DNA of 64,000 bases from Candidatus Nitrospira allomarina (GTDB lineage: Bacteria > Nitrospirota > Nitrospiria > Nitrospirales > UBA8639). The notes beneath the pieces are model-generated. The model ran no database searches and was not told the DNA's origin. It was given only the letters and a program-made list of their open reading frames with translations. This document shows, one piece after another, positions 1 through 64,000 of the stretch (within the stretch, counting starts at the first letter, position 1; each line of letters begins with the position of its first letter). The stretch covers positions 496,001 through 560,000 of the forward strand of contig NZ_CP116967.1 of assembly GCF_032050975.1 (NCBI RefSeq), read 5' to 3'. The translations under genes were made by a program, and so were the position numbers.

Positions 1-6
1 CCTAAG

Positions 7-423
7 TTAGGATGAGGTAGCGGCTGCTTCCGGCTTGGGTTTCTTCTCTCCCGCTTTTTTCTGGTAATCCCCCAAGGCCGCTTTAATGGCATCTTCCGCC
101 AACACCGAACAATGGATTTTAACGGGTGGGAGGTTCAACTCATGAACAATATCCGTATTCTTAATCTTTTGAGCATCTTCTAAGGTTTTCCCCTTGAGCC
201 ACTCGGTCGCCAAACTGGAACTGGCAATGGCCGAACCACAGCCAAACGTTTTGAACTTGGCATCCACAATAGTGTCGTTTTCGACTTTAATTTGGAGTTT
301 CATCACATCTCCGCATTCCGGAGCTCCGACGACACCTGTTCCCACATCGTCAGCATCTTTTTGAAAACTTCCCACATTACGGGGATTGTTGTAATGATCA
401 ATGACTTTTTCACTATAGGCCAT
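7..423 (-). CDS. iscU: Iron-sulfur cluster scaffold protein IscU
   Basis: This is the scaffold on which Fe-S clusters are assembled in the cytoplasm from IscS-derived sulfur before transfer to apo-proteins. The 138-residue product has the three IscU cysteines: Cys37 in CGD with Asp39, Cys62 in GCGSA, and Cys105 in HCSVLAEDA. The HscA-recognition motif LPPVK lies at residues 98-102, just before His104-Cys105. Length is slightly above the usual 125-130 because of a Lys/Pro/Ala-rich tail. It is the third gene of iscR-iscS-iscU, about 80 bases after iscS. The next genes, probably hscB/hscA or iscA, would lie beyond the window edge. Identity is clear from the motifs and the neighbours. Confidence 0.96.
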   Translation of the reverse strand: MAYSEKVIDHYNNPRNVGSFQKDADDVGTGVVGAPECGDVMKLQIKVENDTIVDAKFKTFGCGSAIASSSLATEWLKGKTLEDAQKIKNTDIVHELNLPPVKIHCSVLAEDAIKAALGDYQKKAGEKKPKPEAAATSS

Positions 424-501
424 GGGCTATCCCTCCCTTTGTTGTATGGTATGACTGTGTGTTTTTTAAAACCATTTTGAATATGTCTTCAAGTATATCA
501 A

Positions 502-1716
502 TTAATGAGCTGCCCATTGAACGCTTTTCAAATCGACCCCTTCCTTGGCCATCTCATAGAGCGGAGACATCTCACGTAGGTGCGTCACAGCCTTAATCAT
601 GCGATCAATGGTGTATTCCACCTCCTCATCGGTATTAAATCGACCAAGCCCAAAGCGGATCGAAGAATGGGCCAAATCCGATCCAACTCCCAAGGCACGC
701 AACACATAAGAGGGCTCAAGTGTGGCCGACGTACAAGCCGAACCAGAAGACAGGGCAATTTCTTTGACCCCCATGAGCAACGCCTCCCCTTCGACATACG
801 CAAAACTAATATTGAGATTGTTCGGCAAGCGCTCAGTCGGATGCCCGTTTAAATAAACCTCATCCATACCCTTCATAATCCCTTCTTGAAGGCGATCGCG
901 CATCTTGGCCATACGAACAGACTCGGTCGACATCTCCTGCTCGCATAGTTCGCAGGCTTTTCCAAATCCCACAATGAGGGGCACAGGCAAGGTTCCCGAA
1001 CGCATACCCCGCTCATGGCCCCCACCATACATCATCGCCTCCAACCTCACTCTTGGTGCCTTACGTCGGACATAAAGGGCCCCCACGCCTTTGGGACCAT
1101 AAATCTTATGGGCGGTAAAGGACATCAGATCAATTCCCATTTCCTGAACGTTTACAGGGATTTTACCCACCCCTTGTGTCGCGTCACAGTGGAAAAGGAC
1201 ACCTTTTTCTTTAGCAACTTTTCCGATGGCCGCCACGGGATTGATCGTACCGATCTCATTGTTGGCCATCATAATCGAAATTAAAATCGTCTGGTCGGTA
1301 ATGGCATTGCGTACGTCATCCGGGCTCACCATGCCGGCTTTATCCACGGGGAGGAAAGTGACCTTGACACCCTTCTTTTCCAGATATTTCGCCGTATCAA
1401 TCACCGCCCGGTGTTCCGTCGAACTTGTAATGATATGATTTCCTTTTTCCCGGTACATCTCCACCACGCCCTGCAAGGCCAGATTATCCGATTCCGTTGC
1501 CCCACTGGTAAAAATAAGTTCTTTGGCATCGGCATGGATAAGATGCGCAATTTGCTTTCGGGCTACTTCCACCGCCTCTTCAGCCTCCCAACCGAACGTA
1601 TGATTCCGGCTGGCCGCATTCCCAAATTTCTCGGTGAAGAAGGGGAGCATCATTTCAAGCACCCGAGGATCGCAGGGGGTCGTTGAATGATTATCCAAAT
1701 ATATAGGCAACTTCAT
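502..1716 (-). CDS. iscS: Cysteine desulfurase IscS
   Basis: PLP-dependent enzyme that takes sulfur from cysteine, giving alanine and a persulfide for Fe-S assembly and tRNA thiolation. The 404-residue protein matches the family length. It has the N-terminal YLDNHSTTP motif, the PLP lysine Lys204 in [10 protein letters not shown], and the persulfide-forming Cys328 in the SSGSACTSA loop. That loop is the group I (IscS) form rather than the SufS form. Its start overlaps the end of iscR by four bases, so the two are probably co-transcribed and translationally coupled. iscU follows directly. Confidence 0.97.
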
Positions 1717-2198
1717 AATTGAACTCCTTTTGTTTTACGAGATTCCACAATGATTAAGGGGGGTTCGGCCATCATATCTTCAATAGACATGCTACTGAGT
1801 AAATGAAAAATGCTTTCTTGGACGCGCAACAGAGGCGTCCGGATATTACAATGCTCAATTTGTTCACAAGAGGCATGTTCATCCTTTTCATGGTAGCAAT
1901 CCGCAATCCCCAGTGGGCCTTCAATAGCTTCCAGCACCTGCGCGATGGAAATCTCCCGTGGCTCACGGGCCAAGAGATAACCTCCCTTTGGTCCGTTTTG
2001 GCTTTCCACCATGTCATATTTAGCCAAGGTTTGAAGCACTTTGGCTAACAACTCCAGAGGAATATGATGTTCCTCAGCGATTTCTTTGGTGTTGACAACC
2101 CTGTTCGGATTAAAAGGACTGGTTTCTCCAGATCGGACCATGGCCATGTATTGGAGAGCCATCAGGGCATAATCTGCTTTTTTAGAAAGCTTCAGCAT
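1713..2198 (-). CDS. iscR: Rrf2-family Fe-S-responsive regulator IscR
   Basis: Predicted transcriptional regulator of the ISC operon. The 161-residue protein begins with the Rrf2 winged helix ([16 protein letters not shown]) and has three cysteines, Cys101, Cys111 and Cys117, placed like the [2Fe-2S] ligands of IscR. The first spacing is C-X9-C rather than the C-X5-C of E. coli, so cluster binding is inferred. It leads the iscRSU operon and faces the ferredoxin gene across about 200 bases that contain an IscR-like box, so autoregulation is likely. No clear Shine-Dalgarno precedes the ATG. Confidence 0.9.
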
Positions 2199-2270
2199 AA
2201 TTACTTAATAATATTGATAGTGTTTATCTTTCTGTAATGCCGACTTATATGATCGGGTTTAACATAGCAT

Positions 2271-2306
2271 TGACCTCTTGGGTCAGTCAAGACTAAAATG
2301 GTCGGA
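2271..2306. promoter_or_regulatory. Candidate IscR operator between iscR and fdx
   Basis: Two symmetric elements lie in the divergent intergenic region. Bases 2291-2305 (GACTAAAATGGTCGG) fit 14 of 15 positions of the core of the E. coli type 1 IscR consensus as I remember it (GACTRWWWYAGTCRR). Immediately upstream, TGACC-N5-GGTCA at 2271-2285 is a perfect inverted repeat. A third half-site, TTAGTCAG, follows near 2325. The position between iscR and the ferredoxin gene suits shared regulation. The match was made by eye. Confidence 0.55.
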
Positions 2307-2401
2307 GATCCATTTAGTCGGAATTAGTCAGCACAAACATAATCAACCCCGAACTAATTTTGAAAATTTATTTTAACACATTGTTTTGTAAGGAGAATTA
2401 A

Positions 2402-2815
2402 ATGGGAGGCAGTAATCCATATATTGAGAAAAGCGAAACAGCAGTCGCTAAGAAACCATTCAAACTCACCTTTATTACACCTGAAAAGCCTATTGAAATT
2501 GAGGTTGACCCGGAAAAGTTCCCTTATGGGGAAACAGGACTGCCTGGGAGCATCCTCGATATCGCGCTGGGAAATGGGATAGATGTGGAACATGCCTGCG
2601 GTGGAGTCTGTGCCTGCTCAACCTGCCATATCATTGTGAAGCAGGGGCTGGATACCTGTAACGAGGCGACGGATGACGAAAATGACCAATTAGATGAAGC
2701 TCCCGGCCTTACCCTGCAATCAAGACTGGGATGCCAGTGCGTCCCGAATGGGGAAAAAGACCTCATCATTGAAATCCCGGAATGGAATAAAAACCTTGTC
2801 AAAGAAAGTCACTAG
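2402..2815 (+). CDS. fdx: ISC-type [2Fe-2S] ferredoxin
   Basis: Electron carrier predicted to support ISC Fe-S assembly. The 137-residue protein has the plant/adrenodoxin-type ligands Cys66, Cys72 and Cys75 in HACGGVCACSTCH plus Cys111 in RLGCQC. The tail resembles bacterial Fdx (DDENDQLDEA, then RLGCQ). It carries an extension of about 20 residues before the ferredoxin fold, longer than E. coli Fdx. The start is supported by AAGGAG at 2390-2395. It is transcribed away from iscRSU rather than sitting inside the operon as in enterobacteria, and shares the IscR-like operator region. Confidence 0.92.
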   Translation: MGGSNPYIEKSETAVAKKPFKLTFITPEKPIEIEVDPEKFPYGETGLPGSILDIALGNGIDVEHACGGVCACSTCHIIVKQGLDTCNEATDDENDQLDEAPGLTLQSRLGCQCVPNGEKDLIIEIPEWNKNLVKESH

Positions 2816-3016
2816 GTGAGCACGGTTGTTTAAACGAGACAGGTAGTGAGAAGGATGTCCTCCTGCAGTCTTTCCGGTCCGAACTTATTCGAACAATGAG
2901 GTCCACATTTAATAGGGACCATTACCAGACTTCATCGACAATCAGATGACTCCCTAGCAATTATTGACTTCTTCCTGTATAAAAAAACCCTTACAGCAGA
3001 CAACCTCTTCTACTGA

Positions 3017-4834
3017 ATGCCATTCATGGCAGCGAGGAATGCGTTGTTTGGTTCAAGGTTCCCTTCCCATTCTTCCGTCCAACGGATTATCCGGGTCGCT
3101 GATATTGGAAAAAAACTGCCTGTTTTCCTCATCCTATCTCTACATTTTTTTTCGGGAATAGGACAAAACAATCAACTCTTCGCACAGGTCCAGCCAGGCT
3201 TTGATCCCACCGGACGGTTCGGCGAACCCCCGCCTCTAGAGAAAAAAACCGAGCCTCTGACACCAAAGACTGCTCCCGATATCACACTGCCTCCAGTGGA
3301 AACCATTCCTGAAATGAAAGGGGCCCCTCCTCAAATTCGGGTTATGATCCGGAAGATTCGAGTTGAGGGGAGCACCGTCTTTTCAGCGGAAGAACTAGCC
3401 AAAGTCACAGCTCCTTACGAAAACAGGGAGTTGTCCACCAATGATCTGGAGGAACTGCGCCGGGCCTTAACGTTGCTCTATGTCAATAAAGGATATGTGA
3501 ACTCTGGGGCGGTAATCCCGGATCAAACCCTACAAGACGGAGTCGTCACCATTCAGATTATTGAGGGAAAACTGACGGACATCCAAATCGAAGGCACCAA
3601 ATATTTCCTCCCCTTTTATTTTGAAGACCGGATTGCCTTGAGCAGCGGACCACCGCTCAACATCAATCCGTTAAAAGAAAAGCTCCAACTCCTCCTTCAA
3701 GACCCCCGTACGGAACGGTTAAACACGGAGCTGAAACCAGGACTGAAACCAGGCGAAGGGGTCCTCCATGTGCAAGTCGAGGAAGCTTCCCCCTTCAATG
3801 CGTGGATAGAATTCAACAACTTTCAATCACCAACGGTTGGCGAGTCGCGGGGTCTCGGAAATATCGCTGTGCAGAACCCGTTCGGATTGGGGGATGCCTT
3901 TCGCTTTACCTATGGCCAATCCAAGGGATTGCAGCCTCTTATCGAAGCCAACTACATCATCCCGCTCACGGCACGAGATACCACCCTGGAACTGAATTTC
4001 CGGTTCAATGACTTTCACGTCGTCACAAAACCATTCGATGATCTGGACATCAGAACCAAGTCCCAAATATACAAAATCGCCTTGCGTCAACCCGTCTATC
4101 GCACACTCAATGACGAAATTGCCCTCTCCCTCATCGGAGAACACCTGGAAAATCAGAGTTTCCTGGGTGGAACGGGGTTCTCCTTCCAGCGCGGCGCAAC
4201 CAACAACGGCAAGGCTATCGTGTCAGCCCTCCGGTTCGGGCAGGAATGGATTCACAGGGAATCCAATCAAGTCCTCGCGGTTCGATCCCGGTTCAGTGTG
4301 GGATTAGACGTACTGGATGCCACCAACAATAAACAAACCTCTGATGATCCGGACGGGGAATTTTTTGTCTGGTTAGGCCAGGTCCAATATGTCCGACGCG
4401 TAGATCCTCTCGGCATCGAATTTCTCGGCGGCCTGACCTTGCAGATTGCCAACGACAGCTTATTCGCACTGGAACAATTTGCCGTCGGCGGCCGGTACAG
4501 CGTCCGGGGGTACTGGGAAAATTATCTGGTGCGGGATAATGCATTTCTGTTTAACGTAGAGTCACGAATCCCGATGTTTCCCAGCTTTTTTGGTCCGAAG
4601 GTGGCGGTGGCACTGGCTCCCTTCATAGATGTGGGACGGTCATGGGAGGCCAAACGCAATACGCCCGATCCGCAGACTCTGGCCAGTATTGGCACAGGAA
4701 TCCGATTCTCCTTCTTCAATCGGGCACATGCCAGTCTATATTGGGGGCAACAGTTGAATCACGTGGAGGATCCTCCTGGCGGAGGCGTTCAGGATCAGGG
4801 AGTGCATTGGGAATTTGTCCTGGATATTTTGTAG
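3017..4834 (+). CDS. TpsB-type outer-membrane transporter (ShlB/FhaC/HecB family)
   Basis: Predicted outer-membrane pore of a two-partner secretion system. The 605-residue product has a hydrophobic signal-like stretch near residues 30-55, a Pro-rich linker, then POTRA-type repeats from about residue 110 (IRKIRVEGSTVFSAEEL; YVNKGYVNSGAVIPDQ; GVVTIQIIEGKLTDIQIEG). A C-terminal ShlB-like beta-barrel ends near residue 605 in a WEFVLDIL strand. GGRYSVRGYWEN resembles the conserved VRGY/L6 loop of Omp85/TpsB proteins. A TpsA-type exoprotein gene lies about 7 kb downstream on the other strand and is the likely substrate. The exact start is uncertain because no good Shine-Dalgarno is visible. Confidence 0.9.
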   Translation: MPFMAARNALFGSRFPSHSSVQRIIRVADIGKKLPVFLILSLHFFSGIGQNNQLFAQVQPGFDPTGRFGEPPPLEKKTEPLTPKTAPDITLPPVETIPEMKGAPPQIRVMIRKIRVEGSTVFSAEELAKVTAPYENRELSTNDLEELRRALTLLYVNKGYVNSGAVIPDQTLQDGVVTIQIIEGKLTDIQIEGTKYFLPFYFEDRIALSSGPPLNINPLKEKLQLLLQDPRTERLNTELKPGLKPGEGVLHVQVEEASPFNAWIEFNNFQSPTVGESRGLGNIAVQNPFGLGDAFRFTYGQSKGLQPLIEANYIIPLTARDTTLELNFRFNDFHVVTKPFDDLDIRTKSQIYKIALRQPVYRTLNDEIALSLIGEHLENQSFLGGTGFSFQRGATNNGKAIVSALRFGQEWIHRESNQVLAVRSRFSVGLDVLDATNNKQTSDDPDGEFFVWLGQVQYVRRVDPLGIEFLGGLTLQIANDSLFALEQFAVGGRYSVRGYWENYLVRDNAFLFNVESRIPMFPSFFGPKVAVALAPFIDVGRSWEAKRNTPDPQTLASIGTGIRFSFFNRAHASLYWGQQLNHVEDPPGGGVQDQGVHWEFVLDIL

Positions 4835-4931
4835 CCCTTCTGAATAGAAAGGCGTTCACGAGGCAGCCGGTTGTTCGGATCAGCACCAGGCTTTTTCGTT
4901 CAATGAAAAAAAAGCGATAGATACCACGCTA

Positions 4932-5669
4932 TCAGCGGAAGGAAGTGATGACAGGGGACGCGAGTTGAATGCGTTGCAAATAAGGCGGGCGCTTCAAATA
5001 TCCAGTTGCTCGTTCCGAATCCGTTCCGGCGACCAGACGTAATCGCGCCAGACAACCCCGTTGAAAACGGTCCACAGCCAGGATAGAAAATATTCGTTCC
5101 GCGCGAAGGTTATCTTCCTGGCATCGTTCACTCCCGCTTTGACAGGAAAAAGGAGTTTGGCCAAAATTCACCGGATGAATTCGCCCGGAGGGAACCCCCA
5201 ACTGCACCAAGAACTCCGCAAGGGATCTTAGATGATAGTCGGCCCTGGCGAGGTTATAGGCAGACGGGCCTCGCGAATCACAATATCCTTCAATCCGTAA
5301 TCCCCACTGATCTTCCTGTTTCAGAAGCGCGACTGTTTCGTGGAGGAAATCTTCGACACCACCCTGAATGGAAGTCCGGACATCATCAAAGTACACGTCG
5401 GCAAAAACAGGGTCCTGGTACCTGTCTTCGACCGATCGCCCTAAACCCCGACCCTTCCCAAAAAACGGGGCCGGTATAGAGACCCTCAACGCATCATAAA
5501 TTTCTTCGTCCACGTCTACCTGAACACTCAAAAAGAGAGGAGCATTGTCCAGGGTATTCGCGAGTGATTCCTGAACAGACCATATCGTTCCCAACAGAAG
5601 GGACCATGCCAATAAACACCTGGGGATTCTATTCAGATGGAAGAGAAACATGGCAGCATGAACGAACAA
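4932..5669 (-). CDS. OmpA/MotB-like C-terminal domain protein, exported
   Basis: A roughly 245-residue protein with a hydrophobic N-terminal segment (LLAWSLLLGTIWSV) and a C-terminal OmpA-like domain, recognised from LRIEGYCDSRGPSAYNLARA, which corresponds to the peptidoglycan-binding helix region, and from a later NLRAERIF segment. Such domains usually tether envelope proteins to peptidoglycan. The region between (PVFADVYFDDVRTSI) resembles the start of the OmpA fold. The first codon used here is TTG, with GGAGG about 13 bases upstream. An ATG six codons later (5651) is an alternative. It is convergent with the TpsB gene and is probably part of the same envelope cassette. Confidence 0.75.
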   Translation of the reverse strand: MFVHAAMFLFHLNRIPRCLLAWSLLLGTIWSVQESLANTLDNAPLFLSVQVDVDEEIYDALRVSIPAPFFGKGRGLGRSVEDRYQDPVFADVYFDDVRTSIQGGVEDFLHETVALLKQEDQWGLRIEGYCDSRGPSAYNLARADYHLRSLAEFLVQLGVPSGRIHPVNFGQTPFSCQSGSERCQEDNLRAERIFSILAVDRFQRGCLARLRLVAGTDSERATGYLKRPPYLQRIQLASPVITSFR

Positions 5670-5910
5670 GAACCCGTTTGAGACCTCCTCGAGAAAACGC
5701 CTCAGGATTGGGGTGGTTTGGGCTATAACCCTTTGAAGTCCGTATCGGCCCGACAGAATGAAACTTAATTCGGATGAAAGAAGCGAGGTATCGCCATTCA
5801 GTGCTAGCTCAACATGGAAAATCCGGAGCTAAAATGAGGTGTGAGGTCCAGCCTGAGGAGTGCGTGAACTGTTGTCGGATAACAGTCGAGCGGGAAACAA
5901 CGGACGGAAA

Positions 5911-5951
5911 TAAAAAAAAACCTGCCCCCGCCACAACGGCGGGGACAGGTT
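5911..5951 (-). terminator. Rho-independent terminator
   Basis: A 14-bp stem (5919-5932 with 5938-5951, one mismatch) with loop ACAAC is followed, on the minus strand, by a run of T (the A run at 5912-5920). It lies about 190 bases beyond the stop of the DUF928 gene and should end that transcript. Confidence 0.85.
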
Positions 5952-6137
5952 CCATAACTGCGGGTGCAATGAAAAGGGGAAAATGAACCTGCTCCCCTAG
6001 GACAAAAAGCGCAGGTTCAATAACACACGGGCATCACGGACTGGGGGAAATTTCCGGTCCTGGCAACACCCGCCCAGACAAGACCTTCGTGGACTTGCCC
6101 ATCCACACCTCCAATTCCCATTTTCAAACAGCCACAG

Positions 6138-6989
6138 TCATAATCCATGCTCGCGATCAACCTGCGCCGGCGTATCCAAATCAACCTCTTCAAGCAATGA
6201 CGCCCGCACATGATGCATCTCGGCATCGGAAGGATGAGACTGAATATAAGTGGAAATCACGCCTATGGCGTCATACCAAAATCCGGCTTGTCCCCATAGC
6301 TTCGTCGCTTCAACCGGATTGGCGTTCTTCAAATCCTCGGTCAGCGAGGCCGGGACCTCACCCACCTTAATCATTCCTCCGCCGATAATATCCGCTGATC
6401 GATGCTCGGGATCAGAGACCAGAGACACAAACCATTGATAGGTTTTCCCTTTTTCCAGTTTCAGATCGTAATCAGCCAAATGAATAATGTGAATCCCGGA
6501 TTCAATGGGAGAGGAAAGCGGCTTCTCAATAATCGGGGTCACCCCTAATTCGTCAATAAGGGTAAATTCCAAAGGGTAGTTTGTCGCCTTTGATAAATAC
6601 CACACCAATTGTGGCTGCACCTCACTCGCCAATCCCACGTGATCCGGAGCCAGGGCCAAGAGTAACGGAAGATCCGTCATAGGACCTCTGGTGCCTCCAC
6701 CAACCCGTCCTCCCGGAGCCCCTCGTTGTGGAGGTTGGTACAACGCTCCCTCCCGTGATGAAGCCGCCTGCTTGTCAGTTTTGTCATCCGATATTTGGAC
6801 AACCGGACTGTCACCAGAAAGGAGTGTCTCCTCCAAAAACCCTGGTTCAATGGCTATAGACGCGACGTCCTTCATATGAGTGTGGGTTGCCTGATCTGGG
6901 AATTCCGCTCCTCCCGTGGCCTGAACACTAAGACCAAGGGTCACGGCTATTACCGCCACCCACCTGCATCGTGTCATCATCTGGCTCAT
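6138..6989 (-). CDS. DUF928 domain exported protein
   Basis: About 283 residues, with a signal peptide (MMTRCRWVAVIAVTLGLSVQ). The mature part carries the DUF928 signature: a Gly/Pro-rich lead (PPQRGAPGGRVGGGTRGP), ALAPDHVGLASEVQPQLVWYL, and KGKTYQWFVSLVSD. DUF928 has no proven function. From family knowledge it is common in cyanobacteria, where it occurs near CHAT, ShlB-like and haemagglutination-domain proteins, matching the neighbours here. The start at 6989 is chosen over an upstream ATG at 7037 because AGAGGAGG lies seven bases before it and the signal peptide follows directly. It diverges from the CHAT gene and ends at a strong terminator. Confidence 0.85.
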   Translation of the reverse strand: MSQMMTRCRWVAVIAVTLGLSVQATGGAEFPDQATHTHMKDVASIAIEPGFLEETLLSGDSPVVQISDDKTDKQAASSREGALYQPPQRGAPGGRVGGGTRGPMTDLPLLLALAPDHVGLASEVQPQLVWYLSKATNYPLEFTLIDELGVTPIIEKPLSSPIESGIHIIHLADYDLKLEKGKTYQWFVSLVSDPEHRSADIIGGGMIKVGEVPASLTEDLKNANPVEATKLWGQAGFWYDAIGVISTYIQSHPSDAEMHHVRASLLEEVDLDTPAQVDREHGL

Positions 6990-7219
6990 TATGGTCCTCC
7001 TCTCTTCGTCCGGACCGTCCTCCCGGTACATTTTCACGGAAGACGTTCTCGGATCTGCTCACACCTGGAATACAGATATTTAAAAGGCAAGCTTCGTTCC
7101 ACAACCCAAATTTTCCCCACTTGGAGACAATCATTTCGAACCACGCGCTATTGCTATAGATTTCATGCATACCCTCTCTCACATGGTCTTTCCGTCTAAA
7201 GGTGTTTGGATATCTCACC

Positions 7220-7248
7220 TGTCTACTTGGTGTATTGTGTGTCTACTT
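7220..7248. promoter_or_regulatory. Direct repeat TGTCTACTT in divergent promoter region
   Basis: The nonamer TGTCTACTT occurs at 7220-7228 and again at 7240-7248, exactly 20 bases apart, between the divergent DUF928 and CHAT genes. Direct repeats two helical turns apart are typical of response-regulator or LytTR-type sites. The binding protein is unknown. The rest of 6990-7464 shows nothing clear. Confidence 0.35.
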
Positions 7249-7464
7249 TGAGAACAATTTCAAGAGAAAGGGGTTCACCCTCACAAGCTGACGACCGTAG
7301 ACCTTCATAAGAAAAACTCGCTTTCCTCTTCCAGATTCACAATCGGATCCAGGAGAACCCTCAACCCCCCCCCCGTTTCGGAAACCCTTGCTTTGACCTT
7401 ATTGACGGCAATTCCTAGAATGGGACTGTTGAATGCATAGATGACTTCAGAGAAAGGGTCGGCA

Positions 7465-9789
7465 ATGTCCCGAACTCGCGGGTTTCCCAACTTTTCTCGT
7501 TATGGTCTTGGAGTGTGGTTCTTCCTTCTGGGAGTCGGCGGGATAGGGATGACGAGTACCGTTGCGGCGGAACTGTCCTCTCAAGATTTGTTAGCGGAAG
7601 GAACCCGGCAGTATCAGCAGGGCCAGTTGGAACAGGCAGCCCGGTCCTGGACTCAAGCCGCCCAGATCTATGAAAAGTCCGGAGATCATCCCAATCACAT
7701 TCAAGCGCTCATTTATCTCTCGAGAGCCCTGCTCGATTTGGGCCAATACCAACGGGCCCAACAACTCCTTCGCACAGCCGTCCAATCAGCACAGGAGACC
7801 ACCCAGCTCCGCCTGATGGCCCAGGCCCTCAGCCAATTGGGAACCCTGCATCTCAATGTGGGAGAGTTGGATTCGGCACTTGAGATCCTGCAACAGGGGC
7901 TGAAGGTCTCCAGGGAAATCGAAGATCGACCGCTCATGGCTACCATCCTCAATGATCTGGGCAATGCACATGCGGTTCGCCGGAACGAGACAGAAGCCCT
8001 TGCGGCTTATACAGAATCCAGCATTCTTGCTGATTCACTAGATTTGCAACCTCTTTCCATTCGAGCCATGATTAATGCGGCCCTGGTGGAAATCAGGCAG
8101 CAGTCCGCACAAAATGGGAAAATCCATTTGCAACAGGCATTGGAGAAAACACGAACACTTCCTGACTCACACGAAAAAATCCAAAACCTGCTCACCATCG
8201 GAATGGGATTGAGAGACCTCAGCCATCAGCTCACAGAGGAGCATGCCACGGTATTCACCCAAGCCGCTGAGTCCTTTCGGGAAGCCATAGGCAGCGCGAA
8301 AGCAATTGGAGACTGGAAAAATGAATCATATGGGTGGGGATTTTTAGGAGAATTGTACGAAGAAGGGGGCCGCCATGAGGAAGCCCTCCAACTCACGCAA
8401 CTGGCGATTCGGACGAGTCAAAAGGGCCAGGCCCCGGAAGCCCTCTATCGCTGGGAATGGAACACGGGCCGGCACCTCAAAAATCTGGGTCGGACGGACG
8501 AGGCCATTGCAGCCTACCAGCGAGCGATCGATACACTCCAACCCATTCGTCAGCAACTGTCTGTCGGGCTCCCCCAGAACCCGGCATCGTTTCGAGATTC
8601 GCTGGGAGCCTTATTTTTTGAAACCGCTGCTCTCTTACTCCAGCAAGCTGATGAAGTGACAGATGCCACAAGAAAAGAAGGGCTCCTGTTCCACACCCGG
8701 GATACCATTGAAGCATTCAAGGCCGCAGAGCTCCAGGATTACTTCAAAGACGATTGCGTGGAAGCGAACAGGGGGAGAATCCAAGCCATCGATAAAGTAT
8801 CCGATACCACGGCGATTATTTATCCCATTCTCTTCCCTGACCGGATGGCCCTCCTGATAAGCCTTGGAGGAACAATGAAAAAAATCACCGTTCCGGTTCA
8901 AAAACGTGACCTGACAGAAAAAATTCACCTGTTCCGGACCCTATTGGAAAAACGGACCACTCATCAATATTTACCCCATGCGCAGGCCCTGTATGACCTG
9001 CTTATCCGGCCGCTTGAACCGTATCTGAGTGAATTCGGGATCCAAACGCTCGTCTTCGTCCCGGATGGACCATTGCGAACCATTCCCATGGGACCCCTCC
9101 ATGACGGAGAAAAATTCCTCATTCAAAAATATGCCATCGCGACGACTCCGGGATTGACGCTCACCGATGCCCATCCCCTGAACCGGGAGCAGGTCAATCT
9201 GTTGTCGATTGGACTGTCCGAAGGCGTTCAGGGATTTTCACCCCTCCCCAATACACAACAGGAGGTGAGGGAACTTCAAGATCTCTTTGGCGGAAAGACT
9301 CTCTTAAACGAAGAATTCCGCATTCCCAATCTTGAACAGGATATGAAAGAGGAAAACTTTACGATTATTCATATCGCCTCACATGGAAAATTTGCGAAGG
9401 AGCCCGAGAATTCTTTCATCCTCACGTATGACAAAAAACTGAGCATGGATCATCTCCGAGAACTTATCGGGTTATTTCAATTCCGCAAGGTCCCCCTGGA
9501 TCTCTTAACATTGAGCGCCTGTGAAACGGCAGCCGGAGACGATCAGTCCGCTTTGGGACTGGCCGGAGTAGCCGTGAAAGCGGGGGCGCGAAGCGCCTTG
9601 GCCACCTTATGGTTTATCAATGACCAGGCATCCTCAATCCTGATTAATGAGTTTTACATCCGGCTCAAAGAATCTTCGCTTTCCAAAGCCCAGGCCCTTC
9701 GTGAAGCCCAAACGGGCCTTCTCGCTCATCCCATCTATCGGCATCCCAGTTATTGGGCACCGTTTCTCCTGATCAACAACTGGCTCTAG
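7465..9789 (+). CDS. Exported TPR-CHAT domain protein (caspase-like peptidase)
   Basis: A protein of about 774 residues with a signal peptide (LGVWFFLLGVGGIGMTSTVAA), TPR repeats from about residue 30 to 370 (QYQQGQLEQAARSWTQAAQIY; AQALSQLGTLHLNVGEL; TDEAIAAYQRAIDTL), and a C-terminal CHAT domain from about 450 to the end. The caspase-type dyad is visible: His640 in HIASHGKF and Cys686 in LSACETAAGD, followed by the conserved LGLAGVAVKAGARSALATLW. CHAT proteins are cysteine peptidases of the separase/caspase clan, and TPRs bind partners. Export would place the peptidase outside the cytoplasm, with the TpsA exoprotein as a candidate partner. The start at 7465 is preferred (AAAGGG upstream); ATG 7441 is an alternative. 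Confidence 0.9.
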   Translation: MSRTRGFPNFSRYGLGVWFFLLGVGGIGMTSTVAAELSSQDLLAEGTRQYQQGQLEQAARSWTQAAQIYEKSGDHPNHIQALIYLSRALLDLGQYQRAQQLLRTAVQSAQETTQLRLMAQALSQLGTLHLNVGELDSALEILQQGLKVSREIEDRPLMATILNDLGNAHAVRRNETEALAAYTESSILADSLDLQPLSIRAMINAALVEIRQQSAQNGKIHLQQALEKTRTLPDSHEKIQNLLTIGMGLRDLSHQLTEEHATVFTQAAESFREAIGSAKAIGDWKNESYGWGFLGELYEEGGRHEEALQLTQLAIRTSQKGQAPEALYRWEWNTGRHLKNLGRTDEAIAAYQRAIDTLQPIRQQLSVGLPQNPASFRDSLGALFFETAALLLQQADEVTDATRKEGLLFHTRDTIEAFKAAELQDYFKDDCVEANRGRIQAIDKVSDTTAIIYPILFPDRMALLISLGGTMKKITVPVQKRDLTEKIHLFRTLLEKRTTHQYLPHAQALYDLLIRPLEPYLSEFGIQTLVFVPDGPLRTIPMGPLHDGEKFLIQKYAIATTPGLTLTDAHPLNREQVNLLSIGLSEGVQGFSPLPNTQQEVRELQDLFGGKTLLNEEFRIPNLEQDMKEENFTIIHIASHGKFAKEPENSFILTYDKKLSMDHLRELIGLFQFRKVPLDLLTLSACETAAGDDQSALGLAGVAVKAGARSALATLWFINDQASSILINEFYIRLKESSLSKAQALREAQTGLLAHPIYRHPSYWAPFLLINNWL

Positions 9790-10178
9790 TTTTTCATCTC
9801 CAAGACTGATCTCTGGACGGGGCAAGTCGTTTCTTTGGCTTTGCGTCGAAAGCCGCCTTTCTCAAAAATCACGCCGTCACAACCAGCCCTCATTGCCAGA
9901 TCCTGCTTCGACCCGTTCCGATACACGCGCTATCTTCCGCTCCTGTCCGCTTTAACGCCTAGATTCCCTTCCCGGTCACCTCTGGCGGTTCCCATATTCC
10001 GGTCAAGCCAAACTGCTGACTTATGGAGCCTTAATGAGGACAGCCGTTAACAAGGTGACTACGCCGTGACCACTTAGACAAACACGATTGAATAGGAAAC
10101 CCCTAATTTTCGTGGGATTATTGGCTCGCAAGTTATTCATTTTAAACATGAATTTCTCGCCACAATGAAATGATCTGC
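9790..10178. other. Non-coding gap after the CHAT gene
   Basis: No convincing gene, terminator or repeat was seen here. Short open frames lack start signals and family features. Confidence 0.4.
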
Positions 10179-10191
10179 AAACGGCACCATG

Positions 10192-10212
10192 GTTGCTTTA
10201 ATAAGAAGTAAC
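10192..10212 (+). promoter_or_regulatory. Conserved leader hairpin, copy 1
   Basis: GTTGCTT pairs with AAGTAAC (one G-U) around a seven-base loop. The hairpin sits in a 34-base element (10179-10212) that recurs, about 85% identical, at 10934-10967. In both cases the element starts 93-94 bases before the ATG of a 35-residue micro-protein, which points to a shared 5' leader or promoter element. Confidence 0.5.
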
Positions 10213-10272
10213 AACATCAATGAAACAGCAACACTGAGGAGACTTTCCTCTCAGTTGGAAGAGGTTTCTATC

Positions 10273-10380
10273 ATGCAACTTTACGAGCTTTACCAAAACA
10301 TCGTCATCGGAACATCGATAACATGTGTAATCGGTCTGGCGGTTGCATGGGTCTTTTTCCTATCAAATCGAGGCAAATAA
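10273..10380 (+). CDS. 35-residue single-pass membrane micro-protein, copy 1
   Basis: Small protein starting MQLYELYQ, with one hydrophobic helix (IVIGTSITCVIGLAVAWVFF) and a short basic tail (SNRGK). I do not recognise the family. A paralogue of the same length lies about 750 bases downstream (start 11027), and conservation between the two begins at this ATG. That supports this start over an in-frame upstream ATG at 10189. GAGG lies nine bases before the ATG. The duplication and the shared leader are the main evidence that it is a real gene. Small helices of this size are often accessory subunits of membrane complexes, but nothing here shows a partner. Confidence 0.65.
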   Translation: MQLYELYQNIVIGTSITCVIGLAVAWVFFLSNRGK

Positions 10381-10933
10381 CAAGGAAAAACGTCGATTTC
10401 ACCCTTCAGCCATTCAATGTACAAGCCATAATCCGTTGGGCCCTCATCAAATTGTCGTTCTGAGTAAAACGAAGAATTTGTGCCTTGGCCATCCGGACTT
10501 TGGTCTAGCCAAATGTTTCCCGCAGCTCAGCATGATAACTCCGTTGAGGCTGTCTCCCCCACGATCTTCTGGTCATCCTAAGACGTTCAATGAACCCCAT
10601 CAGGATTCATCTGTTCACAAAAATGAGCGCTGCAGAATGTAGAACCCTATATTCTGTATGATCACGATCATCTCCGTCCTCCTCCGTCATCACCTTCGGC
10701 CTGTCGGTGGAACCATCCGTATGCTAAAGAGCTCCTGATACAAGCGTTTCGCACCTTTCGCGACGCATTCTTTTCCTTCGCTCAATCAGAGAGGAACGGA
10801 AGTTGACAGAATGACAACCTTTTATTGAGGGAAAAAAATAGGATTAAATGCCGATTTCGCGGTTTGTATGGCTATTTCTTTCATAAACCACTGGATTCAT
10901 TCATGACATCCGTACAGCATGGCTCTCGCGCCA
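10381..10933. other. Spacer between the two micro-protein genes
   Basis: No gene was recognised. Its right end, next to the second leader element, is part of the duplicated unit. Otherwise nothing clear is visible. Confidence 0.35.
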
Positions 10934-10946
10934 AAACGGCATCACG

Positions 10947-10967
10947 GTTGCTTTAAAGAGAAGTAAC
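10947..10967 (+). promoter_or_regulatory. Conserved leader hairpin, copy 2
   Basis: Same 7-bp GTTGCTT/AAGTAAC stem as copy 1, with a changed loop (TAAAGAG instead of TAATAAG). Stem conserved with loop varied is what an RNA-level constraint would give. Confidence 0.5.
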
Positions 10968-11026
10968 CAGAACGATCATCAGAAAATCAATTTGAGACTC
11001 CTTCTAACGGTTATTCGGTTTCTATC

Positions 11027-11134
11027 ATGCAAATCTATGAGCTTTATCAACTTATCTCCCTCGGAATCTCGATAAGCTGCGTGATCGGACTGGCAGTCGC
11101 ATGGGTGTTATTTCTGTGGAATCCGAACGAATGA
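11027..11134 (+). CDS. 35-residue single-pass membrane micro-protein, copy 2
   Basis: Paralogue of the 10273-10380 gene: starts MQIYELYQ, has the hydrophobic helix ISLGISISCVIGLAVAWVLF and ends LWNPNE. About 60% of residues match copy 1, highest in CVIGLAVAWV, and the length is identical. The bases before the start (GGTTTCTATC) are also the same as copy 1. Function is unknown. It is too short for ordinary gene finders and is supported by paralogy and the shared leader hairpin. Confidence 0.65.
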   Translation: MQIYELYQLISLGISISCVIGLAVAWVLFLWNPNE

Positions 11135-11233
11135 CAATGGTCTGCATGACAACTTTCTCCTCTTTCCCTCACTCCCTTCCCTCTTCGTCATCCCCGCCGG
11201 TCCTTAGCGAAATCCATACGACCCGAACCAAGA

Positions 11234-11477
11234 GGGGGCTGTTGAAAAAAGCCGCCAGCGGCGTTCTCGCCATTTTCCCGTGCTCACGTGCTGGAAGTAC
11301 GCTCTGCGCGCAAAACAAAAGTGGTGCCCTTCGGGACACGGCAGGAATTTGCGGCCTTGCTGGACGAACCCTTCGAAAGGCTCAGGGCATGCTTTTTGGA
11401 ACCGCCCCGAGGTCTCTGATATCCAACGTGCCTGTGGATCAATATGCCTTTGGAAATTAGTATTATTCAACATCCCC
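11234..11477. repeat. Candidate dispersed repeat with terminal inverted ends
   Basis: The left end GGGGGCTGTTGAA and right end TTCAACATCCCC are imperfect inverted copies of each other. In between, no reading frame looks real. The left end (GGGCTGTTGAAAAA followed by GCCGCCAGCGGCGTTCTCGC) resembles a non-coding element I have seen repeated in Nitrospira genomes, from memory only. It could be a MITE-like element. Only one copy is in this window. Confidence 0.45.
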
Positions 11478-11484
11478 AAGAGAG

Positions 11485-11509
11485 ATGTCCGGCAACAACT
11501 GCCGGACAT
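11485..11509. other. Perfect 10-bp hairpin without T tract
   Basis: ATGTCCGGCA and TGCCGGACAT pair perfectly around the loop ACAAC, about 120 bases beyond the stop of the TpsA gene. No T run follows on either strand, so termination is possible but not shown. Confidence 0.5.
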
Positions 11510-11630
11510 GACAAGGTTTAAGAATCATGGCTGTGCAAAAACACCCAGGACGATGTCGGGAAATTCTTTAGAAATTAATTCAGACGAGTGGAGTTAAACA
11601 GGAGGGAAATTCTGAAGTCCCACATAGAAT

Positions 11631-14600
11631 TCAAGGACAGGCCGAAAGCATTCCATCTTCATGCTGAAACAGCACGGGAGGAGAATAGGCGGCCAACTGG
11701 ATAGAGGGAGTTGAATCTTGGCCAGAATCCACGGAGCGCGTACCGGTATCACCCAACGCGCCCGCAGGGTATGGACTCACTTGGGGGAGAAACGGGCTGG
11801 CTAAGAATGTGCCGGGCGTGGGGGCCACACTGTCGGACTTGGAATCCACAAAGGTACTAAAGTGGCCGCCCTCTCCCGCCACACAGCGAGCCGCATAGAG
11901 CGTGGCCACATTCACCGGCTGATCAGGCAGCGGCACGATCGTGCCGCTGAGGACTTGAATGGGCGACTCAATATTTACCGTGCCACTGATCCCCCTTTCA
12001 GAGGTGACCTCCAGTGTACTCTGCGCATCCACCAACACACCCTTGCTCGCGATTAACGTAATATTTCCACCCTGACCGTCAACGGCCTTAGCCAAAATAT
12101 GGCTATTCTGAAGAATGATGAAATCCGGATCTAACTCGATATTACCCGCCACGGTCCTGGCATCCCCCTTGACCGTGCTTTCAATGGTACTGTCAACCAG
12201 TTGAATCGTGTCGTTGGCGGTGAGCTTGATCTCGCCGCCTGAAGCTTGGGTCGCCTCTGTGGTCACGGTGGCCTTGTCGATCAGAATCGTGTCATGGCCG
12301 GTAATATCAATATTTCCGGCATCGCCCTGACCGCTGCTACTCGCCGAGACCCTGGCTCCATTACTCAGAGTGAAATTCTGGTTAGCCACCAACGATATGG
12401 TGCCACCAGCCCCCGCGCCGGGATCCGTCCCGGTGGTCCCGCTGAAGATGCCGCTACGAGTTTGGCCATCGCTGCTCACCCCGGAGATCGTCGTATTGTC
12501 GGTCAGAGTATTAATGGTTCCACCAGCGCCCTGGGCTGACGTGCTGGCCTCAATCCTCCCCCCCGAGGTGATGGTGAGCTGCTTTGCTGTTAACGTGGTG
12601 CTCCCTGCCGACCCAGTGCCCTGAGCATCGGTGAAAATTCCAGAACCCGCACCATCGATGACGATCGAATCGGCAGCACTGGCCAACCCTTGGATACTGA
12701 CCGTTCCTCCCGCGCCAGAAGGAATGATTGGAATTTGGGGTATTGTATTGATCGTGCTGCTGCTTCTCAGTTGACCACCATCCGTCACCTGAAGATTGTT
12801 CGTCAAAATATTCAGTATACCGGCATCACCGGAATCCACGGTTTCAGTGGATAAAAAACTGTTGCCTGTGATGAGAATATCAGAAGCCGTGATGTTCAAA
12901 TCAGAGGAACGGGCCGACCCCCGAGTAGTTGTCTGAACGCGAGAGAGAATGGGTATACTTCCGCCATCAGGCAGATTGATGCTGCCACTACTCAAAATTA
13001 AGCTCCCGGAGAGGTCCAGTTTTATGGCCCCTGGCACAACCGAAAAAATATTATCGATTGCGATGCGAGCCCCACGCATAATTAGGTTGTTCGCTGTAAG
13101 TTGAATCCCGCCATTGCCTTCAATTCCTTCCGTCCCTTGAATGAAGGTAAAAACGTCCGCTGGAGGTCCAGTCATCACGATATTGCCTTGAGACGCATTT
13201 ACATCAATGGATCCCACGATTCCCCCGCCAAACGATTGCGAAGAAACCAATGAACCCGATATGGAGATATTGCCCGCCGTGCTCGTCAGTTCGATATTTC
13301 CCGCGTTTCCTAAGCCAGCCGACGAAGGTGAGGCGGAAAATGAACCGGAAAATCCACCGATAGAACTACCCAGGAGGTCAAGATTTCCAGAGGTTCTGAC
13401 ACTAATACTGCCCGAGTTGCCTTCACCCGATGTATTGGCTTGGATCTGGACATCGCTGCCGGCTCTAAAATCATTCATTAGGAAGGAATTCGCTTCCAAC
13501 AGAATATCTCCGCTTGGTCCTCCTCTACTACCATCCGCGACATTCGACCGAATACCTGTAAAGGGCGGCGGATCGGGAGGATTAAGGGGATCGAAAGGCT
13601 CAGAAGGATCAGGAGGAACAAAGTCCTGGGGTCCCAAAATTTCTATGCGGTCAGCCTTCACATGGATACCACCAGATCCAATCCCCGGAGCAGCGTTTTC
13701 AGACACGTTCGTTTGGAGACTGGCCCCGTTCTGGATCACGACATCTCGGCTCACTTGGATATCAATGCCTTCTCCAGGCTGGCCAACCGACGGGCCCGCG
13801 GTGGGACCGATGATATTGGCAGAGATAGTGGAATTGTCCACCACAAGACGGCCGCCTCGAATTACCACGGTGCCGCCGCCCTTACCGCTGGCATTGATGA
13901 CAGATTTCTCCGAAATGTGAATCGTGCCCATCGCCTCAAAGGATTGCCCATTAACATTGGGGGCCTGAGCCAACGTTTCCGACAGAATTTCCCCAGGGGA
14001 ACCGACGCTGGCCAGATGAATCCGGCCATCTGGCGCTTTAAGGCCGCTGCCAATTGTTATGTCTCCTCCAACTAGTGAAAGAGTTTGTCCTTCCACGACT
14101 GATAATGTGCTCCCATTTACCGAAACCGTTCCTGGATTGTTACCCAAAAATCCAAATGCGGTTACCGGAGCTACACTCAACAGAGCATCCTGGGCACCGG
14201 GTAGGGCAGTAAATTGCACATCGTCGGTAAGCCGCAAATAGTCAGCCGTGGTGAAATGGGAGGCTCCACCCACATTCAAGGAAGCATTCGGCCCAAAGAC
14301 AATTCCGGCCGGATTCATAAGAAAGAAGTTGGCCTTCCCAAACCCCTCGGTCTGAATTGCCCCAAGAATGTTAGAAGTATTACCGCCGGTGACCCGGCTC
14401 AGAATGTTGGAGGTAGGAAGTCCCGAATCGTTCAGGAAGTTGGCAATATTGTTGGCAGGAACACCAAACTCTCCGAAGCTATGAAATAGGTTTCCACCAC
14501 CTCCCGGTCTGGTTCCACCGGTGATATTGTGCTGGACGGCTCCTCCTGGAAGGTCCACCGGAACACTCACCTGTGTATTGAGTCCTGATGACGTGATAGG

Positions 14601-14708
14601 GGGAGCAAGTTGAGCTTGACCGACTGTAGAGAAGGAGCGGCAGACAAGATATGCGGTCAGGAGCGGAAGCACGACATATCTCATGCGACCTGAGCAATTA
14701 GCGTACAT
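11631..14708 (-). CDS. TpsA-type exoprotein with filamentous haemagglutinin N-terminal domain
   Basis: A 1025-residue predicted secreted beta-helix protein. After a signal peptide (residues about 9-32) comes the haemagglutination/TPS domain with NLFHSFGEF (73-81) and FFLMNPAGIVFGPNASLNVG (128-147), the segment TpsB recognises in known systems. The rest is a repetitive Gly/Ser/Asn-rich beta-helix with recurring GGTI, GNI and ITSGGRIEAS-type rungs. Near the C-terminus, ARCVAGEGGHFSTFVDSK resembles the Cys-containing end common in cyanobacterial TpsA proteins. The likely exporter is encoded at 3017-4834 rather than next door. An ATG nine codons in is an alternative start. Adhesin or structural roles are typical; the target is unknown. 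Confidence 0.9.
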   Translation of the reverse strand: MYANCSGRMRYVVLPLLTAYLVCRSFSTVGQAQLAPPITSSGLNTQVSVPVDLPGGAVQHNITGGTRPGGGGNLFHSFGEFGVPANNIANFLNDSGLPTSNILSRVTGGNTSNILGAIQTEGFGKANFFLMNPAGIVFGPNASLNVGGASHFTTADYLRLTDDVQFTALPGAQDALLSVAPVTAFGFLGNNPGTVSVNGSTLSVVEGQTLSLVGGDITIGSGLKAPDGRIHLASVGSPGEILSETLAQAPNVNGQSFEAMGTIHISEKSVINASGKGGGTVVIRGGRLVVDNSTISANIIGPTAGPSVGQPGEGIDIQVSRDVVIQNGASLQTNVSENAAPGIGSGGIHVKADRIEILGPQDFVPPDPSEPFDPLNPPDPPPFTGIRSNVADGSRGGPSGDILLEANSFLMNDFRAGSDVQIQANTSGEGNSGSISVRTSGNLDLLGSSIGGFSGSFSASPSSAGLGNAGNIELTSTAGNISISGSLVSSQSFGGGIVGSIDVNASQGNIVMTGPPADVFTFIQGTEGIEGNGGIQLTANNLIMRGARIAIDNIFSVVPGAIKLDLSGSLILSSGSINLPDGGSIPILSRVQTTTRGSARSSDLNITASDILITGNSFLSTETVDSGDAGILNILTNNLQVTDGGQLRSSSTINTIPQIPIIPSGAGGTVSIQGLASAADSIVIDGAGSGIFTDAQGTGSAGSTTLTAKQLTITSGGRIEASTSAQGAGGTINTLTDNTTISGVSSDGQTRSGIFSGTTGTDPGAGAGGTISLVANQNFTLSNGARVSASSSGQGDAGNIDITGHDTILIDKATVTTEATQASGGEIKLTANDTIQLVDSTIESTVKGDARTVAGNIELDPDFIILQNSHILAKAVDGQGGNITLIASKGVLVDAQSTLEVTSERGISGTVNIESPIQVLSGTIVPLPDQPVNVATLYAARCVAGEGGHFSTFVDSKSDSVAPTPGTFLASPFLPQVSPYPAGALGDTGTRSVDSGQDSTPSIQLAAYSPPVLFQHEDGMLSACP

Positions 14709-14833
14709 GACCCCTTTTTCCTTCCTACCTAATTTCCGGTTTACATCTATAGGACCTCAAATGAAGCTAGGAGAATCCTTTACAACGCCGTCCCTGAGAA
14801 TAAAATTTGATTCTAAAGGCGGTTACTATAGCG

Positions 14834-14867
14834 AATCGAGCCGGAAAAAATCATGTCCGGCTCGATT
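14834..14867. other. Perfect 12-bp hairpin downstream of the Cys-rich gene
   Basis: AATCGAGCCGGA and TCCGGCTCGATT form a perfect stem with a ten-base loop, 30 bases past the stop of the minus-strand gene at 14897. It lacks a trailing T run, so it may be a weak terminator or a transcript-end stabiliser. Confidence 0.5.
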
Positions 14868-14896
14868 AGGGTATACGTCCCGGTATTTACTTGTCT

Positions 14897-15349
14897 TTAG
14901 TCCGTTAACGCAAAGGCAATGTTATTTTGCAAATAATTGTCTTCCATCGCAGAGCACCCAAATCTCAGATCTTTCCCGATATTCCCCAGCAGCTTCAGAG
15001 CAATGACCTCGCGTCCATTTTTTCGACGAATGTCTGAGAGAACTCTCTCAGTATAGGAAGTTAGCATAGATTCCGGAACTCCCTTTATGTTTAAAACCGT
15101 TTCGGAATCTCTGCCTGAAGGCTCTAGCTTAACGGTTTTCACATCGGCATTAGGAACAGGCGCTACGCAGTTCATACAATGATTTGTACCAGGACAATGG
15201 CAATCGGTGCGATATATGCACCAACTTTGGCTTCCACAACCACAGCAATACTTATAGGCATAGACCTCCCCGGAGAGGATTACGAGTTGGCAACTCAGAA
15301 GCAGGCAGAATAGAAATAATTTCTGAACGAATATCCCCTTGTACATCAC
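14897..15349 (-). CDS. Exported Cys-rich protein of unknown function
   Basis: A 150-residue protein with a signal peptide (LFLFCLLLSCQLVILSGEVYA) followed at once by a dense cysteine cluster: YCCGCGSQSWC, then DCHCPGTNHCMNC, about ten Cys with two His. A non-cysteine domain of about 95 residues follows (VLNIKGVPESMLTSYTERVL). The cluster could bind metal or form disulfides; I do not recognise a family. It follows the lipoprotein gene after about 55 bases and is probably co-transcribed with it. Both may be driven from the region with the GTATC palindromes upstream. Confidence 0.75.
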   Translation of the reverse strand: MMYKGIFVQKLFLFCLLLSCQLVILSGEVYAYKYCCGCGSQSWCIYRTDCHCPGTNHCMNCVAPVPNADVKTVKLEPSGRDSETVLNIKGVPESMLTSYTERVLSDIRRKNGREVIALKLLGNIGKDLRFGCSAMEDNYLQNNIAFALTD

Positions 15350-15404
15350 AATACCTCCATGACATAAGGAATAATTATTAAAATTCTAGTAAGTTTTATA
15401 AAGA

Positions 15405-15899
15405 TTATGGCGTAGCCTGCTTGCGAAGCTCGGCCAAATGTTTCTTCAATTCTTCTTCACTATTTAATACTCGATCTAGCAAAACATAGTAGTCTTTGGA
15501 GCTTTTACTTGGCGGGGCAACCAAAAGAAGAATTGCACCTTGCTTTACCTCGTCTTTGTCTTTTTCCCTTATTGGAAAATAGTTTGGGACTCGCCTGGCA
15601 TAATCCTTATAGCTAACAATTTGTCCCATCATTTCCAACTCATCCTGCCTATCATCCAGCACAGCCTGGGGAAGTAGCCCTTTTAAATAGAGTTTTCCAT
15701 CTATTTCCACCGTTTCAACATCTTCCAACGCGTACCTACAAAACCCACTTGGCGGGTCGACAGGAGAACGCGGACATGAGTGTTGATACACCACCCTGCC
15801 GTCTCCATCTTGCCCAACCACAGGGTGTCCTTGTAATGAACTACATCCAGCCATAAGCATGAAGATTGATAAGAGAAAAAGAAATTTGGTAATGCGCAT
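15405..15899 (-). CDS. Lipoprotein of unknown function
   Basis: A 164-residue protein with a signal peptide and lipobox (FMLMAGC, lipidation at about Cys19). The mature part has Cys pairs in HSCPRSPVDPPSGFCRYALED and a charged C-terminal helix (DRVLNSEEELKKHLAELRKQ). No known domain was recognised. AGGAGAGG lies six bases before the start. It is the first gene of a likely two-gene unit with the Cys-rich exported protein. Its upstream region holds a sigma-54-like promoter candidate and two tandem palindromes. Confidence 0.75.
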   Translation of the reverse strand: MRITKFLFLLSIFMLMAGCSSLQGHPVVGQDGDGRVVYQHSCPRSPVDPPSGFCRYALEDVETVEIDGKLYLKGLLPQAVLDDRQDELEMMGQIVSYKDYARRVPNYFPIREKDKDEVKQGAILLLVAPPSKSSKDYYVLLDRVLNSEEELKKHLAELRKQATP

Positions 15900-16055
15900 G
15901 AAGCCTCTCCTTTCGATTCTGCTGTTTATAAAAACTACCCGGAATTATTGGTCCGCACGCATTTTTGCTCCCCACATTTGGAATGAAGGACATTGCTAAT
16001 GGTATCGCAGTGTCTCCCGGATCAATGCTTCCCTTTTTCTCCCACTAACACAACC

Positions 16056-16073
16056 AGCAATAGCAATGCCGCA
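16056..16073 (-). promoter_or_regulatory. Possible sigma-54-type promoter for the lipoprotein gene
   Basis: On the minus strand this stretch has GG-N10-GC spacing with GGCA at the -24 side and TTGCT at the -12 side. The -24 box is otherwise a poor match to TGGCACG. It lies about 160 bases upstream of the lipoprotein start and about 125 bases from the palindrome pair, a normal activator distance. Confidence 0.3.
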
Positions 16074-16196
16074 ATTGATTACAAAATTCAATGAATCTCG
16101 AATAGTTATTGCAACCTTTCAATTTTGAACAGGTTTATTTTTTAAGGGCTAATTCTGTAGTAATGGATGGTCTTATCATGGAAAGTCCAGGACAAC

Positions 16197-16233
16197 GTAT
16201 CCGATCAGATACGTTTGTTATCCGATCGGATAC
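16197..16233. promoter_or_regulatory. Tandem palindromes GTATC-N6-GATAC, 21-bp spacing (locus 1)
   Basis: GTATCCGATCAGATAC at 16197-16212 and TTATCCGATCGGATAC at 16218-16233 are near-perfect palindromes whose starts are 21 bases apart, two helical turns. The same arrangement recurs at 29838-29874, and a single copy lies at 18254-18269. It is a strong candidate binding site for an unknown dimeric regulator. It lies upstream of the lipoprotein gene and just past the end of the di-haem cytochrome gene. Confidence 0.65.
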
Positions 16234-16274
16234 GAATTGTTTCCCTGTGGGGTTTCGAGCTACGTTTTCACGCC

Positions 16275-18026
16275 TCACGGCTTACTTAGCGGTAACCGTA
16301 AACTGCTCAGAAAAGACCGTAAGGCCAGTCGATCATTGTTGGATAAAGCTTTAAATTTCTCCACGGAGGCGTTGGCCTCGCTACCAGAACCTTCATGCAT
16401 CACTATCGCCTCGGTCAGCGTCAATGCCCGCCCGTCGTGCATCCAAGGGCCCGTATCCGCCACTCCCCACAAAGGCCGAGTCAAAAATTGGTTGCCCGGC
16501 ACTTGGTGGTCTTCCCCGCCATCCGTCTGTTGGGGAAAAGACTCGGCTAAATTGTCACCCATCACATGTCGTTTTAAATCGCTATAAAGCGGAACCGAAA
16601 CCCTCCCATTGCTATTTGCGGGAAGGCGCGGAAGCGTGTCCGGCGGACCGCTTTCATCATTGAGGTCACGCGTAAAACCCTTGAGCTTGTTTTTCAATTC
16701 CTCCGCCACCATTATGTCCAATTTCTCGGGCTCGACGCTGGACGTGAGTTGCCGGAGTTGGGCTTTCGCTTGTTTCTTGATTACATACTTTTCCAAAACC
16801 GGCGCCATGGTCCCATGAGGTACGGTCAAAGTCGGTTGCCCTTGCTTGTGGGGAGGCGTGGAAGGAAGCGTGAATGAAAGTTCATTCTTCAGAGCTCCCT
16901 GGAGGGCCTGATCGGTTTGGGGATCACGAATGATTACAAAAGGGCTTTCCATTTCCAGCGTGGGACGGTGACAGGTGGCACAATCCGCTTCTCCAAACAC
17001 TTCTCTGCCACGATTCACCCGAACCGGGTTTAAACCTTTGTGAGATTCAATTGGGGGTCGTAAGAAAGCCAGGAAAGTTGCGACCGCGGTAATTTCTCCT
17101 ACATCAATTTCATTTACCTCCCCATCTTGGTCATCGATTAAAACCCCAGCTGTCATGAGTTCCGTGGGTTGAATGCTGAAATGAAAATTCATCGCCCCGG
17201 TGATGAAATTTCTGAGATTACTCGTGAGCCCTTTCCATTGGAAGGGGCGAACAATCAAATCTTCATTGATGCCCACGATGGAGCTGCTGGCCGTATCGAT
17301 AGACCCATCAGCATTGACCACAATTTTTCCAAACGAAACCCCCTTTGCCATCAGAGCGACCGGTACCCCGGGATTCTGTTTGGCGGCGTTTTCACGTATC
17401 TCCTGTAATGCCCAAGTCATCTCTTCCGCCAATTGTTGGGTATACCCCGCACCAAACGCATGGGGAGGATTTCGGACAAATCCGGTAGTGGCCTTATCAG
17501 GATCACAATCACTCACCCCTGCCTTACAGGCAAAATTGGTGAAATTAAACGCATTGGATGCGAACCCCGCCCCACCCCCCGTTATGCCGAGTTCTTTGAC
17601 AAATCGAAATTGATGGTCCTCTCTGGTATCGCCGGACGTAAATCCAATGGCCAAGTGGCACTCTAAACAGGATTGGGAATCCAGACCATTAAATCGTAGG
17701 AAAGGATAGCCCGGTCGATCGTTTATTGCATATTTACTTTGTCGGGGTCCTCCCGCTCCTTCTCCAAAATAGTCCTCCGTGGTAAACCGGTTGGAGAATA
17801 TATGCTTACCCGCAAAAAACAGATCGGCAAATGAAACAGCTCCGGCATTGATCTTATTCTGGGTGAACCGGACGTCATCAATTAAATTGCGCTGATCCGC
17901 CAAATTAGGCTGATCCCCTTCGACTGGATTGGCATGCCTGGCTGGATCGAATTGACAACCAATCAGCCCCATGAAAACCACGCCATTTAAAATGGCAAGG
18001 ATTCCAAATTTTCTTTTCCTATCCAT
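16275..18026 (-). CDS. Di-haem c-type cytochrome, DHOR/DUF1111-like lipoprotein
   Basis: A 583-residue protein with a lipobox (GLIGC, Cys24) and two haem-attachment motifs: CLECH near residue 138 and CATCH near 355. The region after the second haem (RPLWGVADTGPWMHDGRALTLTEAIVMHEG) is typical of the di-haem oxidoreductase family, sometimes called thiol oxidoreductase, and related to MauG/cytochrome c peroxidase. It should be periplasmic, lipid-anchored and redox-active. The true substrate is not evident. GGGGG lies six bases before the ATG. It appears monocistronic, with a GTATC palindrome about 230 bases upstream. Confidence 0.85.
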   Translation of the reverse strand: MDRKRKFGILAILNGVVFMGLIGCQFDPARHANPVEGDQPNLADQRNLIDDVRFTQNKINAGAVSFADLFFAGKHIFSNRFTTEDYFGEGAGGPRQSKYAINDRPGYPFLRFNGLDSQSCLECHLAIGFTSGDTREDHQFRFVKELGITGGGAGFASNAFNFTNFACKAGVSDCDPDKATTGFVRNPPHAFGAGYTQQLAEEMTWALQEIRENAAKQNPGVPVALMAKGVSFGKIVVNADGSIDTASSSIVGINEDLIVRPFQWKGLTSNLRNFITGAMNFHFSIQPTELMTAGVLIDDQDGEVNEIDVGEITAVATFLAFLRPPIESHKGLNPVRVNRGREVFGEADCATCHRPTLEMESPFVIIRDPQTDQALQGALKNELSFTLPSTPPHKQGQPTLTVPHGTMAPVLEKYVIKKQAKAQLRQLTSSVEPEKLDIMVAEELKNKLKGFTRDLNDESGPPDTLPRLPANSNGRVSVPLYSDLKRHVMGDNLAESFPQQTDGGEDHQVPGNQFLTRPLWGVADTGPWMHDGRALTLTEAIVMHEGSGSEANASVEKFKALSNNDRLALRSFLSSLRLPLSKP

Positions 18027-18253
18027 AATTCCCCCTTTTGTGTAAATACCATGACTCGCATGAGGAACTACTACGATCGCAATTGAGTGGGTAAAGACAA
18101 TGGTTTATTTATGAAAACTGCAAATTCCATTCTTTTTTTGTCACTCCTAGAAAATGGCCGAATGTTTCACCCTTTGCCGTCTTCCGTAGCTACTTCTCAA
18201 GTATCATCAACTCAAAACAAAGAGACAAACTTGGATTTTGATGTGCCGCCTAT

Positions 18254-18269
18254 GTATCTGAATAGATAC
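18254..18269. promoter_or_regulatory. GTATC-N6-GATAC palindrome upstream of the cytochrome gene (locus 2)
   Basis: GTATCTGAATAGATAC matches the palindromes at 16197 and 29838. The position 21 bases on (18275, GTATT) keeps only a half-site. It lies about 230 bases upstream of the di-haem cytochrome start. Elsewhere in 18027-18433 nothing clear is visible. Confidence 0.5.
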
Positions 18270-18433
18270 AGGGTGTATTGGACTTGCCTATTGAGGGGCG
18301 CTTCGGATGTATCCGTATAATCAGTGGACGACTAGGATAAAGAGGGAACCGGGGATATAGATAAGAAGAGTGGGCTGACAGGAAGGAAGAAGAGCGGCAA
18401 TGATGCCGGTCGTCATATGAGAGACGTTATATT

Positions 18434-18509
18434 TGAATGTTATGACGTTTGATTTTTTTATGAGTCCCTGGCGGCTTAAGCCCAACCGTTTGGCCGTTTG
18501 GACCTGATT
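18434..18509 (-). pseudogene. Duplicated fragment of the AAA+ regulator's HTH coding end
   Basis: These 76 bases are an almost exact copy of 18728-18804, which encodes the recognition helix-turn-helix of the neighbouring regulator (NQVQTAKRLGLSRQ, then LIKKIKRH). The copy has one base change and one deletion in the T/A run, which shifts the frame. Flanking bases are unrelated. It is a dead fragment left by a partial duplication or recombination. The rest of 18510-18687 shows nothing clear. Confidence 0.85.
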
Positions 18510-18687
18510 CGCATTGCTCTTCTCCTAATGGTAATCAATTACATCCACATCATCCGCCTGACCATTTACAGACTGGAAAATGATCCGCCAGATTTCTGAA
18601 AACCACACAACCAAAAAACGCGCCAAATCGCCTTTAGGAGTTGGAAGAGCCCGGTGTCTCGGTAAGGATTTTGGCCGGAAGGAGCCG

Positions 18688-20253
18688 TCAGGGGGATTCG
18701 TAGACTTCATCACGCAAGTTGTTGACCTGAATGTTATGACGTTTGATTTTTTTGATGAGTCCCTGCCGGCTTAAGCCCAACCGTTTGGCCGTTTGGACCT
18801 GATTGAACCGGCAGGCCAACAAGGTCTCCTTGATCATACGCTGCTCCAATTCATCGACGGCTTGATGAAGACTCCGGCCTTTCGAATCTATGGTGCCTCC
18901 GGTCGTTTGAACAGGGCATCGGATGCCTTCTTCGAGCGCATCCTCGTTTATCGTGGTTCCACGGACCATGACCATTAGCCGTTTGATTTCATTCTCTAAT
19001 TGCCGGATATTTCCCGGCCAGGAATATTCCATGAATCGCTGCATGGCCTTGGCGGACAGTTTTTTCCTGGGTCGATCCATCTGCGAGCTGTAGAGGTCCA
19101 GAAAATAATTGACGAGCAGGGGGATATCTGCCGGGATCTCCCGTAAGGCCGGCGTATGCACATGAACGACTTTGAGACGGTAATAGAGATCGTCTCGAAA
19201 CATGCCGGCTTTAATAGCGGCATCTAAATTTTTATTAGTGGCCGCAATGATCCGGATATCGAGGGGAACGGACTCTCGCTTTCCCACCGGCTCGACGGCC
19301 CGCTCCTGCAGCACCCGTAATACTTTGGCCTGGGCGCTTACGCCCAGATCTCCGATTTCATCCAAAAACAGCGTGCCCTTGTTGGCCTGTTCAAATTTGC
19401 CTATTCTGGCCTCCACGTCGGTCGCCGTGCCTTTGCTGATGCCGAATAATTCACTTTCGATCAACGTTTCGGGGAGGGCGGCACAATTGATCGCGACAAA
19501 CGGTTGACGGGCTCGAGGGCTATTGTAATGAATGGCTTTAGCCACCAATTCCTTTCCGGTTCCGTTTTCTCCGGTAATAAGCACATCCACTGAACTATCC
19601 CGGACCTGATCGATGATTCTGATCAGTCGCTGCATGGGCAGGCTGTTTCCCATCAGCTTTTTCGTGGAGTACTGTCCTTCGACCTCTTTCCACAAATGCG
19701 CGTTTTCCTGTTGCAACCGTTCGCGTTCCCGCCGCAATTGTTCCATGACATGGAATTTCTGAAGAGGGATGGCGATGCGATCAACCAACGCCTGAGCCAC
19801 CATTTCATCCTGGGCGGTAAAATCCTTGCCCTTTTTATTCACGGCTTCAAAGACTCCAATGATGTCGCCGGTTCTGTCCCGAACCGGCAACGCCATCAGG
19901 GTCTGCGTTTGCCGCTTGATTTGTGCGTCGATGCCTGAAAAAAATCTTGAGTCCGATTGCACATCTTTGACATTAATCAACTCTCCGGACGCTACACAGG
20001 CGCCCGCAATTCCCAAGCGAGCATCCAGGCGCAGTAGCCGTCCACTTACCGGGAGAGGAAACCACAGCTCACATTCCTTCCGATCCAGAAGAAACACACT
20101 GATTCCCTCCGCCTGCAATAACCGGCGGGATTCTTTTTCAATGAGTTGTAACAAGGTTTGTAATTCCTGCTCCTGGTTGATCTGAAGCAGAAATGTTTCA
20201 GGGAGGTCTATACTCTTGTGAGAGATTTCCTCTTTTCCGGATCGACTCGCCAT
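18688..20253 (-). CDS. GAF-AAA+-Fis regulator of the NtrC class with altered GAFTGA loop
   Basis: About 521 residues: an N-terminal GAF sensor domain (about 25-165), a coiled linker, an AAA+ domain with Walker A GENGTGKE and Walker B GTLFLDEIGD, and a Fis-type HTH at the end (FNQVQTAKRLGLSRQG). There is no receiver domain. The loop that normally reads GAFTGA and contacts sigma-54 reads GTATDV here (bases 19414-19431), so activation through sigma-54 is doubtful. It may bind DNA and use ATP without classical open-complex formation. The start at 20253 is preferred (AGGAA upstream, conserved sequence begins); a TTG at 20310 would add 19 residues. It is the last gene of the minus-strand signalling array. 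Confidence 0.87.
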   Translation of the reverse strand: MASRSGKEEISHKSIDLPETFLLQINQEQELQTLLQLIEKESRRLLQAEGISVFLLDRKECELWFPLPVSGRLLRLDARLGIAGACVASGELINVKDVQSDSRFFSGIDAQIKRQTQTLMALPVRDRTGDIIGVFEAVNKKGKDFTAQDEMVAQALVDRIAIPLQKFHVMEQLRRERERLQQENAHLWKEVEGQYSTKKLMGNSLPMQRLIRIIDQVRDSSVDVLITGENGTGKELVAKAIHYNSPRARQPFVAINCAALPETLIESELFGISKGTATDVEARIGKFEQANKGTLFLDEIGDLGVSAQAKVLRVLQERAVEPVGKRESVPLDIRIIAATNKNLDAAIKAGMFRDDLYYRLKVVHVHTPALREIPADIPLLVNYFLDLYSSQMDRPRKKLSAKAMQRFMEYSWPGNIRQLENEIKRLMVMVRGTTINEDALEEGIRCPVQTTGGTIDSKGRSLHQAVDELEQRMIKETLLACRFNQVQTAKRLGLSRQGLIKKIKRHNIQVNNLRDEVYESP

Positions 20254-20424
20254 GGCGGTGTTCCTGAAAATTCCGTTGAGCCCACACCGCTGGACAGCGG
20301 GAAGCATCAACTGTACACATTATGACCAGGTGTGAATGGAGAAGGCAACTACCCGCCCAGCCTTCCCATTCTCTGTTCACTGAAAGAGACTATCCTCTTA
20401 CCATTCAAAATCCCAGGCCAAGAC

Positions 20425-22395
20425 CTATCCCCTAGCTTGTTCGATGGAAGTCACCGAACATGGTTCCAGACTGCCCGTCTTCGTGAACAACCGGTAAACG
20501 GAAATGCGCTTGGCTTTCCCCCTTAATGTGATCATGCCGACTTCTTTGAGTCTCCATGGATGGTCCCCGAGGTAATGTTTGGTGGTCTCACCAATAAGAA
20601 TCCGGCAGACTTCATCTTTGGGCCAGGTCTCCAACGAGTCTTTTTGGAAACTTTCCAACCGAGAGGCAACATTCACGGAGTCTCCAATGGTTGTAAATTT
20701 CAATCGTTGTTCACTGCCCAGACTTCCGACGACCACCGGCCCCGTTTGAATGCCAATCCGCATCCGCACCTCGGGCAACCCCTGCTGCTGCCATTGAGTA
20801 TTGAGATGTCGCATTTCCTGTTCCAAGGCCACGGCACAACTGACTGCATTGTTGACATCCTGCCGCTTGTCGGCTTCCATTTGCCCCAGCCGGAATACCC
20901 CGAAATCCGCTTTGATCATGTCTCCATGATAATCATCAACCATCCCGCCATGGTTGGTGATGATTTTCACCATGCGCTCCATGTAGGTGTTGAGCCAGTC
21001 CAGTACCGTGTCGGGTTCCATGTTTTCTGCCACAGTCGTGAACCCTTCCAGATCCGTAAACAATGTCGTCACCACCAATTTCTGTGGGCGTAACCGGCCC
21101 TTTTCCAAAAATTGTTCCCGCTTCTCCCAGACAGCCTGAGCCACTTCTGTAGAGACATGCCGGGAAAAAAGAGACATCAGGAGCGCCCGGTCCTGCTTTT
21201 CCTGATTCGAAAGCCAGGCTGTCACCACCATGGCATTAACGACCAATCCAATGACCGGCGGGATAAACGGGATCCACACCCCATACCTCATCCCGGTCAC
21301 CACCACTCCGCTTAGCAGCAGCATCCCCATGAGCATAGCCAGAGAGAAACGCCAGGCACCTCGAACCCACACGCCGATGAATCCTCCCCCGAGCACCCAA
21401 AGCCCGATCCAGGCTGCTTCCAGGGAATCTGGGAATGTCGCAATGGGGGCCTGGCCCTCTCCCTTCGCTAAGCGGAGCAGTTGGTGCACCATATATCCAT
21501 GCAGTTCAAGTCCGGGAATTGGGGGACACACCGTGAGTGTTCCGCATTGGGAGGTATAAAAATAATCTTTAACGCCCTGGGCGATAACCCCGACAAGCAC
21601 GATGTGGTCCTGAAGCAGCTCCGGATTGAACGTTCCGGCCAGTATGTCTCCAAAAGAAATGGTCGGAAAGACGTTCTTCCCCCGTTCAAGATCCAGCAGA
21701 TATTGATACCCCTGGGCATCGGCTTCCAAATACCCCCCATCATACGCTTCGAAAGGGCGAATGACCGTTTTCCCAAGTTGCAACCAATTAGAATTCTCAA
21801 TGGCCGGCTTGGGGACGATCTTCTCCTGCTGTAAATATTGAAGGGCCAGCAGCAAAGAAAATGACCGATAGAAATTGGTCCCATCATCCAGGAATAAGAG
21901 ACCACGGCGAACGATCCCGCCGGAATCAACGACCACATCGTTAAACCCGAGACGATCCGTGCCTTGCAATATGGCCGGACCGGGAATACCCCCCTTCTCA
22001 ATTTTTCCGAATTTCATGACCATCAGAATTTCCGGATGCGCCTCAAGTATCCGGTCCAATTCCTGCCGACCGGGCGGCACTTCCAAGTCCCGGTACATAT
22101 CCACTCCAATCGCTCGAGGGTAATGCGTCGCCATGACGTCCAGGGCCCGGGCAAGGACTGCATCCGTTACCGGCCAATGCCCTAATGTTCGAATATCCTG
22201 ATCCGTAATCGACACCAGCGTGATCGGAGGGTTCGACTGTTTAGTGGTCGGACGAAGACGCATTGACCAATCGTAGGCATCCAGTTCCGCGCTTTCCAGA
22301 AAGCCTTCCCACCGAAGCCCCATAACACCCAGAAAAACCAGGAAAGTTATGACCCCGATTTGAAATGCTGGAGAACGAAGAGGTGAATGGCCCAC
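20425..22395 (-). CDS. CHASE2-sensor class III adenylate/guanylate cyclase 1
   Basis: A 656-residue membrane protein: an N-terminal membrane segment (16-28), an extracytoplasmic CHASE2 domain (about 35-320; ITLVSITDQDIRTLGHWP, then HIVLVGVIAQGVKDYF), about three membrane helices (328-396), then a class III cyclase domain (about 440-640). Catalytic residues are intact: metal-binding Asp448 (FTDLEGFT) and Asp492 (HGDMIKADFG), with Asn575 and Arg579 in GDSVNVASRL. It should make cAMP or cGMP in response to a periplasmic cue. The start is GTG with AGGGGA upstream. It follows the first GAF kinase in the array and is paralogous to the protein at 24210-26570. Confidence 0.92.
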   Translation of the reverse strand: MGHSPLRSPAFQIGVITFLVFLGVMGLRWEGFLESAELDAYDWSMRLRPTTKQSNPPITLVSITDQDIRTLGHWPVTDAVLARALDVMATHYPRAIGVDMYRDLEVPPGRQELDRILEAHPEILMVMKFGKIEKGGIPGPAILQGTDRLGFNDVVVDSGGIVRRGLLFLDDGTNFYRSFSLLLALQYLQQEKIVPKPAIENSNWLQLGKTVIRPFEAYDGGYLEADAQGYQYLLDLERGKNVFPTISFGDILAGTFNPELLQDHIVLVGVIAQGVKDYFYTSQCGTLTVCPPIPGLELHGYMVHQLLRLAKGEGQAPIATFPDSLEAAWIGLWVLGGGFIGVWVRGAWRFSLAMLMGMLLLSGVVVTGMRYGVWIPFIPPVIGLVVNAMVVTAWLSNQEKQDRALLMSLFSRHVSTEVAQAVWEKREQFLEKGRLRPQKLVVTTLFTDLEGFTTVAENMEPDTVLDWLNTYMERMVKIITNHGGMVDDYHGDMIKADFGVFRLGQMEADKRQDVNNAVSCAVALEQEMRHLNTQWQQQGLPEVRMRIGIQTGPVVVGSLGSEQRLKFTTIGDSVNVASRLESFQKDSLETWPKDEVCRILIGETTKHYLGDHPWRLKEVGMITLRGKAKRISVYRLFTKTGSLEPCSVTSIEQARG

Positions 22396-22553
22396 GGAGA
22401 TCCCCTAATACAGCTCAGGCACGATATGAATGAACCAGAAAACGGGAAGATATCTGGTGTGTTTTGTTGGTCACCACAAGCAAGTACATGCTGAGGATGA
22501 TGCAATGAACGGGGAGAACTTTGTTCACGCTTCGTACCCGTTTTTCAAAAGAT

Positions 22554-23918
22554 TTAAGAAGACACGTGATCCGAAGAAAACGTGGTCGCCACTTCCATAG
22601 GCAAATGAATATGAAAAACGGTGCCTCTATTCACTTCACTCTCGACCCCGATGACTCCCGAATGCGCTTCGATGACATCCTTGACAATTTTGGTTCCTAA
22701 CCCGGTTCCACCCTGCTTCCGGCTTATCGCCCTAGTCGTGAATAACGTGTCTCGAATCTCAGCGGGCATGCCACGCCCGGTATCAATCACGGACACATGA
22801 ACCGTCTTTCCCATAGCTTCCATTTTTCCCGTTATCGTGATAGACCCGCCTTTGGGAACTTCGGAAATGGCGTTATTGACAAGGTTATAAAAGGCATTAA
22901 ACAGGCGGGATTCATCGGCTTGCATCACCGGCAAATCCAAAATTCCTTCATGAGCCAGAGAAATCCCTTTTTCTTGAGCGGCCAGTTTCAAGGTATCAAA
23001 CACCGAAGCAATCACATGGTGAAGCTTACAAGGGGCAAAGCGTGGAGGGCTCGTCAATCCCTTCACGCAATCGGCAATTTCTTTCACGCGCTCTTGAATC
23101 CGCTTCGCGTTATTGGCCACCATCCCAATGACTTCCAGGCATAATTCATAGCTCGCCCGGCCTTTGTCAGGATCAAACGCTGGAAGATCGGCGAAGACGT
23201 CATTCATCTCATCCCTCAGGAGTGAGGTCCCACACATGACCGGCATCAGCATATTTTTTACGTCATGCCCAATGTCTCCCAGGATTCGGGCCACTTCCGC
23301 TAATTTGGCTTCCTGAAATAATCGCGCCTGCTCAATGGCCAGTGCCGTGAAGGCCCCGATGATCATTAAGATAGCCACGTCGTCCTGATTTAACCTGTCC
23401 TCCCGCTTGTTCATCACCTCCAGGACGCCTATCGGATGTCCTTCCCATCGGTTCAGGGGAATGGCAATCAAGTCCCTGGTATGGAATCCGCTCAGTTGAT
23501 CGATTTTCTCAAGATGACGCTGATCCTCCTTCACATCTTTTATCACCACAGGTTCTCCTGTGGCGAAAACCGATCCCGCAATCCCTTGCGTCCACGGAAA
23601 TGCCGTTCCGGGCTTGAGTGGCTGGTCACCAATTGAATGGTAAAACACCAATTCCTTCGTTTCCGGATTGGCCAACAACACGGAACCGGCCCGGCAGTTC
23701 ACAACCTCCAAGGCTATCTTTAACCCCTGTTCCACCACATCTTCCACGCTGAGATGCTGAAAAAGCGCCTGGCTAATTCTCCGGGCCGCTTCCAGTTCCC
23801 GCTCTTTGCGATCCAATTGGTTCGAGGGATTCACATCCGGCTCCGGAATGATTTCAAGGTTGACCCGATTTTCACCATAGCCGTTCACATTTGGAGGGTT
23901 ATTGGAAAAGGGTAGCAA
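22554..23918 (-). CDS. GAF-domain sensor histidine kinase 1
   Basis: A roughly 454-residue soluble protein with a GAF domain (about 55-200), a phospho-acceptor helix with His218 in GDIGHDVKNML, and a HATPase domain with an N box (FYNLVNNAISEVP), a G1 box (DTGRGMP) and a G2 box (GGTGLGTKIVKDV). No membrane segment is seen, so it should sense a cytoplasmic signal or bind a partner. No receiver-domain protein is encoded nearby, leaving its phosphotransfer partner unknown. It is clearly paralogous to the kinase at 26754-28097. The N-terminus is uncertain: the first codon given is TTG without a good Shine-Dalgarno. Confidence 0.88.
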   Translation of the reverse strand: MLPFSNNPPNVNGYGENRVNLEIIPEPDVNPSNQLDRKERELEAARRISQALFQHLSVEDVVEQGLKIALEVVNCRAGSVLLANPETKELVFYHSIGDQPLKPGTAFPWTQGIAGSVFATGEPVVIKDVKEDQRHLEKIDQLSGFHTRDLIAIPLNRWEGHPIGVLEVMNKREDRLNQDDVAILMIIGAFTALAIEQARLFQEAKLAEVARILGDIGHDVKNMLMPVMCGTSLLRDEMNDVFADLPAFDPDKGRASYELCLEVIGMVANNAKRIQERVKEIADCVKGLTSPPRFAPCKLHHVIASVFDTLKLAAQEKGISLAHEGILDLPVMQADESRLFNAFYNLVNNAISEVPKGGSITITGKMEAMGKTVHVSVIDTGRGMPAEIRDTLFTTRAISRKQGGTGLGTKIVKDVIEAHSGVIGVESEVNRGTVFHIHLPMEVATTFSSDHVSS

Positions 23919-24209
23919 AATTTGAATAAAAAAGCTTATTGGGCAGTAAAGGGATCACACAGAAGGACGCGGTGTGTACCTGGTTTCATTCGACCCTTCG
24001 CGGACTGGCTCCTGCGCTCGCGGAGTCTAAATCAATAAGGGTAAAGAATGCAGGCTCTCGACGTTGACCCTTGAAACAGATTGGTGTTGGATCAGTTTGC
24101 GTCTGCATAGGGTCTCAGATGACGTCAATCTTACCGATTTGGTGCAAGGGCCTGAATAGGAAAGTCTTGCCAGGCTTCTTACAATTCTCCGTACACAAGA
24201 ATACAGGCA

Positions 24210-26570
24210 TTAGATGCCATGCTTATCAAATGAATTTCTGGACCCAGGCCAACGATTCGATCCGGAAGAGTCATGAACATTGGCTTGAAGCACATCCGAG
24301 AATAGGTCAGGGTCATAGTTTTCTATGGTCACCACTTTATCCCAAGGTTCAGGAGGTGGATTTTTGCTGTACTGCTCACAGAGCTGAAGATAAAATTCCG
24401 AAGGTCCATCTCCCTCGATATGGTTAAGACACTGAGAAAACAAATCTCGTGCAACATTCCAATCCTGCGTTCTAAATGCCCCGAGACCTTTGGCAAAGAT
24501 CCGACTCACTATCATTTGGTTTTGATCAGCCTCCTCCAGGCGACTGATGAGTTCGTGGAGGACAAACGGAGGCTCATGGCCTTTCAGCTTAAACTGTCCA
24601 AGCTCTCTAAAGAGAAAGGGTGCTTCAAGGCCATGGACGACATCACCCGTCACGGCAATTGTCGTTCCCATATATTTATTGCACCCTTTCACCCGGCAAG
24701 CCATATTCACGATCTCTCCGGCCGGGCGGTACTCAGCATAATCGACCGCCCTCTCCATGCCGATGGTAAACTGCCCGCTATGCAATCCGATCCTTGTGGG
24801 AAGACTGTATGGCCGTACCTCTTGGTTAAACCGATCAATCGATTTCGCAATATCCAAGGCTGCGAAGCACGCTTGCTTTCTCAGGCCCAGCTGATCCTGA
24901 TTCGCTTTCCAGATCGCAAGAGTCGAATTTCCCCTCAAATCGACAATGAGCCCACCATGGTGGCGAACAGGCGTAAAGAGCGCGTTAAAGTATTTCCCGA
25001 GTAGCACGCGCAATTCCTGAGGATTCACTTTTTCCGATAGGGTCGTATAATTCGCGGCCTCGGTAAACAAACAGGTTCCATAGACGACCCGAGGACCCCC
25101 CTTGAGATCGGCAAGGTCGTGAGATAGCGCATCCACCACATCATTGGGCAGGTGGTCCCCAAAAACCTTGCGCATATTCTTCCGCTCCTTATCAATCTGG
25201 TAAGAGTTCCACGAAACAGCACTCCCGAAGGCCAATGGCCCCTGCACCAACAACGGAATTACGAGGGGAGACCACGTAAAGGCGTCCTGAAATGCATAGG
25301 CAGCCCCCACGAGATATAAGAGACTCAAGCCAAGGACTGCGCCGGCTGCCATTACCGTTGAAAGCATCCGGCAAACAACCCCCACAAGCAGGCCCCACGA
25401 CAGGAGAAACAACACTTTGGCACGCAAGCTCATAGGTGTAACAGAAGAGTCCTCCAGCATGTTGGCAAAAACTGTGGCGGATATTTCCACGCCGCCAATA
25501 TAAACCCCATTTCCCTGAAAAAACATCGGGTAAAAACGATCCTTCCTTACCCCTGGCAAAATATCGGTACGTCCCACAAAGACGACTTTGCCTTTCAGAT
25601 CCGTTCGGGCGTCTCGGGTAGCGTCGGGCCGGGAATCCAGAACCTGATAATACGGAATGGTCGTAATGGTCCGTGAAGGTCCATAGAAATTGAGATAACG
25701 GCTTTGCGCGCTCCCGTAAACCTTGATCAGCGCCCTGAGCTGCTTGAAGTTCTTCGCTTTGGTTGGGCGGGGTCCCACATAGCTGAGGGCCCTGAGCATG
25801 TCTTCCGTTAGACGCGGATCGCTCTGAAAGAGTTTCCTGATATCCCGCACCAACTCCACCAGCCCTTTGCTTCTTCGTGCCGACTCAAAATCCTTGGGAA
25901 GTTGGCCGGTTACATTGGGGCGGACCTGCTCAAGGAGTTCAATAAACGGTTGATAGACGGGTGAAAAAAACAATTGGAGTGCCAGAATGGGAAAGATTGG
26001 GGCTTCGCCCGCTCCTTGTTGAAACATCCAATCCTGGTACACCTTAGCCGGCATACTTGAAAGCACAAACGGGCCGGTTCCGGCGGCCGCTTTCTTAAAG
26101 GCTGAAAATGGTTTGGAGATTTCCACGATGGTATCGGCATCATCCCGCGCCTCTACTATCATACCCGCGGGGACGTCCCCCGCGATCAGCGTTTCCGCCA
26201 ACACGACATTCCCGGCTCGTTGAATAGCTTTTTCAAAATATCCATCCTCCTCCGGCGATCGGGCTTCTAGAAAATTCACGTCGAAGATTATGACCCTCGC
26301 TCCGGCTTGCGCCAGCCGCTCCGTTAGCCGTGCATACAGAGAGCGAGGCCATTCATCGGGATTGTTTGGGACGTTGAAGTACGCTGAAGAATCATGATCA
26401 ATACGAATGACCACAACGTCAGTCGGTGGCGACCTGACACCCCGCAATTGGAACAAAAGGCCTAATCCAACATCTTCTTCTATACTGCGAGAAAGCGGGA
26501 CAACACTGAGGACAACTCCAACGATACCAATGAGCAGACCAAACAAACCGGCCTTTATGAGTTTGGCCAC
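24210..26570 (-). CDS. CHASE2-cyclase 2, probably catalytically impaired
   Basis: A 786-residue paralogue of the 20425-22395 protein: membrane segment (8-26), CHASE2 (about 35-365), several membrane helices (384-445), and a class III cyclase-like domain (about 490-680) with a further 100-residue tail. The two metal-binding aspartates are replaced: Glu504 (LFTEAANYT) and Asn548 (LRGNSTLAIW). Asn622 and Arg626 (VNMACR) remain. Two-metal catalysis should therefore be weak or lost, and it may instead be a sensor, a decoy or a partner subunit. The start is GTG with AAGAGG upstream. Confidence 0.88.
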   Translation of the reverse strand: MAKLIKAGLFGLLIGIVGVVLSVVPLSRSIEEDVGLGLLFQLRGVRSPPTDVVVIRIDHDSSAYFNVPNNPDEWPRSLYARLTERLAQAGARVIIFDVNFLEARSPEEDGYFEKAIQRAGNVVLAETLIAGDVPAGMIVEARDDADTIVEISKPFSAFKKAAAGTGPFVLSSMPAKVYQDWMFQQGAGEAPIFPILALQLFFSPVYQPFIELLEQVRPNVTGQLPKDFESARRSKGLVELVRDIRKLFQSDPRLTEDMLRALSYVGPRPTKAKNFKQLRALIKVYGSAQSRYLNFYGPSRTITTIPYYQVLDSRPDATRDARTDLKGKVVFVGRTDILPGVRKDRFYPMFFQGNGVYIGGVEISATVFANMLEDSSVTPMSLRAKVLFLLSWGLLVGVVCRMLSTVMAAGAVLGLSLLYLVGAAYAFQDAFTWSPLVIPLLVQGPLAFGSAVSWNSYQIDKERKNMRKVFGDHLPNDVVDALSHDLADLKGGPRVVYGTCLFTEAANYTTLSEKVNPQELRVLLGKYFNALFTPVRHHGGLIVDLRGNSTLAIWKANQDQLGLRKQACFAALDIAKSIDRFNQEVRPYSLPTRIGLHSGQFTIGMERAVDYAEYRPAGEIVNMACRVKGCNKYMGTTIAVTGDVVHGLEAPFLFRELGQFKLKGHEPPFVLHELISRLEEADQNQMIVSRIFAKGLGAFRTQDWNVARDLFSQCLNHIEGDGPSEFYLQLCEQYSKNPPPEPWDKVVTIENYDPDLFSDVLQANVHDSSGSNRWPGSRNSFDKHGI

Positions 26571-26753
26571 GAATGCCTCTTATCTGATTCTGGGAATCTC
26601 GTTCCTGAAAAAACCACCAGAACCGTCAGTACCCACTGTTCCATGTGGGCATTTCCAAACAACCTATTCCATCAGCTTCATTCTCGTCGGCCTCTGAGAA
26701 GCACGCACCAATCAGCCCTCCTCACAGTGGAAGGCCAGCCATCGGGACAATTT

Positions 26754-28097
26754 TCACAATCCCGGTGGAGGAGGGTGCACAGGAAGATGCAGATAAAACG
26801 TTGTACCTACACCCAGCTCACTTTCTACATCAATGCGTCCTCCATGGGCATCCACCACATCTTTGACAATTTTGGTCCCCAGCCCCGTCCCTTCCTGCTT
26901 GGTGGTGATGGCCTCGGAGTGAAAAAGGCGATCCCGCACGTCGGGACACATGCCCTGACCATTGTCCGAAACAGTGATGAGAATCCCCTCTCCCGGATTG
27001 TTCTCCTCTCCAGAAACCGAGATCACGCCTCCTCCGGGAATCTCCGGAATGGCATTGCTGATAAGATTGTAAAACGCGGTAAAAAGACGGTGTTCATCCG
27101 CTTCAATGACAGGGAGTGTGTCCAGACCGTCGGTTTCAAGTAGGACCGCGTGCTCCGCCGCATAGGTTTTAAGGGTTGCGAACACGGCCCTCACCACAGT
27201 GGAAATCTGGCAGGGAGCGAAATGGGGTGGACTCGTGACACCTTTGACCGCATCGGCAATTTCCCGCACGCGCCGTTGTATCCGCCTGGCATTGTTCACA
27301 ATCATCCTGGTGAGTTCCTGACAATTGGCATAACTGGTCTCAGCCCCTTTCATCTTCACTTCCATCCAATGAGGAAATTGCTCATCCAATTCATCCTCCA
27401 ATAATTGGGCCCCTGATAATACCGGCATCAACATATTCTTAATGTCATGACTGACATCACCCAACATTCGCACGATGACGGCGAGCTTCGCTTCGCGATA
27501 CAGACGGGATTGCTCAATCGAGTTAGCGGCAAAGGCGGACACAATTGTCAGGATGGCCACGTCTTCTTCATCAAGAAGCGATTCGCGTTTATTCAGGACT
27601 TCCAACACACCGATAGGCTTTCCTTCCCACCGTTTTAAGGGTAGAGCGATCATATCCCGTGTTACGTGCTCGGTTAACTCATCGATGGCTTTATAATGCC
27701 GTTGATCCCGTTTGGCATCCCGGACCACAATCGGCTGTCCGGAATGAAACACGGCCCCGGCAATCCCCTTGTCCCATGGAATCGCCGTTCCGGTTTCTAC
27801 CGGGCTGGCTCCAATGGAATGACGGAACACGAGTTCCTCGGAATCCTGACTCGCGAGAAGAATGGATCCGCTCTCCGCTCCAACAACCTCAAGCGCAGTG
27901 GTAAGTGTTTTTTCAACCAACTCATCGGTGTGGAGATTCTGGAAAAGCACTTCCGAGATGCGACAGGCCGCTTCCAACTCCCGGTTGCGCTGTATCAATC
28001 GTCGGTCTTCTATCCGGCGAGGATCTTTCCGCCGGTCCGGAACCGACATCTGAAACGAGGAGGATTTGTATATTAATTCCACAGATATTTCTCCCAT
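26754..28097 (-). CDS. GAF-domain sensor histidine kinase 2
   Basis: A 447-residue paralogue of the 22554-23918 kinase with the same layout: GAF domain (about 55-200), His217 in GDVSHDIKNML, and a HATPase domain (FYNLISNAIPEIPGGG; DNGQGMCPD; GTGLGTKIVKDVV). Similarity spans the whole protein, including the phospho-acceptor segment ending KNMLMPV. It precedes cyclase 2 by about 180 bases in the same direction, repeating the kinase-then-cyclase order seen for pair 1. It is soluble, its partner is unknown, and no receiver domain is encoded in the array. Confidence 0.9.
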   Translation of the reverse strand: MGEISVELIYKSSSFQMSVPDRRKDPRRIEDRRLIQRNRELEAACRISEVLFQNLHTDELVEKTLTTALEVVGAESGSILLASQDSEELVFRHSIGASPVETGTAIPWDKGIAGAVFHSGQPIVVRDAKRDQRHYKAIDELTEHVTRDMIALPLKRWEGKPIGVLEVLNKRESLLDEEDVAILTIVSAFAANSIEQSRLYREAKLAVIVRMLGDVSHDIKNMLMPVLSGAQLLEDELDEQFPHWMEVKMKGAETSYANCQELTRMIVNNARRIQRRVREIADAVKGVTSPPHFAPCQISTVVRAVFATLKTYAAEHAVLLETDGLDTLPVIEADEHRLFTAFYNLISNAIPEIPGGGVISVSGEENNPGEGILITVSDNGQGMCPDVRDRLFHSEAITTKQEGTGLGTKIVKDVVDAHGGRIDVESELGVGTTFYLHLPVHPPPPGL

Positions 28098-28337
28098 GAA
28101 GTTGCGTGAGCCATGCCCTACAGACTACCCACATGATTCATAAAATTTCATACAGCCGGTCAATGCATGGTTTGTTTCCACCTTAAATATTATTGCCTCT
28201 CACCCTTCTGGCTGCCCTTTTTCCTTTTGACGACGGATGAATGGGAAAGTGCCTTGATCAAATAACATTGAGGTACCGGCCATTCCTCTTGGCTCCCTTC
28301 TTTAATATCGACCATCGCCGGATAAGACGGCAGGTGG

Positions 28338-28904
28338 TTACACCAGAGCTTTTCCCTTTGCTGAAAAGACCGATTCCCACCCGGTAAGAGAAAACGTTCC
28401 CTCATCCCTGGCGACCACACCCTTCCCATTGAGGATGGTAATGTCCGTTCGAGTGTCTCTGATTCGAATCAATCCTTCCGTTTCCCCCGCACCTGCACTC
28501 ACAAATTGGGCCTTTACCTCTATCGCGCGAATGGCACGGATGAAAACATCGGTGACACTTTCGATGAGGACGACCAGAACGGTCTGTTCTTTTTGAATTC
28601 CTCCCAGAGTGATGGTGGTGTTTTGATCCAACCGGAGTACAGCTCGATTGGCGAGGGCAATATCCGCCCGGCCTCCGTTACCTACCCGAATGCGATCCCC
28701 GGCACAGAAAATATCGTGGAGACTCACCGGCTGCCACTGCTCGACATTCACACGGCGCACCTCCACTCTGCCCTGAACGGACACGACGGTCGCCACAATT
28801 GGATGGCATTCCGCAGCCGATGTGATCGGCGTGGTAAGCCCGACAGCCGAGAAGCTGAGGCACAGTAGCCAGAGGGAACAGACAGAGACCGCGTTCATGG
28901 CCAT
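28338..28904 (-). CDS. Exported FecR-domain protein
   Basis: A 188-residue protein with a signal peptide (LWLLCLSFSAVGLTTPITSA) and a FecR domain: VVSVQGRVEVRRVNVEQWQP, then FCAGDRIRVGNGGRADIAL and RLDQNTTITLG. The rest (AIEVKAQFVSAGAGETEGLI, then DITILNGKGVVARDEG) matches the second half of the fold. In known systems FecR domains sense or relay envelope signals. In cyanobacteria-like clusters they occur with CHAT and CHASE2-cyclase proteins. It is the most upstream gene of the minus-strand signalling array and probably the first read. Confidence 0.82.
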   Translation of the reverse strand: MAMNAVSVCSLWLLCLSFSAVGLTTPITSAAECHPIVATVVSVQGRVEVRRVNVEQWQPVSLHDIFCAGDRIRVGNGGRADIALANRAVLRLDQNTTITLGGIQKEQTVLVVLIESVTDVFIRAIRAIEVKAQFVSAGAGETEGLIRIRDTRTDITILNGKGVVARDEGTFSLTGWESVFSAKGKALV

Positions 28905-29127
28905 CTTTCACCCATGTATATTGTATGGAGAATATGCGTCCTATGTGCTCGTCTTTCGATGTTGATACGCGGAGACCGGGGAATTTTGTGTGAGAATATC
29001 CATACAGTATTCCACTCCTTTTTTCTCGGATTCCCTAGCAATGATACCGTGGCTTGAATTCGGAGGCTTTGACGACACGAGGCGTCGAATGACGCGAGGG
29101 GAGAAAGCGTACGAAGGTTAGAGGATG

Positions 29128-29325
29128 TTACGGGCTCATGGTCCTGCCATTTGGATCTTCTTCTTTTTTTCTGACATTTCGTGCCGCCAAATCTTTGGTC
29201 TCAACACCGCGCCCTTTGTGGTTTTTGACATATTCGACTTCATCCACCCATTGTTCCCATGCTTTAAGAATACCTTTGAAGAGACGGATGATCTGTCGGT
29301 TAAAGATGACGGTTTCTTGTTGCAT
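29128..29325 (-). CDS. Small charged protein of unknown function (65 residues)
   Basis: A 65-residue protein (starts MQQETVIFNRQIIRLFKGIL) with an amphipathic N-terminal helix, two Trp-containing turns of helix (KAWEQWVDEVEYV) and a basic C-terminal half. AGAAGGA lies six bases before the ATG, which makes this frame more likely than overlapping ones. No family was recognised. Its upstream region is unusually rich in regulatory-looking sites: a CRP-like box at 29675 and tandem GTATC palindromes at 29838. Confidence 0.55.
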   Translation of the reverse strand: MQQETVIFNRQIIRLFKGILKAWEQWVDEVEYVKNHKGRGVETKDLAARNVRKKEEDPNGRTMSP

Positions 29326-29674
29326 GATGTTCCTTCTCTCACATTTCTGCGCAACGGGTCATCGAATCGTTCCTATGCCTCAACGACGCCTCAAAGACTT
29401 GACGAATCCTGTTTCTCAAAGTCTGAGACTAGTGAGGAGGAGGGAGCATCCGTGTTCCGTACCTTCTACCTACCTCCGAATCCGACTCCTTTCGTCGTGA
29501 ATTCCTTGGCGACAGCAAGGAACTAAACCCAGAAAGGCGGGTTCATTAGGAAGAAACGATTGCGTGCTCAGAAACACAAGCCCAAGCGATTCTCTCTGTA
29601 TATGTCGCCACAAACACAATTCTTTCCCATGGATTGAGTGATCGTGCCATGGAGATATTGAGGCTCATGGTTTT

Positions 29675-29690
29675 TGTGATTTTGATCACG
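29675..29690. promoter_or_regulatory. CRP-like site
   Basis: TGTGATTTTGATCACG matches the E. coli CRP consensus TGTGA-N6-TCACA with one mismatch. It lies about 350 bases upstream of the 65-residue protein gene. A CRP-family regulator is encoded 1.6 kb away. Confidence 0.5.
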
Positions 29691-29837
29691 TTAGTTGTCA
29701 TTGAGGCAACTTCAATACCATCCGTATGTTCGATGCCCTTACGGATTTCCTTGAAGATAACCAATTGGCTGAAAACAGATATTTCTGTTTTCAAAACATT
29801 GAAACTGTGGATATGGCATTTCAGGCACCACCCAAGG

Positions 29838-29874
29838 GTATCCATTTGGATACATATTTTATCTATTTAGATAC
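29838..29874. promoter_or_regulatory. Tandem palindromes GTATC-N6-GATAC, 21-bp spacing (locus 3)
   Basis: GTATCCATTTGGATAC at 29838-29853 and TTATCTATTTAGATAC at 29859-29874 reproduce the layout of 16197-16233: the first box starts with G, the second with T, and the starts are 21 bases apart. The N6 centres differ (CATTTG, TATTTA), so the arms and spacing are what is conserved. The nearest downstream gene on the minus strand is the 65-residue protein. Confidence 0.65.
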
Positions 29875-30185
29875 ATGTCTTGGTTGACGACTCCCTGTAT
29901 TTGAATGTCCCAAGGTCGATCATTGAAGGTCTATGTCTTGTTTTTTAGTCCGAATGCTCCATGGTTCGTCTCAAATTTTTCAGGACAGGACTGATGGATT
30001 GAGATTCTTTTTCTGAGAGAGAAAATGAAAAATCCAAAAAATCCAAGGCGGATATTGGAATTGTCGGAGGGGTTGTTGGTTTGAATAAAAAAGGACTACA
30101 CCACGCCAAGGCGATAGTCTGAAAGGCCGGTGACGCTTGGGGAATGAAGGTGAGGAATAGAAGAGTTAAAAGAAAAAGGTCATTG

Positions 30186-30977
30186 CTAGAATTTCACTTC
30201 CTGGCCTTCTTTCAATATCGTGACGTGAGGGATGTCCAGACGGCTTATTTCATCAATGATTTGGTCTCGTACGGTAGGCTTCATATGGTAGACGTATAAG
30301 GGCAGATCAGGTTTCCCGATTTTTCGATATTCGTGGGCTAAAAGAGTTGGCGTGAGATGTTTACTTCGAGAGGCCATATCTTTCATTGAATCGGGAAAGG
30401 ATACCTCAATAAAGACGCCTTTTAAATTTGGTATTCGGGCCGCCTCTTGCCAAAGGTTTTCCGTTACATAGGTATCTCCACTATAAATCCAGGCCACCTC
30501 GTCATCCTGAATAATAAACCCTGCCGTTTCGACGGTATGGTTAACGGGAATGGGGGTTACTCTAATTTTTCCAGGCAAGCGCCATTCCCGTTTGGGCTTT
30601 AACTCCTCTCCACGTAACATGGAATAGTGAGATTTTGGAAGATGGAAGAAATTCGGAAATACTAAATCGTTAAAGACATGCTTCTGCAGTCCAACTAAAA
30701 CCGATGGTAAACTTGCCACCACGATTTGATGATCCACCCGCCCCGACATATTATCGACAAGCGGGGGAATGCCTTTGACGTGATCTAAATGCAAGTGGGA
30801 AAGGAGAATATGTGTGATCCGCTTTTGCTCCTTCAAAGTGAGTCCTGAAGCTAATGTTCCAGCGTCTACCATCAGCTCTTCATTGACTAAGAATCCCACG
30901 CTCCGACAAATATGCCGACTGGTCGGTCCATTCAAGAGTAGATCTGACCCATGGGCTCCCAATACCCGAATGTTCAC
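30186..30977 (-). CDS. Metallo-beta-lactamase-fold class II cyclic-nucleotide phosphodiesterase
   Basis: About 263 residues with the MBL-fold zinc motif HLHLDH (residues 61-66), a later His in PVNHTVET, Asp in YSGDTY and His in YHMKP, giving a full two-metal site. The N-terminal FLVNEELMVDAGTLASGL and the overall layout match the class II (PDE1-like) cyclic-nucleotide phosphodiesterases rather than RNase Z or lactamases. It should hydrolyse cAMP or cGMP. The start is GTG at 30977, chosen because AAGGGA lies six bases upstream and the fold begins at once (MNIRVLG). A TTG at 31001 is the alternative. It sits between the cyclase array and a CRP-type gene, with CRP-like boxes upstream. Confidence 0.8.
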   Translation of the reverse strand: MNIRVLGAHGSDLLLNGPTSRHICRSVGFLVNEELMVDAGTLASGLTLKEQKRITHILLSHLHLDHVKGIPPLVDNMSGRVDHQIVVASLPSVLVGLQKHVFNDLVFPNFFHLPKSHYSMLRGEELKPKREWRLPGKIRVTPIPVNHTVETAGFIIQDDEVAWIYSGDTYVTENLWQEAARIPNLKGVFIEVSFPDSMKDMASRSKHLTPTLLAHEYRKIGKPDLPLYVYHMKPTVRDQIIDEISRLDIPHVTILKEGQEVKF

Positions 30978-31162
30978 AAAAAATCCCTTGAATGACAGCA
31001 ATGATCCATACCCTTGCCTTCCTGTTGTGCCATATTCAAAAAATGCAGGGATGAGCGACCAATTTCAAGTCATGGAATCCTAGGGGTACCCACCTCTCTG
31101 ATGGAAAGACAATCCGAGGATCTGTTCTTGTTTTTAATTTATCCCATTCCAGGCCTCCTGTC

Positions 31163-31201
31163 TGTGATATTCATCACATTCTTGGTGTGATTCTCTTCGC
31201 A
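31163..31201. promoter_or_regulatory. Two CRP-like sites upstream of the phosphodiesterase gene
   Basis: TGTGATATTCATCACA at 31163-31178 is a perfect TGTGA-N6-TCACA. A second box at 31186-31201 (TGTGATTCTCTTCGCA) has one mismatch. Starts are 23 bases apart. They lie about 185 bases upstream of the phosphodiesterase start and just after the CRP-family gene. Confidence 0.65.
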
Positions 31202-31262
31202 CTTCATCAACGCCCTATTTCCTTAAAATCTTTCAATAGCACCAAACCAAAATTGTTGGGTT

Positions 31263-31931
31263 TTATTCCCATAATCTATTGATATAAATCGTCTTCCGGG
31301 TAACTGAAAGACTTCCGTTTTCTTTGAGAGCCTTAAGGGTCCGACTCAAGGTTTCCCTGGAGCATCCTACCATGTTGGCTAATTCCTGGAAGGATGGACG
31401 ATTGGAAATCAATAATTGTCCATGAGTCTCCACCCCATCCTGGAACTTTGCTAAATCAAGAAGACAGCGACCCACACGCCCATACATATCAAACATCACG
31501 AGACTGCGAACTTGTTCGCTGACTTTTCGCAATCGTTGGGAAAGGTTTTTGAGAATTTTTATAGCAATGTCTGGATGGTGCTTTAAAAGTTCCGTCAATG
31601 CCTTCCGTCCCAATAAAAAACATTCACTCGGCTCCACCGTTACCACTGATGCAGATCGAGGAGCTGATTCCAGGATGGCCATCTCACCGAAAAAGTTCCC
31701 CGGACCCAAGTGCGAGAGGATAAATTCCTGTCCGTTTTTCCCGGTTAACAGCACCTTAACTTTGCCTGACAAAATAATGAATAACACTTCGCCTGAATCG
31801 CCTTCCTGGAATATGACATTTTTGTCGGAGAACTTTTGGCGACTCCCGGAAGCGGCCAACAGATTGAGTTCCTGATCCGTTAATTCGGAAAAGAGTGGGA
31901 CATTTTTAATCGCTTGTTTGTACATCACCAT
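31263..31931 (-). CDS. CRP/FNR-family transcriptional regulator
   Basis: A 222-residue protein: a cyclic-nucleotide-binding domain (about 10-125) and a C-terminal winged HTH (FQELANMVGCSRETLSRTLK, about 176-195). The phosphate-binding cassette FGEMAILESAPRSAS keeps Glu83, Arg92 and Ser93, the residues that hold the cyclic nucleotide in CRP, so ligand binding is plausible. There is no N-terminal cysteine cluster of the FNR type. It likely reads the nucleotide made by the nearby cyclases. Possible targets are the CRP-like boxes at 31163, 31186 and 29675. Alternative start: ATG two codons on. Confidence 0.9.
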   Translation of the reverse strand: MVMYKQAIKNVPLFSELTDQELNLLAASGSRQKFSDKNVIFQEGDSGEVLFIILSGKVKVLLTGKNGQEFILSHLGPGNFFGEMAILESAPRSASVVTVEPSECFLLGRKALTELLKHHPDIAIKILKNLSQRLRKVSEQVRSLVMFDMYGRVGRCLLDLAKFQDGVETHGQLLISNRPSFQELANMVGCSRETLSRTLKALKENGSLSVTRKTIYINRLWE

Positions 31932-31933
31932 GA

Positions 31934-31947
31934 CAGGAAATTTCCTG
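31934..31947. promoter_or_regulatory. Palindrome over the CRP gene's translation start region
   Basis: CAGGAAATTTCCTG is a perfect 14-base palindrome ending three bases before the ATG at 31931. It covers the only AGGA that could act as Shine-Dalgarno. It could be an operator or a self-complementary RNA element limiting initiation. Confidence 0.4.
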
Positions 31948-32121
31948 GTGAGTTATTCTTCCATTGGATTGAGCAGGGATTCGTTCTTCTTCGAAAAAAG
32001 CACAATCATTCCGACATCAGCCCATTTTTAGATTTCAAATGGAGCCATCATGCAAAATTATTTTAATAAAGACAACACCCTTGTGCATGGCAACTACTAT
32101 CCACTGAGCCTCCCCAAGGAA

Positions 32122-32193
32122 TCACGCTTGCTTGATCAAACTGGTGACCATCGCCGAAACCATCGTCAGGGTGGCCAAATCTTCCTCATGATT
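32122..32193 (-). pseudogene. GAF-domain remnant related to the histidine kinases
   Basis: The minus strand reads EEDLATLTMVSAMVTSLIKQ before a stop. This aligns with EEDVAILTIVSAFAANSIEQ of the GAF domain in the 26754-28097 kinase, about half identical. An upstream stop and the lack of any further homology mark it as a fragment. Apart from this and the palindrome above, 31932-32491 shows nothing clear. Confidence 0.6.
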
Positions 32194-32491
32194 TCAATGG
32201 ATTTTTTCTTGTGTCTCTTTTGTCTGATGATGAGATAACATCCACAATCACCCTCGAAAAGTCGAATAAACTCCAAACGTTTCCCAACATGTCATGCACA
32301 GTAACGTCCTTCTTGTCAGAAGGATCGGCAATCCGGGCTTGCCCCTATGGCCAAAAACTCCTTATGCTGACTTGAGGAATCCTTGTATGGGAATTCGTGA
32401 TCTTAATACATTGATTGACCTTATTTGTGCTTTTGATTATTTTGTGCTCGAAATAGGGAGTGCATCCTCACCAAAATCGAAGGAAAATGGG

Positions 32492-33430
32492 TTGAAAATT
32501 TTCCTGGCCAATCCTAGAGGGTTTTGTGCGGGGGTCGATCGAGCTATTAAAATCGTCAATTTATCGCTAAAGACATATGGTGCACCAATCTATGTCCGTC
32601 ATGAAATCGTGCATAGCCGCCATGTGGTCGAATCCCTACGCGAAAAGGGTGCTATTTTTGTTGGAGAATTAAATGAGGTACCCGATGGCGCCATTGTCAT
32701 TTTCAGCGCACATGGTGTGGCAAAAGGGGTTTGGGAAGAATCCACCAGACGAAATTTGAAGGTAATTGATGCCACATGCCCCTTGGTCAGTAAAGTGCAT
32801 AACGAAGTGAACCGGGATTATTCCAACAATTATGAATTAATCCTGATTGGTCACGCGGGGCATCCTGAGGTTGTCGGAACTCTGGGACAGGTGCCTGATA
32901 AATTGCATTTAATATCGTCGGTAAAAGATGTCGACTTTTTGGAAGTGGAAAATCCCCTGCACGTATCCTATGTCACGCAAACAACGCTGAGTGTTGATGA
33001 TTGCCGGGAAATTGTGGAGGCATTACATCGCCGGTATCCGGGTATTAAAGGCCCGCACCAAGAAGATATTTGCTATGCCACCCAAAATCGGCAAAATGCT
33101 GTCAAAGAGTTGTCTCACTTTGTTGATGTGATTCTGGTAATCGGATCTCCCCATAGTTCTAATTCCAATCGTTTAAAAGAATTGGGCGAGCGGCATGAAA
33201 TCCCTTCCTACCTAATTGATTCCTATCAGGATATTCAAACGGAATGGCTGGAAGGCGTTCAAGCCATCGGCATTACAGCAGGGGCCTCGGCTCCGGAAGT
33301 GTTGGTGACTCAGGTCATTAATTTTCTGAAAGAACATGGGGCTGAAATGGTAGAAGAATTAACCATTGTAAAAGAGAATGTTGAATTCCTTCTTCCCAAG
33401 GAACTCTTGATGGACAAAAGCAAGCGATAA
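32492..33430 (+). CDS. ispH: 4-hydroxy-3-methylbut-2-enyl diphosphate reductase IspH
   Basis: Last enzyme of the MEP pathway, a [4Fe-4S] reductase giving IPP and DMAPP. With the TTG start at 32492 the protein has 312 residues, the usual length, with cluster ligands Cys12 (GFCAGVDRAI), Cys96 (DATCPLVSKVH) and Cys194 (EDICYATQNR), and catalytic Glu126 in GHPEV. Cys12, Cys96 and Glu126 match E. coli numbering exactly. AAGGA lies seven bases upstream of the TTG. The frame is open back to an ATG at 32294, but those 66 residues are not IspH-like. It heads a run of plus-strand isoprenoid genes. Confidence 0.93.
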   Translation: MKIFLANPRGFCAGVDRAIKIVNLSLKTYGAPIYVRHEIVHSRHVVESLREKGAIFVGELNEVPDGAIVIFSAHGVAKGVWEESTRRNLKVIDATCPLVSKVHNEVNRDYSNNYELILIGHAGHPEVVGTLGQVPDKLHLISSVKDVDFLEVENPLHVSYVTQTTLSVDDCREIVEALHRRYPGIKGPHQEDICYATQNRQNAVKELSHFVDVILVIGSPHSSNSNRLKELGERHEIPSYLIDSYQDIQTEWLEGVQAIGITAGASAPEVLVTQVINFLKEHGAEMVEELTIVKENVEFLLPKELLMDKSKR

Positions 33431-33799
33431 GCCACCCGCTTTAAAATATCAGCACGGTGGTAATGTATGCCTGTTGAATCAGTTCCCATCCTCAAGGAAT
33501 CGACAGTTCATGGACCCCAAAATTCTCATTGCCATTTGCTAGTGAATCCGGTGGAGGAGGGATCGCCCAAAGCACCAAGGAAGTCCGATGAACTCCGCTT
33601 CCCCACGAATCCTAAATAGAATAAAATAGCTGCCCACGAGGTTGGGAAAGTGACGACGTTAATACCAAGAGGATTTCTGAAACACAAGAATAAACCTAGA
33701 CCTGGTCGATGAAAAATTATAAATGGTGGAATGTCGCAAAAGTGGTCAGATGACTAACAATTCTATTTTCTTCCATTCATTCTCCGCCTGAGGGTTTTT
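33431..33799. other. Non-coding gap between ispH and idi
   Basis: No gene, strong hairpin or recognisable promoter was seen in this stretch. Confidence 0.4.
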
Positions 33800-34318
33800 A
33801 TGGAATACGTGGTGCTGGTTGACAATGAGGATAATGAGATTGGATTGAAGGAGAAAAATGCCGCGCATCTCTATCCCGCGAATCTGCATAGGGCATTTTC
33901 CATTTTCATTCTCAATGGCAGGGGGCACCTACTGATTCAAAAAAGAAATCGTGAGAAGAAAACCTGGCCAGGATTTTGGTCAAATTCCTGCTGTTCCCAT
34001 CCCAGACCCTATGAACCCATCGATTTGGCGGCCCGAAGACGACTGCAGGAAGAGCTGGGCTTTACTTGTAACGTTGAATTTCTATTTAAATTCGAGTACG
34101 TGGCGCAATACGACTCCGGCTGGGGGGAACATGAGCTGGACTATGTCTTCCTTGGTTACCACAAAGGTTCAGTTTATCCCAATCCCATGGAAGTTGATGA
34201 AATCAAATTTATGGATATGGAGAATTTGAAAAGAGACTTAAACATGAACTATGCCAATTATACTCCATGGTTAAGAAAATGCTTTGAAAATTTTCATAAG
34301 CAAATTACATCAAAATGA
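33800..34318 (+). CDS. idi: Isopentenyl-diphosphate delta-isomerase, type 1
   Basis: Interconverts IPP and DMAPP. The 172-residue Nudix-type protein has the active-site cysteine in SNSCCSHPRP (Cys65 aligned with Cys67 of E. coli), the REKKTWPGFW segment, a Nudix-like helix (AARRRLQEELGF) and the catalytic glutamate region GEHELDYVF. GAGGG precedes the ATG. Because IspH yields both isomers, type 1 Idi is optional in MEP organisms. Its presence next to ispH suggests demand for a tuned IPP:DMAPP ratio, as for long-chain isoprenoids. Confidence 0.92.
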   Translation: MEYVVLVDNEDNEIGLKEKNAAHLYPANLHRAFSIFILNGRGHLLIQKRNREKKTWPGFWSNSCCSHPRPYEPIDLAARRRLQEELGFTCNVEFLFKFEYVAQYDSGWGEHELDYVFLGYHKGSVYPNPMEVDEIKFMDMENLKRDLNMNYANYTPWLRKCFENFHKQITSK

Positions 34319-34753
34319 ATTCGCCCACGGGATTTCCGACCACGACAATAACTTCATTTCATTACCCAGGTAAGTTGCGTTCCTGAAGACCATGGGTAGT
34401 CCCTTCTAAATTCATCGCTATTGATATATTTGCATTCTTTAGCTAGCCTTGAAGCCAGGTGAGTTGATCGGGGTTGAAAAGCTTTGGACCTTACCTTCTG
34501 ATGCAACCTTTCTTTTTAATTCCAGCACTCTGCCTGATATTCGAAACATAGGGTGGCGAAATACCATTTTGTACCAATAATTCAATAGCCGCAGTGGTCA
34601 GGGAGAACGGAACAAAAGAGGAGTCTCCGACCAGACACCAGTGGATTTCATCAGAAGAAATTTAGGTATCGAGAATACCGCAGGAGGTCACTGAATTAGA
34701 ACACACACATTTCAGGAAACACTGGGTTGCTACTTTAAAAAAGTCCATTTTAC
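34319..34753. other. Non-coding gap before the FadL-type gene
   Basis: About 430 bases with no convincing gene or hairpin. Promoters for the downstream run may lie here, but none stands out. Confidence 0.4.
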
Positions 34754-36148
34754 ATGAGACGTATCCCCACCCACATCAGTTTCCTCACATGTGCCCAGGT
34801 CCTTGCAATACATAGCCTCGCGTATGGTGATGGCTACCGTATTCCCTATCAAGGAACCGCAGCAGCAGGGCAAGGGGAAGCCTTTGTGGCCCAAGCTGAT
34901 GATCCATCTGCTTTATATTACAACCCTGCAGGCCTTGTAGATGTGAAAGGAATTCAATTCTATGCAGGGGCAAGTTTAGTTACCGGGCGCACTGAATTTA
35001 CCAGCCCAACGGGAATAAAGGCTGAGAGTGATCTCGGAGGAACCGTGGCCTTCCCTCCCCCAGCGCACTTTTATTTGACTTGGAATCTGGGGGAAACCGA
35101 CATCCCAGCACTCCAGCCTCTGACTCTCGGAATCGGTGTGAACTCGCCATTTGGCCTGAAAATCCGATGGCCAAATGATGGTCCGTTTTCGACTACTGTG
35201 ACGGAGGCATCCCTGCCTCTCTTGGATATTAAACCTACACTGGCCTATAGGTTTACGTCCTATTTCTCGATCGGGCTTGGACTGGATATTTATACCTTCT
35301 CGGACCTGATTGGGGAAGGACAAACCGAACTCAAAAGTAAGAGCCCTGTCATACCTGGAATGCCCTCCACTGAGCTCAATGGAACCGATACCTCAGTCGG
35401 ATTTAATGCGAGTGTCCTCATTACCCCCTGGCGGAATCCTCATTCACCTCCTGACCAAAATGGAAAAGAGGAATTGGGGAAACCGCGACTCAATCTCGGC
35501 CTAGTCTACCGAAGTGGAACAGACCTTGATCTGGAGGGGGAGTATCTCGTAGATGGTACAAAGGTCGCAGATGCTAAGACCACCGTGCCAATTCCATGGG
35601 TTCTAAGCACCGGGATTGCGTATTGGCCAGTTCGGGATCAGCAACATGAATGGAAACTCGAATTTGACTTTGAGTGGATTGGTTGGAGCACTTTTACTGA
35701 TCTCGATGTGAGTTTATCCAACGGAATATTCGTACCATCACCCAGAGATTGGGATGACACCTATACGTTCAGCGTCGGAACTGAATTTAAATGGCTCGAT
35801 CTCATTTCACTACCGAATTGGGAGATTGCCTTGCGGGCAGGCTACCAACGATCTCAAGCACCAAACCCCTCCCGGACCTTCGATCCTACCGTTGCTGATG
35901 CCAATTGGAACATTCTAGCAACTGGCCTGGGATTGAAATGCACAAAGGGGGGGAACCTCTTCGGGTTCATCCCATGCGGGTACGAGGGCAGCTATCTTCC
36001 AAAAGCCATGGTGTTAGATCTTGGTTTTTCGGCTGCTTTGTGGGAGAAACGCACGATTAGTGGAAACGAACTTAGCCCCACCCACAACGGCACCTACAAG
36101 ACTAAGGATTGGTTTATCGGACATATCAGTTTAGGACTAGCTTTTTAA
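34754..36148 (+). CDS. FadL/OMPP1/TodX-type outer-membrane transporter
   Basis: A 464-residue outer-membrane beta-barrel for hydrophobic compounds. After a short signal segment (about 1-25) the mature N-terminus shows the family hallmark GTAAAGQGEAFVAQADDPSALYYNPAGL (about 36-63), followed by alternating barrel strands. It ends in a typical outer-membrane terminal strand (IGHISLGLAF, terminal Phe). In this lipid and isoprenoid-type cluster it may import or export a hydrophobic substrate. No strong Shine-Dalgarno is visible. Confidence 0.88.
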   Translation: MRRIPTHISFLTCAQVLAIHSLAYGDGYRIPYQGTAAAGQGEAFVAQADDPSALYYNPAGLVDVKGIQFYAGASLVTGRTEFTSPTGIKAESDLGGTVAFPPPAHFYLTWNLGETDIPALQPLTLGIGVNSPFGLKIRWPNDGPFSTTVTEASLPLLDIKPTLAYRFTSYFSIGLGLDIYTFSDLIGEGQTELKSKSPVIPGMPSTELNGTDTSVGFNASVLITPWRNPHSPPDQNGKEELGKPRLNLGLVYRSGTDLDLEGEYLVDGTKVADAKTTVPIPWVLSTGIAYWPVRDQQHEWKLEFDFEWIGWSTFTDLDVSLSNGIFVPSPRDWDDTYTFSVGTEFKWLDLISLPNWEIALRAGYQRSQAPNPSRTFDPTVADANWNILATGLGLKCTKGGNLFGFIPCGYEGSYLPKAMVLDLGFSAALWEKRTISGNELSPTHNGTYKTKDWFIGHISLGLAF

Positions 36149-36401
36149 GGGGCATATGTTTTGAGGATCCTATCTTCTTCAACCGAACCTCTCCAGGCAC
36201 ATTTGAAACCAAAGTGTTGGAGGTTTCGTCAGCAGAAGTCTCTGCTTTGGCCAGGAGGGAAACAATATTAAGGTATGTCCGGCAACATTTTGAAAATATT
36301 CTAAAGCTTTTCCCAACACCCAAAAACCATAGATGGCTCCAAATAGGATTAAGTTCATTTGAACCATTAAGAATTAAGAGCGTTAAGAGGCAGAAATTGC
36401 T

Positions 36402-37907
36402 ATGAGAATAAAGGACGTTATCGTCATTGGGGCGGGTCCTGCCGGCAGTGCAATGGCGACACTTCTCGCTGAGGAAGGCTATTCGGTCCTTTTGCTGGAA
36501 AAAGGGGTTTTCCCACGCGATAAAGTGTGTGGAGATTTCGTAAGCCCCAAAGGCCTCTTGCACCTTAAAAAGCTTGGGTGTTACGAAGAAATTGCCTCGC
36601 GCGGATATACGCCCATTAAGCAAGCTTCCGTTTACCTAAACGGCAGTAAGCTGTTTGAAGGGAACCTTCCCCATGTGCCTGGGTATCCCCCCTTTGCACA
36701 CGCAGTTCCCAGAAACGATCTTGACGAAATTCTTTTTCGGCGAGCCCAGGACGCAGGAGCGGTTACTATCGAAGAGTGCCAGGTCGTTGGCTTTCACACC
36801 ACACCGACCATGGTTTGCGTCGAGGCACAAAAAGCCGGCCGAAGGAGGCGCTTCGCGGGGCGAGTGATTATTGGCGCCGATGGAGCTAATTCTGTTGTGG
36901 CCCGGTTTGCTGACCTCACGATGAATGATGCGCGTTACGTTTTTCCTTCCATACGTGGGTATTGTCGCGGCCTCTCCTTTGAACAAGCACTACTGTTCGT
37001 CGACGAAGATTTTTTTCCAGGATTTGGCTGGATCTTTCCAGTCAGCGGGGACCTGAGCAACGTCGGTGTGGGGATGGTCAAGGAAACGCTGGGCAAACAC
37101 CGCATTAGTCTGAAGGATTTTTTTCGCAAATTTGAAAGCTTTATCAAATCCATGGCGAGCAAGAACGGGAAAGTGGTGGAGATCGATTCCATCAAAGGTT
37201 GGCCCATCAAGTCCTACGGCGGCGCTCGTCGAAACTTCTTCGAGCGCGGATTACTTATCGGAGAAGCGGCCTGCTTTGTCGATCCCATTTCCGGAGAGGG
37301 GATTCCTCTGGCACTCGAAAGTGCGGAGCTTGGATTCGATACTTTGAAGTTGGCTTTCGATCGAGGGGATTTCACTGCCAACCTCCTGTCAGACTATGAG
37401 CGTCGCTGGAAAGAGCGCTGGGATCCTGATTTCAAGGTCTCGGATCTTGTGGTCTCCCTTATTCGGAATCGGTACCTCGCTAAGCTTTGGATTCAGTCCT
37501 TCCGTGTAATGGGAATGACTGCCCTCCGCGACAAAAACTATGCGCACACAATTGGCGGCATTATGGCAGGTCTGATACCTAACCGTGAGGGCTTTTCCCC
37601 AGAGATCTTCATTAAATCCTTGCTCCATGCTCCACCCTTCTGGCTGGAAGCATTTGATATCCGAACCCGACACACATTTTTTGATTCCCTAACCAGAGGG
37701 ATCGAATGGTTTAGCTGGGAATTAGGGGTAGGTCGTGATTTGCTAAATGACTTTGAGTGGTTCGCAGCGTGGGCTTCCGAGGTGAACCAGAAACAGCGAG
37801 AGCTCTTCAAAATCCTGGGAAGCGCAGCGCCATCTACATTGAGGACTGTGCCTGCCAGGAAATACTTGGCGGCAAAGGTAGAAACCATGTCGCCAAAACG
37901 ACTTTAG
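36402..37907 (+). CDS. FAD-dependent oxidoreductase, geranylgeranyl-reductase-like
   Basis: A 501-residue flavoprotein with an N-terminal Rossmann motif (VIGAGPAGSAMATLLAEEG, residues 6-24), the DKVCGDFVSPKGL segment typical of the geranylgeranyl reductase and halogenase group, and the second FAD motif (GLLIGEAACFVDPISGEGIP). The GD of the usual GDAAG motif is GE here. It may reduce isoprenoid double bonds or oxidise a lipid; the neighbours favour an isoprenoid substrate. AAGAGG lies upstream of the ATG. It is about 100 bases from the next oxidoreductase gene and in the same direction. Confidence 0.78.
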   Translation: MRIKDVIVIGAGPAGSAMATLLAEEGYSVLLLEKGVFPRDKVCGDFVSPKGLLHLKKLGCYEEIASRGYTPIKQASVYLNGSKLFEGNLPHVPGYPPFAHAVPRNDLDEILFRRAQDAGAVTIEECQVVGFHTTPTMVCVEAQKAGRRRRFAGRVIIGADGANSVVARFADLTMNDARYVFPSIRGYCRGLSFEQALLFVDEDFFPGFGWIFPVSGDLSNVGVGMVKETLGKHRISLKDFFRKFESFIKSMASKNGKVVEIDSIKGWPIKSYGGARRNFFERGLLIGEAACFVDPISGEGIPLALESAELGFDTLKLAFDRGDFTANLLSDYERRWKERWDPDFKVSDLVVSLIRNRYLAKLWIQSFRVMGMTALRDKNYAHTIGGIMAGLIPNREGFSPEIFIKSLLHAPPFWLEAFDIRTRHTFFDSLTRGIEWFSWELGVGRDLLNDFEWFAAWASEVNQKQRELFKILGSAAPSTLRTVPARKYLAAKVETMSPKRL

Positions 37908-38010
37908 CCTCATCTTTAAAATAATTAACAACATTTGACATAATCCGCACATTCACACAACGAAGGAAAAGAGAATTGGCGGATCCTGGACATTTAGTGT
38001 AAAGAGGCTT

Positions 38011-40257
38011 ATGACAAAGAAAAAACCCATCGAGGTAGCCATCATTGGTGGCGGTTGCGCGTCAATTGCAGCCGCATTTGAGCTCACAAGGCCCGAGCAC
38101 AGGAACCAATACCATGTCACAATCTATCAGATGGGATGGCGGCTTGGTGGCAAGGGGGCCTCAGGTCGTGGGCCAGCTGATCGGATCGAGGAACATGGAC
38201 TCCATATTTGGCAAGGATTTTATGAGAATGCCTTCCGGTTGATGCGGGAGTGCTATTCGGAACTTTCTCGTGACCCCCAAACCTGTCGATTTGCTGACTG
38301 GAGTGACGCATTCTTTCCCGACCCCCATGTCGGGATGGTGGATCCATCTCGGCAAAGTAATTGGCTGACGTGGACGGCCTTCTTCCCAACTGGCGATGGG
38401 TTACCCGGCGATCCCCTCACCACGCACAACCCCTTTACCATGATGAGCTACCTCACACGGACAGTAGATCTATTGCGAACCTTACTTCTTGGCGTTCAAA
38501 CCCAGTCGACACATGATGCGTTGGAAGAACGTGAAGACAAGGAAGCTTCTGCTTTGCACACCGAGGAGGGAGAGTCGCAAGAATGGTCTTTTGAGGCGAT
38601 CCGGAAAAGCATGACGAGGTTAGTAAAATACGGGCTCCTTTCAACAATGGCTGGACTCATTGAGGGCCTAGCAATTTTGCAAGTTGCCCTGAGGTCGCTT
38701 CCTGTCTACCCCAACAAGCTGATCCTGGATTTCCTTAGAGACTTCAGAGATCAGTTAGAAAGGCTGGTAATCGATGACGACGAATTTCGCTGCAAGTGGG
38801 AGATCATCGACCTCACCCTCGCCATCATGCGCGGCTTTTTAACATCCTGGGAGCCTGAGGAGATTAGGAAACCTAAAGGGGATAAAAAACCTAAATGGCC
38901 GATCTTACTGTTTGACCCTCGTGGCCTGGACGCGATTAATGAATATGACTGCCGAGAGTGGCTTCGGGAGAATGGCGCTTCGGAACGCGCGCTCAATTCA
39001 GCGTTCGTGCGCGGTCTATACGACCTCGCGCTTGCTTACGAGGAGGGGGATCCCCACCGCCCGGGATTGGCAGCGGGCCAAGCGCTCCGCGGCTCGTTGC
39101 GAATGTTTTTTACTTATCGCGGCTCGCTGTTTTGGAGGATGCGGGCCGGGATGGGAGATGTCGTGTTCGCACCGTTTTACGAGGTGTTGAAGAAACGGGG
39201 AGCCACCTTTAAATTCTTTCATCGTCTGGAAAATGTGAAACTGGTGGAACAGGACAAGCTCGCCCCTGACGAACGTCCCTATGTAGAGAGTCTGGAATTC
39301 GACGTTCAGGCCAAAATCCGGGAAGGAGGTGAGTACCAGCCGTTAAAAAAGGTGAATGGGGTTCCGTCCTGGCCTTCTAATCCGGACTACCGGCAACTGG
39401 TTAACGGCCCACGTATGAAACGGGAGGGATGGGATTTTGAGGGACATTGGGATCGACGCAAAGTGGAAAAGACTACTCTTAAGGTAAGTCGTGACTTCGA
39501 TTTTGTTGTCCTGGGAGTGAGCGTGGGTGCTATTCCTTATGTGTGTAAAGAGATCCTTTCGCGTGACGAACGCTGGCGAGACATGGTGAAGAATGTCAAG
39601 ACTGTTGCCACGCAGGCCTTCCAAATCTGGATGCGAGAAGACATGTCTCAGCTGGGATGGACCGAGCCTCCGGTTACAGTGTCCGCCTTCGTCAAACCAT
39701 TTGATACCTGGGCGGATATGACCCACTGCGTACCTGAGGAAAGCTGGGATTTCCCACCGCGGTCCATTGCCTATTTCTGCAATGTTCTATCCGATCCACC
39801 AGTGCCACCAGACCGTTCAAATAAGACCTATCCAGCGGAGAGACATCAGGAAGTTCAACGAAATGCTATCAATTTTCTGAACGACCAGATACACCATCTG
39901 TGGCCCAAGGCAGTCAGCCCTACAGGGAAGTTTAAATGGGATCTCTTAGTTGATCCAAATGAACGGCAAGCACCCAAGGGGTCTAAAAATCCCACCGACA
40001 ACCGCTTTGCGTCCCAGTATTGGAAAGCGAATGTGAACCCCACGGACCGATATGTTCTGGCACTCCCTGGTACTCTGAAATACCGCATTTCGCCTCTGGA
40101 TAACACCTACGACAACCTGACTATTTGCGGGGACTGGACTGACTGCGGTTTCAACGAGGGCTGCGTCGAGGCGGCAGTCATGTCGGGGAGACTTGCCGCG
40201 CATGCAATAGGGCAATCGCCTCCGCTGGAGGACATTATCGGCTATGACCACCCTTGA
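38011..40257 (+). CDS. FAD/NAD(P)-binding oxidoreductase, phytoene-desaturase-like
   Basis: A 748-residue flavoprotein. It starts with a dinucleotide motif (VAIIGGGCASIAAAFEL), then a second motif typical of carotenoid desaturase/amine-oxidase folds (GWRLGGKGASGR), then RIEEHGLHIWQGFYENAF. Near the end, NLTICGDWTDCGFNEGCVEAAVMSGRLAA is the C-terminal FAD motif. It is longer than phytoene desaturases (about 490-520) because of an insert between about 150 and 300. Desaturation, isomerisation or hydroxylation of an isoprenoid is plausible, but the exact reaction cannot be assigned. The polyprenyl synthase gene follows two genes later. Confidence 0.75.
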   Translation: MTKKKPIEVAIIGGGCASIAAAFELTRPEHRNQYHVTIYQMGWRLGGKGASGRGPADRIEEHGLHIWQGFYENAFRLMRECYSELSRDPQTCRFADWSDAFFPDPHVGMVDPSRQSNWLTWTAFFPTGDGLPGDPLTTHNPFTMMSYLTRTVDLLRTLLLGVQTQSTHDALEEREDKEASALHTEEGESQEWSFEAIRKSMTRLVKYGLLSTMAGLIEGLAILQVALRSLPVYPNKLILDFLRDFRDQLERLVIDDDEFRCKWEIIDLTLAIMRGFLTSWEPEEIRKPKGDKKPKWPILLFDPRGLDAINEYDCREWLRENGASERALNSAFVRGLYDLALAYEEGDPHRPGLAAGQALRGSLRMFFTYRGSLFWRMRAGMGDVVFAPFYEVLKKRGATFKFFHRLENVKLVEQDKLAPDERPYVESLEFDVQAKIREGGEYQPLKKVNGVPSWPSNPDYRQLVNGPRMKREGWDFEGHWDRRKVEKTTLKVSRDFDFVVLGVSVGAIPYVCKEILSRDERWRDMVKNVKTVATQAFQIWMREDMSQLGWTEPPVTVSAFVKPFDTWADMTHCVPEESWDFPPRSIAYFCNVLSDPPVPPDRSNKTYPAERHQEVQRNAINFLNDQIHHLWPKAVSPTGKFKWDLLVDPNERQAPKGSKNPTDNRFASQYWKANVNPTDRYVLALPGTLKYRISPLDNTYDNLTICGDWTDCGFNEGCVEAAVMSGRLAAHAIGQSPPLEDIIGYDHP

Positions 40258-40301
40258 AGATATTCAGATAAAACGACCAGGATTACTTTGGGGATTTGGC
40301 C

Positions 40302-41060
40302 ATGAATAAGCCCAAACGACTTCGCCGGAATGATCCATTGCGCCAGAGGCCGATTCGTAACCCCTCAACCTACTTCCGGGAATCGAATTCTTGGCAGGAA
40401 CGGACATCGGATTCGGCCCCGCCTCCATCAGAAGAGCAGAACCCATTTGACTCCCTAGATGATGTAGTAACAAATGGTGTCAAGCTCGGATATGAGGTTA
40501 TCGAGAAGTACCTCCTTCAGGGCCAGAAAGTTGCGGAGGGAATCCATAATGGGTCTTCTGAGGAGGACTCGAAAGAAGGCAACGTTCATTGGCTTCTTTC
40601 GAGCATGCTTCGTTTGAACCGGGACATGGCAGGATTCTGGATCGATGCAATAGAAGCCTTCGTGCAAAATCCCGAATTCCTTTTGGGGTTAATGGGAGCA
40701 GCACGAAGTAACGGCGTGACTTCATCTTCGAACAACACGAGGGAACCAGGCTCCAGCGCTAACGGTGCAAGTGCGCGGGTAGCAGTTGAAATCGAGTCCA
40801 GGAGAAGGACGCAGGTGACGGTAGACCTACGGCCTAGTCCCTCTCAAAACGTTCCACATGTGCATGCCTTGAATGCACCACCTAACCTGGGGATCCCGCC
40901 TCTGACTGAAGTTTCCTTCCGGTGGGACCGGGAATCAGCGACCCCGATCGTTCAACTGAAAATCCCTGATAAACAGCCTACAGCCCTCTATACGGGGGTG
41001 GTGCTGGATCCAAAAACAAACGAGGTAAGGGGTACCCTCTGCGTTCGTATTCTGGACTGA
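40302..41060 (+). CDS. Hypothetical protein, possibly phasin-like
   Basis: About 252 residues with no clear domain. A basic N-terminus (MNKPKRLRRND) precedes a Pro/Ser-rich stretch, then a helical segment (DDVVTNGVKLGYEVIEKYLLQGQKV, about 50-74; then MLRLNRDMAGFWIDAIEAFVQNPEF) that resembles amphipathic helices of granule- or lipid-surface proteins. The last 90 residues look like a beta-rich domain (VEIESRRRTQVTVDLRP; TGVVLDPKTNEVRGTLCVRI). The start at 40302 follows GGGA. It lies 10 bases before the polyprenyl synthase gene and is probably co-expressed with it. Function unknown. Confidence 0.75.
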   Translation: MNKPKRLRRNDPLRQRPIRNPSTYFRESNSWQERTSDSAPPPSEEQNPFDSLDDVVTNGVKLGYEVIEKYLLQGQKVAEGIHNGSSEEDSKEGNVHWLLSSMLRLNRDMAGFWIDAIEAFVQNPEFLLGLMGAARSNGVTSSSNNTREPGSSANGASARVAVEIESRRRTQVTVDLRPSPSQNVPHVHALNAPPNLGIPPLTEVSFRWDRESATPIVQLKIPDKQPTALYTGVVLDPKTNEVRGTLCVRILD

Positions 41061-41069
41061 GGTCAATAC

Positions 41070-42122
41070 ATGTCAACTCTTGCTTTTGAGACCGGAATTC
41101 ACACGCCGCGGTTAATTTCCCAAATGCTTGAGGAATACGGAGAAATGACCCGGACAACCTTAAAAAAGTACCTGCCATCGGGGAATCCCCAGGCGCATCT
41201 ATATGACCTTCTCTCCGATTATCCAGAACGAGGAGGGAAAATGATGCGTTCGAGCCTCTGTCTGGCCACGGCTCGAGCCTTTGGTAGCCGTCTCGAAGAC
41301 GCTCTGTTCTCTGCTGTGGCCATTGAGCTTCTGCACAATGCATTGCTCATTCACGACGATATTGAGGATGGCAGCGAGGAACGGAGGGGGCGGCCTACCC
41401 TTCATAAATTACATGGGGTTCCTTTGGCCCTTAACGCAGGGGATACGCTAAGCCTGCTCAGTCTCCGACCGTTGATGGACAGCGTGCAAAGGATTGGGCC
41501 CGGGCTTGCCGTAACACTTTTCAAAGAGACCGAACGAGTGGCGTGGGAGTCCGCGGAAGGACAAGCGATGGAGCTTGGGTGGTGTCACGACAACTGTAAT
41601 AGCCTGAAGGATGGGGACTACCTCACGATGGTGTTAAAGAAAACCTGTTGGCTTGCCATAATCCACCCTAGTCGGATCGGCGCACTGATTGGGACAAGAG
41701 GAAGAATAGATCTCGAACCGTTTATCCGTTTTGGGTTTTTCCTCGGGGCTGCCTTCCAAATCCAGGACGACCTGTTGAATCTGATTGCCGACACCCGGTA
41801 CGGCAAGGAACGTAACGGAGACATCTGGGAAGGCAAACGGACGCTCATGCTTATTCATATTTGCCAAAAAGCCAACGCGAAAGAGCGGAAGAGGCTAGCC
41901 GAGATTATGGCGCAATCCCGTGATCAACGTTCACCTGAACAGGTTTCATGGGTTCGCCGGTTGATGGACAGATACGGTGCAGTGGACTACGCACGCCGGA
42001 TTGCTCATGGGCTGGCCGGAGCAGCACTGAACGAGTATACCCACATCTATGGTGGCTTGCCTGACTCGCGAGACAAGCAATTCATCCGGGGCCTGGCGAC
42101 CTGGGTGTTCGAACGGACATGA
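41070..42122 (+). CDS. Polyprenyl diphosphate synthase (trans, class I)
   Basis: A 350-residue prenyltransferase that condenses IPP onto an allylic diphosphate. The first Asp-rich motif is DDIED (96-100) in LLIHDDIEDGSEERRGRPTL. The second is DDLLN (233-237) in QIQDDLLNL, where the last Asp of DDxxD is Asn, seen in some family members. A small residue (Ala91) five positions before the first motif fits C20 or longer products. It is located among isoprenoid-type genes, downstream of ispH and idi. TGAGGT precedes the ATG. Confidence 0.88.
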   Translation: MSTLAFETGIHTPRLISQMLEEYGEMTRTTLKKYLPSGNPQAHLYDLLSDYPERGGKMMRSSLCLATARAFGSRLEDALFSAVAIELLHNALLIHDDIEDGSEERRGRPTLHKLHGVPLALNAGDTLSLLSLRPLMDSVQRIGPGLAVTLFKETERVAWESAEGQAMELGWCHDNCNSLKDGDYLTMVLKKTCWLAIIHPSRIGALIGTRGRIDLEPFIRFGFFLGAAFQIQDDLLNLIADTRYGKERNGDIWEGKRTLMLIHICQKANAKERKRLAEIMAQSRDQRSPEQVSWVRRLMDRYGAVDYARRIAHGLAGAALNEYTHIYGGLPDSRDKQFIRGLATWVFERT

Positions 42123-42280
42123 GGCCCGGAACGAGATATTTCTTAACAGAGACAGTTCCACGATAAATAGTCCTTAAATGAGGACGTCGGGAAAAATTTC
42201 AGTACGAAGTATCCAATACCACCGTACCAAAACAAACTCGCTACGACGCTACCATTGGGGGCGGCGAATAAGGAGGTCCC

Positions 42281-44743
42281 ATGACGAAAAAGCCTGGATA
42301 TCAAGACCCGGCTGGACTCGAGGGAGACTACGCCGCAGTACCGAGCCAACCGCCCTTCATCTTCCGCAACGTGAATGTCCGGATATTTCCCATTAAGGCC
42401 AACATGGCTCGGCTGGGATTTTTTGTCCACCAATATCTCAATAATGACATTCCCCCGGCTATCGCACACTTCCGCCCGGCCCTCCCCTATGTGTATCTGC
42501 TTACCCTTCATTATGGCAGCCTGGAACCAGGTACGATCGAAGCTCGAAACATCGGGTGGATCTCACAGAATGAGGTCGTTTTTTCAATTCCGCTAGAATG
42601 GTGGCGCGATGACGGGAGCGGACGGGTGGTTTTCCATGACTGGGCCTGCGTCAACCCGTTCATCTTTGTGGACGACGATACCTCCCTGACCACTGGTCGA
42701 GAGGTGTACGGGTGGCCGAAAGTCAAGGCCGAATTTCTCGAAGAAGCGCCCCGGTGGGCAGTAGACCCACGGTCTCCGACGCGCCTCCTTAACCTGAAAA
42801 CCAAACTGTTTCCTAAGCTTTTCGCAGGTGTCCGTGAGGAGGAACGAGAGCTGTTGCAGATCCACCGGGACCCGCCTCTTAGTTTTTCGCAGATTCCGCT
42901 GGACCCGTGGAATCCCTGGTTCCCTCTCACAGCCCTACAGACGGCTGCCGCTGGATGGATGGATGTCATGGGAAATGCCCTGGATATTATTGCTGGTCTA
43001 CCCATACGGGGGTATCGGGCAGGTCGGGACCCGAGCACCTTACTGAGGATGCTTTGCAAGGCCGGACGTCGAGCCTCTCACATACTTCCTAATCTGTGCC
43101 GGCAAGGGCCTCGTGATTTAAATACTGATCAGTCTGCAAAGGAGGCTGAACCCCCAGAACTTAAACTTACGATGATGACGCTCAAGCAATTCTACAACCC
43201 GGAGAAACCTTTCGACGCGTGTTATCAGGCAATTGTAGGCTCAGACATTGCCTTGGATTCTGTAAACCGGATGGGGTTGCTCGGTGACGAAAATCAGTTA
43301 CGCGGAGATCCATCTGGGGGCTTCACAATCCGGATTTACCACTATGACGCCCAACCAATTGTGGATAAGCTAGGATTACAGGCATTAAGAGTAGAGAAAG
43401 GGGGACAGGCTGGAGTCTCAGTCTCCATCTTTAAACCAACCTTCCCCTTCTGGGCGGACACCGACCTGTATTACGGCAGGGGCCAGGTCATCTGCTCACG
43501 GCCCACCCTTGACAACAAAGGCAAGATCAAATGCCCACAACGGGACCTTGACGACGACAGAATGATATTTGCTTCTTGGGAGAGGCCCAAAACTCAAAGT
43601 GACCCAACCACAAAAAGTGCCCCAAAAATCATCAAGGCCAAGAAAGATAAGGACCCCCCCATTCCCTACAACACCGTGCGCGGTGGTGCTACTCAGCCTA
43701 TTGCTGGCCCATTTGAATTTCCTGATGTTACCGTGCAGGTCTATGGCTTGGAGGCCAATGATGACAACAGACTCAAGGAGTTCCTAGATCGTTACTTGAA
43801 CGATACCCTTGGCCTGATTCCCGATGGGTGGAAGATGAAATTTGAGCCCTGGGGTTCGTTCGTCTATTTGATGGTGAGCATTTACGGTGATGAACTTGGA
43901 AAAATGTATTCGGACAGTACCAACATCGGGAGTTGGGTTGAAAAAGAAGTTTCCGTTTGCGTACCGGTCAATTGGTATAAAAACGGCGAAAAGGTCAATT
44001 GGGGGATTATCCGCCCCTTCCTATTCGGTAATACTGGCCGAGCCGTTATTTCCGATCGCGAGATCAATGGACGGCCGACAGTAATGGCCAACATTAACAG
44101 CTTCTCCGACGTGTGGCTGAACCCGTCTGGTCCGGATGCGAAACGAGAGTTGCTCAGGCTCGACACGGAGATTTACCCTGGACGATTTTTGGCACAGCGA
44201 GCCGAAAACCGCACACTGATCGAAATCATTGAGGGTCCCAACCAGGATGAGCGGTCAAATGGAAACATAAGAGCCCCATCGACGGATACAGGAGGGGATC
44301 AGCCAGTGGCGTCGGAAATCCTTAACAAACCCCAAACAATTAACTTCGTGCATCTAAAGCAACACCGTGATGCTCATGAAGTCAAAGACCTCTGTTATCA
44401 GGCATTGGTGAATTCAAAGCGGAACATTACACAAATTCATACCCTTACTCCCATTAAAAATCCTATCAATATCCGCATCCACAGATACCCAGGACGCCCT
44501 ATTGCTGAATTGCTTGGTCTCAAGGGAGGCCGTAAAGATTCTACCGGCGAAAACGCGGTAGAAATATTCCAGGCAAAAGATCCCTTCTGGATGCGCGTTA
44601 GCGTTGAGGAGCCGCTGGGAGAGATAGTGTGCTACCGCCTCAATAACCAGCCATGGGTGGTCTTTGAAGAAGCTGTGCCTTATATGAATGAGAAACAGCG
44701 GAAAACGAAAAAGGCTCATCGCAAACGTCCCAAAAAAGGATGA
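42281..44743 (+). CDS. Tandem acetoacetate-decarboxylase-like protein
   Basis: An 820-residue protein made of two acetoacetate-decarboxylase-like halves. The first (about 25-400) has REVYGWPKVKAEF at 140-152, keeping a lysine after the proline where the family's Schiff-base lysine lies, but with Val in place of the adjacent Lys. The second (about 475-790; FEFPDVTVQVYGLEAND) has REINGRPTVMANI, with Thr600 in place of that lysine, so it should not decarboxylate. Each half is followed by a similar region (CYQAIVGS and CYQALVNS). AAGGAGG lies upstream of the ATG. Family members decarboxylate beta-keto acids or act on related carbonyl chemistry. The substrate here is unknown. Confidence 0.78.
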   Translation: MTKKPGYQDPAGLEGDYAAVPSQPPFIFRNVNVRIFPIKANMARLGFFVHQYLNNDIPPAIAHFRPALPYVYLLTLHYGSLEPGTIEARNIGWISQNEVVFSIPLEWWRDDGSGRVVFHDWACVNPFIFVDDDTSLTTGREVYGWPKVKAEFLEEAPRWAVDPRSPTRLLNLKTKLFPKLFAGVREEERELLQIHRDPPLSFSQIPLDPWNPWFPLTALQTAAAGWMDVMGNALDIIAGLPIRGYRAGRDPSTLLRMLCKAGRRASHILPNLCRQGPRDLNTDQSAKEAEPPELKLTMMTLKQFYNPEKPFDACYQAIVGSDIALDSVNRMGLLGDENQLRGDPSGGFTIRIYHYDAQPIVDKLGLQALRVEKGGQAGVSVSIFKPTFPFWADTDLYYGRGQVICSRPTLDNKGKIKCPQRDLDDDRMIFASWERPKTQSDPTTKSAPKIIKAKKDKDPPIPYNTVRGGATQPIAGPFEFPDVTVQVYGLEANDDNRLKEFLDRYLNDTLGLIPDGWKMKFEPWGSFVYLMVSIYGDELGKMYSDSTNIGSWVEKEVSVCVPVNWYKNGEKVNWGIIRPFLFGNTGRAVISDREINGRPTVMANINSFSDVWLNPSGPDAKRELLRLDTEIYPGRFLAQRAENRTLIEIIEGPNQDERSNGNIRAPSTDTGGDQPVASEILNKPQTINFVHLKQHRDAHEVKDLCYQALVNSKRNITQIHTLTPIKNPINIRIHRYPGRPIAELLGLKGGRKDSTGENAVEIFQAKDPFWMRVSVEEPLGEIVCYRLNNQPWVVFEEAVPYMNEKQRKTKKAHRKRPKKG

Positions 44744-44842
44744 GACTGACAGAAAAACAAAGAATTACCATTGCCCGGCAAAAGAAAAGGTGAAATGTCC
44801 AATTGAAGGGAAGTGTACCTCCAGGATATTAAGGAGAACGTT

Positions 44843-45535
44843 ATGAGGTGGAACAGGACACAACGTGACAAAGACAAGGTCAAGGAGGGTGAAAGTGACG
44901 AGGCAATTCAGACTGGAAAGATTGCAAAGGTGGTCCCAGATGGGGTCATGGAGGCTGAGAGGATTGGGAAGCCTAAGAAGATTGAGAAGAAACCCAGAAG
45001 AGTTGAGGACCTGACAGATCCCCGGATTCTACTTCGAAGTTTTGTCGAGATTCAGGGAAAAACCGTAAAGCTGGAAAATTTTAGTAAGGCTATTAACGCT
45101 CTTCGAACCGGGCTTCAAGACTTGGGACTTCCCCCTAAACCCCTTCAAGCTGGGGCCGGGAGGAAAGAAAAGTCGGTTTTGAAGAATGACAAGATGATAG
45201 TGAAGGCTTTTCTAGATTTACAAAGGGATTTCATGGAGGCTGAGAGGATTGGGAAGCCTAAGAAGATTGAGAAGAAACCCAGAAGAGTTGAGGACCTGAC
45301 AGATCCCCGGATTCTACTTCGAAGTTTTGTCGAGATTCAGGGAAAAACCGTAAAGCTGGAAAATTTTAGTAAGGCTATTAACGCTCTTCGAACCGGGCTT
45401 CAAGACTTGGGACTTCCCCCCCAACCCCTCCAAGTTGGTGCCGAGAAGGAGGAAGATAAAAAATTATTGGTGGAAATAAGAGGTCAAGGAGGAACAAAAA
45501 ATGACCAGGAAATATTAAGCCAGCAAAAGCTGTAA
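44843..45535 (+). CDS. Repeat protein of unknown function with recent internal duplication
   Basis: About 230 residues, highly charged, with no family recognised. Two units of about 95 residues share an identical core (MEAERIGKPKKIEKKPRRVE at the start, GLQDLGLPP at the end). At DNA level, 190 bases at 44946-45135 recur with no difference I could see at 45231-45420, an offset of 285 bases (exactly 95 codons), so the frame is kept. The units look basic-helical and bear some likeness to phasin-type or nucleic-acid-binding segments, but that is a guess. The start at 44843 has AAGGAG seven bases upstream. Confidence 0.7.
   Translation: MRWNRTQRDKDKVKEGESDEAIQTGKIAKVVPDGVMEAERIGKPKKIEKKPRRVEDLTDPRILLRSFVEIQGKTVKLENFSKAINALRTGLQDLGLPPKPLQAGAGRKEKSVLKNDKMIVKAFLDLQRDFMEAERIGKPKKIEKKPRRVEDLTDPRILLRSFVEIQGKTVKLENFSKAINALRTGLQDLGLPPQPLQVGAEKEEDKKLLVEIRGQGGTKNDQEILSQQKL
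44946..45420 (+). repeat. In-frame tandem duplication, 190-base near-perfect copies
   Basis: Copies at 44946-45135 and 45231-45420, separated by 95 bases. I found no differences on inspection. The sequence after each copy is related but diverged (AAACCCCTTCAAG against CAACCCCTCCAAG), so the older repeat unit is the full 285 bases. Confidence 0.9.
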
Positions 45536-45917
45536 TACAGGGCATCGGACTTGAAGATGAGGGACCAAGAAGGCTTCCCTGCAAACTGAAGTAGATCCAA
45601 GAGCCACCCAAAGTTCTCAAGATAGATTTCTAAAGAATTAGGAGATATATGTTCACCCATTTGCCCTTCCCACAGGCCCAGAATCCCGATTTCTGCCAAG
45701 GCAAAACTTCCACCAAGGCCCTACAAGCGAATCTGATGTCATTTCATTAAAAAGCCGCTATTAGTGAAGGACACGTACTTATTTTTCGATGATCACAAAA
45801 AATCATCAGACCTATCAATATCTTCCCACGATCACGCAAGACCGTGCCTTGCGTGGAACACAACCCTCGAGGTCAATCGAACCGGCTGACCTCCCTGTCC
45901 GAACAGTTCGTTGAGCC
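45536..45917. other. Non-coding gap
   Basis: No gene, repeat or clear promoter was recognised between the repeat protein and the reductase gene. Confidence 0.4.
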
Positions 45918-46988
45918 ATGGCTGGTCGTTTACTGATTTACGGTGCCAATGGATTTACTGGTCAGCTCATTGCGGCCCGTGCCAAAAACTTGGGATACGA
46001 TGTAGTCCTTGCCGGTCGCAGCACGGACCGACTGAAATCTTTGGCACAATTACTGGAATTGCCATGGAGGGTTTTTGGGCTTGATGATCCGCAACACCTT
46101 GATGAAGCCCTGGTAGACGTGGATGCCGTCCTGCACCTCGCCGGCCCGTTTAACGTGACCGCCATACCCATGCTGAAAGCATGCCTGCGCAAAGTCACAC
46201 ACTATCTCGATGTCACTGGGGAGTTGGGGGTTTTCCAGGCCCTGCATCGTTTCGATGACGAGGCCCGTTCCCGGGGAATCATGATTATGCCTGGCGTAGG
46301 TTTCGTCCTGCTCGCATCAGACTGTCTGGCGGCTCATGTCGCGTCCAAACTACCTGAGGCACAGTACTTAAGACTTGGGTTCTCACATCCGAAATTTTTT
46401 TCCCGCGGAACCCTCCGAACCATGCTTGGTCTGGTGCGTGAGCAAGTCAGCATCCGGCGTGAAGGGCGTCTGACTTCGGTGCCGGTTGGCCGTTTGGAGC
46501 GAAAATTCGATTACGGAGAGGGTCAGCGAGTCAGCACGGCGGTGAATTGGGCCGACGTTTACACAGCCTACTACACTACCGGTATCCCCAACATTGAAGT
46601 TTATGCGGAGGCACCATTCATGGAACGCGGTCTCTACAAAATTGGCGCCTGGTTTGCCGAACCGATGCGACTAGCATCCTGGCAGGGGATAATTGATTTC
46701 CAGACGAGGTTTTGGCCTGAGGGTCCCTCCTCTTCGGCGCGGGCGGGTGCGAAACGTGTGATTGTGGCTGAGGCCGAGGACCGGTGGCGCAGACAGATTC
46801 GCAGCAGACTGTACACTCCGGACGGCTACGATTTCACGGCAGTCTCGGCTTTAGAGATTGGGCAACGCGTCCTCAAAGGGGAATACCAGCCAGGTTATCA
46901 GACTCCAGCCAGCGTGTACGGGCCAGACTTTGTACTTTCAATGGATGGGGTAAATCGGGAGGATCTCATTGAGAATTCGTGGGCATGA
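45918..46988 (+). CDS. Saccharopine dehydrogenase-like / trans-acting enoyl reductase family protein
   Basis: A 356-residue NAD(P)-binding protein. The N-terminus is a Rossmann fold with GANGFTGQLIA (9-19), then VVLAGRSTDRL, and VLHLAGPF and YLDVTGE, a pattern typical of the saccharopine dehydrogenase-like family that includes the mycobacterial trans-acting enoyl reductases of lipid synthesis. The later AGVGFV-like segment (IMPGVGFVLLASDCLAAHV) also fits. It should reduce a C=C or C=O bond using NAD(P)H; the substrate is unknown. It ends the plus-strand lipid/isoprenoid run. Confidence 0.8.
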   Translation: MAGRLLIYGANGFTGQLIAARAKNLGYDVVLAGRSTDRLKSLAQLLELPWRVFGLDDPQHLDEALVDVDAVLHLAGPFNVTAIPMLKACLRKVTHYLDVTGELGVFQALHRFDDEARSRGIMIMPGVGFVLLASDCLAAHVASKLPEAQYLRLGFSHPKFFSRGTLRTMLGLVREQVSIRREGRLTSVPVGRLERKFDYGEGQRVSTAVNWADVYTAYYTTGIPNIEVYAEAPFMERGLYKIGAWFAEPMRLASWQGIIDFQTRFWPEGPSSSARAGAKRVIVAEAEDRWRRQIRSRLYTPDGYDFTAVSALEIGQRVLKGEYQPGYQTPASVYGPDFVLSMDGVNREDLIENSWA

Positions 46989-47390
46989 CCATCGGCATGT
47001 CCCAAGAAACTGTTCTTCCTATTCCCCAAACCAAAAGAAAACCTGCAATTTCCGTTTACCGATGGCATCCCACAGAAGCCGGTTCGCCGTTTTCGACTTA
47101 AACTGGACACTGAATGGTATAACGTGGCAAAAAACCTACGATTGGCATCTCACTTTTTTGGATGAGCTAAGAAGAGACTTCTGGCAAAATTAAATTTCAC
47201 TAGATTCCGGTAAGCTCAAGGCTTATTGTCTTTCTCCAGCATTTCAATAGTTATACTGTTTCCACATTCGGTTTCCCAAAAAATGGGTTGAGGCTATTCC
47301 TTTTTACGACAAGCTTTATTTTCGCATAGAGTGGGCAAAGAGTTCCTGAATTCGCAAAAGGTTATAGTGTTCGGGATCAGAGAGCAACGG
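46989..47390. other. Convergent gap
   Basis: Lies between convergent genes. No terminator with a clear T tract and no gene was identified. Confidence 0.4.
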
Positions 47391-50300
47391 CTAAGACAGG
47401 CCGCGGCCTCCGTCTAGCAACGCGCGCGCTTCCTGAAGGTCTGGAATGTCAAGCGCGTCCGGAGGTAACGACTTAAAAGCTGCCTTCAGCACGGCGAAGG
47501 AGGGCTCAGGCCGGCCTTTTCCCAAACATAGCACATGGAGTCTGAGAGCCGCTTGCAGCTCTAACAGCTTTGCTCCCTGAACACGGGCGATCTCGACGGC
47601 GCGGCTGAAATCATCCTCGGCGCCCCCCGCTGTAGATGTTCCTCTGAGTCCCAACAGTTCTCCCCGCATACGATAGAGTACCGACTCATACCAGTGTTCG
47701 TCATGCCGCATGGCATGGTCTATGGCTTTCTCGACTGTATTGAGAGCATCTTCGACCCTTCCCGCCGCCCGATAGACATCAGCGAGTCCGCCCAAAAAAT
47801 AAGATGTCGCAATCTCTCCGCCCCCTGCCTGCCACGCCGCCAGCGTGTCGGTCAGCTGGTCGATGGCTTTTTTCCCACCGCCCTGTCTCCCCATCGCAAT
47901 AGCTCGTTGCATGGTGCCCCAGCTAAGCCATGCGAAGAAATCGTGCCGTTGCGAGATGTCAATGGTAACCTCGGCGTGACGCCCTGCACTCCCGAACTCA
48001 CACCGGAGGTTGTGAAACATGGCAGCGAAACAGTGCGCATACGCAATATCGAAGGGCCGATTGAGTTCCTCTGCCAGCTCGATGGCTTCCTGATTGCATC
48101 GACTCCCTTCTGAGTAATCGCCCAACATCCACCGGTTAAGTGCCAGGAGGCACAAACTGGCCACGCCCGGTTCCTGTGGAGTCGGATACTTCAGTCGCTT
48201 TCCATTACAGGAACGGTACTCTTTCATAGCTTTGTCAAGGAGTGCAGTTCCTTTCTCCAGGTCTCCCATGTAGGTTAGGACGTACCCAAGAATGGTATAC
48301 CCCTCAATCAGATAGTCGTCCCGATGCGTTTCCTGCCCCAGGCGCAGACATTCCTCGGCAAGTTCCCTGGCGTTGTTCAGATCATCACGGACAATGTAAA
48401 ACGAGCACAAATTTCTGAGCACTGGATACAACTCTGCGTTGTTGCCAAGAAGGAAACACAGCTCTCTGGCACGCTGATAGGCCTCCCCCACCCGTGGAAC
48501 GGCGTATCCGTCGGAGGCAGTTATGCTCAATCCAAGCTGGAGGCGTAGCTCTAGCTCTAAAGAAATGCGTAATAGGTCTTCGGGGAGCTGAGGGAGGAGG
48601 TCGAGGCCGGCTGTGAAGTGTCCAGTGGCTTCCTTGTTAGCCAAACGCTCCATTGCCCGGCTGCCCGCTTTCTTCCAATAGGTCGCAGCCTGTCTGGCAC
48701 AGCCGGCGGACGAAAAGTGCTGGGCCAAGAGCTCTGGTTGGTTCTCGGCCACTTCCGGGAAGCGTTCAACTAATACGCGGGCAATTCGTTCGTGATGCCG
48801 CACCCGTGTGCTCTGGAGCAATGAGTTATACGCCGTTTCCTGGATTAGGGCGTGCCTGAAACTGTAGGTCGCCAGCGGCGGTACCCCGTCTCGCGTGACT
48901 AAGTTGGACTCAATGAGCCGCGCCAGGTCACGTTCCATATCCATAGCGCTCCTCTCCACCAGGCTTTGGAGGACGTCGTGGCGGAAATCACGCCCGATGG
49001 TTGCCCCGAGTTGTGCCAAGGTCTTTGCGGAGCCCAGTCGATCCAACCGCGCCATGAGTGAATCTTGTACGGTAGTCGGGATCGCTCGTGCGGGGAGCGG
49101 TCCACTAAGTTCGTATGATCCGTCGACCGGCTTCAAGAACCCTGACTCCAGGATCGTCTTGGTTAACTCTTCCACAAACAATGGCACGCCGTCTGTGCGC
49201 TTCACCATCTCCTGAAGAACTTCGTCCGGTAGAGTCCGTCCGTGAGCCACATGGGTCGCCAACTCAACAGTCTGCTCCTGGGTCAACCGGGTCAAATCCA
49301 GCGAATGCAGGCCTTCATTGGCTGGCCATTTGGCTTGGAACTCAGGCCTATACGTTAAGAGCATAAGCATCCGGGGCAATCTCTGCTGATTCATGAGGTG
49401 GTCGAGTAGCTCCAAACTGGATGGGTCTATCCAATGTAAATCTTCAACAATAAACAGTACGGGTGCTGTCTCTGTACTTCGCAACAGCCATGTCGTCAAC
49501 GTTTCCAAGGTAAGCTGCCGTGCGCGAAGGGGAGTCACGTTTCGCGGAGTGTACCCGACATCAGGCGTCAGCGAGACCAGTGGCGCCAACAATGGGATCG
49601 CGTCCTCCGGGACTAACCCAAGGCCCTCCATTGCCTTGCGGAGTTTGGATAATTTCTCCTGGGGTGAATCTTCTCGTTTGAAGCCAATGGTCCGCCGGAG
49701 CAAGTGTGAGAGTGGGGCAAATGCAGTGTGTTGATCGTAGGCTAAACAGTAGCACTCCAGCAATGAAAATGTTTCACCTGCCAGATGGCATTTTAATACT
49801 TCAATCAAGCGCGATTTACCAATGCCAGGCTCTCCACGAACGAGGACCACCTGTCCGTTCCCGGAACAGGTCCTTTGCCAACATTCCCAAAGAAAGTTCG
49901 CTTCCTTGTCTCTGCCAACCAGAGGCACGATCCCGAGCGTTGCGGCGGCTTGCATTCGTGTTTGGACTTCTGTCTCGCCTTCAACCCGGTACAATTGCAC
50001 CTGACGGGCCAGGCCTTTGAGACTATGGGTTCCCAGGCCCTGGCAGGTAAAGTAGGGTTCTACCAGCCGATGAGTTGCGGCAGTCATCACGATGGTATCG
50101 GGATCTGCCAGAGTCTGGACCCGTGCCGCAATGTTGAGTGTCTCACCCACTGCCATTTCATCGTGCCCAACAATCACTTCGCCGGTGTCGATTCCCATCC
50201 TTACGGACAATTCAAGGGCACCTTCTTTCTGGAATCCGAACTTCAATTTTTTCACTTCCATCCGAATAGCCAAGGCTGTTCGAATGGCACGCTGCGCATC

Positions 50301-50657
50301 GTCTTCCTGGGCATGCGGGTGGCCAAAATATACCAAGACCCCATCCCCAAGGTAATGCGCCACATGCCCTTCATTGCGATCAACTATTTCCCTGCACCTT
50401 TCATAGTAGGCACGCAAAACAAGATCCCATTCTTCCGTACCTAGGCGCTCGGCAAGCGTAGTTGACCCAACCAGGTCACAGAATAGCACCGTCAGCTGGC
50501 GACGCTCGGCAAGACGGTTACCGCAACTCCGGCAAAACTGCCCTTGAGGTGAATTAGCTATCCCGCACGCTGCACAGCGGTTCTCCAGGCATACACCGCA
50601 CTTAGAACAAACATCAAGATGGTCTGGATTATTGGTACTGCAAGAGTAACAGCGCAT
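47391..50657 (-). CDS. Zinc-ribbon class III cyclase fused to AAA ATPase and TPR region
   Basis: A 1088-residue cytoplasmic protein. Two zinc ribbons open it (Cys3, 6, 17, 20 and Cys28, 31, 42, 45). A class III cyclase domain follows (about 50-230) with metal ligands Asp61 (FCDLVGST) and Asp105 (LGDGVLVYFG) and Asn175/Arg179 (GETLNIAAR), so it is probably active. Next is an AAA-type ATPase (Walker A GEPGIGKS 275-282; Walker B VLFIVEDLHWID) and a long helical TPR-like region to the C-terminus. This layout is widespread in bacteria with many cyclases. The ligand is unknown. It is a single gene, preceded by a 16-base palindrome. Confidence 0.92.
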   Translation of the reverse strand: MRCYSCSTNNPDHLDVCSKCGVCLENRCAACGIANSPQGQFCRSCGNRLAERRQLTVLFCDLVGSTTLAERLGTEEWDLVLRAYYERCREIVDRNEGHVAHYLGDGVLVYFGHPHAQEDDAQRAIRTALAIRMEVKKLKFGFQKEGALELSVRMGIDTGEVIVGHDEMAVGETLNIAARVQTLADPDTIVMTAATHRLVEPYFTCQGLGTHSLKGLARQVQLYRVEGETEVQTRMQAAATLGIVPLVGRDKEANFLWECWQRTCSGNGQVVLVRGEPGIGKSRLIEVLKCHLAGETFSLLECYCLAYDQHTAFAPLSHLLRRTIGFKREDSPQEKLSKLRKAMEGLGLVPEDAIPLLAPLVSLTPDVGYTPRNVTPLRARQLTLETLTTWLLRSTETAPVLFIVEDLHWIDPSSLELLDHLMNQQRLPRMLMLLTYRPEFQAKWPANEGLHSLDLTRLTQEQTVELATHVAHGRTLPDEVLQEMVKRTDGVPLFVEELTKTILESGFLKPVDGSYELSGPLPARAIPTTVQDSLMARLDRLGSAKTLAQLGATIGRDFRHDVLQSLVERSAMDMERDLARLIESNLVTRDGVPPLATYSFRHALIQETAYNSLLQSTRVRHHERIARVLVERFPEVAENQPELLAQHFSSAGCARQAATYWKKAGSRAMERLANKEATGHFTAGLDLLPQLPEDLLRISLELELRLQLGLSITASDGYAVPRVGEAYQRARELCFLLGNNAELYPVLRNLCSFYIVRDDLNNARELAEECLRLGQETHRDDYLIEGYTILGYVLTYMGDLEKGTALLDKAMKEYRSCNGKRLKYPTPQEPGVASLCLLALNRWMLGDYSEGSRCNQEAIELAEELNRPFDIAYAHCFAAMFHNLRCEFGSAGRHAEVTIDISQRHDFFAWLSWGTMQRAIAMGRQGGGKKAIDQLTDTLAAWQAGGGEIATSYFLGGLADVYRAAGRVEDALNTVEKAIDHAMRHDEHWYESVLYRMRGELLGLRGTSTAGGAEDDFSRAVEIARVQGAKLLELQAALRLHVLCLGKGRPEPSFAVLKAAFKSLPPDALDIPDLQEARALLDGGRGLS

Positions 50658-50670
50658 ATTTTCGACCTAC

Positions 50671-50686
50671 CAGCTCAATTGAGCTG
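50671..50686. promoter_or_regulatory. 16-base perfect palindrome upstream of the large cyclase
   Basis: CAGCTCAATTGAGCTG lies 13 bases upstream of the ATG at 50657. It could be an operator or an RNA hairpin next to the ribosome-binding site. Confidence 0.4.
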
Positions 50687-51304
50687 AACGAATGGTCTGG
50701 GGACCGTGACCCTGGTTTACGATGAGGCGTCCTTTTTGAATGGGATTTACACACCATGCGCTACGACTCCAGAAAATCTGGTCGGTATAATTGGTAGAAG
50801 ATAAGAGACGGGAGAAGCCACGAGCCGCATTGAAGGGCCCCCCATACCTCAAGGTTAATTTGCTAAGGATCTGGTGGATAAATTTTAAACAATCAGTCTA
50901 ATAAGTGCTACCAGAAAAAAAGTGCAGTTTTTGAGGGAGTTGTTTGATACAAGTCTCCTGAGAAAACGTACTATTTCAAATGAAACCCTAATTGGATATC
51001 GAGCATGATTCATATTGGGATATACCAGGATCGCATGGGAATGTATGCCGTATGGTACGCCGGCACTGTAAATTTGCAATAGACCGCGGCACGGGGGGCT
51101 TTGAGAGGTCCTGCCGGAAACACTGCTTGACAACTGTGGATGATTAGCTCAGGATTTCTCTAGAAAAATAAATATCTGTCCAAAACCGCTTTCATGTTTT
51201 GGATCTTTGAGACCCTAGGTAGGACGGTGTTTTCCAGTGAACCCCCACGCGTCCCTCTAGCTTGAGAGGTTTAACCAAAATATCTCTTTTGAGAGGAGAA
51301 TGCC
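50687..51304. other. Non-coding divergent region
   Basis: About 620 bases between divergent genes. AGAGGAG at 51292-51298 is the ribosome-binding site for the next gene. No other clear element was seen. Confidence 0.4.
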
Positions 51305-51934
51305 ATGGAAACCGAACTAAAGGAGAGTTCATTTTCGGAAAGCTTTCAATGTGCGCTCAACCGATGTTGCGATGCGCAAGTCGAATGCACAACACAAATG
51401 ACTAAGGTTACGTGCGAGTTATGGTCCAAAGCGATGGCTTGTTATGTTGCTGGGGTGACAAGGGGTCTTGGAGGCTTGGTAAATTGCTATATTGCCGGAG
51501 TGGAATGTTTTTATAAAACCTTAGAAGACGTGGCAGAAGAACTCTGCGATAAGATGAATTGTAAAATCCGCCCGGAAGATCCGGATGATAGGAAGGTAAA
51601 AGTAGCCAAAACGGAATTTTATATGGCATTGGAAAAGGCTTTTGAACCATTTTTTAAAATCGTGGAGGCCCACGCCGAAAACTGGGGCAAGGAACATGGG
51701 AAATTATCCCAAGCTGAGTTTTATAAAACCTTGGAGGGCTGCCTTGAACCACTGGGCCAAATTAAGCCAGCTGAGTTTTCTAAGTTCTTGGAGATCATGA
51801 CCGATAATCAGGGGGAATTTAAGACAAAAATAAAAAAAGCTGTGGCAAGTCAAACTTTATCCATGAAGCCTAACAAGGCTAAAAAGAAAGGCACAGTCAA
51901 AAAGAAGGTACAAACTAAGAAGATGGTCACTTAG
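51305..51934 (+). CDS. Hypothetical protein with Lys-rich tail
   Basis: A 209-residue protein with no family recognised. The N-terminal third is Cys-rich (CALNRCCDAQVECTTQ; VTCELWSKAMACYVAGV). The middle has a repeated motif, EFYMALEKAFEP and EFYKTLEGCLEP, spaced about 37 residues. The last 25 residues are histone-like (KPNKAKKKGTVKKKVQTKK), which suggests binding to nucleic acid or another polyanion. AGAGGAG precedes the ATG with good spacing. It stands alone, flanked by large non-coding regions. Confidence 0.75.
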   Translation: METELKESSFSESFQCALNRCCDAQVECTTQMTKVTCELWSKAMACYVAGVTRGLGGLVNCYIAGVECFYKTLEDVAEELCDKMNCKIRPEDPDDRKVKVAKTEFYMALEKAFEPFFKIVEAHAENWGKEHGKLSQAEFYKTLEGCLEPLGQIKPAEFSKFLEIMTDNQGEFKTKIKKAVASQTLSMKPNKAKKKGTVKKKVQTKKMVT

Positions 51935-52705
51935 AAAACATGCCACCTAGTGAAAATCCCGATGAACCGCATGATGATAGCCTTAGATAGTCAATTCGTT
52001 TCTCCATAATAAACGAATCTTTGGTTAAAGTGGAATATGGGTTTAAGTTGTCATGGAGCGCTCAGTGTCAATTTATCTGTAATTGGCGTATGCATTGCAT
52101 CGGTTTAAATCAGCAGAACAAGCTGGAAATGTGAAAGAAGGGATCCCGCGGCATGCTGCAGGCAATTGGTGTGATTCACAAGACATACTCCCAACCAGAA
52201 TGCTGAGTCTCTTCGATGAAAATGAGAATGTCATGGGCATTTAGTGGATAGAGTTCTGTCATGATGGGGACGGCCTATTGCACCGTGTCTTTTCCGTGTT
52301 CTTCTTTGATCAAACCGAAAGGGTTCTTTTGTGCCTGATGTACTTTCACCCCTACCCTGAAATCAAAAACAAGGCAGAATAGTTTCATGAACGACAGGCT
52401 CTGAAGAAAGCTGCCGGCCACGGCAAGAGCCTTCTGACTCCGATTTGACAAACCAGTCCCAAATGAGATCCGAGGGTAGATATGTCTGTTGGTCACGTTG
52501 AGTTCGTCGCATATAGGTCAAATACGGATGGCATTTGAAGGGAAAGGCGTACAATGAGGTCGAATGGTCTTCAGAGGAAATGGAGACTCCAATAATGGAC
52601 TCACTAAATAATCTCATTCTGCAACAAAAAAATTTACACAATAAATTCACCTCCATCAGTTTCAAAATAACTTGCATCGGCTGGCCATTGAATATGCTGA
52701 ACGAC
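51935..52705. other. Non-coding region upstream of tRNA-Asn
   Basis: About 770 bases. Short frames here lack start signals or composition that would support a gene. No repeat or attachment-site copy of the tRNA end was noticed. Confidence 0.4.
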
Positions 52706-52710
52706 AAAGA

Positions 52711-52747
52711 AAAGCCCTTTGCAATAAGGAGCTTGCAATAGGGCTTT
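52711..52747 (-). terminator. Terminator after tRNA-Asn
   Basis: On the minus strand AAAGCCC and GGGCTTT pair, extended by TTGCAA/TTGCAA-type pairing inside, and TTCTTT follows. It starts nine bases past the tRNA's 3' end. Confidence 0.7.
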
Positions 52748-52755
52748 ATTGATTG

Positions 52756-52831
52756 TGGCTCCTCGGGCAGGACTCGAACCTGCGACCATTCGGTTAACAG
52801 CCGAACGCTCTACCAACTGAGCTACCGAGGA
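52756..52831 (-). tRNA. tRNA-Asn (GTT)
   Basis: A 76-base cloverleaf with CCA encoded. The acceptor stem is TCCTCGG/CCGAGGA. The D arm reads AGCTCAGTTGGTAGAGC, the anticodon stem-loop TTCGG-CTGTTAA-CCGAA has anticodon GTT, and the T arm contains GGTTCGAGTCC. Confidence 0.97.
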
Positions 52832-52935
52832 ACGAATATTTATTAGGTACGAATCTTCTCTTCCAAAAGATGATCATAGCGTGACGGCCGGATTTCTTCA
52901 AGAACCGATGGACCCTTTTAAGGATTTTTTATGCC

Positions 52936-53199
52936 TTAGAACTGAAAATCGGCAGAATCCTCTTCACCCTCATCCGCCTCCGACGCACCACCCTCGGATA
53001 ACTTCACATAGTGGCGGGCCCAGGACAAATATATATTGGCGCTGTCTTTCATCGCATCGGTACCTTTGATAAGTTTACCGACAACTTCCTGATCTCCCCC
53101 ACTGATTTCAATCTCTCGTGCTTTTGTTTCTAACGCATGATGAAAATTTTCCATCTGTTCCGTCAACGTCCGCACTTGTTGATTTAAATCGGTACTCAT
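52936..53199 (-). CDS. Small helical protein of unknown function
   Basis: An 87-residue protein with coiled-coil-like helices (MSTDLNQQVRTLTEQMENFH; ALETKAREIEIS) and an acidic tail (SEADEGEEDSADFQF). No family was recognised. It lies downstream of the oxidoreductase operon, but a terminator at 53257-53302 separates them, so it is probably read from its own promoter. Composition and start look normal. Function is not inferable. Confidence 0.7.
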   Translation of the reverse strand: MSTDLNQQVRTLTEQMENFHHALETKAREIEISGGDQEVVGKLIKGTDAMKDSANIYLSWARHYVKLSEGGASEADEGEEDSADFQF

Positions 53200-53256
53200 T
53201 TAATCTTACCCCTACATCCTGTGCATCCATTAATGGATGACGGTTCGGCAAACAAA

Positions 53257-53302
53257 TAAAAAAGCCCTACGACCAATCACAATACGGAGATCGTAGGGCT
53301 TT
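53257..53302 (-). terminator. Terminator of the oxidoreductase operon
   Basis: A 12-bp stem (53261-53272 with 53291-53302, GCCCTACGA/TCGTAGGGC core) has a T run after it on the minus strand (A run at 53257-53263). It follows the ferredoxin-subunit stop by 14 bases. It also has T-rich sequence on the plus side, so it may work both ways. Confidence 0.85.
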
Positions 53303-53315
53303 TCGTCTTTTTGAA

Positions 53316-53594
53316 TTATCCCTGATAGGCTTGACCCAACTCCGCAGCTTCTCCAGCCTTATCCATTAAGGTCCCATCTGAATTCACGGCGACCATTTCA
53401 ATCGCTTCGTGTTTAGCGGCGTCACATACGACTTTACACAGCTCACAACCCTTGCACCGCTCGATATGCACTTCGGCTATCATTTTGTCTGAATTGAGAT
53501 CCAAACAATTGGCTTCCGGACAATACATGATACAAAGCCGACAGCCTTTTTTCGCCACACATTTCTCATCTGTCACTTGGGCAACATTATACAT
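53316..53594 (-). CDS. 2-oxoacid:ferredoxin oxidoreductase, ferredoxin-like (delta) subunit
   Basis: A 92-residue protein with two [4Fe-4S] sites: Cys12, 18, 21, 25 in KCVAKKGCRLCIMYCPE, and Cys47, 50, 53, 57 in RCKGCELCKVVCDA. It carries electrons between the catalytic core and ferredoxin. It is the last gene of the five-gene operon before a strong terminator. The C-terminal extension after the second site (about 35 residues) is unremarkable. Gene naming differs between organisms, so no symbol is given. Confidence 0.9.
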   Translation of the reverse strand: MYNVAQVTDEKCVAKKGCRLCIMYCPEANCLDLNSDKMIAEVHIERCKGCELCKVVCDAAKHEAIEMVAVNSDGTLMDKAGEAAELGQAYQG

Positions 53595-53630
53595 CTATCT
53601 ATCTCTTTCCTTCGCTGAGGTTCTCGGTAT

Positions 53631-54335
53631 TTATGCGGCCGTGGCTTCTCCGACCATCAATTCCACGTTGTTTTTCTCTGCCCATTCTGCTGCTATTTCA
53701 TAGGATCGGGCTACCGTATCGAGATTCTTTTTTAACAACATTTCTTTTTTCGCAAACTTCTTCTTAATGGCTTCGTCCAGAGTTGCCGTACCACCGGAGG
53801 CCACGAATTTTTTCCCAAATCGTTCCTGTAAAGCCAGGTCCAATCCATTCATGGAGACACACTTGGTGATCCCGGCTACGGAACCAATCATGGTCATGTT
53901 CGTTGCCAATTCGGTCCCGGCGATTTCTAAGGCAATATTCGTCCCTGGAATATTGAAGACCGCTACATTCAGATCTTTGAGTCGTTTCACGTCTTCATCG
54001 GACAAGAGAGGCATGTCAGTGTTGATGATTACAAGCCCACCCTCTTTAATCCCTGAATAAAATGGCATCGTATAACTCTTCCCCATCGTAATGACTTGAG
54101 GATGAAACACTTGGATCACATCTGGAAACACAAGCTCGCCTCTATCGTAAATTTTTCGGAGTCCGATTCGACAATAACTTTCGGCCGGAGCCATACGCTT
54201 TTCGGCCCCAAAAAATGGATTCGAAATGGCAAACTTTCCATCTTTCGCTGCAGCCATAGCCATAACATGAGCCGCAGTCACGGCACCCTGCCCTCCCAGA
54301 CCTGACATTCGGATATTGATTCTACGTATAATCAT
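53631..54335 (-). CDS. 2-oxoacid:ferredoxin oxidoreductase, gamma subunit
   Basis: A 234-residue gamma domain, recognised from the opening RINIRMSGLGGQGAVTAAHV and from FFGAEKRMAPAESYCRIG. In the known enzymes this subunit takes part in coenzyme A binding. It is encoded 29 bases after the beta subunit and shortly before the ferredoxin subunit. The separate gamma gene marks the multi-subunit type of enzyme as in rTCA-cycle bacteria rather than the fused pyruvate oxidoreductase. Confidence 0.92.
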   Translation of the reverse strand: MIIRRINIRMSGLGGQGAVTAAHVMAMAAAKDGKFAISNPFFGAEKRMAPAESYCRIGLRKIYDRGELVFPDVIQVFHPQVITMGKSYTMPFYSGIKEGGLVIINTDMPLLSDEDVKRLKDLNVAVFNIPGTNIALEIAGTELATNMTMIGSVAGITKCVSMNGLDLALQERFGKKFVASGGTATLDEAIKKKFAKKEMLLKKNLDTVARSYEIAAEWAEKNNVELMVGEATAA

Positions 54336-54364
54336 GGATTAGCTCCTCTCACATGTCTCTCCGT

Positions 54365-55273
54365 TTATGCCGTTTGGCCGGCGAGTTGCTTTTTGGCTTC
54401 AGCTTTTCGTTCTTTTTCCTTCGCAGCCAATTCGGCCAATAATTCCTTAGCCGGTTCGCTTACATACTCTTTATAGGCAAACCGTTCCGTTGGCTTTTCA
54501 GAATCACGCATTTCCTGCAAGCCTTCCATGCTGTTTTTCCCAATTTCCAAAATACATGGCGTATACAATTGGAGATAAGTCGGTCCAATTTCCCGCGCAA
54601 TATGCACAGCATTTTTTATCACTTTTTCAATGAGATTTGGTTTGCTGACCGTGCAATTCACCACATAGTGGCAGCCGGACTCCCTGGCAATTTCTGGAAG
54701 GCGAACTTTTTCAAAGGTTTTGCCTACTGGGGCCATCTTGGCAACAAAACCCTTTTGCATAAGCCCACTCTCTTGACCACCTGTATTGGCATACAGCTCG
54801 TTATCGAAACAAATGGTGGTAAATTTTTCCTGGCGGAACCAGGCCTGCAAGGTCATGTCTAAGCCAATATCTACCGTAGCCCCGTCGCCTGCTAACACCA
54901 CGACGTCTTTATGACGATCAGGAAAACGAACCGTCAACGCCCGTTTTAACCCTGACGCAATAGCATTTTGATTGCCGAACAATGAATGAATATTGTGTAC
55001 CGCCACATGTGGAAATACCAAGCTGGTACATCCGGTTGAGCCCACCATGACAGTATCCTCTGGATTCGGCAAAGACGCGAGGATATAACGAAAGGCCATG
55101 GACTCCGGACATCCGGCGCAAAGAGAGTGCTCTTCAATGAGTTCCTTCGCGTTACCGATATCTTTCCATCCTCGTTGTTCATTCCCATACGTCGCCCGTT
55201 TGACCAGATCCTGGTACTCAGCGGGCATGATGTCAAACAACTCTTCTGCGATTTTTATTCGTTCTTTACTCAT
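54365..55273 (-). CDS. 2-oxoacid:ferredoxin oxidoreductase, beta subunit
   Basis: A 302-residue thiamine-diphosphate-binding subunit. The TPP motif region reads VVLAGDGATVDIGLDMTLQA, followed by FDNELYANTGGQESG, as in the beta subunits of pyruvate and 2-oxoglutarate oxidoreductases. An early Cys pair (HSLCAGCPESMAF) and a later Cys match cluster ligands of the family. It catalyses oxidative decarboxylation or, in the reductive TCA cycle, carboxylation. Substrate preference (pyruvate or 2-oxoglutarate) cannot be set from sequence by eye. Confidence 0.93.
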   Translation of the reverse strand: MSKERIKIAEELFDIMPAEYQDLVKRATYGNEQRGWKDIGNAKELIEEHSLCAGCPESMAFRYILASLPNPEDTVMVGSTGCTSLVFPHVAVHNIHSLFGNQNAIASGLKRALTVRFPDRHKDVVVLAGDGATVDIGLDMTLQAWFRQEKFTTICFDNELYANTGGQESGLMQKGFVAKMAPVGKTFEKVRLPEIARESGCHYVVNCTVSKPNLIEKVIKNAVHIAREIGPTYLQLYTPCILEIGKNSMEGLQEMRDSEKPTERFAYKEYVSEPAKELLAELAAKEKERKAEAKKQLAGQTA

Positions 55274-55340
55274 GAGTTTCTCCTTATAATCGTGATCTGC
55301 TTGAAAGCCACACTTTCACCGAGTGCTTACCGTTGTTGCA

Positions 55341-56552
55341 TCAACCCCCACGCCCAGCCAACGAAGGTGCCTTGACTCCTAATACAGTTTTGATTTCCGC
55401 GGCGATGATTTCAGGCGGCATGGTCATTCCGCCACACACATGGGGACCCGCATGAACCCGTTCATTATTGGGAACCGTTGCGCTCACTTCACGGGCTAAC
55501 CATCCAATGACATTAAATTCAGGAATAATAATGTGCTTGGCATGCTTGGTGGCCTCCCTGATCTCCTCTCCAGGCCATGGCCGCAAGGTTTTAACCTTCA
55601 CCAAACCGACTCTAATCCCTTCCTCTTCTAATATCGCGATGGCCTCACGGCTTTGCGAAACCGCGGTTCCAGAGGCCACCACAATCACATCCGCATCGGT
55701 ATTTTCGGTGTCAATCAGTCCATCCATCCAACGGATGGTGTGCTTCCTCGACCGCTCAACAGCGGCCCATACCTCCTGCTGCCAGCTCGCATGGGTGGCA
55801 TAACTAATATAGTTACTTTTCATTACAAAAGGATCTCGCATCATGCGAACAGGAGGACATTCCATATCCATACACGGAACCGGTGACCGGTAGGGATCGT
55901 ACGGTGGCAAGCACATGTCCACGGGAGTCAGATCTACCATATCTTTCGTATGGGTCACAAAAAAGCCATCGCAGCACAAGGCCAGTGGAAGATGGACATC
56001 AGGTTCTTCCGATACCATGTAGCCCTTGAGGATCCAGTCATAAAAATCTTGGGCGGTTTCCGCATGCCACACCAGCATGCCTGTTTGCATTAAATATGAA
56101 ATTTCTAGAGTATCCGGCTGAATGGAGAGGGGAGAGTTGATACCCCGACAGGTCACAATCATCTGAATAGGTAACCTTGCTCCAGCCCACATGGGGAAGT
56201 TTTCCATGGCACGCATGGTGCCTGGTCCGGCCGTGGTGGTAAATACTCTGGCGCCACCGAAAGCGGCACCCGCGCATTGAGACATGACGGCAAATTCGCT
56301 TTCCCCTCGGAAATAATCACCAATATAGCCTTCCGCAAAGAGCTCGCCGCACAAGGCAGCAGCTTCACTTTGAGGGGTAATGGGATACGCGACCATAATG
56401 TCACAGGAGGCTCGCCGTACGGCCTCTTTAATGACTTCACTTCCTGTAAAGAAAGACGGTGTTCTTGGCGCCTCATTCATCATGTGCCAAGGATCGGTAT
56501 ACACCTGCTCTTTTTTGTTTTTTTGTCCAATGAAAGAAGCTTGAGCGGCCAT
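55341..56552 (-). CDS. 2-oxoacid:ferredoxin oxidoreductase, alpha subunit
   Basis: A 403-residue alpha subunit. It has the family start (FTGSEVIKEAVRRASCDIMVAYPITPQSE), the active-site segment FAVMSQCAGAAFGGARVFTTTAGPG, and a C-terminal domain with VVASGTAVSQSREAI. It pairs with the beta subunit to bind thiamine diphosphate. It lies about 65 bases upstream of beta. A 20-residue lead before the conserved domain (SFIGQKNKKEQVYTDPWHM) is longer than in many homologues. Confidence 0.93.
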   Translation of the reverse strand: MAAQASFIGQKNKKEQVYTDPWHMMNEAPRTPSFFTGSEVIKEAVRRASCDIMVAYPITPQSEAAALCGELFAEGYIGDYFRGESEFAVMSQCAGAAFGGARVFTTTAGPGTMRAMENFPMWAGARLPIQMIVTCRGINSPLSIQPDTLEISYLMQTGMLVWHAETAQDFYDWILKGYMVSEEPDVHLPLALCCDGFFVTHTKDMVDLTPVDMCLPPYDPYRSPVPCMDMECPPVRMMRDPFVMKSNYISYATHASWQQEVWAAVERSRKHTIRWMDGLIDTENTDADVIVVASGTAVSQSREAIAILEEEGIRVGLVKVKTLRPWPGEEIREATKHAKHIIIPEFNVIGWLAREVSATVPNNERVHAGPHVCGGMTMPPEIIAAEIKTVLGVKAPSLAGRGG

Positions 56553-56700
56553 GATTTTGACCTCCTTTGTCTGCTTCAGGGTGAAAGACTTCCGATTGTC
56601 TTAAACGATGAAATGAAAATTTATAGATGAAAGTTTACTCAGAACAAGTCATTCATCTCTCATCTTTTTCATGTATGATGAAAAACCAGAACAATTACAC

Positions 56701-57321
56701 TCAATTTTTCTCTGGAGGGGCGACTGATCCCTTCAATTTTTTCACCCAATCCGCCAGTCTGATTATCTTATCGGCTGTCGCATCACGAACGGATACCATC
56801 GCATCTTCATGGCCAGCCTGAGCACACATGGCAATCGTGTAGCAGTTCGTGCCACCACGAATGATCTTGAGAGAAAGATTGGCCTGATGGCAATGAACGC
56901 CCACAAACATGCAGGCATCAATTTTATTATGCCAGATAGTCAAATTTGGGTGGTTTGGATTTATTTCGATTTCAGGATTAATTTTAGGATATTTCGGTCT
57001 ATAGTCCGGCATGGGAATCAACATGGCATGTTGGCAAGAGGAATCCACACATTCTTTGATGGTTTCATACAGATGACGGATTGCTTTGGCCTTCTTGGCG
57101 GCCTTGTCATTCCATGCCCAAAGAACCAATGGTCCAGGAAAAATCGTGGGCACTTTTGCCGAAAGAAACTGCCTGGCCGCCTCCTCCAACGCTTCCTCTT
57201 CGGAAACTATGCTACCATGAATATGTCCTTGTCCTGGATCGGGAAGCCTAATCCCCATTGAGGCCGCAGACGGTGGCAAAAAATGTTCGGGGCCCGGCAT
57301 TACCCTATAAGAAGTTGTCAT
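56701..57321 (-). CDS. 2-oxoacid:ferredoxin oxidoreductase, fifth subunit (epsilon-like)
   Basis: A 206-residue protein that begins the operon. It has FLSAKVPTIFPGPLVLWAWN and LTIWHNKIDACMFVGVHCHQ, a layout like the CODH/ACS epsilon (CdhB-like) fold, and matches what is known of the extra subunit in five-subunit enzymes of rTCA bacteria such as Hydrogenobacter. Its role is poorly defined. Residues after 120 hold several Cys and His. The gap to the alpha gene is about 150 bases. AAAGGGAGA precedes the ATG. Confidence 0.8.
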   Translation of the reverse strand: MTTSYRVMPGPEHFLPPSAASMGIRLPDPGQGHIHGSIVSEEEALEEAARQFLSAKVPTIFPGPLVLWAWNDKAAKKAKAIRHLYETIKECVDSSCQHAMLIPMPDYRPKYPKINPEIEINPNHPNLTIWHNKIDACMFVGVHCHQANLSLKIIRGGTNCYTIAMCAQAGHEDAMVSVRDATADKIIRLADWVKKLKGSVAPPEKN

Positions 57322-57380
57322 CGTACCCTCATGTCTCCCTTTAAAAAAAATTGGACAAATACTATCCGCTCCACTTACTT

Positions 57381-57409
57381 ACTGTAAGAAGGCAATAAAC
57401 AAATCTCAA
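57381..57409 (-). promoter_or_regulatory. Candidate sigma-70 promoter of the oxidoreductase operon
   Basis: On the minus strand TTGAGA (57404-57409) and TACAGT (57381-57386) are separated by 17 bases. Transcription would start near 57374, leaving a leader of about 50 bases before the fifth-subunit gene. Confidence 0.5.
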
Positions 57410-57428
57410 GATCGAAAAAGACCCACCT

Positions 57429-57444
57429 GTCCAAAATATTGGAC
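57429..57444. promoter_or_regulatory. Palindrome upstream of the oxidoreductase promoter
   Basis: GTCCAA-AATA-TTGGAC is a perfect inverted repeat about 20 bases upstream of the proposed -35 box. TTGGACAAAT recurs at 57351-57360 in the leader. It is a candidate activator or repressor site. Confidence 0.45.
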
Positions 57445-57683
57445 TTTTTGAGAATATATCTATGAGTCTTTTGCCCTATGAATCAAAATTTTCCTAAATA
57501 ACCTAGCCTAGTATAAGAAGGCGCTATAAATATTGTCAATTTGAATAATGTTGATATCAGACGGAAAAATCGATTTCTTAAGGTGTGAGGCCTCATGGCT
57601 GTCAACCTTTTCATTGGTTTGAAATAGAAAAGACCTAGTAGAAAAAACGAGGAGAGAGAAAACCGACCGCAGTCAAACATGGT

Positions 57684-58163
57684 CTATCTGGCTCTGACTT
57701 TCAAAATGGCATACCGCCACCTCGCTTCTCCAATTATTTTTGGAATCGTGGGGAAAGGCATGGTCAGAGAAAAATCTCTCGCCTGGTTCGGAGGAATTTC
57801 CAAAGAGATCTCTGCGGCCTCTTGCCCAACGATTTCACATTCTGACACATGGCAGTCCTCAATCGTAGCCTGGATAGTTACAGATATTATGGTATAGATT
57901 TGAGCTGAATTTTCAAGCCTCCCGGTCACCACAAACGACCTGGAGTTCAGTCCGGGTCGAACTTCCATTTGAGAAAGTTGTGCCTGGCTTGGAGGAATCC
58001 GCTGAAATTCCAACTCCCGTTCCTGGGTATCCTGCCAAATAATGAACCCGATAACTCCAAACATCATTATCAGGATTATTCCCAGAAAACGACGCAATTT
58101 TGGCAAATACGTCGCCATGAAAATCATGATTAATATCAACAGAATAATGGCAATTGGAATCAT
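57684..58163 (-). CDS. Small membrane protein of unknown function
   Basis: A 159-residue protein with two N-terminal hydrophobic helices (IPIAIILLILIMIFMATYL and FLGIILIMMFGVIGFIIW) and a soluble C-terminal domain with a beta-rich look (SFVVTGRLENSAQIYTIISV, then a Cys pair in EDCHVSECEI). The likely topology is a hairpin in the membrane with a soluble C-terminal domain. No family was recognised. It is divergent from the cysQ-like gene. Ribosome-binding evidence is weak, but the hydrophobic pattern is clear. Confidence 0.7.
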   Translation of the reverse strand: MIPIAIILLILIMIFMATYLPKLRRFLGIILIMMFGVIGFIIWQDTQERELEFQRIPPSQAQLSQMEVRPGLNSRSFVVTGRLENSAQIYTIISVTIQATIEDCHVSECEIVGQEAAEISLEIPPNQARDFSLTMPFPTIPKIIGEARWRYAILKVRAR

Positions 58164-58262
58164 AAATTTTTCAGGCAGTGGGTGGGAGAAAAACTCTTTT
58201 TCTTCTCTACATCTCTTAATCTTATCGGTTTCCTGAATCCCCTTCTTTCACCGGAGAAAGCC

Positions 58263-59087
58263 ATGCCGGATTTTTCTCATGAAATTGAAATCGCCTCTTA
58301 TCTGGCCCGGAAGGCAGGGCAGGTTATCATGAACATTTACCAAAATGATTTTGCGGTCATGTACAAAGGCATCGACGATCCCGTCACCAAGGCCGATCAA
58401 GAAGCCAATGCCCTTATCGTAGATGAATTACACACCCATTTCCCACAGGATTCGATCGTGGCGGAGGAAAGCCCCCTCCCCTCCCAATCTTTGACGACAG
58501 GCCGAGTCTGGTACATAGACCCCCTGGATGGAACGAAAGAGTTTATTGCACGCAACGGGGAGTTTTCTATCATGATCGGACTGACCATTGATGCTCGCAG
58601 CAAACTTGGCGTTGTCTACTGGCCTACCCGTGACCACCTCTATGCCGGCCTGACGGATCAAACGGCTTGGATGGAACACAATGGGGTCCGCCAAAAACTC
58701 TCAGCTCTCGTATCCAAATGCCCCACTAACCTCTCGCTAGTCACCTCTCGATCCCATCGATCCCCAGATCTTTCTATCATTCAACAATCATTGCCCATCC
58801 ATAATGAACAACAGTTAGGAAGCGTGGGATTGAAAATTGGCCAGATTGCCCAAGGAAAAGCTGACCTCTACCTTGAACCGGGACCGTATACCAAGGCATG
58901 GGATGCCTGTGCGCCTGAAGCCATTTTGCGAGGAGCCGGCGGGTGTTTTACCGATATCCACGGGAAACTCATTCAATATGGACTGAATAATTTTCGCAAT
59001 CTTCATGGGTTGGTCGGAAGTACTCCAGACATTCATCAACGTGTTATTCAAGCCTTGACGGGTCGGTGTTACTCGTGTGAAGGTTGA
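58263..59087 (+). CDS. cysQ: 3'(2'),5'-bisphosphate nucleotidase, CysQ-like
   Basis: Inositol-monophosphatase-fold enzyme, about 274 residues, that probably hydrolyses PAP (3'-phosphoadenosine 5'-phosphate) to AMP. Metal-binding residues are visible in DPVTKADQEAN, EESPLPS, YIDPLDGTKEF and AWDACAPEAI. The DPLDGT and WDACAPEAIL forms fit CysQ better than SuhB. GGAGAAAG precedes the ATG at 58263. An ATG 27 codons upstream in frame is not needed. Housekeeping-type neighbours follow. Confidence 0.85.
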   Translation: MPDFSHEIEIASYLARKAGQVIMNIYQNDFAVMYKGIDDPVTKADQEANALIVDELHTHFPQDSIVAEESPLPSQSLTTGRVWYIDPLDGTKEFIARNGEFSIMIGLTIDARSKLGVVYWPTRDHLYAGLTDQTAWMEHNGVRQKLSALVSKCPTNLSLVTSRSHRSPDLSIIQQSLPIHNEQQLGSVGLKIGQIAQGKADLYLEPGPYTKAWDACAPEAILRGAGGCFTDIHGKLIQYGLNNFRNLHGLVGSTPDIHQRVIQALTGRCYSCEG

Positions 59088-59166
59088 CACCTTTTTCCGG
59101 CAATTCTTAGAATTCGTTCCTTAATACTGTCTCAGCGCCTTTGGCCACTATCACCCTCACACAATC

Positions 59167-60483
59167 ATGAGAACAGACCTTGTTATTATCGGAGGCGGCC
59201 TGGCCGGATCGGAAGCGGCTTGGCAGGCGGCCAACTCTGGAGCCAGAGTAACCCTGTATGAAATGCGGCCTAAGGAAGAAACAGCCGCACATAAGACGGA
59301 ACACCTGGCCGAGATTGTCTGCTCAAACTCTTTGGGGTCGAATGATCCTCTCAGTGCTCCTGGAATGTTGAAAGAGGAAATGCGGCAATTGGACTCCTTG
59401 ATCATCCGAATTGCCGACGAGGTGCGGACCCCTGCAGGAACGGCATTAGCGGTGGATAGAGACCAATTTGCCTCCAAGGTGACCCGGGCATTAGCCGAAC
59501 ACCCGAATATCAAAATTCTTCGAGAAGAGATCCATGAAATTCCCGAAGATGCGCTGTGCATAATTGCCACCGGCCCTTTGACCTCACCAAAATTGTCCGA
59601 GGCTATCATCCAGTTCACTCAATCGAAAAACCTGTTTTTCTTCGACGCCATCTCACCAATCGTGGATGCGGATTCACTCAACACAGACCGGACCTTTATG
59701 GCGTCACGATATGAAAAGGGAACGGCGGATTACGTGAATTGTCCTATGGACGAAGAAACCTATAACGCTTTCTATAACGCATTGATCGAAGCTGAACGCG
59801 TCCAGCCAAAGTCTTTCGAGAACGTCCCGTATTTTGAAGGGTGCCTCCCGATTGAGGTCATGGCCGACCGTGGTCGCCAAACCTTATTGTTTGGTCCCCT
59901 CAAGCCTGTGGGATTAATTGATCCCAAAACCGGCCAACGACCCTATGCTGTGTTACAATTACGTCCAGAAAACGCTCATGGCTCCTGCTATAATCTGGTA
60001 GGGTTTCAAACCAAGCTCACCTACCCGGAACAACGCCGAATCTTCAGAATGATCCCTGGATTGGAGCAGGCAGAATTTTTGCGATGCGGAAGCATCCATC
60101 GAAATACGTACATTAATGCACCAATCCTCTTACAAAACACCTTGCAGGTGAAAAAACAGCCACGCATCTTTTTTGCTGGACAATTGGTTGGGGTAGAAGG
60201 TTATGTGGAAGCTGCAGCCAGTGGAGGGATAGCCGGAATCAATGCCGCTCGCATCCTATCAGGGCGTGCTCCAGTCACCCCACCGCCCTCAACCGCCCAT
60301 GGAGCCCTACTCCATTACATTACGACTTGTGAGCCTAAGTACTTTCAACCAATTAACTCAAATTTTGGGCTATACCCGCCACTTGATACGCCGGTGCGAG
60401 ACAAACAGAAAAAACGACAACTCATCCAAGAACGGGCCACTACCCATTTCAAAGCATGGATGACGCAATCCGAGCTTTCGTAA
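59167..60483 (+). CDS. trmFO: Folate/FAD-dependent tRNA (uracil-54-C5)-methyltransferase TrmFO
   Basis: Makes ribothymidine at position 54 of the tRNA T loop using methylenetetrahydrofolate and FADH2. The 438-residue protein has the FAD motif (VIIGGGLAGSEAAWQAANSG), the family-defining YEMRPKEETAAHKTEHLAEI and VCSNSLGSNDPLSAPG, GQLVGVEGYVEAAASGGIAG, and the terminal TTCEPKYFQPINSNFGLYPP. Its end overlaps the start of xerC by 28 bases, which suggests translational coupling. Confidence 0.97.
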   Translation: MRTDLVIIGGGLAGSEAAWQAANSGARVTLYEMRPKEETAAHKTEHLAEIVCSNSLGSNDPLSAPGMLKEEMRQLDSLIIRIADEVRTPAGTALAVDRDQFASKVTRALAEHPNIKILREEIHEIPEDALCIIATGPLTSPKLSEAIIQFTQSKNLFFFDAISPIVDADSLNTDRTFMASRYEKGTADYVNCPMDEETYNAFYNALIEAERVQPKSFENVPYFEGCLPIEVMADRGRQTLLFGPLKPVGLIDPKTGQRPYAVLQLRPENAHGSCYNLVGFQTKLTYPEQRRIFRMIPGLEQAEFLRCGSIHRNTYINAPILLQNTLQVKKQPRIFFAGQLVGVEGYVEAAASGGIAGINAARILSGRAPVTPPPSTAHGALLHYITTCEPKYFQPINSNFGLYPPLDTPVRDKQKKRQLIQERATTHFKAWMTQSELS

Positions 60484-61430
60484 TGTATCTTCAATTGGAA
60501 CGGGGAGTTTCGCCTGAAACACGCCGAAGTTATCAGTCCGACCTCAAGCAATTCATGTCGCACATTCGAAACACGCTTTCCGGGAACGATCTTTCAGAGC
60601 CTGGTGTCATTGACTCACTCCATATTCGATCCTACCTCAAGAGCCTCAGCGATCAAGGGTTAAAAAAAACATCACTTGCCAGAAAACTGGCTTGCCTCAA
60701 AAGTTTTTTTCGTTTTTTGGTTGAAGACGGACGGATTTCCCGTAATCCAGCATCCACGGTTCGTTCTCCTCGACAAGGGACACGTCTTCCCACCGTCCTC
60801 ACCAAGGACGAAGCCAACACCCTATTAGACTCGTCAGCATCCCAGCAATGGATTGAGTTGAGAAACCACGCCATTTTAGAAACTTTGTATGCAAGCGGGG
60901 CTCGGGTATCAGAATTAGTGGGGTTGAATTGGGCGGATGTGGATCTGGAATCCCGCTCGATCCGACTGCGGGGAAAAGGGAAGAAAGAGCGAATAGTGCC
61001 TATTGGCACAGTCGCTGCTGATGCCATCTTGGAATATCAACGTCATCCGCCCCACAAGAACAAGATTGTACAAACAGGAACATCGGCCCCATGGGCTTCC
61101 TACACAGGATCGCAACCTCTTTTTCTCAATGCTCGAGGAGGACGGTTGACCGCTCGAAGCGTGGAACGCATGATGAAGCAAGAGACCGAACACCGTTTCA
61201 CTAAGACGGTCACTCCCCATACTCTACGACATTCCTTTGCCACCCACCTCCTCGATGAAGGAGCCGACCTGCGGGCAATCCAGGAACTCTTGGGCCATGC
61301 CTCGCTCGCCACAACCCAAAAATACACCCATGTGGCAACTGACCAACTCATGGCCGTTTATGACCGGGCACACCCCCGATCCGGCTCTTCTCATTCTATA
61401 CCCCCAGAAGGAGACCCTCTCAAACAATGA
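60456..61430 (+). CDS. xerC: Tyrosine recombinase XerC
   Basis: Chromosome dimer resolution recombinase of 324 residues. The N-terminal SAM-like domain ([20 protein letters not shown]) precedes the catalytic domain with Arg in ASGARVSEL, Lys in [39 protein letters not shown] and the nucleophile Tyr in that last motif. The set is complete. Neighbouring hslV/hslU is a common arrangement for xerC, which argues against a phage integrase. It overlaps both trmFO and hslV (four bases). Confidence 0.95.
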
Positions 61431-61963
61431 AGATTCGATCCACGACGATTCTATGCGTACGCAAGGGGCCTACAGTGGCCATGGGCTGTGATGGCCAAGT
61501 CACCGTCGGCAGCACCATTATGAAAAGTAACGCCAAGAAACTCCGGAAAATGCATCAAGACAAAGTACTCACTGGCTTTGCCGGGGCCACCGCGGATGCG
61601 TTTACCTTATTCGAAAAATTCGACGCAAAGCTGGAAGAGTATCGAGGGAATCTGACCCGAGCCGCCGTTGAACTGGCGAAGGATTGGCGAACCGACCGGG
61701 TCCTTCGACGATTAGAAGCGCTTTTAGCGGTGGCCGACCGCGAGCATTCATTTCTTATTACCGGCACAGGTGATGTGGTCGAACCGGAAGACGGGATTTT
61801 GGCCATTGGATCAGGGGGACCTTACGCGTTATCTGCGGCTCGTGCCCTCCTGGCTCACACCGAACTGCAACCGTCACAGGTTGTCCAACAAAGCATGCAA
61901 ATCGCCGCCGGAATCGACATTTATACCAACCATCACATTGTTATTGAGGAGTTATCGTCATAA
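61427..61963 (+). CDS. hslV: ATP-dependent protease peptidase subunit HslV
   Basis: Proteasome-like threonine peptidase of the HslUV complex. 178 residues. After a short lead (MKIRS) comes the catalytic Thr6 in TTILCVRKG, then [43 protein letters not shown] and [19 protein letters not shown]. The lead before Thr would have to be removed, as in other bacteria. The ATG overlaps the xerC stop (ATGA), so the genes are coupled. hslU follows after three bases. Confidence 0.97.
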
Positions 61964-61966
61964 CGT

Positions 61967-63370
61967 ATGGAACAAGGAACTTCACCAACACCCAAAAATC
62001 TGGACTCCCTCACCCCACGCCAAATCGTAGAGGAGTTAGACCGTTACGTCATTGGACAAGGGGACGCCAAGCGCATGGTCGCGATCGCCTTACGAAACCG
62101 CTGGCGGCGCCAACAGCTCAGCCCGGAACTCCGGGATGAAATCGTCCCGAAAAATATCATCATGATTGGCCCTACAGGGGTCGGAAAAACAGAGATTTCC
62201 CGACGAGTCTCAAAATTAGCAGATGCGCCGTTTATTAAAGTTGAGGCTTCCAAATTTACGGAGGTAGGGTACGTCGGGAGGGACGTAGAATCTCTGATTC
62301 GTGACCTCACCGATCTATCCATTAATATGGTCAAGACGGCCTATCTGGAAAAGGTTCAAAAAAAGGCTGAAGAAATGGCCGAAGAGCGGGTCTTGGATAT
62401 GCTGCTTCCACCCTCGCCGTCGAGCCCCTCGTTTGAGAACACTGAGGAGTCATCAGCCGCTCCTACACAACAAAAACAGGATCAACAGGACTCCACCCGC
62501 TCAAAACTGCGACTCCAACTGCGCGAGGGCAAACTGGATAATCGGATGGTGGAAATAGAAATTAAAGAACGAGGAGGGCTTCCGGTTGGTATCATTTCCA
62601 ATATCGGGGGAATGGAAGATCTTGAGCACAACCTCCGCGATATGCTCGGCGGCATGATGCCGGGAAAAAAGAAAAATCGCCGAATGAAAGTCTCAGAAGC
62701 CCTGAAATTCATGGCCCAGGAAGAAGCGCAAAAACTTATTGACATGGAAGAAGTCACCAAGGAGGCCATTACCCGCACAGAACAATCGGGCATTGTCTTT
62801 TTGGACGAAATTGACAAAATTGCCGGACGGGAGAAACACACAGGCCCCGACATTTCCCGGGAAGGGGTGCAACGGGACCTCCTCCCGATCGTGGAAGGAT
62901 CGACGGTCAACACGAAGCATGGGCCGGTCAAGACAGATCATATTCTATTTATTGCCGCGGGAGCATTTCACGTGGCCAAACCCTCGGACTTAATTCCGGA
63001 ATTACAAGGCCGGTTTCCTATCCGTGTAGAACTGGAGCCCCTCACGAAGGATGACCTCATTCGAATTTTAACCGAGCCCAAAAATGCCCTGGTCAAACAA
63101 TATCACGCGTTACTGAGCACCGAAGGGATCGCGTTGGAATTTACCAAAGACGGGATCGAAGAAATTGCGGCAACTGCTGTGCAGGTGAATGACCGAACCG
63201 AAAACATCGGCGCACGACGGCTCTTCACCATCGTGGAACGGTTATTGGAAGATGTCTCGTTTGAAGCACAAGATCTTCAGGAAAAAGAGGTCGTGATTAA
63301 CGCGAAGTATGTGCGGGATCACCTTCAAAGTATTGTAAAGGACGAAGACCTCAGCCGGTACATTCTTTAA
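61967..63370 (+). CDS. hslU: HslU ATPase, unfoldase of HslUV
   Basis: AAA+ ATPase of 467 residues that feeds proteins to HslV. Walker A GPTGVGKT at 68-75, the pore motif GYVG at 101-104 ([11 protein letters not shown]), a variable I-domain (about 115-250), Walker [14 protein letters not shown], and sensor/arginine segments ([12 protein letters not shown]). The C-terminus, EDLSRYIL, is the tail that inserts into HslV. Length and motifs are standard. It starts three bases after hslV. Confidence 0.97.
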
Positions 63371-63454
63371 AATCCACACATCTGTTACTATGGTCATATT
63401 TCCCTTTCGCCTTTGCCATTCACCCCGAAACCCTGGAACCCATGAGTAGGTTGC

Positions 63455-64000
63455 ATGAACAAACTGATTAAAAAAGCGGACATCCTGATTGAAGCGCTTC
63501 CCTATATTCGGACCCTCGCCGGAAAAACCGTGGTCATCAAATACGGAGGGAGCGCAATGATCCACGAGGAACTTAAGGAAGGCTTCGCCGAAGATGTCGT
63601 CTTATTAAAATATGTCGGATTGCAACCAATTATCGTTCATGGCGGTGGGCCACAAATTAACGAAATATTGGATAAATTCGGCATTGAGGCAAAATTCCTG
63701 CATGGAGTTCGAGTTACGGATAAGCCTACCATGGAAGTGGTGGAAATGGTCCTCGGTGGAAAAATCAACAAGGAAATCGTGTCGTTGCTGAACCAGCATG
63801 GTGCTAAAGCCGTCGGACTCACCGGCAAGGATGGTCGCCTTCTGACCACGAAACCATTTAATCCGAAGAGCCTGATTCACACCTACAGCGGATCAACGGA
63901 CGTGCTGCACCCTGAAGACTATGGCCTCGTCGGCCAGGTCAGCCATGTCGACACCACGTTACTGCATACGCTTCAAGAAGCGAATTTCATTCCGGTCATT
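63455..64000 (+). CDS. argB: Acetylglutamate kinase ArgB (partial, cut by window end)
   Basis: The first 182 codons of the arginine-pathway kinase that phosphorylates N-acetylglutamate. The nucleotide-binding lysine segment VVIKYGGSAM, VGLQPIIVHGGGPQIN, and KFLHGVRVTDKPTMEVVEMV are all characteristic. A typical ArgB is about 295 residues, so roughly 110 are missing. It begins 84 bases after hslU in the same direction. A TAGG is the only Shine-Dalgarno-like sequence. Confidence 0.95.
   Translation, partial: MNKLIKKADILIEALPYIRTLAGKTVVIKYGGSAMIHEELKEGFAEDVVLLKYVGLQPIIVHGGGPQINEILDKFGIEAKFLHGVRVTDKPTMEVVEMVLGGKINKEIVSLLNQHGAKAVGLTGKDGRLLTTKPFNPKSLIHTYSGSTDVLHPEDYGLVGQVSHVDTTLLHTLQEANFIPVI

Follow-up and report, generated by a model that had tools for sequence, protein, structure and literature searches.

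Proteins exported by two-partner secretion (TPS) traverse the outer-membrane transporter TpsB with the N-terminus first, and the C-terminus of HMW1, HxuA and CdrA is kept in the pore or in the periplasm by a disulfide hook (PMC5422565, PMC3983070, PMC7616799). The tail of CdrA is cleaved by the periplasmic cysteine protease LapG, which frees CdrA (PMC4694147, PMC11898600), and the C-terminal part of FhaB is trimmed by the periplasmic proteases DegP and CtpA (PMC8263021). According to a review, genes for maturation proteases appear to be absent from TPS operons (PMC5422565), whereas in the locus described here a candidate is built in. It encodes an exported TPR-CHAT protein, and its link to the TpsA exoprotein is well supported by genome comparison, in which a conserved C-terminal tail marks the likely substrates in two phyla. 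Both partners belong to known families; their combination, the tail and the co-occurrence of tail and protease appear undescribed. In the open literature, with subscription journals mostly outside the coverage, we found no report that connects CHAT to TPS or to filamentous hemagglutinin and none that demonstrates CHAT cleavage of TpsA, and DUF928 is named in one open paper only.

Gene content and arrangement of the locus

The window, by which we mean the whole stretch of 64,000 nucleotides that was analysed, carries at 3017-14708 the genes for TpsB, an OmpA-like protein, a DUF928 protein, an exported TPR-CHAT protein and TpsA, in this order and on mixed strands (Table 1). An earlier note on this DNA had placed these five genes together, and Pfam searches found each of them there. 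The cognate TpsB has both the POTRA and the barrel domains (POTRA_2 and ShlB, Pfam), and TpsA comprises a signal peptide, a TPS domain (residues 59-281) and a beta-helix; by domain content, TpsA would be secreted through its TpsB by two-partner secretion (type Vb). CHAT is the only protease family with a Pfam match in the cassette. The DUF928 gene of the window may have an alternative start at the ATG at 6989, and the N-terminus is hydrophobic in 62 of the phylum's 63 DUF928 proteins. Tiny ORFs of 35 aa were considered as a part of the system and rejected, being confined to the window's genus and absent from the cassette elsewhere.

Table 1. Positions of the cassette genes and of selected sites within the window
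Feature	Position	Strand	Evidence
TpsB outer-membrane transporter, 605 aa	3017..4834	+	Pfam: ShlB 107 bits, POTRA_2 85 bits
OmpA-like exported protein, 245 aa, accessory	4932..5669	-	Pfam 27.3 bits (cut-off 27.2)
DUF928 protein, exported, 299 aa	6138..7037	-	Pfam 112 bits
Exported TPR-CHAT protein, 782 aa	7441..9789	+	Pfam CHAT 195 bits (194.8; PF12770)
Codon of catalytic His648, TPR-CHAT	9382..9384	+	Kept in 51/51 DUF928-locus CHATs
Codon of catalytic Cys694, TPR-CHAT	9520..9522	+	Kept in 51/51 DUF928-locus CHATs
TpsA exoprotein, 1025 aa	11631..14708	-	Pfam TPS PF05860 138 bits (137.7), NCBIfam TIGR01901
TpsA C-terminal tail, residues 922-1025, probably disordered	11631..11945	-	AlphaFold pLDDT <50
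Conserved TpsA tail motif, residues 935-975 (RCVAGEGGHFSTFVDSKSDSVAPTPGTFLASP)	11784..11906	-	Profile searches
First cysteine of the putative hook, Cys942 of TpsA	11883..11885	-	Column conservation in tails
Second cysteine of the putative hook, Cys1024 of TpsA, penultimate residue	11637..11639	-	Sole other Cys of the mature protein

In the window's phylum, 246 whole genomes were searched, of which 54 had DUF928, 85 TPS and 95 CHAT; 140 stretches around these matches were examined. The survey of co-occurrence in Nitrospirota and cyanobacteria that the earlier note had proposed gave values far above chance: in the window's phylum, 70 of the 151 listed CHAT cases had a TPS domain no more than 10 kb away, where uniform placement would give about 1.5, and 64 of 74 DUF928 cases had CHAT no more than 5 kb away, where it would give about 0.4. 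The usual form in the phylum is an operon TpsA-TpsB-CHAT-(CHASE2-cyclase)-DUF928, with CHAT as the next gene 3' of TpsB, in the same orientation, in 40 of 65 loci and no more than 100 nt between the two in 33 of these 40. The product of the CHASE2 gene, which joins CHASE2 to an adenylate/guanylate cyclase domain (Guanylate_cyc), is a frequent membrane partner and is absent from the window locus. A second locus type, TpsB-TpsA(about 430 aa)-CHAT, lacks both DUF928 and CHASE2, and the shuffled gene order of the window is common only to its genus (L037, L038, L277); the minimal conserved set is therefore TpsA, TpsB and CHAT. Matches to the OmpA profile were limited to 5 of the initial 101 stretches and one more locus of the window's genus (homologues in L037, L038, L047, L077 and L277), so that the OmpA-like gene, which the note had counted in the set and which is present in the window, lies outside the core and is accessory at best, the usual further partner being the CHASE2-adenylate cyclase. 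Cyanobacteria carry the same gene set, as had been anticipated; on the Pseudanabaena plasmid ABRG53f, for instance, ShlB-CHASE2-TpsA-CHAT-DUF928 are consecutive.

The TPR-CHAT protein

The CHAT protein of the window begins with a signal peptide (about residues 1-43), followed by a TPR superhelix to residue 435 and the CHAT domain at 457-780. Its signal-peptide-like N-terminus ends at VAA, ahead of EL, and its dyad is intact, with H648 in IASHG and C694 in LSACET, both of which agree with the earlier reading of the sequence. AlphaFold predicts a TPR superhelix with a caspase-like CHAT fold (pLDDT 84), and the best matches of this model among solved structures are the TPR-CHAT of Craspase (Csx29) and then separase, each of which is a site-specific protease. 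By family, dyad and predicted fold, the protein is thus a candidate protease. The dyad is not universal, since His or Cys is gone in 3 of the 16 CHATs of TPS-only loci; the genomes that hold these three each keep a further intact copy. A hydrophobic N-terminus occurs in 64 of 68 linked CHATs of the phylum and in 79 of 85 cyanobacterial ones, but also in 18 of 23 unlinked CHATs of the phylum, and the signal peptide, although present as noted earlier, does not distinguish the linked CHATs. In a maximum-likelihood tree, a branch (93/96) parts the linked CHATs of both phyla, together with the TpsA-CHAT fusions, from the unlinked CHATs of the phylum.

A conserved two-cysteine tail on TpsA

Alignment of the C-terminal ends of TpsA revealed a tail for which neither Pfam nor NCBIfam holds a model. 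Its core is a cysteine, then S-[ST]-F-x3-G-R-[DG]-x-[LI]-P-x2-P, then a second cysteine near the C-terminus, mostly a few residues from it; the consensus is about R-C-A-A-x(3-5)-G-x2-S-[ST]-[FL]-x3-G-R-D-x-L-P-x2-P-G-x2-L-x-S-P in the window's phylum and C-x(6-13)-[SN]-x-F-x2-T-G-R-G-G-[LI]-P-x2-P in cyanobacteria. Cys occupies the first column in each of the phylum's 98 tails and in 99% of 74 cyanobacterial tails. Exactly two tail cysteines occur in 151 of 158 tagged TpsA (88/93 in the phylum, 63/65 in cyanobacteria), and 87 of the 158 (48 and 39, respectively) have no Cys outside the tail in the mature protein. The window TpsA belongs to the latter, as it has no Cys past the signal peptide other than Cys942 and Cys1024. 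The two-cysteine arrangement is incomplete in the TpsA-CHAT fusions and in the degenerate tails of G099 and G134.

When the C-terminal part of the window TpsA was modelled with AlphaFold (20 sequences), the beta-helix reached about residue 921, mostly with pLDDT >90, and residues 922-1025 (256-359 of the modelled part), directly after it, fell below 50; a flexible tail would be expected to give such values, although the shallow alignment could also depress confidence. A profile trained without the window's family detects the window motif at 22.8 bits (E=2e-5), and in the whole-genome search with a profile that includes the family it scores E=1e-16. A purely cyanobacterial tail profile detects 26 of the 93 tagged TpsA of the phylum at E<0.01 and misses the window TpsA; hence the tails of the two phyla look homologous but divergent. 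The motif Arg is R at 86-91% overall, and we considered it as a fixed scissile residue; this is unsupported because the Arg is displaced or missing in the family to which the window TpsA belongs and because Craspase enzymes cleave at non-conserved sites (PMC11106740). Some TpsA copies are broken; phase variation was considered for them and set aside, as the checked breaks have no repeat tract.

Co-occurrence of the tail and the linked CHAT

The tail follows the linked CHAT closely, genome by genome. Within CHAT stretches, 77 of the 80 TpsA that are complete bear it, compared with 16 of 30 elsewhere, and these 16 all come from genomes that possess a linked CHAT; the three tail-less TpsA in CHAT stretches comprise two with degenerate tails and one with a broken frame. 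Untagged TpsA of tail-bearing genomes do not adjoin CHAT. A whole-genome search with the tail alone (profile A2) found it in 53 of the phylum's 246 genomes, always in TpsA frames or apparent fragments thereof, and all 53 also have CHAT linked to TPS or DUF928. Three extra weak matches in this search are short and look spurious. Among the phylum's genomes with TPS, 53 have tail and CHAT, none the tail only, two CHAT only and 30 neither, and the tail occurs in none of the 40 phylum genomes that have only other CHATs.

In cyanobacteria, we assigned to this class the full-length TPR-CHAT proteins with E at most 1e-155, the others matching the CHAT part alone at <=312 bits. The tail (E at most 1e-4) was found in 27 of 117 cyanobacterial genomes. 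Each of these 27 belongs to the 31 genomes in which such a full-length TPR-CHAT occurs, so that 27 have both, none the tail only, four CHAT only and 86 neither; in one of the four apparent CHAT-only exceptions (G349) a tail can be recognised next to the CHAT, and the tail is absent from all 11 genomes whose CHATs are solely of other kinds. Beside such CHATs, 67 of 70 complete TPS frames carry the tail. In both phyla together, 80 of 80 tail genomes carry this CHAT subfamily. Fisher's test gives p of about 6e-21 for the phylum and 1e-22 for cyanobacteria, figures that overstate the case because the genomes share ancestry and are not independent. Within the large genus g6, four genomes (G110, G117, G218, G237) have TPS and neither the tail nor a linked CHAT, a pattern that speaks for the two having been gained or lost together. 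The near-exact match of tail and CHAT across two phyla suggests that the enzyme trims or releases the tailed exoproteins.

Natural fusions of TpsA and CHAT

Three natural TpsA-CHAT fusions were found (L035, L178, L269). In G231, which belongs to the genus of the window, a frame of 1358 aa combines signal peptide, TPS and CHAT without TPR or tail, and overlaps a TpsB gene by four bases. The fusions on the Acaryochloris plasmid pREC3 (L178, 1756 aa) and in G386 (L269, 1626 aa, with TpsB upstream) both read signal peptide-TPS-beta-helix-tail motif-TPR-CHAT. Since the G231 and pREC3 fusions fall in different parts of the CHAT tree, at least two are of separate origin. Tail and TPR are either both kept or both lost, and the second Cys is missing where CHAT forms the end. 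With three cases, which are few, this pattern fits recognition of the tail by the TPR, and a hook that is no longer needed once CHAT is fused.

Proposed function and alternatives

On balance, we consider it probable that the periplasmic TPR-CHAT binds and cuts the TpsA tail, thereby releasing or maturing TpsA, and that the two-cysteine tail hooks TpsB. From the gene set, the export signals, the intact dyad, the fold, the tail with its two cysteines, the exclusive co-occurrence and the fusions, all of them read from sequence, we infer a disulfide, a docking, a cut with its site, and a release. TpsA would exit through TpsB with the N-terminus leading and its beta-helix would fold outside, while the flexible C-terminal tail would remain in the periplasm, looped by the disulfide between its two cysteines and plugging TpsB as a cysteine hook. 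The Sec-exported TPR-CHAT would dock onto the tail via its TPR superhelix, and the His648/Cys694 dyad would cut the tail, so that the exoprotein is released or matured; CHASE2-cyclase and DUF928, where present, would probably sense or gate this step from the envelope. The earlier suggestion that the exported CHAT acts on TpsA has thus gained the operon, the exclusive tail co-occurrence, the three fusions and the CHAT clade as evidence, with cleavage itself still inferred. Counting against it are the Arg that is not fixed in the window's family, the dyad-less CHATs among those of TPS-only loci (3/16) and the incomplete two-cysteine arrangement in the fusions and in G099 and G134.

TpsA, TpsB and CHAT could also have been inherited together with a tail that serves TpsB only, and the co-occurrence counts ignore shared ancestry. 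In a rival reading, which we judge unlikely, the tail would be a TpsB anchor only, a cysteine hook of the HMW1 type, and CHAT, DUF928 and CHASE2-cyclase would make up a module for stress response or signalling at the envelope, which accompanies the TpsA-TpsB lineage and cleaves something else, e.g. CHASE2 or DUF928. Two tail cysteines suit an anchor that needs no protease, CHASE2-cyclase and DUF928 often accompany CHAT, and some cyanobacterial loci have CHAT with DUF928 and CHASE2 and without TPS. However, the minimal set is TpsA-TpsB-CHAT, with DUF928 and CHASE2 missing from the short-TpsA loci, the tail holds a conserved linear motif besides its two cysteines, CHAT is fused to TpsA in nature, and the untagged TpsA of the same genomes are located apart from CHAT.

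Cleavage of the tail by CHAT may extend to many exoproteins per genome. In each of twelve cyanobacterial genomes, the tail was matched 12-48 times, usually exceeding the number of CHATs, and one CHAT therefore probably serves many TpsA in trans. It is possible, and we put it forward tentatively, that this is a general C-terminal sorting system in which the exported TPR-CHAT identifies its substrates, up to dozens of TpsA per genome, by their two-cysteine GR[D/G]xLPxxP tail and governs their release or surface anchoring, with the envelope CHASE2-adenylate cyclase in control. Such numbers of substrates with one tail also resemble sorting tags, and type IX secretion is known to process C-terminal domains in a sortase-like way (PMC4560394), as would suit a sortase-like transpeptidase that cleaves the tail and attaches TpsA to a molecule of the surface, leaving it anchored and not released; we hold this to be improbable, as neither an acceptor gene nor a transpeptidase signature was found and Craspase and separase, the relatives whose activity is known, act as endopeptidases. 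It is likewise very doubtful that CHAT is cargo, an effector carried outward by TpsA to act on neighbouring cells or matrix, for although it forms the C-terminal part of TpsA in the three fusions, CHAT commonly comes with a signal peptide of its own and lacks a TPS domain, nothing resembling an immunity gene was recognised, and the tail motif is retained between TpsA and CHAT in two of the three.

Processing of tailed TpsA by CHAT would assign a function to a large exported CHAT subfamily and to DUF928, and would give the TPR-CHAT/separase protease lineage a branch in the periplasm; the tail would predict which of many TpsA fall under CHAT control.

Comparison with known systems

In HMW1/HMW1B, the end of TpsA is likewise anchored in TpsB, by a disulfide between two cysteines (PMC3983070) that in our system is putative. 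The HMW1 hook cysteines are 10 residues apart within the last 20, whereas here they are about 80 apart with a conserved motif between them, and no protease partner is described for the HMW1 C-terminus. Bordetella FhaB, with DegP, CtpA and SphB1, shares a periplasmic, protease-trimmed C-terminal part of TpsA (PMC8263021), but its proteases are general or separately encoded and its prodomain is large.

The closest solved fold over the whole length is the TPR-CHAT of Craspase (Csx29), which has TPR, CHAT and a Cys-His dyad and cuts one partner protein, as we propose here. The Craspase enzyme is cytoplasmic and RNA-activated by Cas7-11, whereas the CHAT described here is exported and linked to TpsA-TpsB, and none of the five cassette genes encodes the Cas7-11 of type III-E CRISPR. 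Type IX secretion offers a further likeness in the conserved C-terminal tag that is borne by many exported proteins and processed by a cysteine protease. The PorU-type cysteine protease of that system has a caspase-like fold. Type IX secretion differs in its other export pore, its folded C-terminal domain and its C25 peptidase, where our locus has a CHAT that is not C25, export by TpsB and a tail that is modelled at low confidence rather than as a fold.

The nearest parallel in function would be CdrA-CdrB/LapG of Pseudomonas aeruginosa, in which a cysteine hook at the C-terminus tethers TpsA to TpsB, cleavage near that end by a cysteine protease of the periplasm sets TpsA free, and control runs through a nucleotide signalling protein of the inner membrane (PMC5422565, PMC4694147, PMC11898600); for our system, hook and cut are proposed. 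The two-cysteine C-terminal tail is common to both, but its motif differs from that of CdrA, and neither a LapG-family protease nor LapD was found in the locus. LapG is transglutaminase-like, whereas here the TPS operon encodes the protease, a TPR-CHAT, and where the LapD receptor binds c-di-GMP, the frequent membrane partner here is a CHASE2-adenylate cyclase. If the sorting system holds true, it would be a second, independently built answer to the problem solved by LapG and CdrA.

Genes around TpsA

A small exported Cys-rich protein (pattern CCGC...C...C.C.G...C) is encoded upstream of TpsA in the window, and similar proteins are also found upstream of TpsA in three other fetched stretches around cassette genes (L052, L065 and L102). 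The putative disulfide of the TpsA tail, its conserved two-Cys C-terminal end, could be a target of this protein. In many loci, small lipoprotein-like genes (...GC[ET]..V.V..) stand in rows upstream of TpsA, and one window gene may belong to this type.

Two tiny ORFs in the window, each within a direct repeat with a spacing of 754 bp, are paralogues with the pattern MQ[LI]YELYQ...CVIGLAVAWV, and each product has a single hydrophobic segment that is probably transmembrane. They are present in four of five examined genomes of the genus and absent outside it in a search of 58 genomes of the order.

Variant CHAT and TpsA copies

In three CHAT proteins of the short-TpsA type (loci without DUF928 or CHASE2), the His or Cys of the catalytic dyad is gone, and these are possible pseudo-enzymes; each genome holds an intact CHAT copy elsewhere. 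The window's own genome encodes two further CHAT proteins outside the TPS class, of about 2640 aa (C1:218526, own-genome coordinates) and about 1855 aa (C1:440356). The larger one contains repeats of the PD40 (WD40-like) and TPR types, and its N-terminal part has a hydrophobic segment.

A second TpsA of the same genome (L103) is split into two overlapping frames, the tail lying in the second, and similar breaks occur in L038, L047 and L075. Because no repeat tract was found at the breaks inspected (L103 and L038), the split points to decay or an assembly error, and phase variation is not obvious.

Coordinates of the features discussed
Feature	Location	Strand
Cys-rich protein	window 14897-15349	-
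Candidate lipoprotein-like gene	window 15405-15899	-
Tiny ORF copy 1, 35 aa	window 10274-10381	+
Tiny ORF copy 2, 35 aa	window 11027-11134	+
Lipoprotein-like gene rows	L049 2061-4107; L036 10498-12619; L037 606-2944	
Dyad-deficient CHAT	L068 6057-8531; L076 6062-8533; L088 5973-8462	
Second TpsA, split	L103 2405-6557 (C1:3214404-3218556)	
CHAT-like + CHASE2 (examples among others)	L207 20202-22361; L211 13662-16256	
pREC3 TpsA-CHAT fusion locus	L178 12509-18330	

Cyanobacterial cassettes

The CHASE2 protein of many cyanobacterial cassettes carries a CHAT-like domain N-terminal to CHASE2; a check of nine such proteins did not reveal the usual dyad motifs. On the Acaryochloris plasmid pREC3, the neighbours of the TpsA-CHAT fusion are a calcium-binding (RTX-like) protein and two lysine acyltransferases of the toxin-activating kind.

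Follow-up and report, generated by a model that had tools for sequence, protein, structure and literature searches.

Two CRP boxes lying between a CRP-type regulator gene and a phosphodiesterase-like (PDE) gene are, in our judgement, probably operators through which CRP activates a class II promoter of the PDE gene and thereby closes a negative-feedback loop on a cyclic nucleotide. The boxes lie in the window, by which we mean the whole 64-kb stretch of DNA that was analysed. This reading is based on the sites themselves, their conservation and spacing, their co-occurrence with the CRP orthologue, and the recognition residues of the regulator.

Sequence, position, and rarity of the boxes

The core of the locus consists of four features.

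31263..31931, minus strand: CRP-type regulator, 222 aa (PF00027, PF13545, and PF00325 above cut-off)
31186..31201, minus strand: distal CRP box, TGCGAAGAGAATCACA in the minus-strand reading; predicted centre at -64.5; 1 mismatch
31163..31178, minus strand: proximal CRP box, TGTGATGAATATCACA in the minus-strand reading; predicted centre at -41.5; perfect consensus
30186..30977, minus strand: MBL-fold cyclic-nucleotide phosphodiesterase-like gene (PF02112), class II-like; GTG start at 30977

In the plus-strand reading, positions 31163 to 31178 are TGTGATATTCATCACA, with 0 mismatches to TGTGA-N6-TCACA, and positions 31186 to 31201 are TGTGATTCTCTTCGCA, with 1 mismatch, which agrees with the one perfect and one near-perfect box of the initial annotation. 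The 23 bases that it gave as the distance between them hold as the start-to-start figure (which equals the centre-to-centre figure), the gap itself being 7 nt from box end to box end. The boxes do lie between the two genes, as had been noted, and since both genes are on the minus strand, they follow the CRP gene and precede the PDE gene in the direction of transcription; they are the only sites with ≤1 mismatch in the CRP-PDE gap of the window. Single sites mean little on their own, given that the whole window contains 3 sites with ≤1 mismatch versus 1.86 expected from shuffles; for ≤2 mismatches, the count was 23 versus 27 expected. A perfect site together with a ≤1-mismatch site within 40 bp is expected about 1.4e-4 times per 64 kb (first-order Markov estimate), so the earlier remark that such a pair within 40 bases is unlikely by chance was correct. 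Compared with its nearest relatives, the window genome alone has the distal-box mismatch (TGCGA); the sequence in G004, G010, G017, and G016 is TGTGA-N6-TCACA at that position.

The CRP-type regulator

The regulator has an N-terminal cyclic-nucleotide-binding domain (PF00027, 89.6 bits) and a C-terminal Crp-type helix-turn-helix (PF13545, 45.8 bits; PF00325, 34.1 bits), all above cut-off. Its score against the NCBIfam equivalog CRP (PRK11753) was 144.5 bits, below the cut-off of 266, and we therefore refer to it as a CRP-type protein and do not file it as that equivalog. In Escherichia coli CRP, residues R180, E181, and R185 read TGTGA. These residues were found in 15/15 orthologues compared, and they occurred together in 0/5 other HTH_Crp_2 paralogues (two from the window genome and three from G014). 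All four phosphate-pocket residues (G71, E72, R82, and S83) were present in 14 of the 15 orthologues, G017 having R in place of G71. The positions that contact the adenine of cAMP, T127/S128, are V and S in the window protein and are variable among the orthologues; the ligand may consequently be cAMP or cGMP, and this variation counts against the main reading. Autoregulation of the CRP gene was also considered and is not supported by canonical boxes: within 350 nt upstream of CRP, a ≤1-mismatch box was present in 0/16 genomes and a 2-mismatch box in 4/16.

The phosphodiesterase-like enzyme

The PDE protein scored 47.1 bits against PF02112, above the cut-off of 23.7. The N-terminus MNIRVLG is common to 8/8 aligned proteins, and the HxHLDH metal motif (H61-L-H63-L-D65-H66) is invariant in the same number of PDE proteins. 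From its sequence, the enzyme is likely to be a cyclic-nucleotide phosphodiesterase. It is also conceivable, although we consider it rather unlikely, that CRP controls the gene but that the substrate of this MBL-fold hydrolase is not the CRP ligand, in which case there would be regulation without a feedback loop. The protein scores higher against PF12706 (54.3 bits) than against PF02112, which also counts against the main reading; its best NCBIfam matches are RNase Z models, far under cut-off, and the NCBIfam cyclic-nucleotide phosphodiesterase model NF041851 gave 34.1 of 400. A structure model built from 8 close sequences matched many MBL enzymes (Apyc1, RNase Z, and YhfI), and because its confidence is low (pLDDT 62.9), these matches indicate an MBL fold only. 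Against this alternative, the PF02112 cut-off was passed, and the best PDB sequence match was 4ojv, a 3',5'-cyclic-nucleotide phosphodiesterase 1, with which the protein has the stretch LQKHVFNDL in common. Furthermore, the PDE gene shows linkage to CRP, and in G008 and G011 a PF00211 cyclase gene is linked to PDE as well.

Conservation of the boxes and a predicted class II promoter

A lack of conservation of the boxes in close relatives had been set beforehand as the refuting result, and the boxes are conserved. The comparison of CRP-PDE gaps covered 14 genomes or loci, one being the window itself and two having a decayed CRP gene; the closest named relatives are Nitrospira/Nitrospirales MAGs. 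The PDE-proximal box was kept (≤2 mismatches) in 14/14 gaps, with 0 mismatches in six, 1 in six, and 2 in two. The distal box (≤2 mismatches) was present at exactly the 23-nt offset in 10/14 gaps and absent in G018, G005, G011, and G008, which makes the proximal box the core. In G019 and G001, the outer bases have changed on both sides at once (AGTGA-N6-TCACT), so that the dyad is kept. Across the diverged G019, G001, G005, G011, and G008, the proximal box core is the same as in the window at 8-9 of 10 positions, whereas the remainder of the gap has only 37-46 percent identity to the window sequence. Among the five nearest relatives, the box cores match the window at 94/100 cells versus 1025/1239 for the remaining gap (Fisher p 0.002, with rows that are not independent); taken singly, relatives gave nonsignificant values (p 0.49 for G004, 0.05 for G016, and 0.18 for G012). 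In G018, inspected by eye, a long insertion lies between the end of CRP and PDE; the copy next to CRP has been lost, while box and -10 persist on the PDE side, which argues that the site belongs to PDE.

The promoter elements proposed for the PDE gene are as follows.

31159..31164, minus strand: -35-like hexamer CAGACA, 4/6 to TTGACA; overlaps the proximal-box edge; placed by class II geometry
31136..31141, minus strand: -10-like hexamer TAAATT, 21 nt past the proximal box

In the standard geometry of class II CRP promoters, such as those of the galP1 type in E. coli, the box is centred at -41.5 and overlaps the -35 region. The same -41.5 geometry was measured here, and the present locus adds a second box at -64.5. 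A TANNNT sequence follows the proximal box at 21 nt in 11/14 gaps and at 22 nt in 2/14 (offsets 20-23 were scanned and the best one is given; the chance of TANNNT at the two offsets is about 3 percent per sequence); it is missing at 21-22 nt from 1/14, that of NPIRA06, the CRP gene of which is decayed. The class II spacing, with a -10 about 21-22 nt past the box and pointing to PDE, was thus found in 13/14 gaps. The TTGACA-like hexamer at the box edge has 2-5 of 6 matches across the 14 gaps, and a standard sigma-70 scan did not call the PDE promoter, because the -35 is weak. Transcription of PDE is predicted to start near 31129, with a leader of about 150 nt.

From these observations we infer binding, the ligand, activation rather than repression, the activity of the enzyme, and a role for the distal box. 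We envisage that a rise in the cyclic nucleotide, which is most likely cAMP, would lead the CRP-type protein to bind the proximal box at -41.5, over the -35 region, and recruit RNA polymerase to the -10 at 31136-31141, and that a second CRP dimer at -64.5 would raise or sharpen the response. More PDE would then be made, the cyclic nucleotide would fall, and CRP would let go, which amounts to negative feedback; the circuit would most likely serve the cell as a simple thermostat. The sign of the regulation, and hence the negative character of the feedback, is read from the geometry only. The opposite sign, whereby CRP represses PDE because its box over the -35 blocks polymerase, would produce positive feedback and a switch, not a thermostat. 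We consider this improbable. Overlap of the proximal box with the -35-like hexamer would suit repression, as would a second dimer at -64.5, since it would occupy the place at which the alpha C-terminal domain of polymerase binds at class II promoters; however, the -35 hexamers are mostly weak, as they are in activator-dependent promoters, and the 21-22 nt spacing to the -10 is kept, which repression does not need.

Co-occurrence of the boxes with the CRP orthologue

Across 48 family genomes, PDE was found in 25 and a CRP match in 17, including the decayed gene of G014. Where the CRP orthologue was present, 15/16 genomes had a box with ≤2 mismatches in the 450 nt preceding their best PDE copy; where it was absent, the figure was 2/7, close to the 0.19 per 450 nt expected by chance. 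At the stricter threshold of ≤1 mismatch, a box was present in 12/16 genomes with CRP versus 1/7 without it, chance being 0.013 per 450 nt. The association between box and CRP presence (Fisher p 0.003 at ≤2 mismatches and 0.019 at ≤1) is only indicative, because the genomes are related and not independent. G014 and G003, which have broken CRP genes, were counted in neither column, and G012 was counted as CRP bearing despite an apparent frameshift (tblastn pieces in two frames; contig coverage, 1.08). Second PDE copies (G011b, G008b, and G006b) were left out of the count, and 0/3 of them have a box.

In four genomes the PDE and CRP genes are unlinked, and PDE still has a box in 3/4 of them: G021 (0 mismatches), G026 (2), and G031 (1). 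Together with the class II spacing and the recognition residues shared by all the orthologues compared, these boxes support the control of PDE by CRP that the initial annotation had suggested. In the fourth genome, G025, the CRP orthologue is present and there is no ≤2-mismatch box within 450 nt of the unlinked PDE gene. The one near-perfect box in a genome in which no CRP was found is that of G034, which is only 64 percent complete. By eye, no class II -10 was found at 21-22 nt from the boxes of G021, G026, G031, and G034. The absence of a box in G025 and these four boxes without a class II -10 count against the main reading, as does G019, which has CRP and boxes and yet no PF00211 cyclase was found in it (genome 93 percent complete).

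Cyclase presence was also considered as the factor that the boxes track, and it was rejected on account of G019 and of four genomes with cyclases but without the CRP orthologue (G006, G020, G024, and G030), in which there was no box other than one with 2 mismatches at -395 in G020.

Both boxes are kept despite a decayed CRP gene in G014 (1 and 1 mismatch) and in NPIRA06/L045 (0 and 1); G003 is presumed to be identical with L045, since the two give identical match scores and share their boxes. These genomes count against CRP control of PDE. The decayed genes of G014 and G003 carry different lesions, and recent loss of CRP is the simplest reading. Persistence of the boxes beside decayed CRP genes could instead mean that they are used by another CRP/FNR family protein of the genome, and two further HTH_Crp_2 proteins score above cut-off in the window genome. 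We hold this to be very unlikely, because the recognition helices of both paralogues read TTRSRVS, without E181/R185, and because genomes such as G006, G007, and G009, which lack this CRP and have other HTH_Crp_2 proteins, have no boxes. With genomes in which the CRP gene is present, absent, or broken, the family offers a natural test of operator decay after regulator loss. At loci L035, L045, and L074, a CRP pseudogene (G014 and G003) lies beside an intact PDE gene that is 87-95 percent identical to that of the window.

The boxes lie directly past the CRP stop codon, and TGTGAT-ATCACA is able to pair in RNA, so the palindromes might form RNA hairpins, for example, a terminator of the CRP gene. 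There is very little to recommend this explanation, since the fold energy is unexceptional (z -1.6, 13/200 shuffles as good), a terminator scan calls nothing at the boxes, and boxes are found at unlinked PDE genes and, in G018, between the insertion and PDE.

Search for further CRP targets

The genome contains 112 sites with ≤1 mismatch versus 132 expected from window dinucleotides, and 2 perfect sites versus 4.2 expected. A reversed-pattern control gave only 50 sites; the two controls therefore disagree. This lack of enrichment of single sites is what chance similarity without function would predict, an explanation that we regard as scarcely credible, being contradicted by the pair statistics and by conservation of the boxes in diverged relatives. 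Of the 112 sites, 74 were classified (the distal-box locus L012 was left out of 75), and 17/74 fall in no ORF of ≥130 codons (versus a background of 14 percent; p 0.045). Among these 74 of the 112, TANNNT at 21-22 nt was seen only at the PDE site. The class II pattern (≤1 mismatch) matched the whole genome 10 times, twice without mismatch, and of the two mismatch-free matches only the PDE site is outside a long ORF. This search, which degenerate sites would escape, found no second canonical class II CRP promoter in the genome.

The scarcity of other canonical class II targets is a hint that this CRP may act locally. It is possible, though we would not favour it, that the protein is a near-dedicated homeostat, the main conserved canonical target of which is the adjoining PDE gene, and that the tandem boxes at -41.5 and -64.5 give it a sharp threshold; this suggestion comes from the lack of an excess of canonical boxes over Markov expectation and from the one mismatch-free class II site outside long ORFs. 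Such a protein would be unlike the global CRPs of model bacteria and, if it is indeed nearly dedicated to its own PDE, would serve as a simple model of the way in which global CRP regulons originate.

Comparison with known systems

A feedback loop of this kind is already known from the Vfr-cpdA logic of other bacteria. In Pseudomonas aeruginosa, the CRP family protein Vfr positively regulates the cAMP phosphodiesterase gene cpdA at raised cAMP, according to the introduction of PMC3535393, which cites Fuchs et al. (2010). The present locus would be similar in that a CRP-family protein is proposed to activate a cyclic-nucleotide phosphodiesterase gene. P. aeruginosa CpdA is a class III (calcineurin-type) enzyme, whereas the PDE described here is class II-like. 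The linkage of the CRP and PDE genes and the tandem boxes at 23 bp belong to the locus described here.

Corynebacterium glutamicum has the CRP-family regulator GlxR and a class II cAMP phosphodiesterase, CpdA, deletion of which raises cAMP, as given in passages of PMC7026483. The likeness lies in the pairing of a CRP-family regulator with a class II phosphodiesterase. Schulte et al. reportedly described in 2017 that GlxR activates cpdA, giving negative feedback. Unlike GlxR, which is a global regulator, the CRP-type protein has no large set of canonical sites that we found in the present genome. Two features are less usual: the linkage of the CRP gene to its proposed target and the lack of any further canonical class II target in our search.

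Our literature search on tandem CRP sites at this 23-nt spacing returned nothing that was used. A search on Nitrospira and "cAMP receptor protein" found little, and the passages of PMC8510549 that came up do not contain this circuit. The locus offers a concrete, conserved candidate circuit for cyclic-nucleotide control in a Nitrospira-like lineage.

Neighbouring genes and the PDE-FecR gap

Along the minus strand, the CRP gene, the boxes, and PDE are followed, after a gap of 1.3 kb, by genes for a FecR-domain protein, a GAF histidine kinase, and a CHASE2 cyclase-like protein; farther on, genes named by eye encode another GAF histidine kinase, a CHASE2 cyclase, and a regulator resembling NtrC. 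The window genome has 4 PF00211 matches, 3 of them inside the window.

29675..29690, minus strand: weak candidate; CGTGATCAAAATCACA, a third box-like sequence with 1 mismatch, lying upstream of the FecR gene by about 770 nt
24210..26570, minus strand: gene for a CHASE2 class III cyclase-like protein, with E and N in place of the two metal aspartates (FTEAANYT, RGNS)
20425..22395, minus strand: CHASE2 class III cyclase (PF00211); both metal-binding aspartates present (motif alignment)

On its sequence, the cyclase at 20425-22395 is the likely source of the cyclic nucleotide, and the cyclase-like protein at 24210-26570 is probably inactive in the window genome. The relative of the latter in G010 keeps the first aspartate and has H for the second, and that in G014 appears to keep both; these differences among the window, G010, and G014 suggest that the active site is being lost within the genus. 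At 18688-23918 (minus strand), genes for a GAF histidine kinase, a CHASE2 cyclase, and a sigma-54-activator-like protein form another set beside the first (by eye), which suggests a duplicated sensor-cyclase cluster.

The site at 29675-29690 varies in how well it is kept across 6 aligned sequences, though always within 2 mismatches, and no -10 was found at the class II distance; control of the FecR, kinase, and cyclase genes through this site is therefore not claimed. Elsewhere in the PDE-FecR gap, a conserved stretch from about 29325 down to 29130 (minus strand) reads as a small protein with the start MQQETVIFNRQIIRLFKGILKAWEQW in the window; by eye, 2/6 aligned sequences have TGA for a tryptophan codon, so this may be a decaying gene. 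At 29839-29875 (minus strand), two adjacent palindromes, TGTATCTAAATAGATA and TGTATCCAAATGGATA, lie 21 nt apart start to start and are conserved across the 6 aligned sequences; from their sequence, they look like an operator of some regulator. The motif TGTATCYAAATRGATA occurs 10 times in the genome (≤1 mismatch, both strands) versus 0 for the reversed control.
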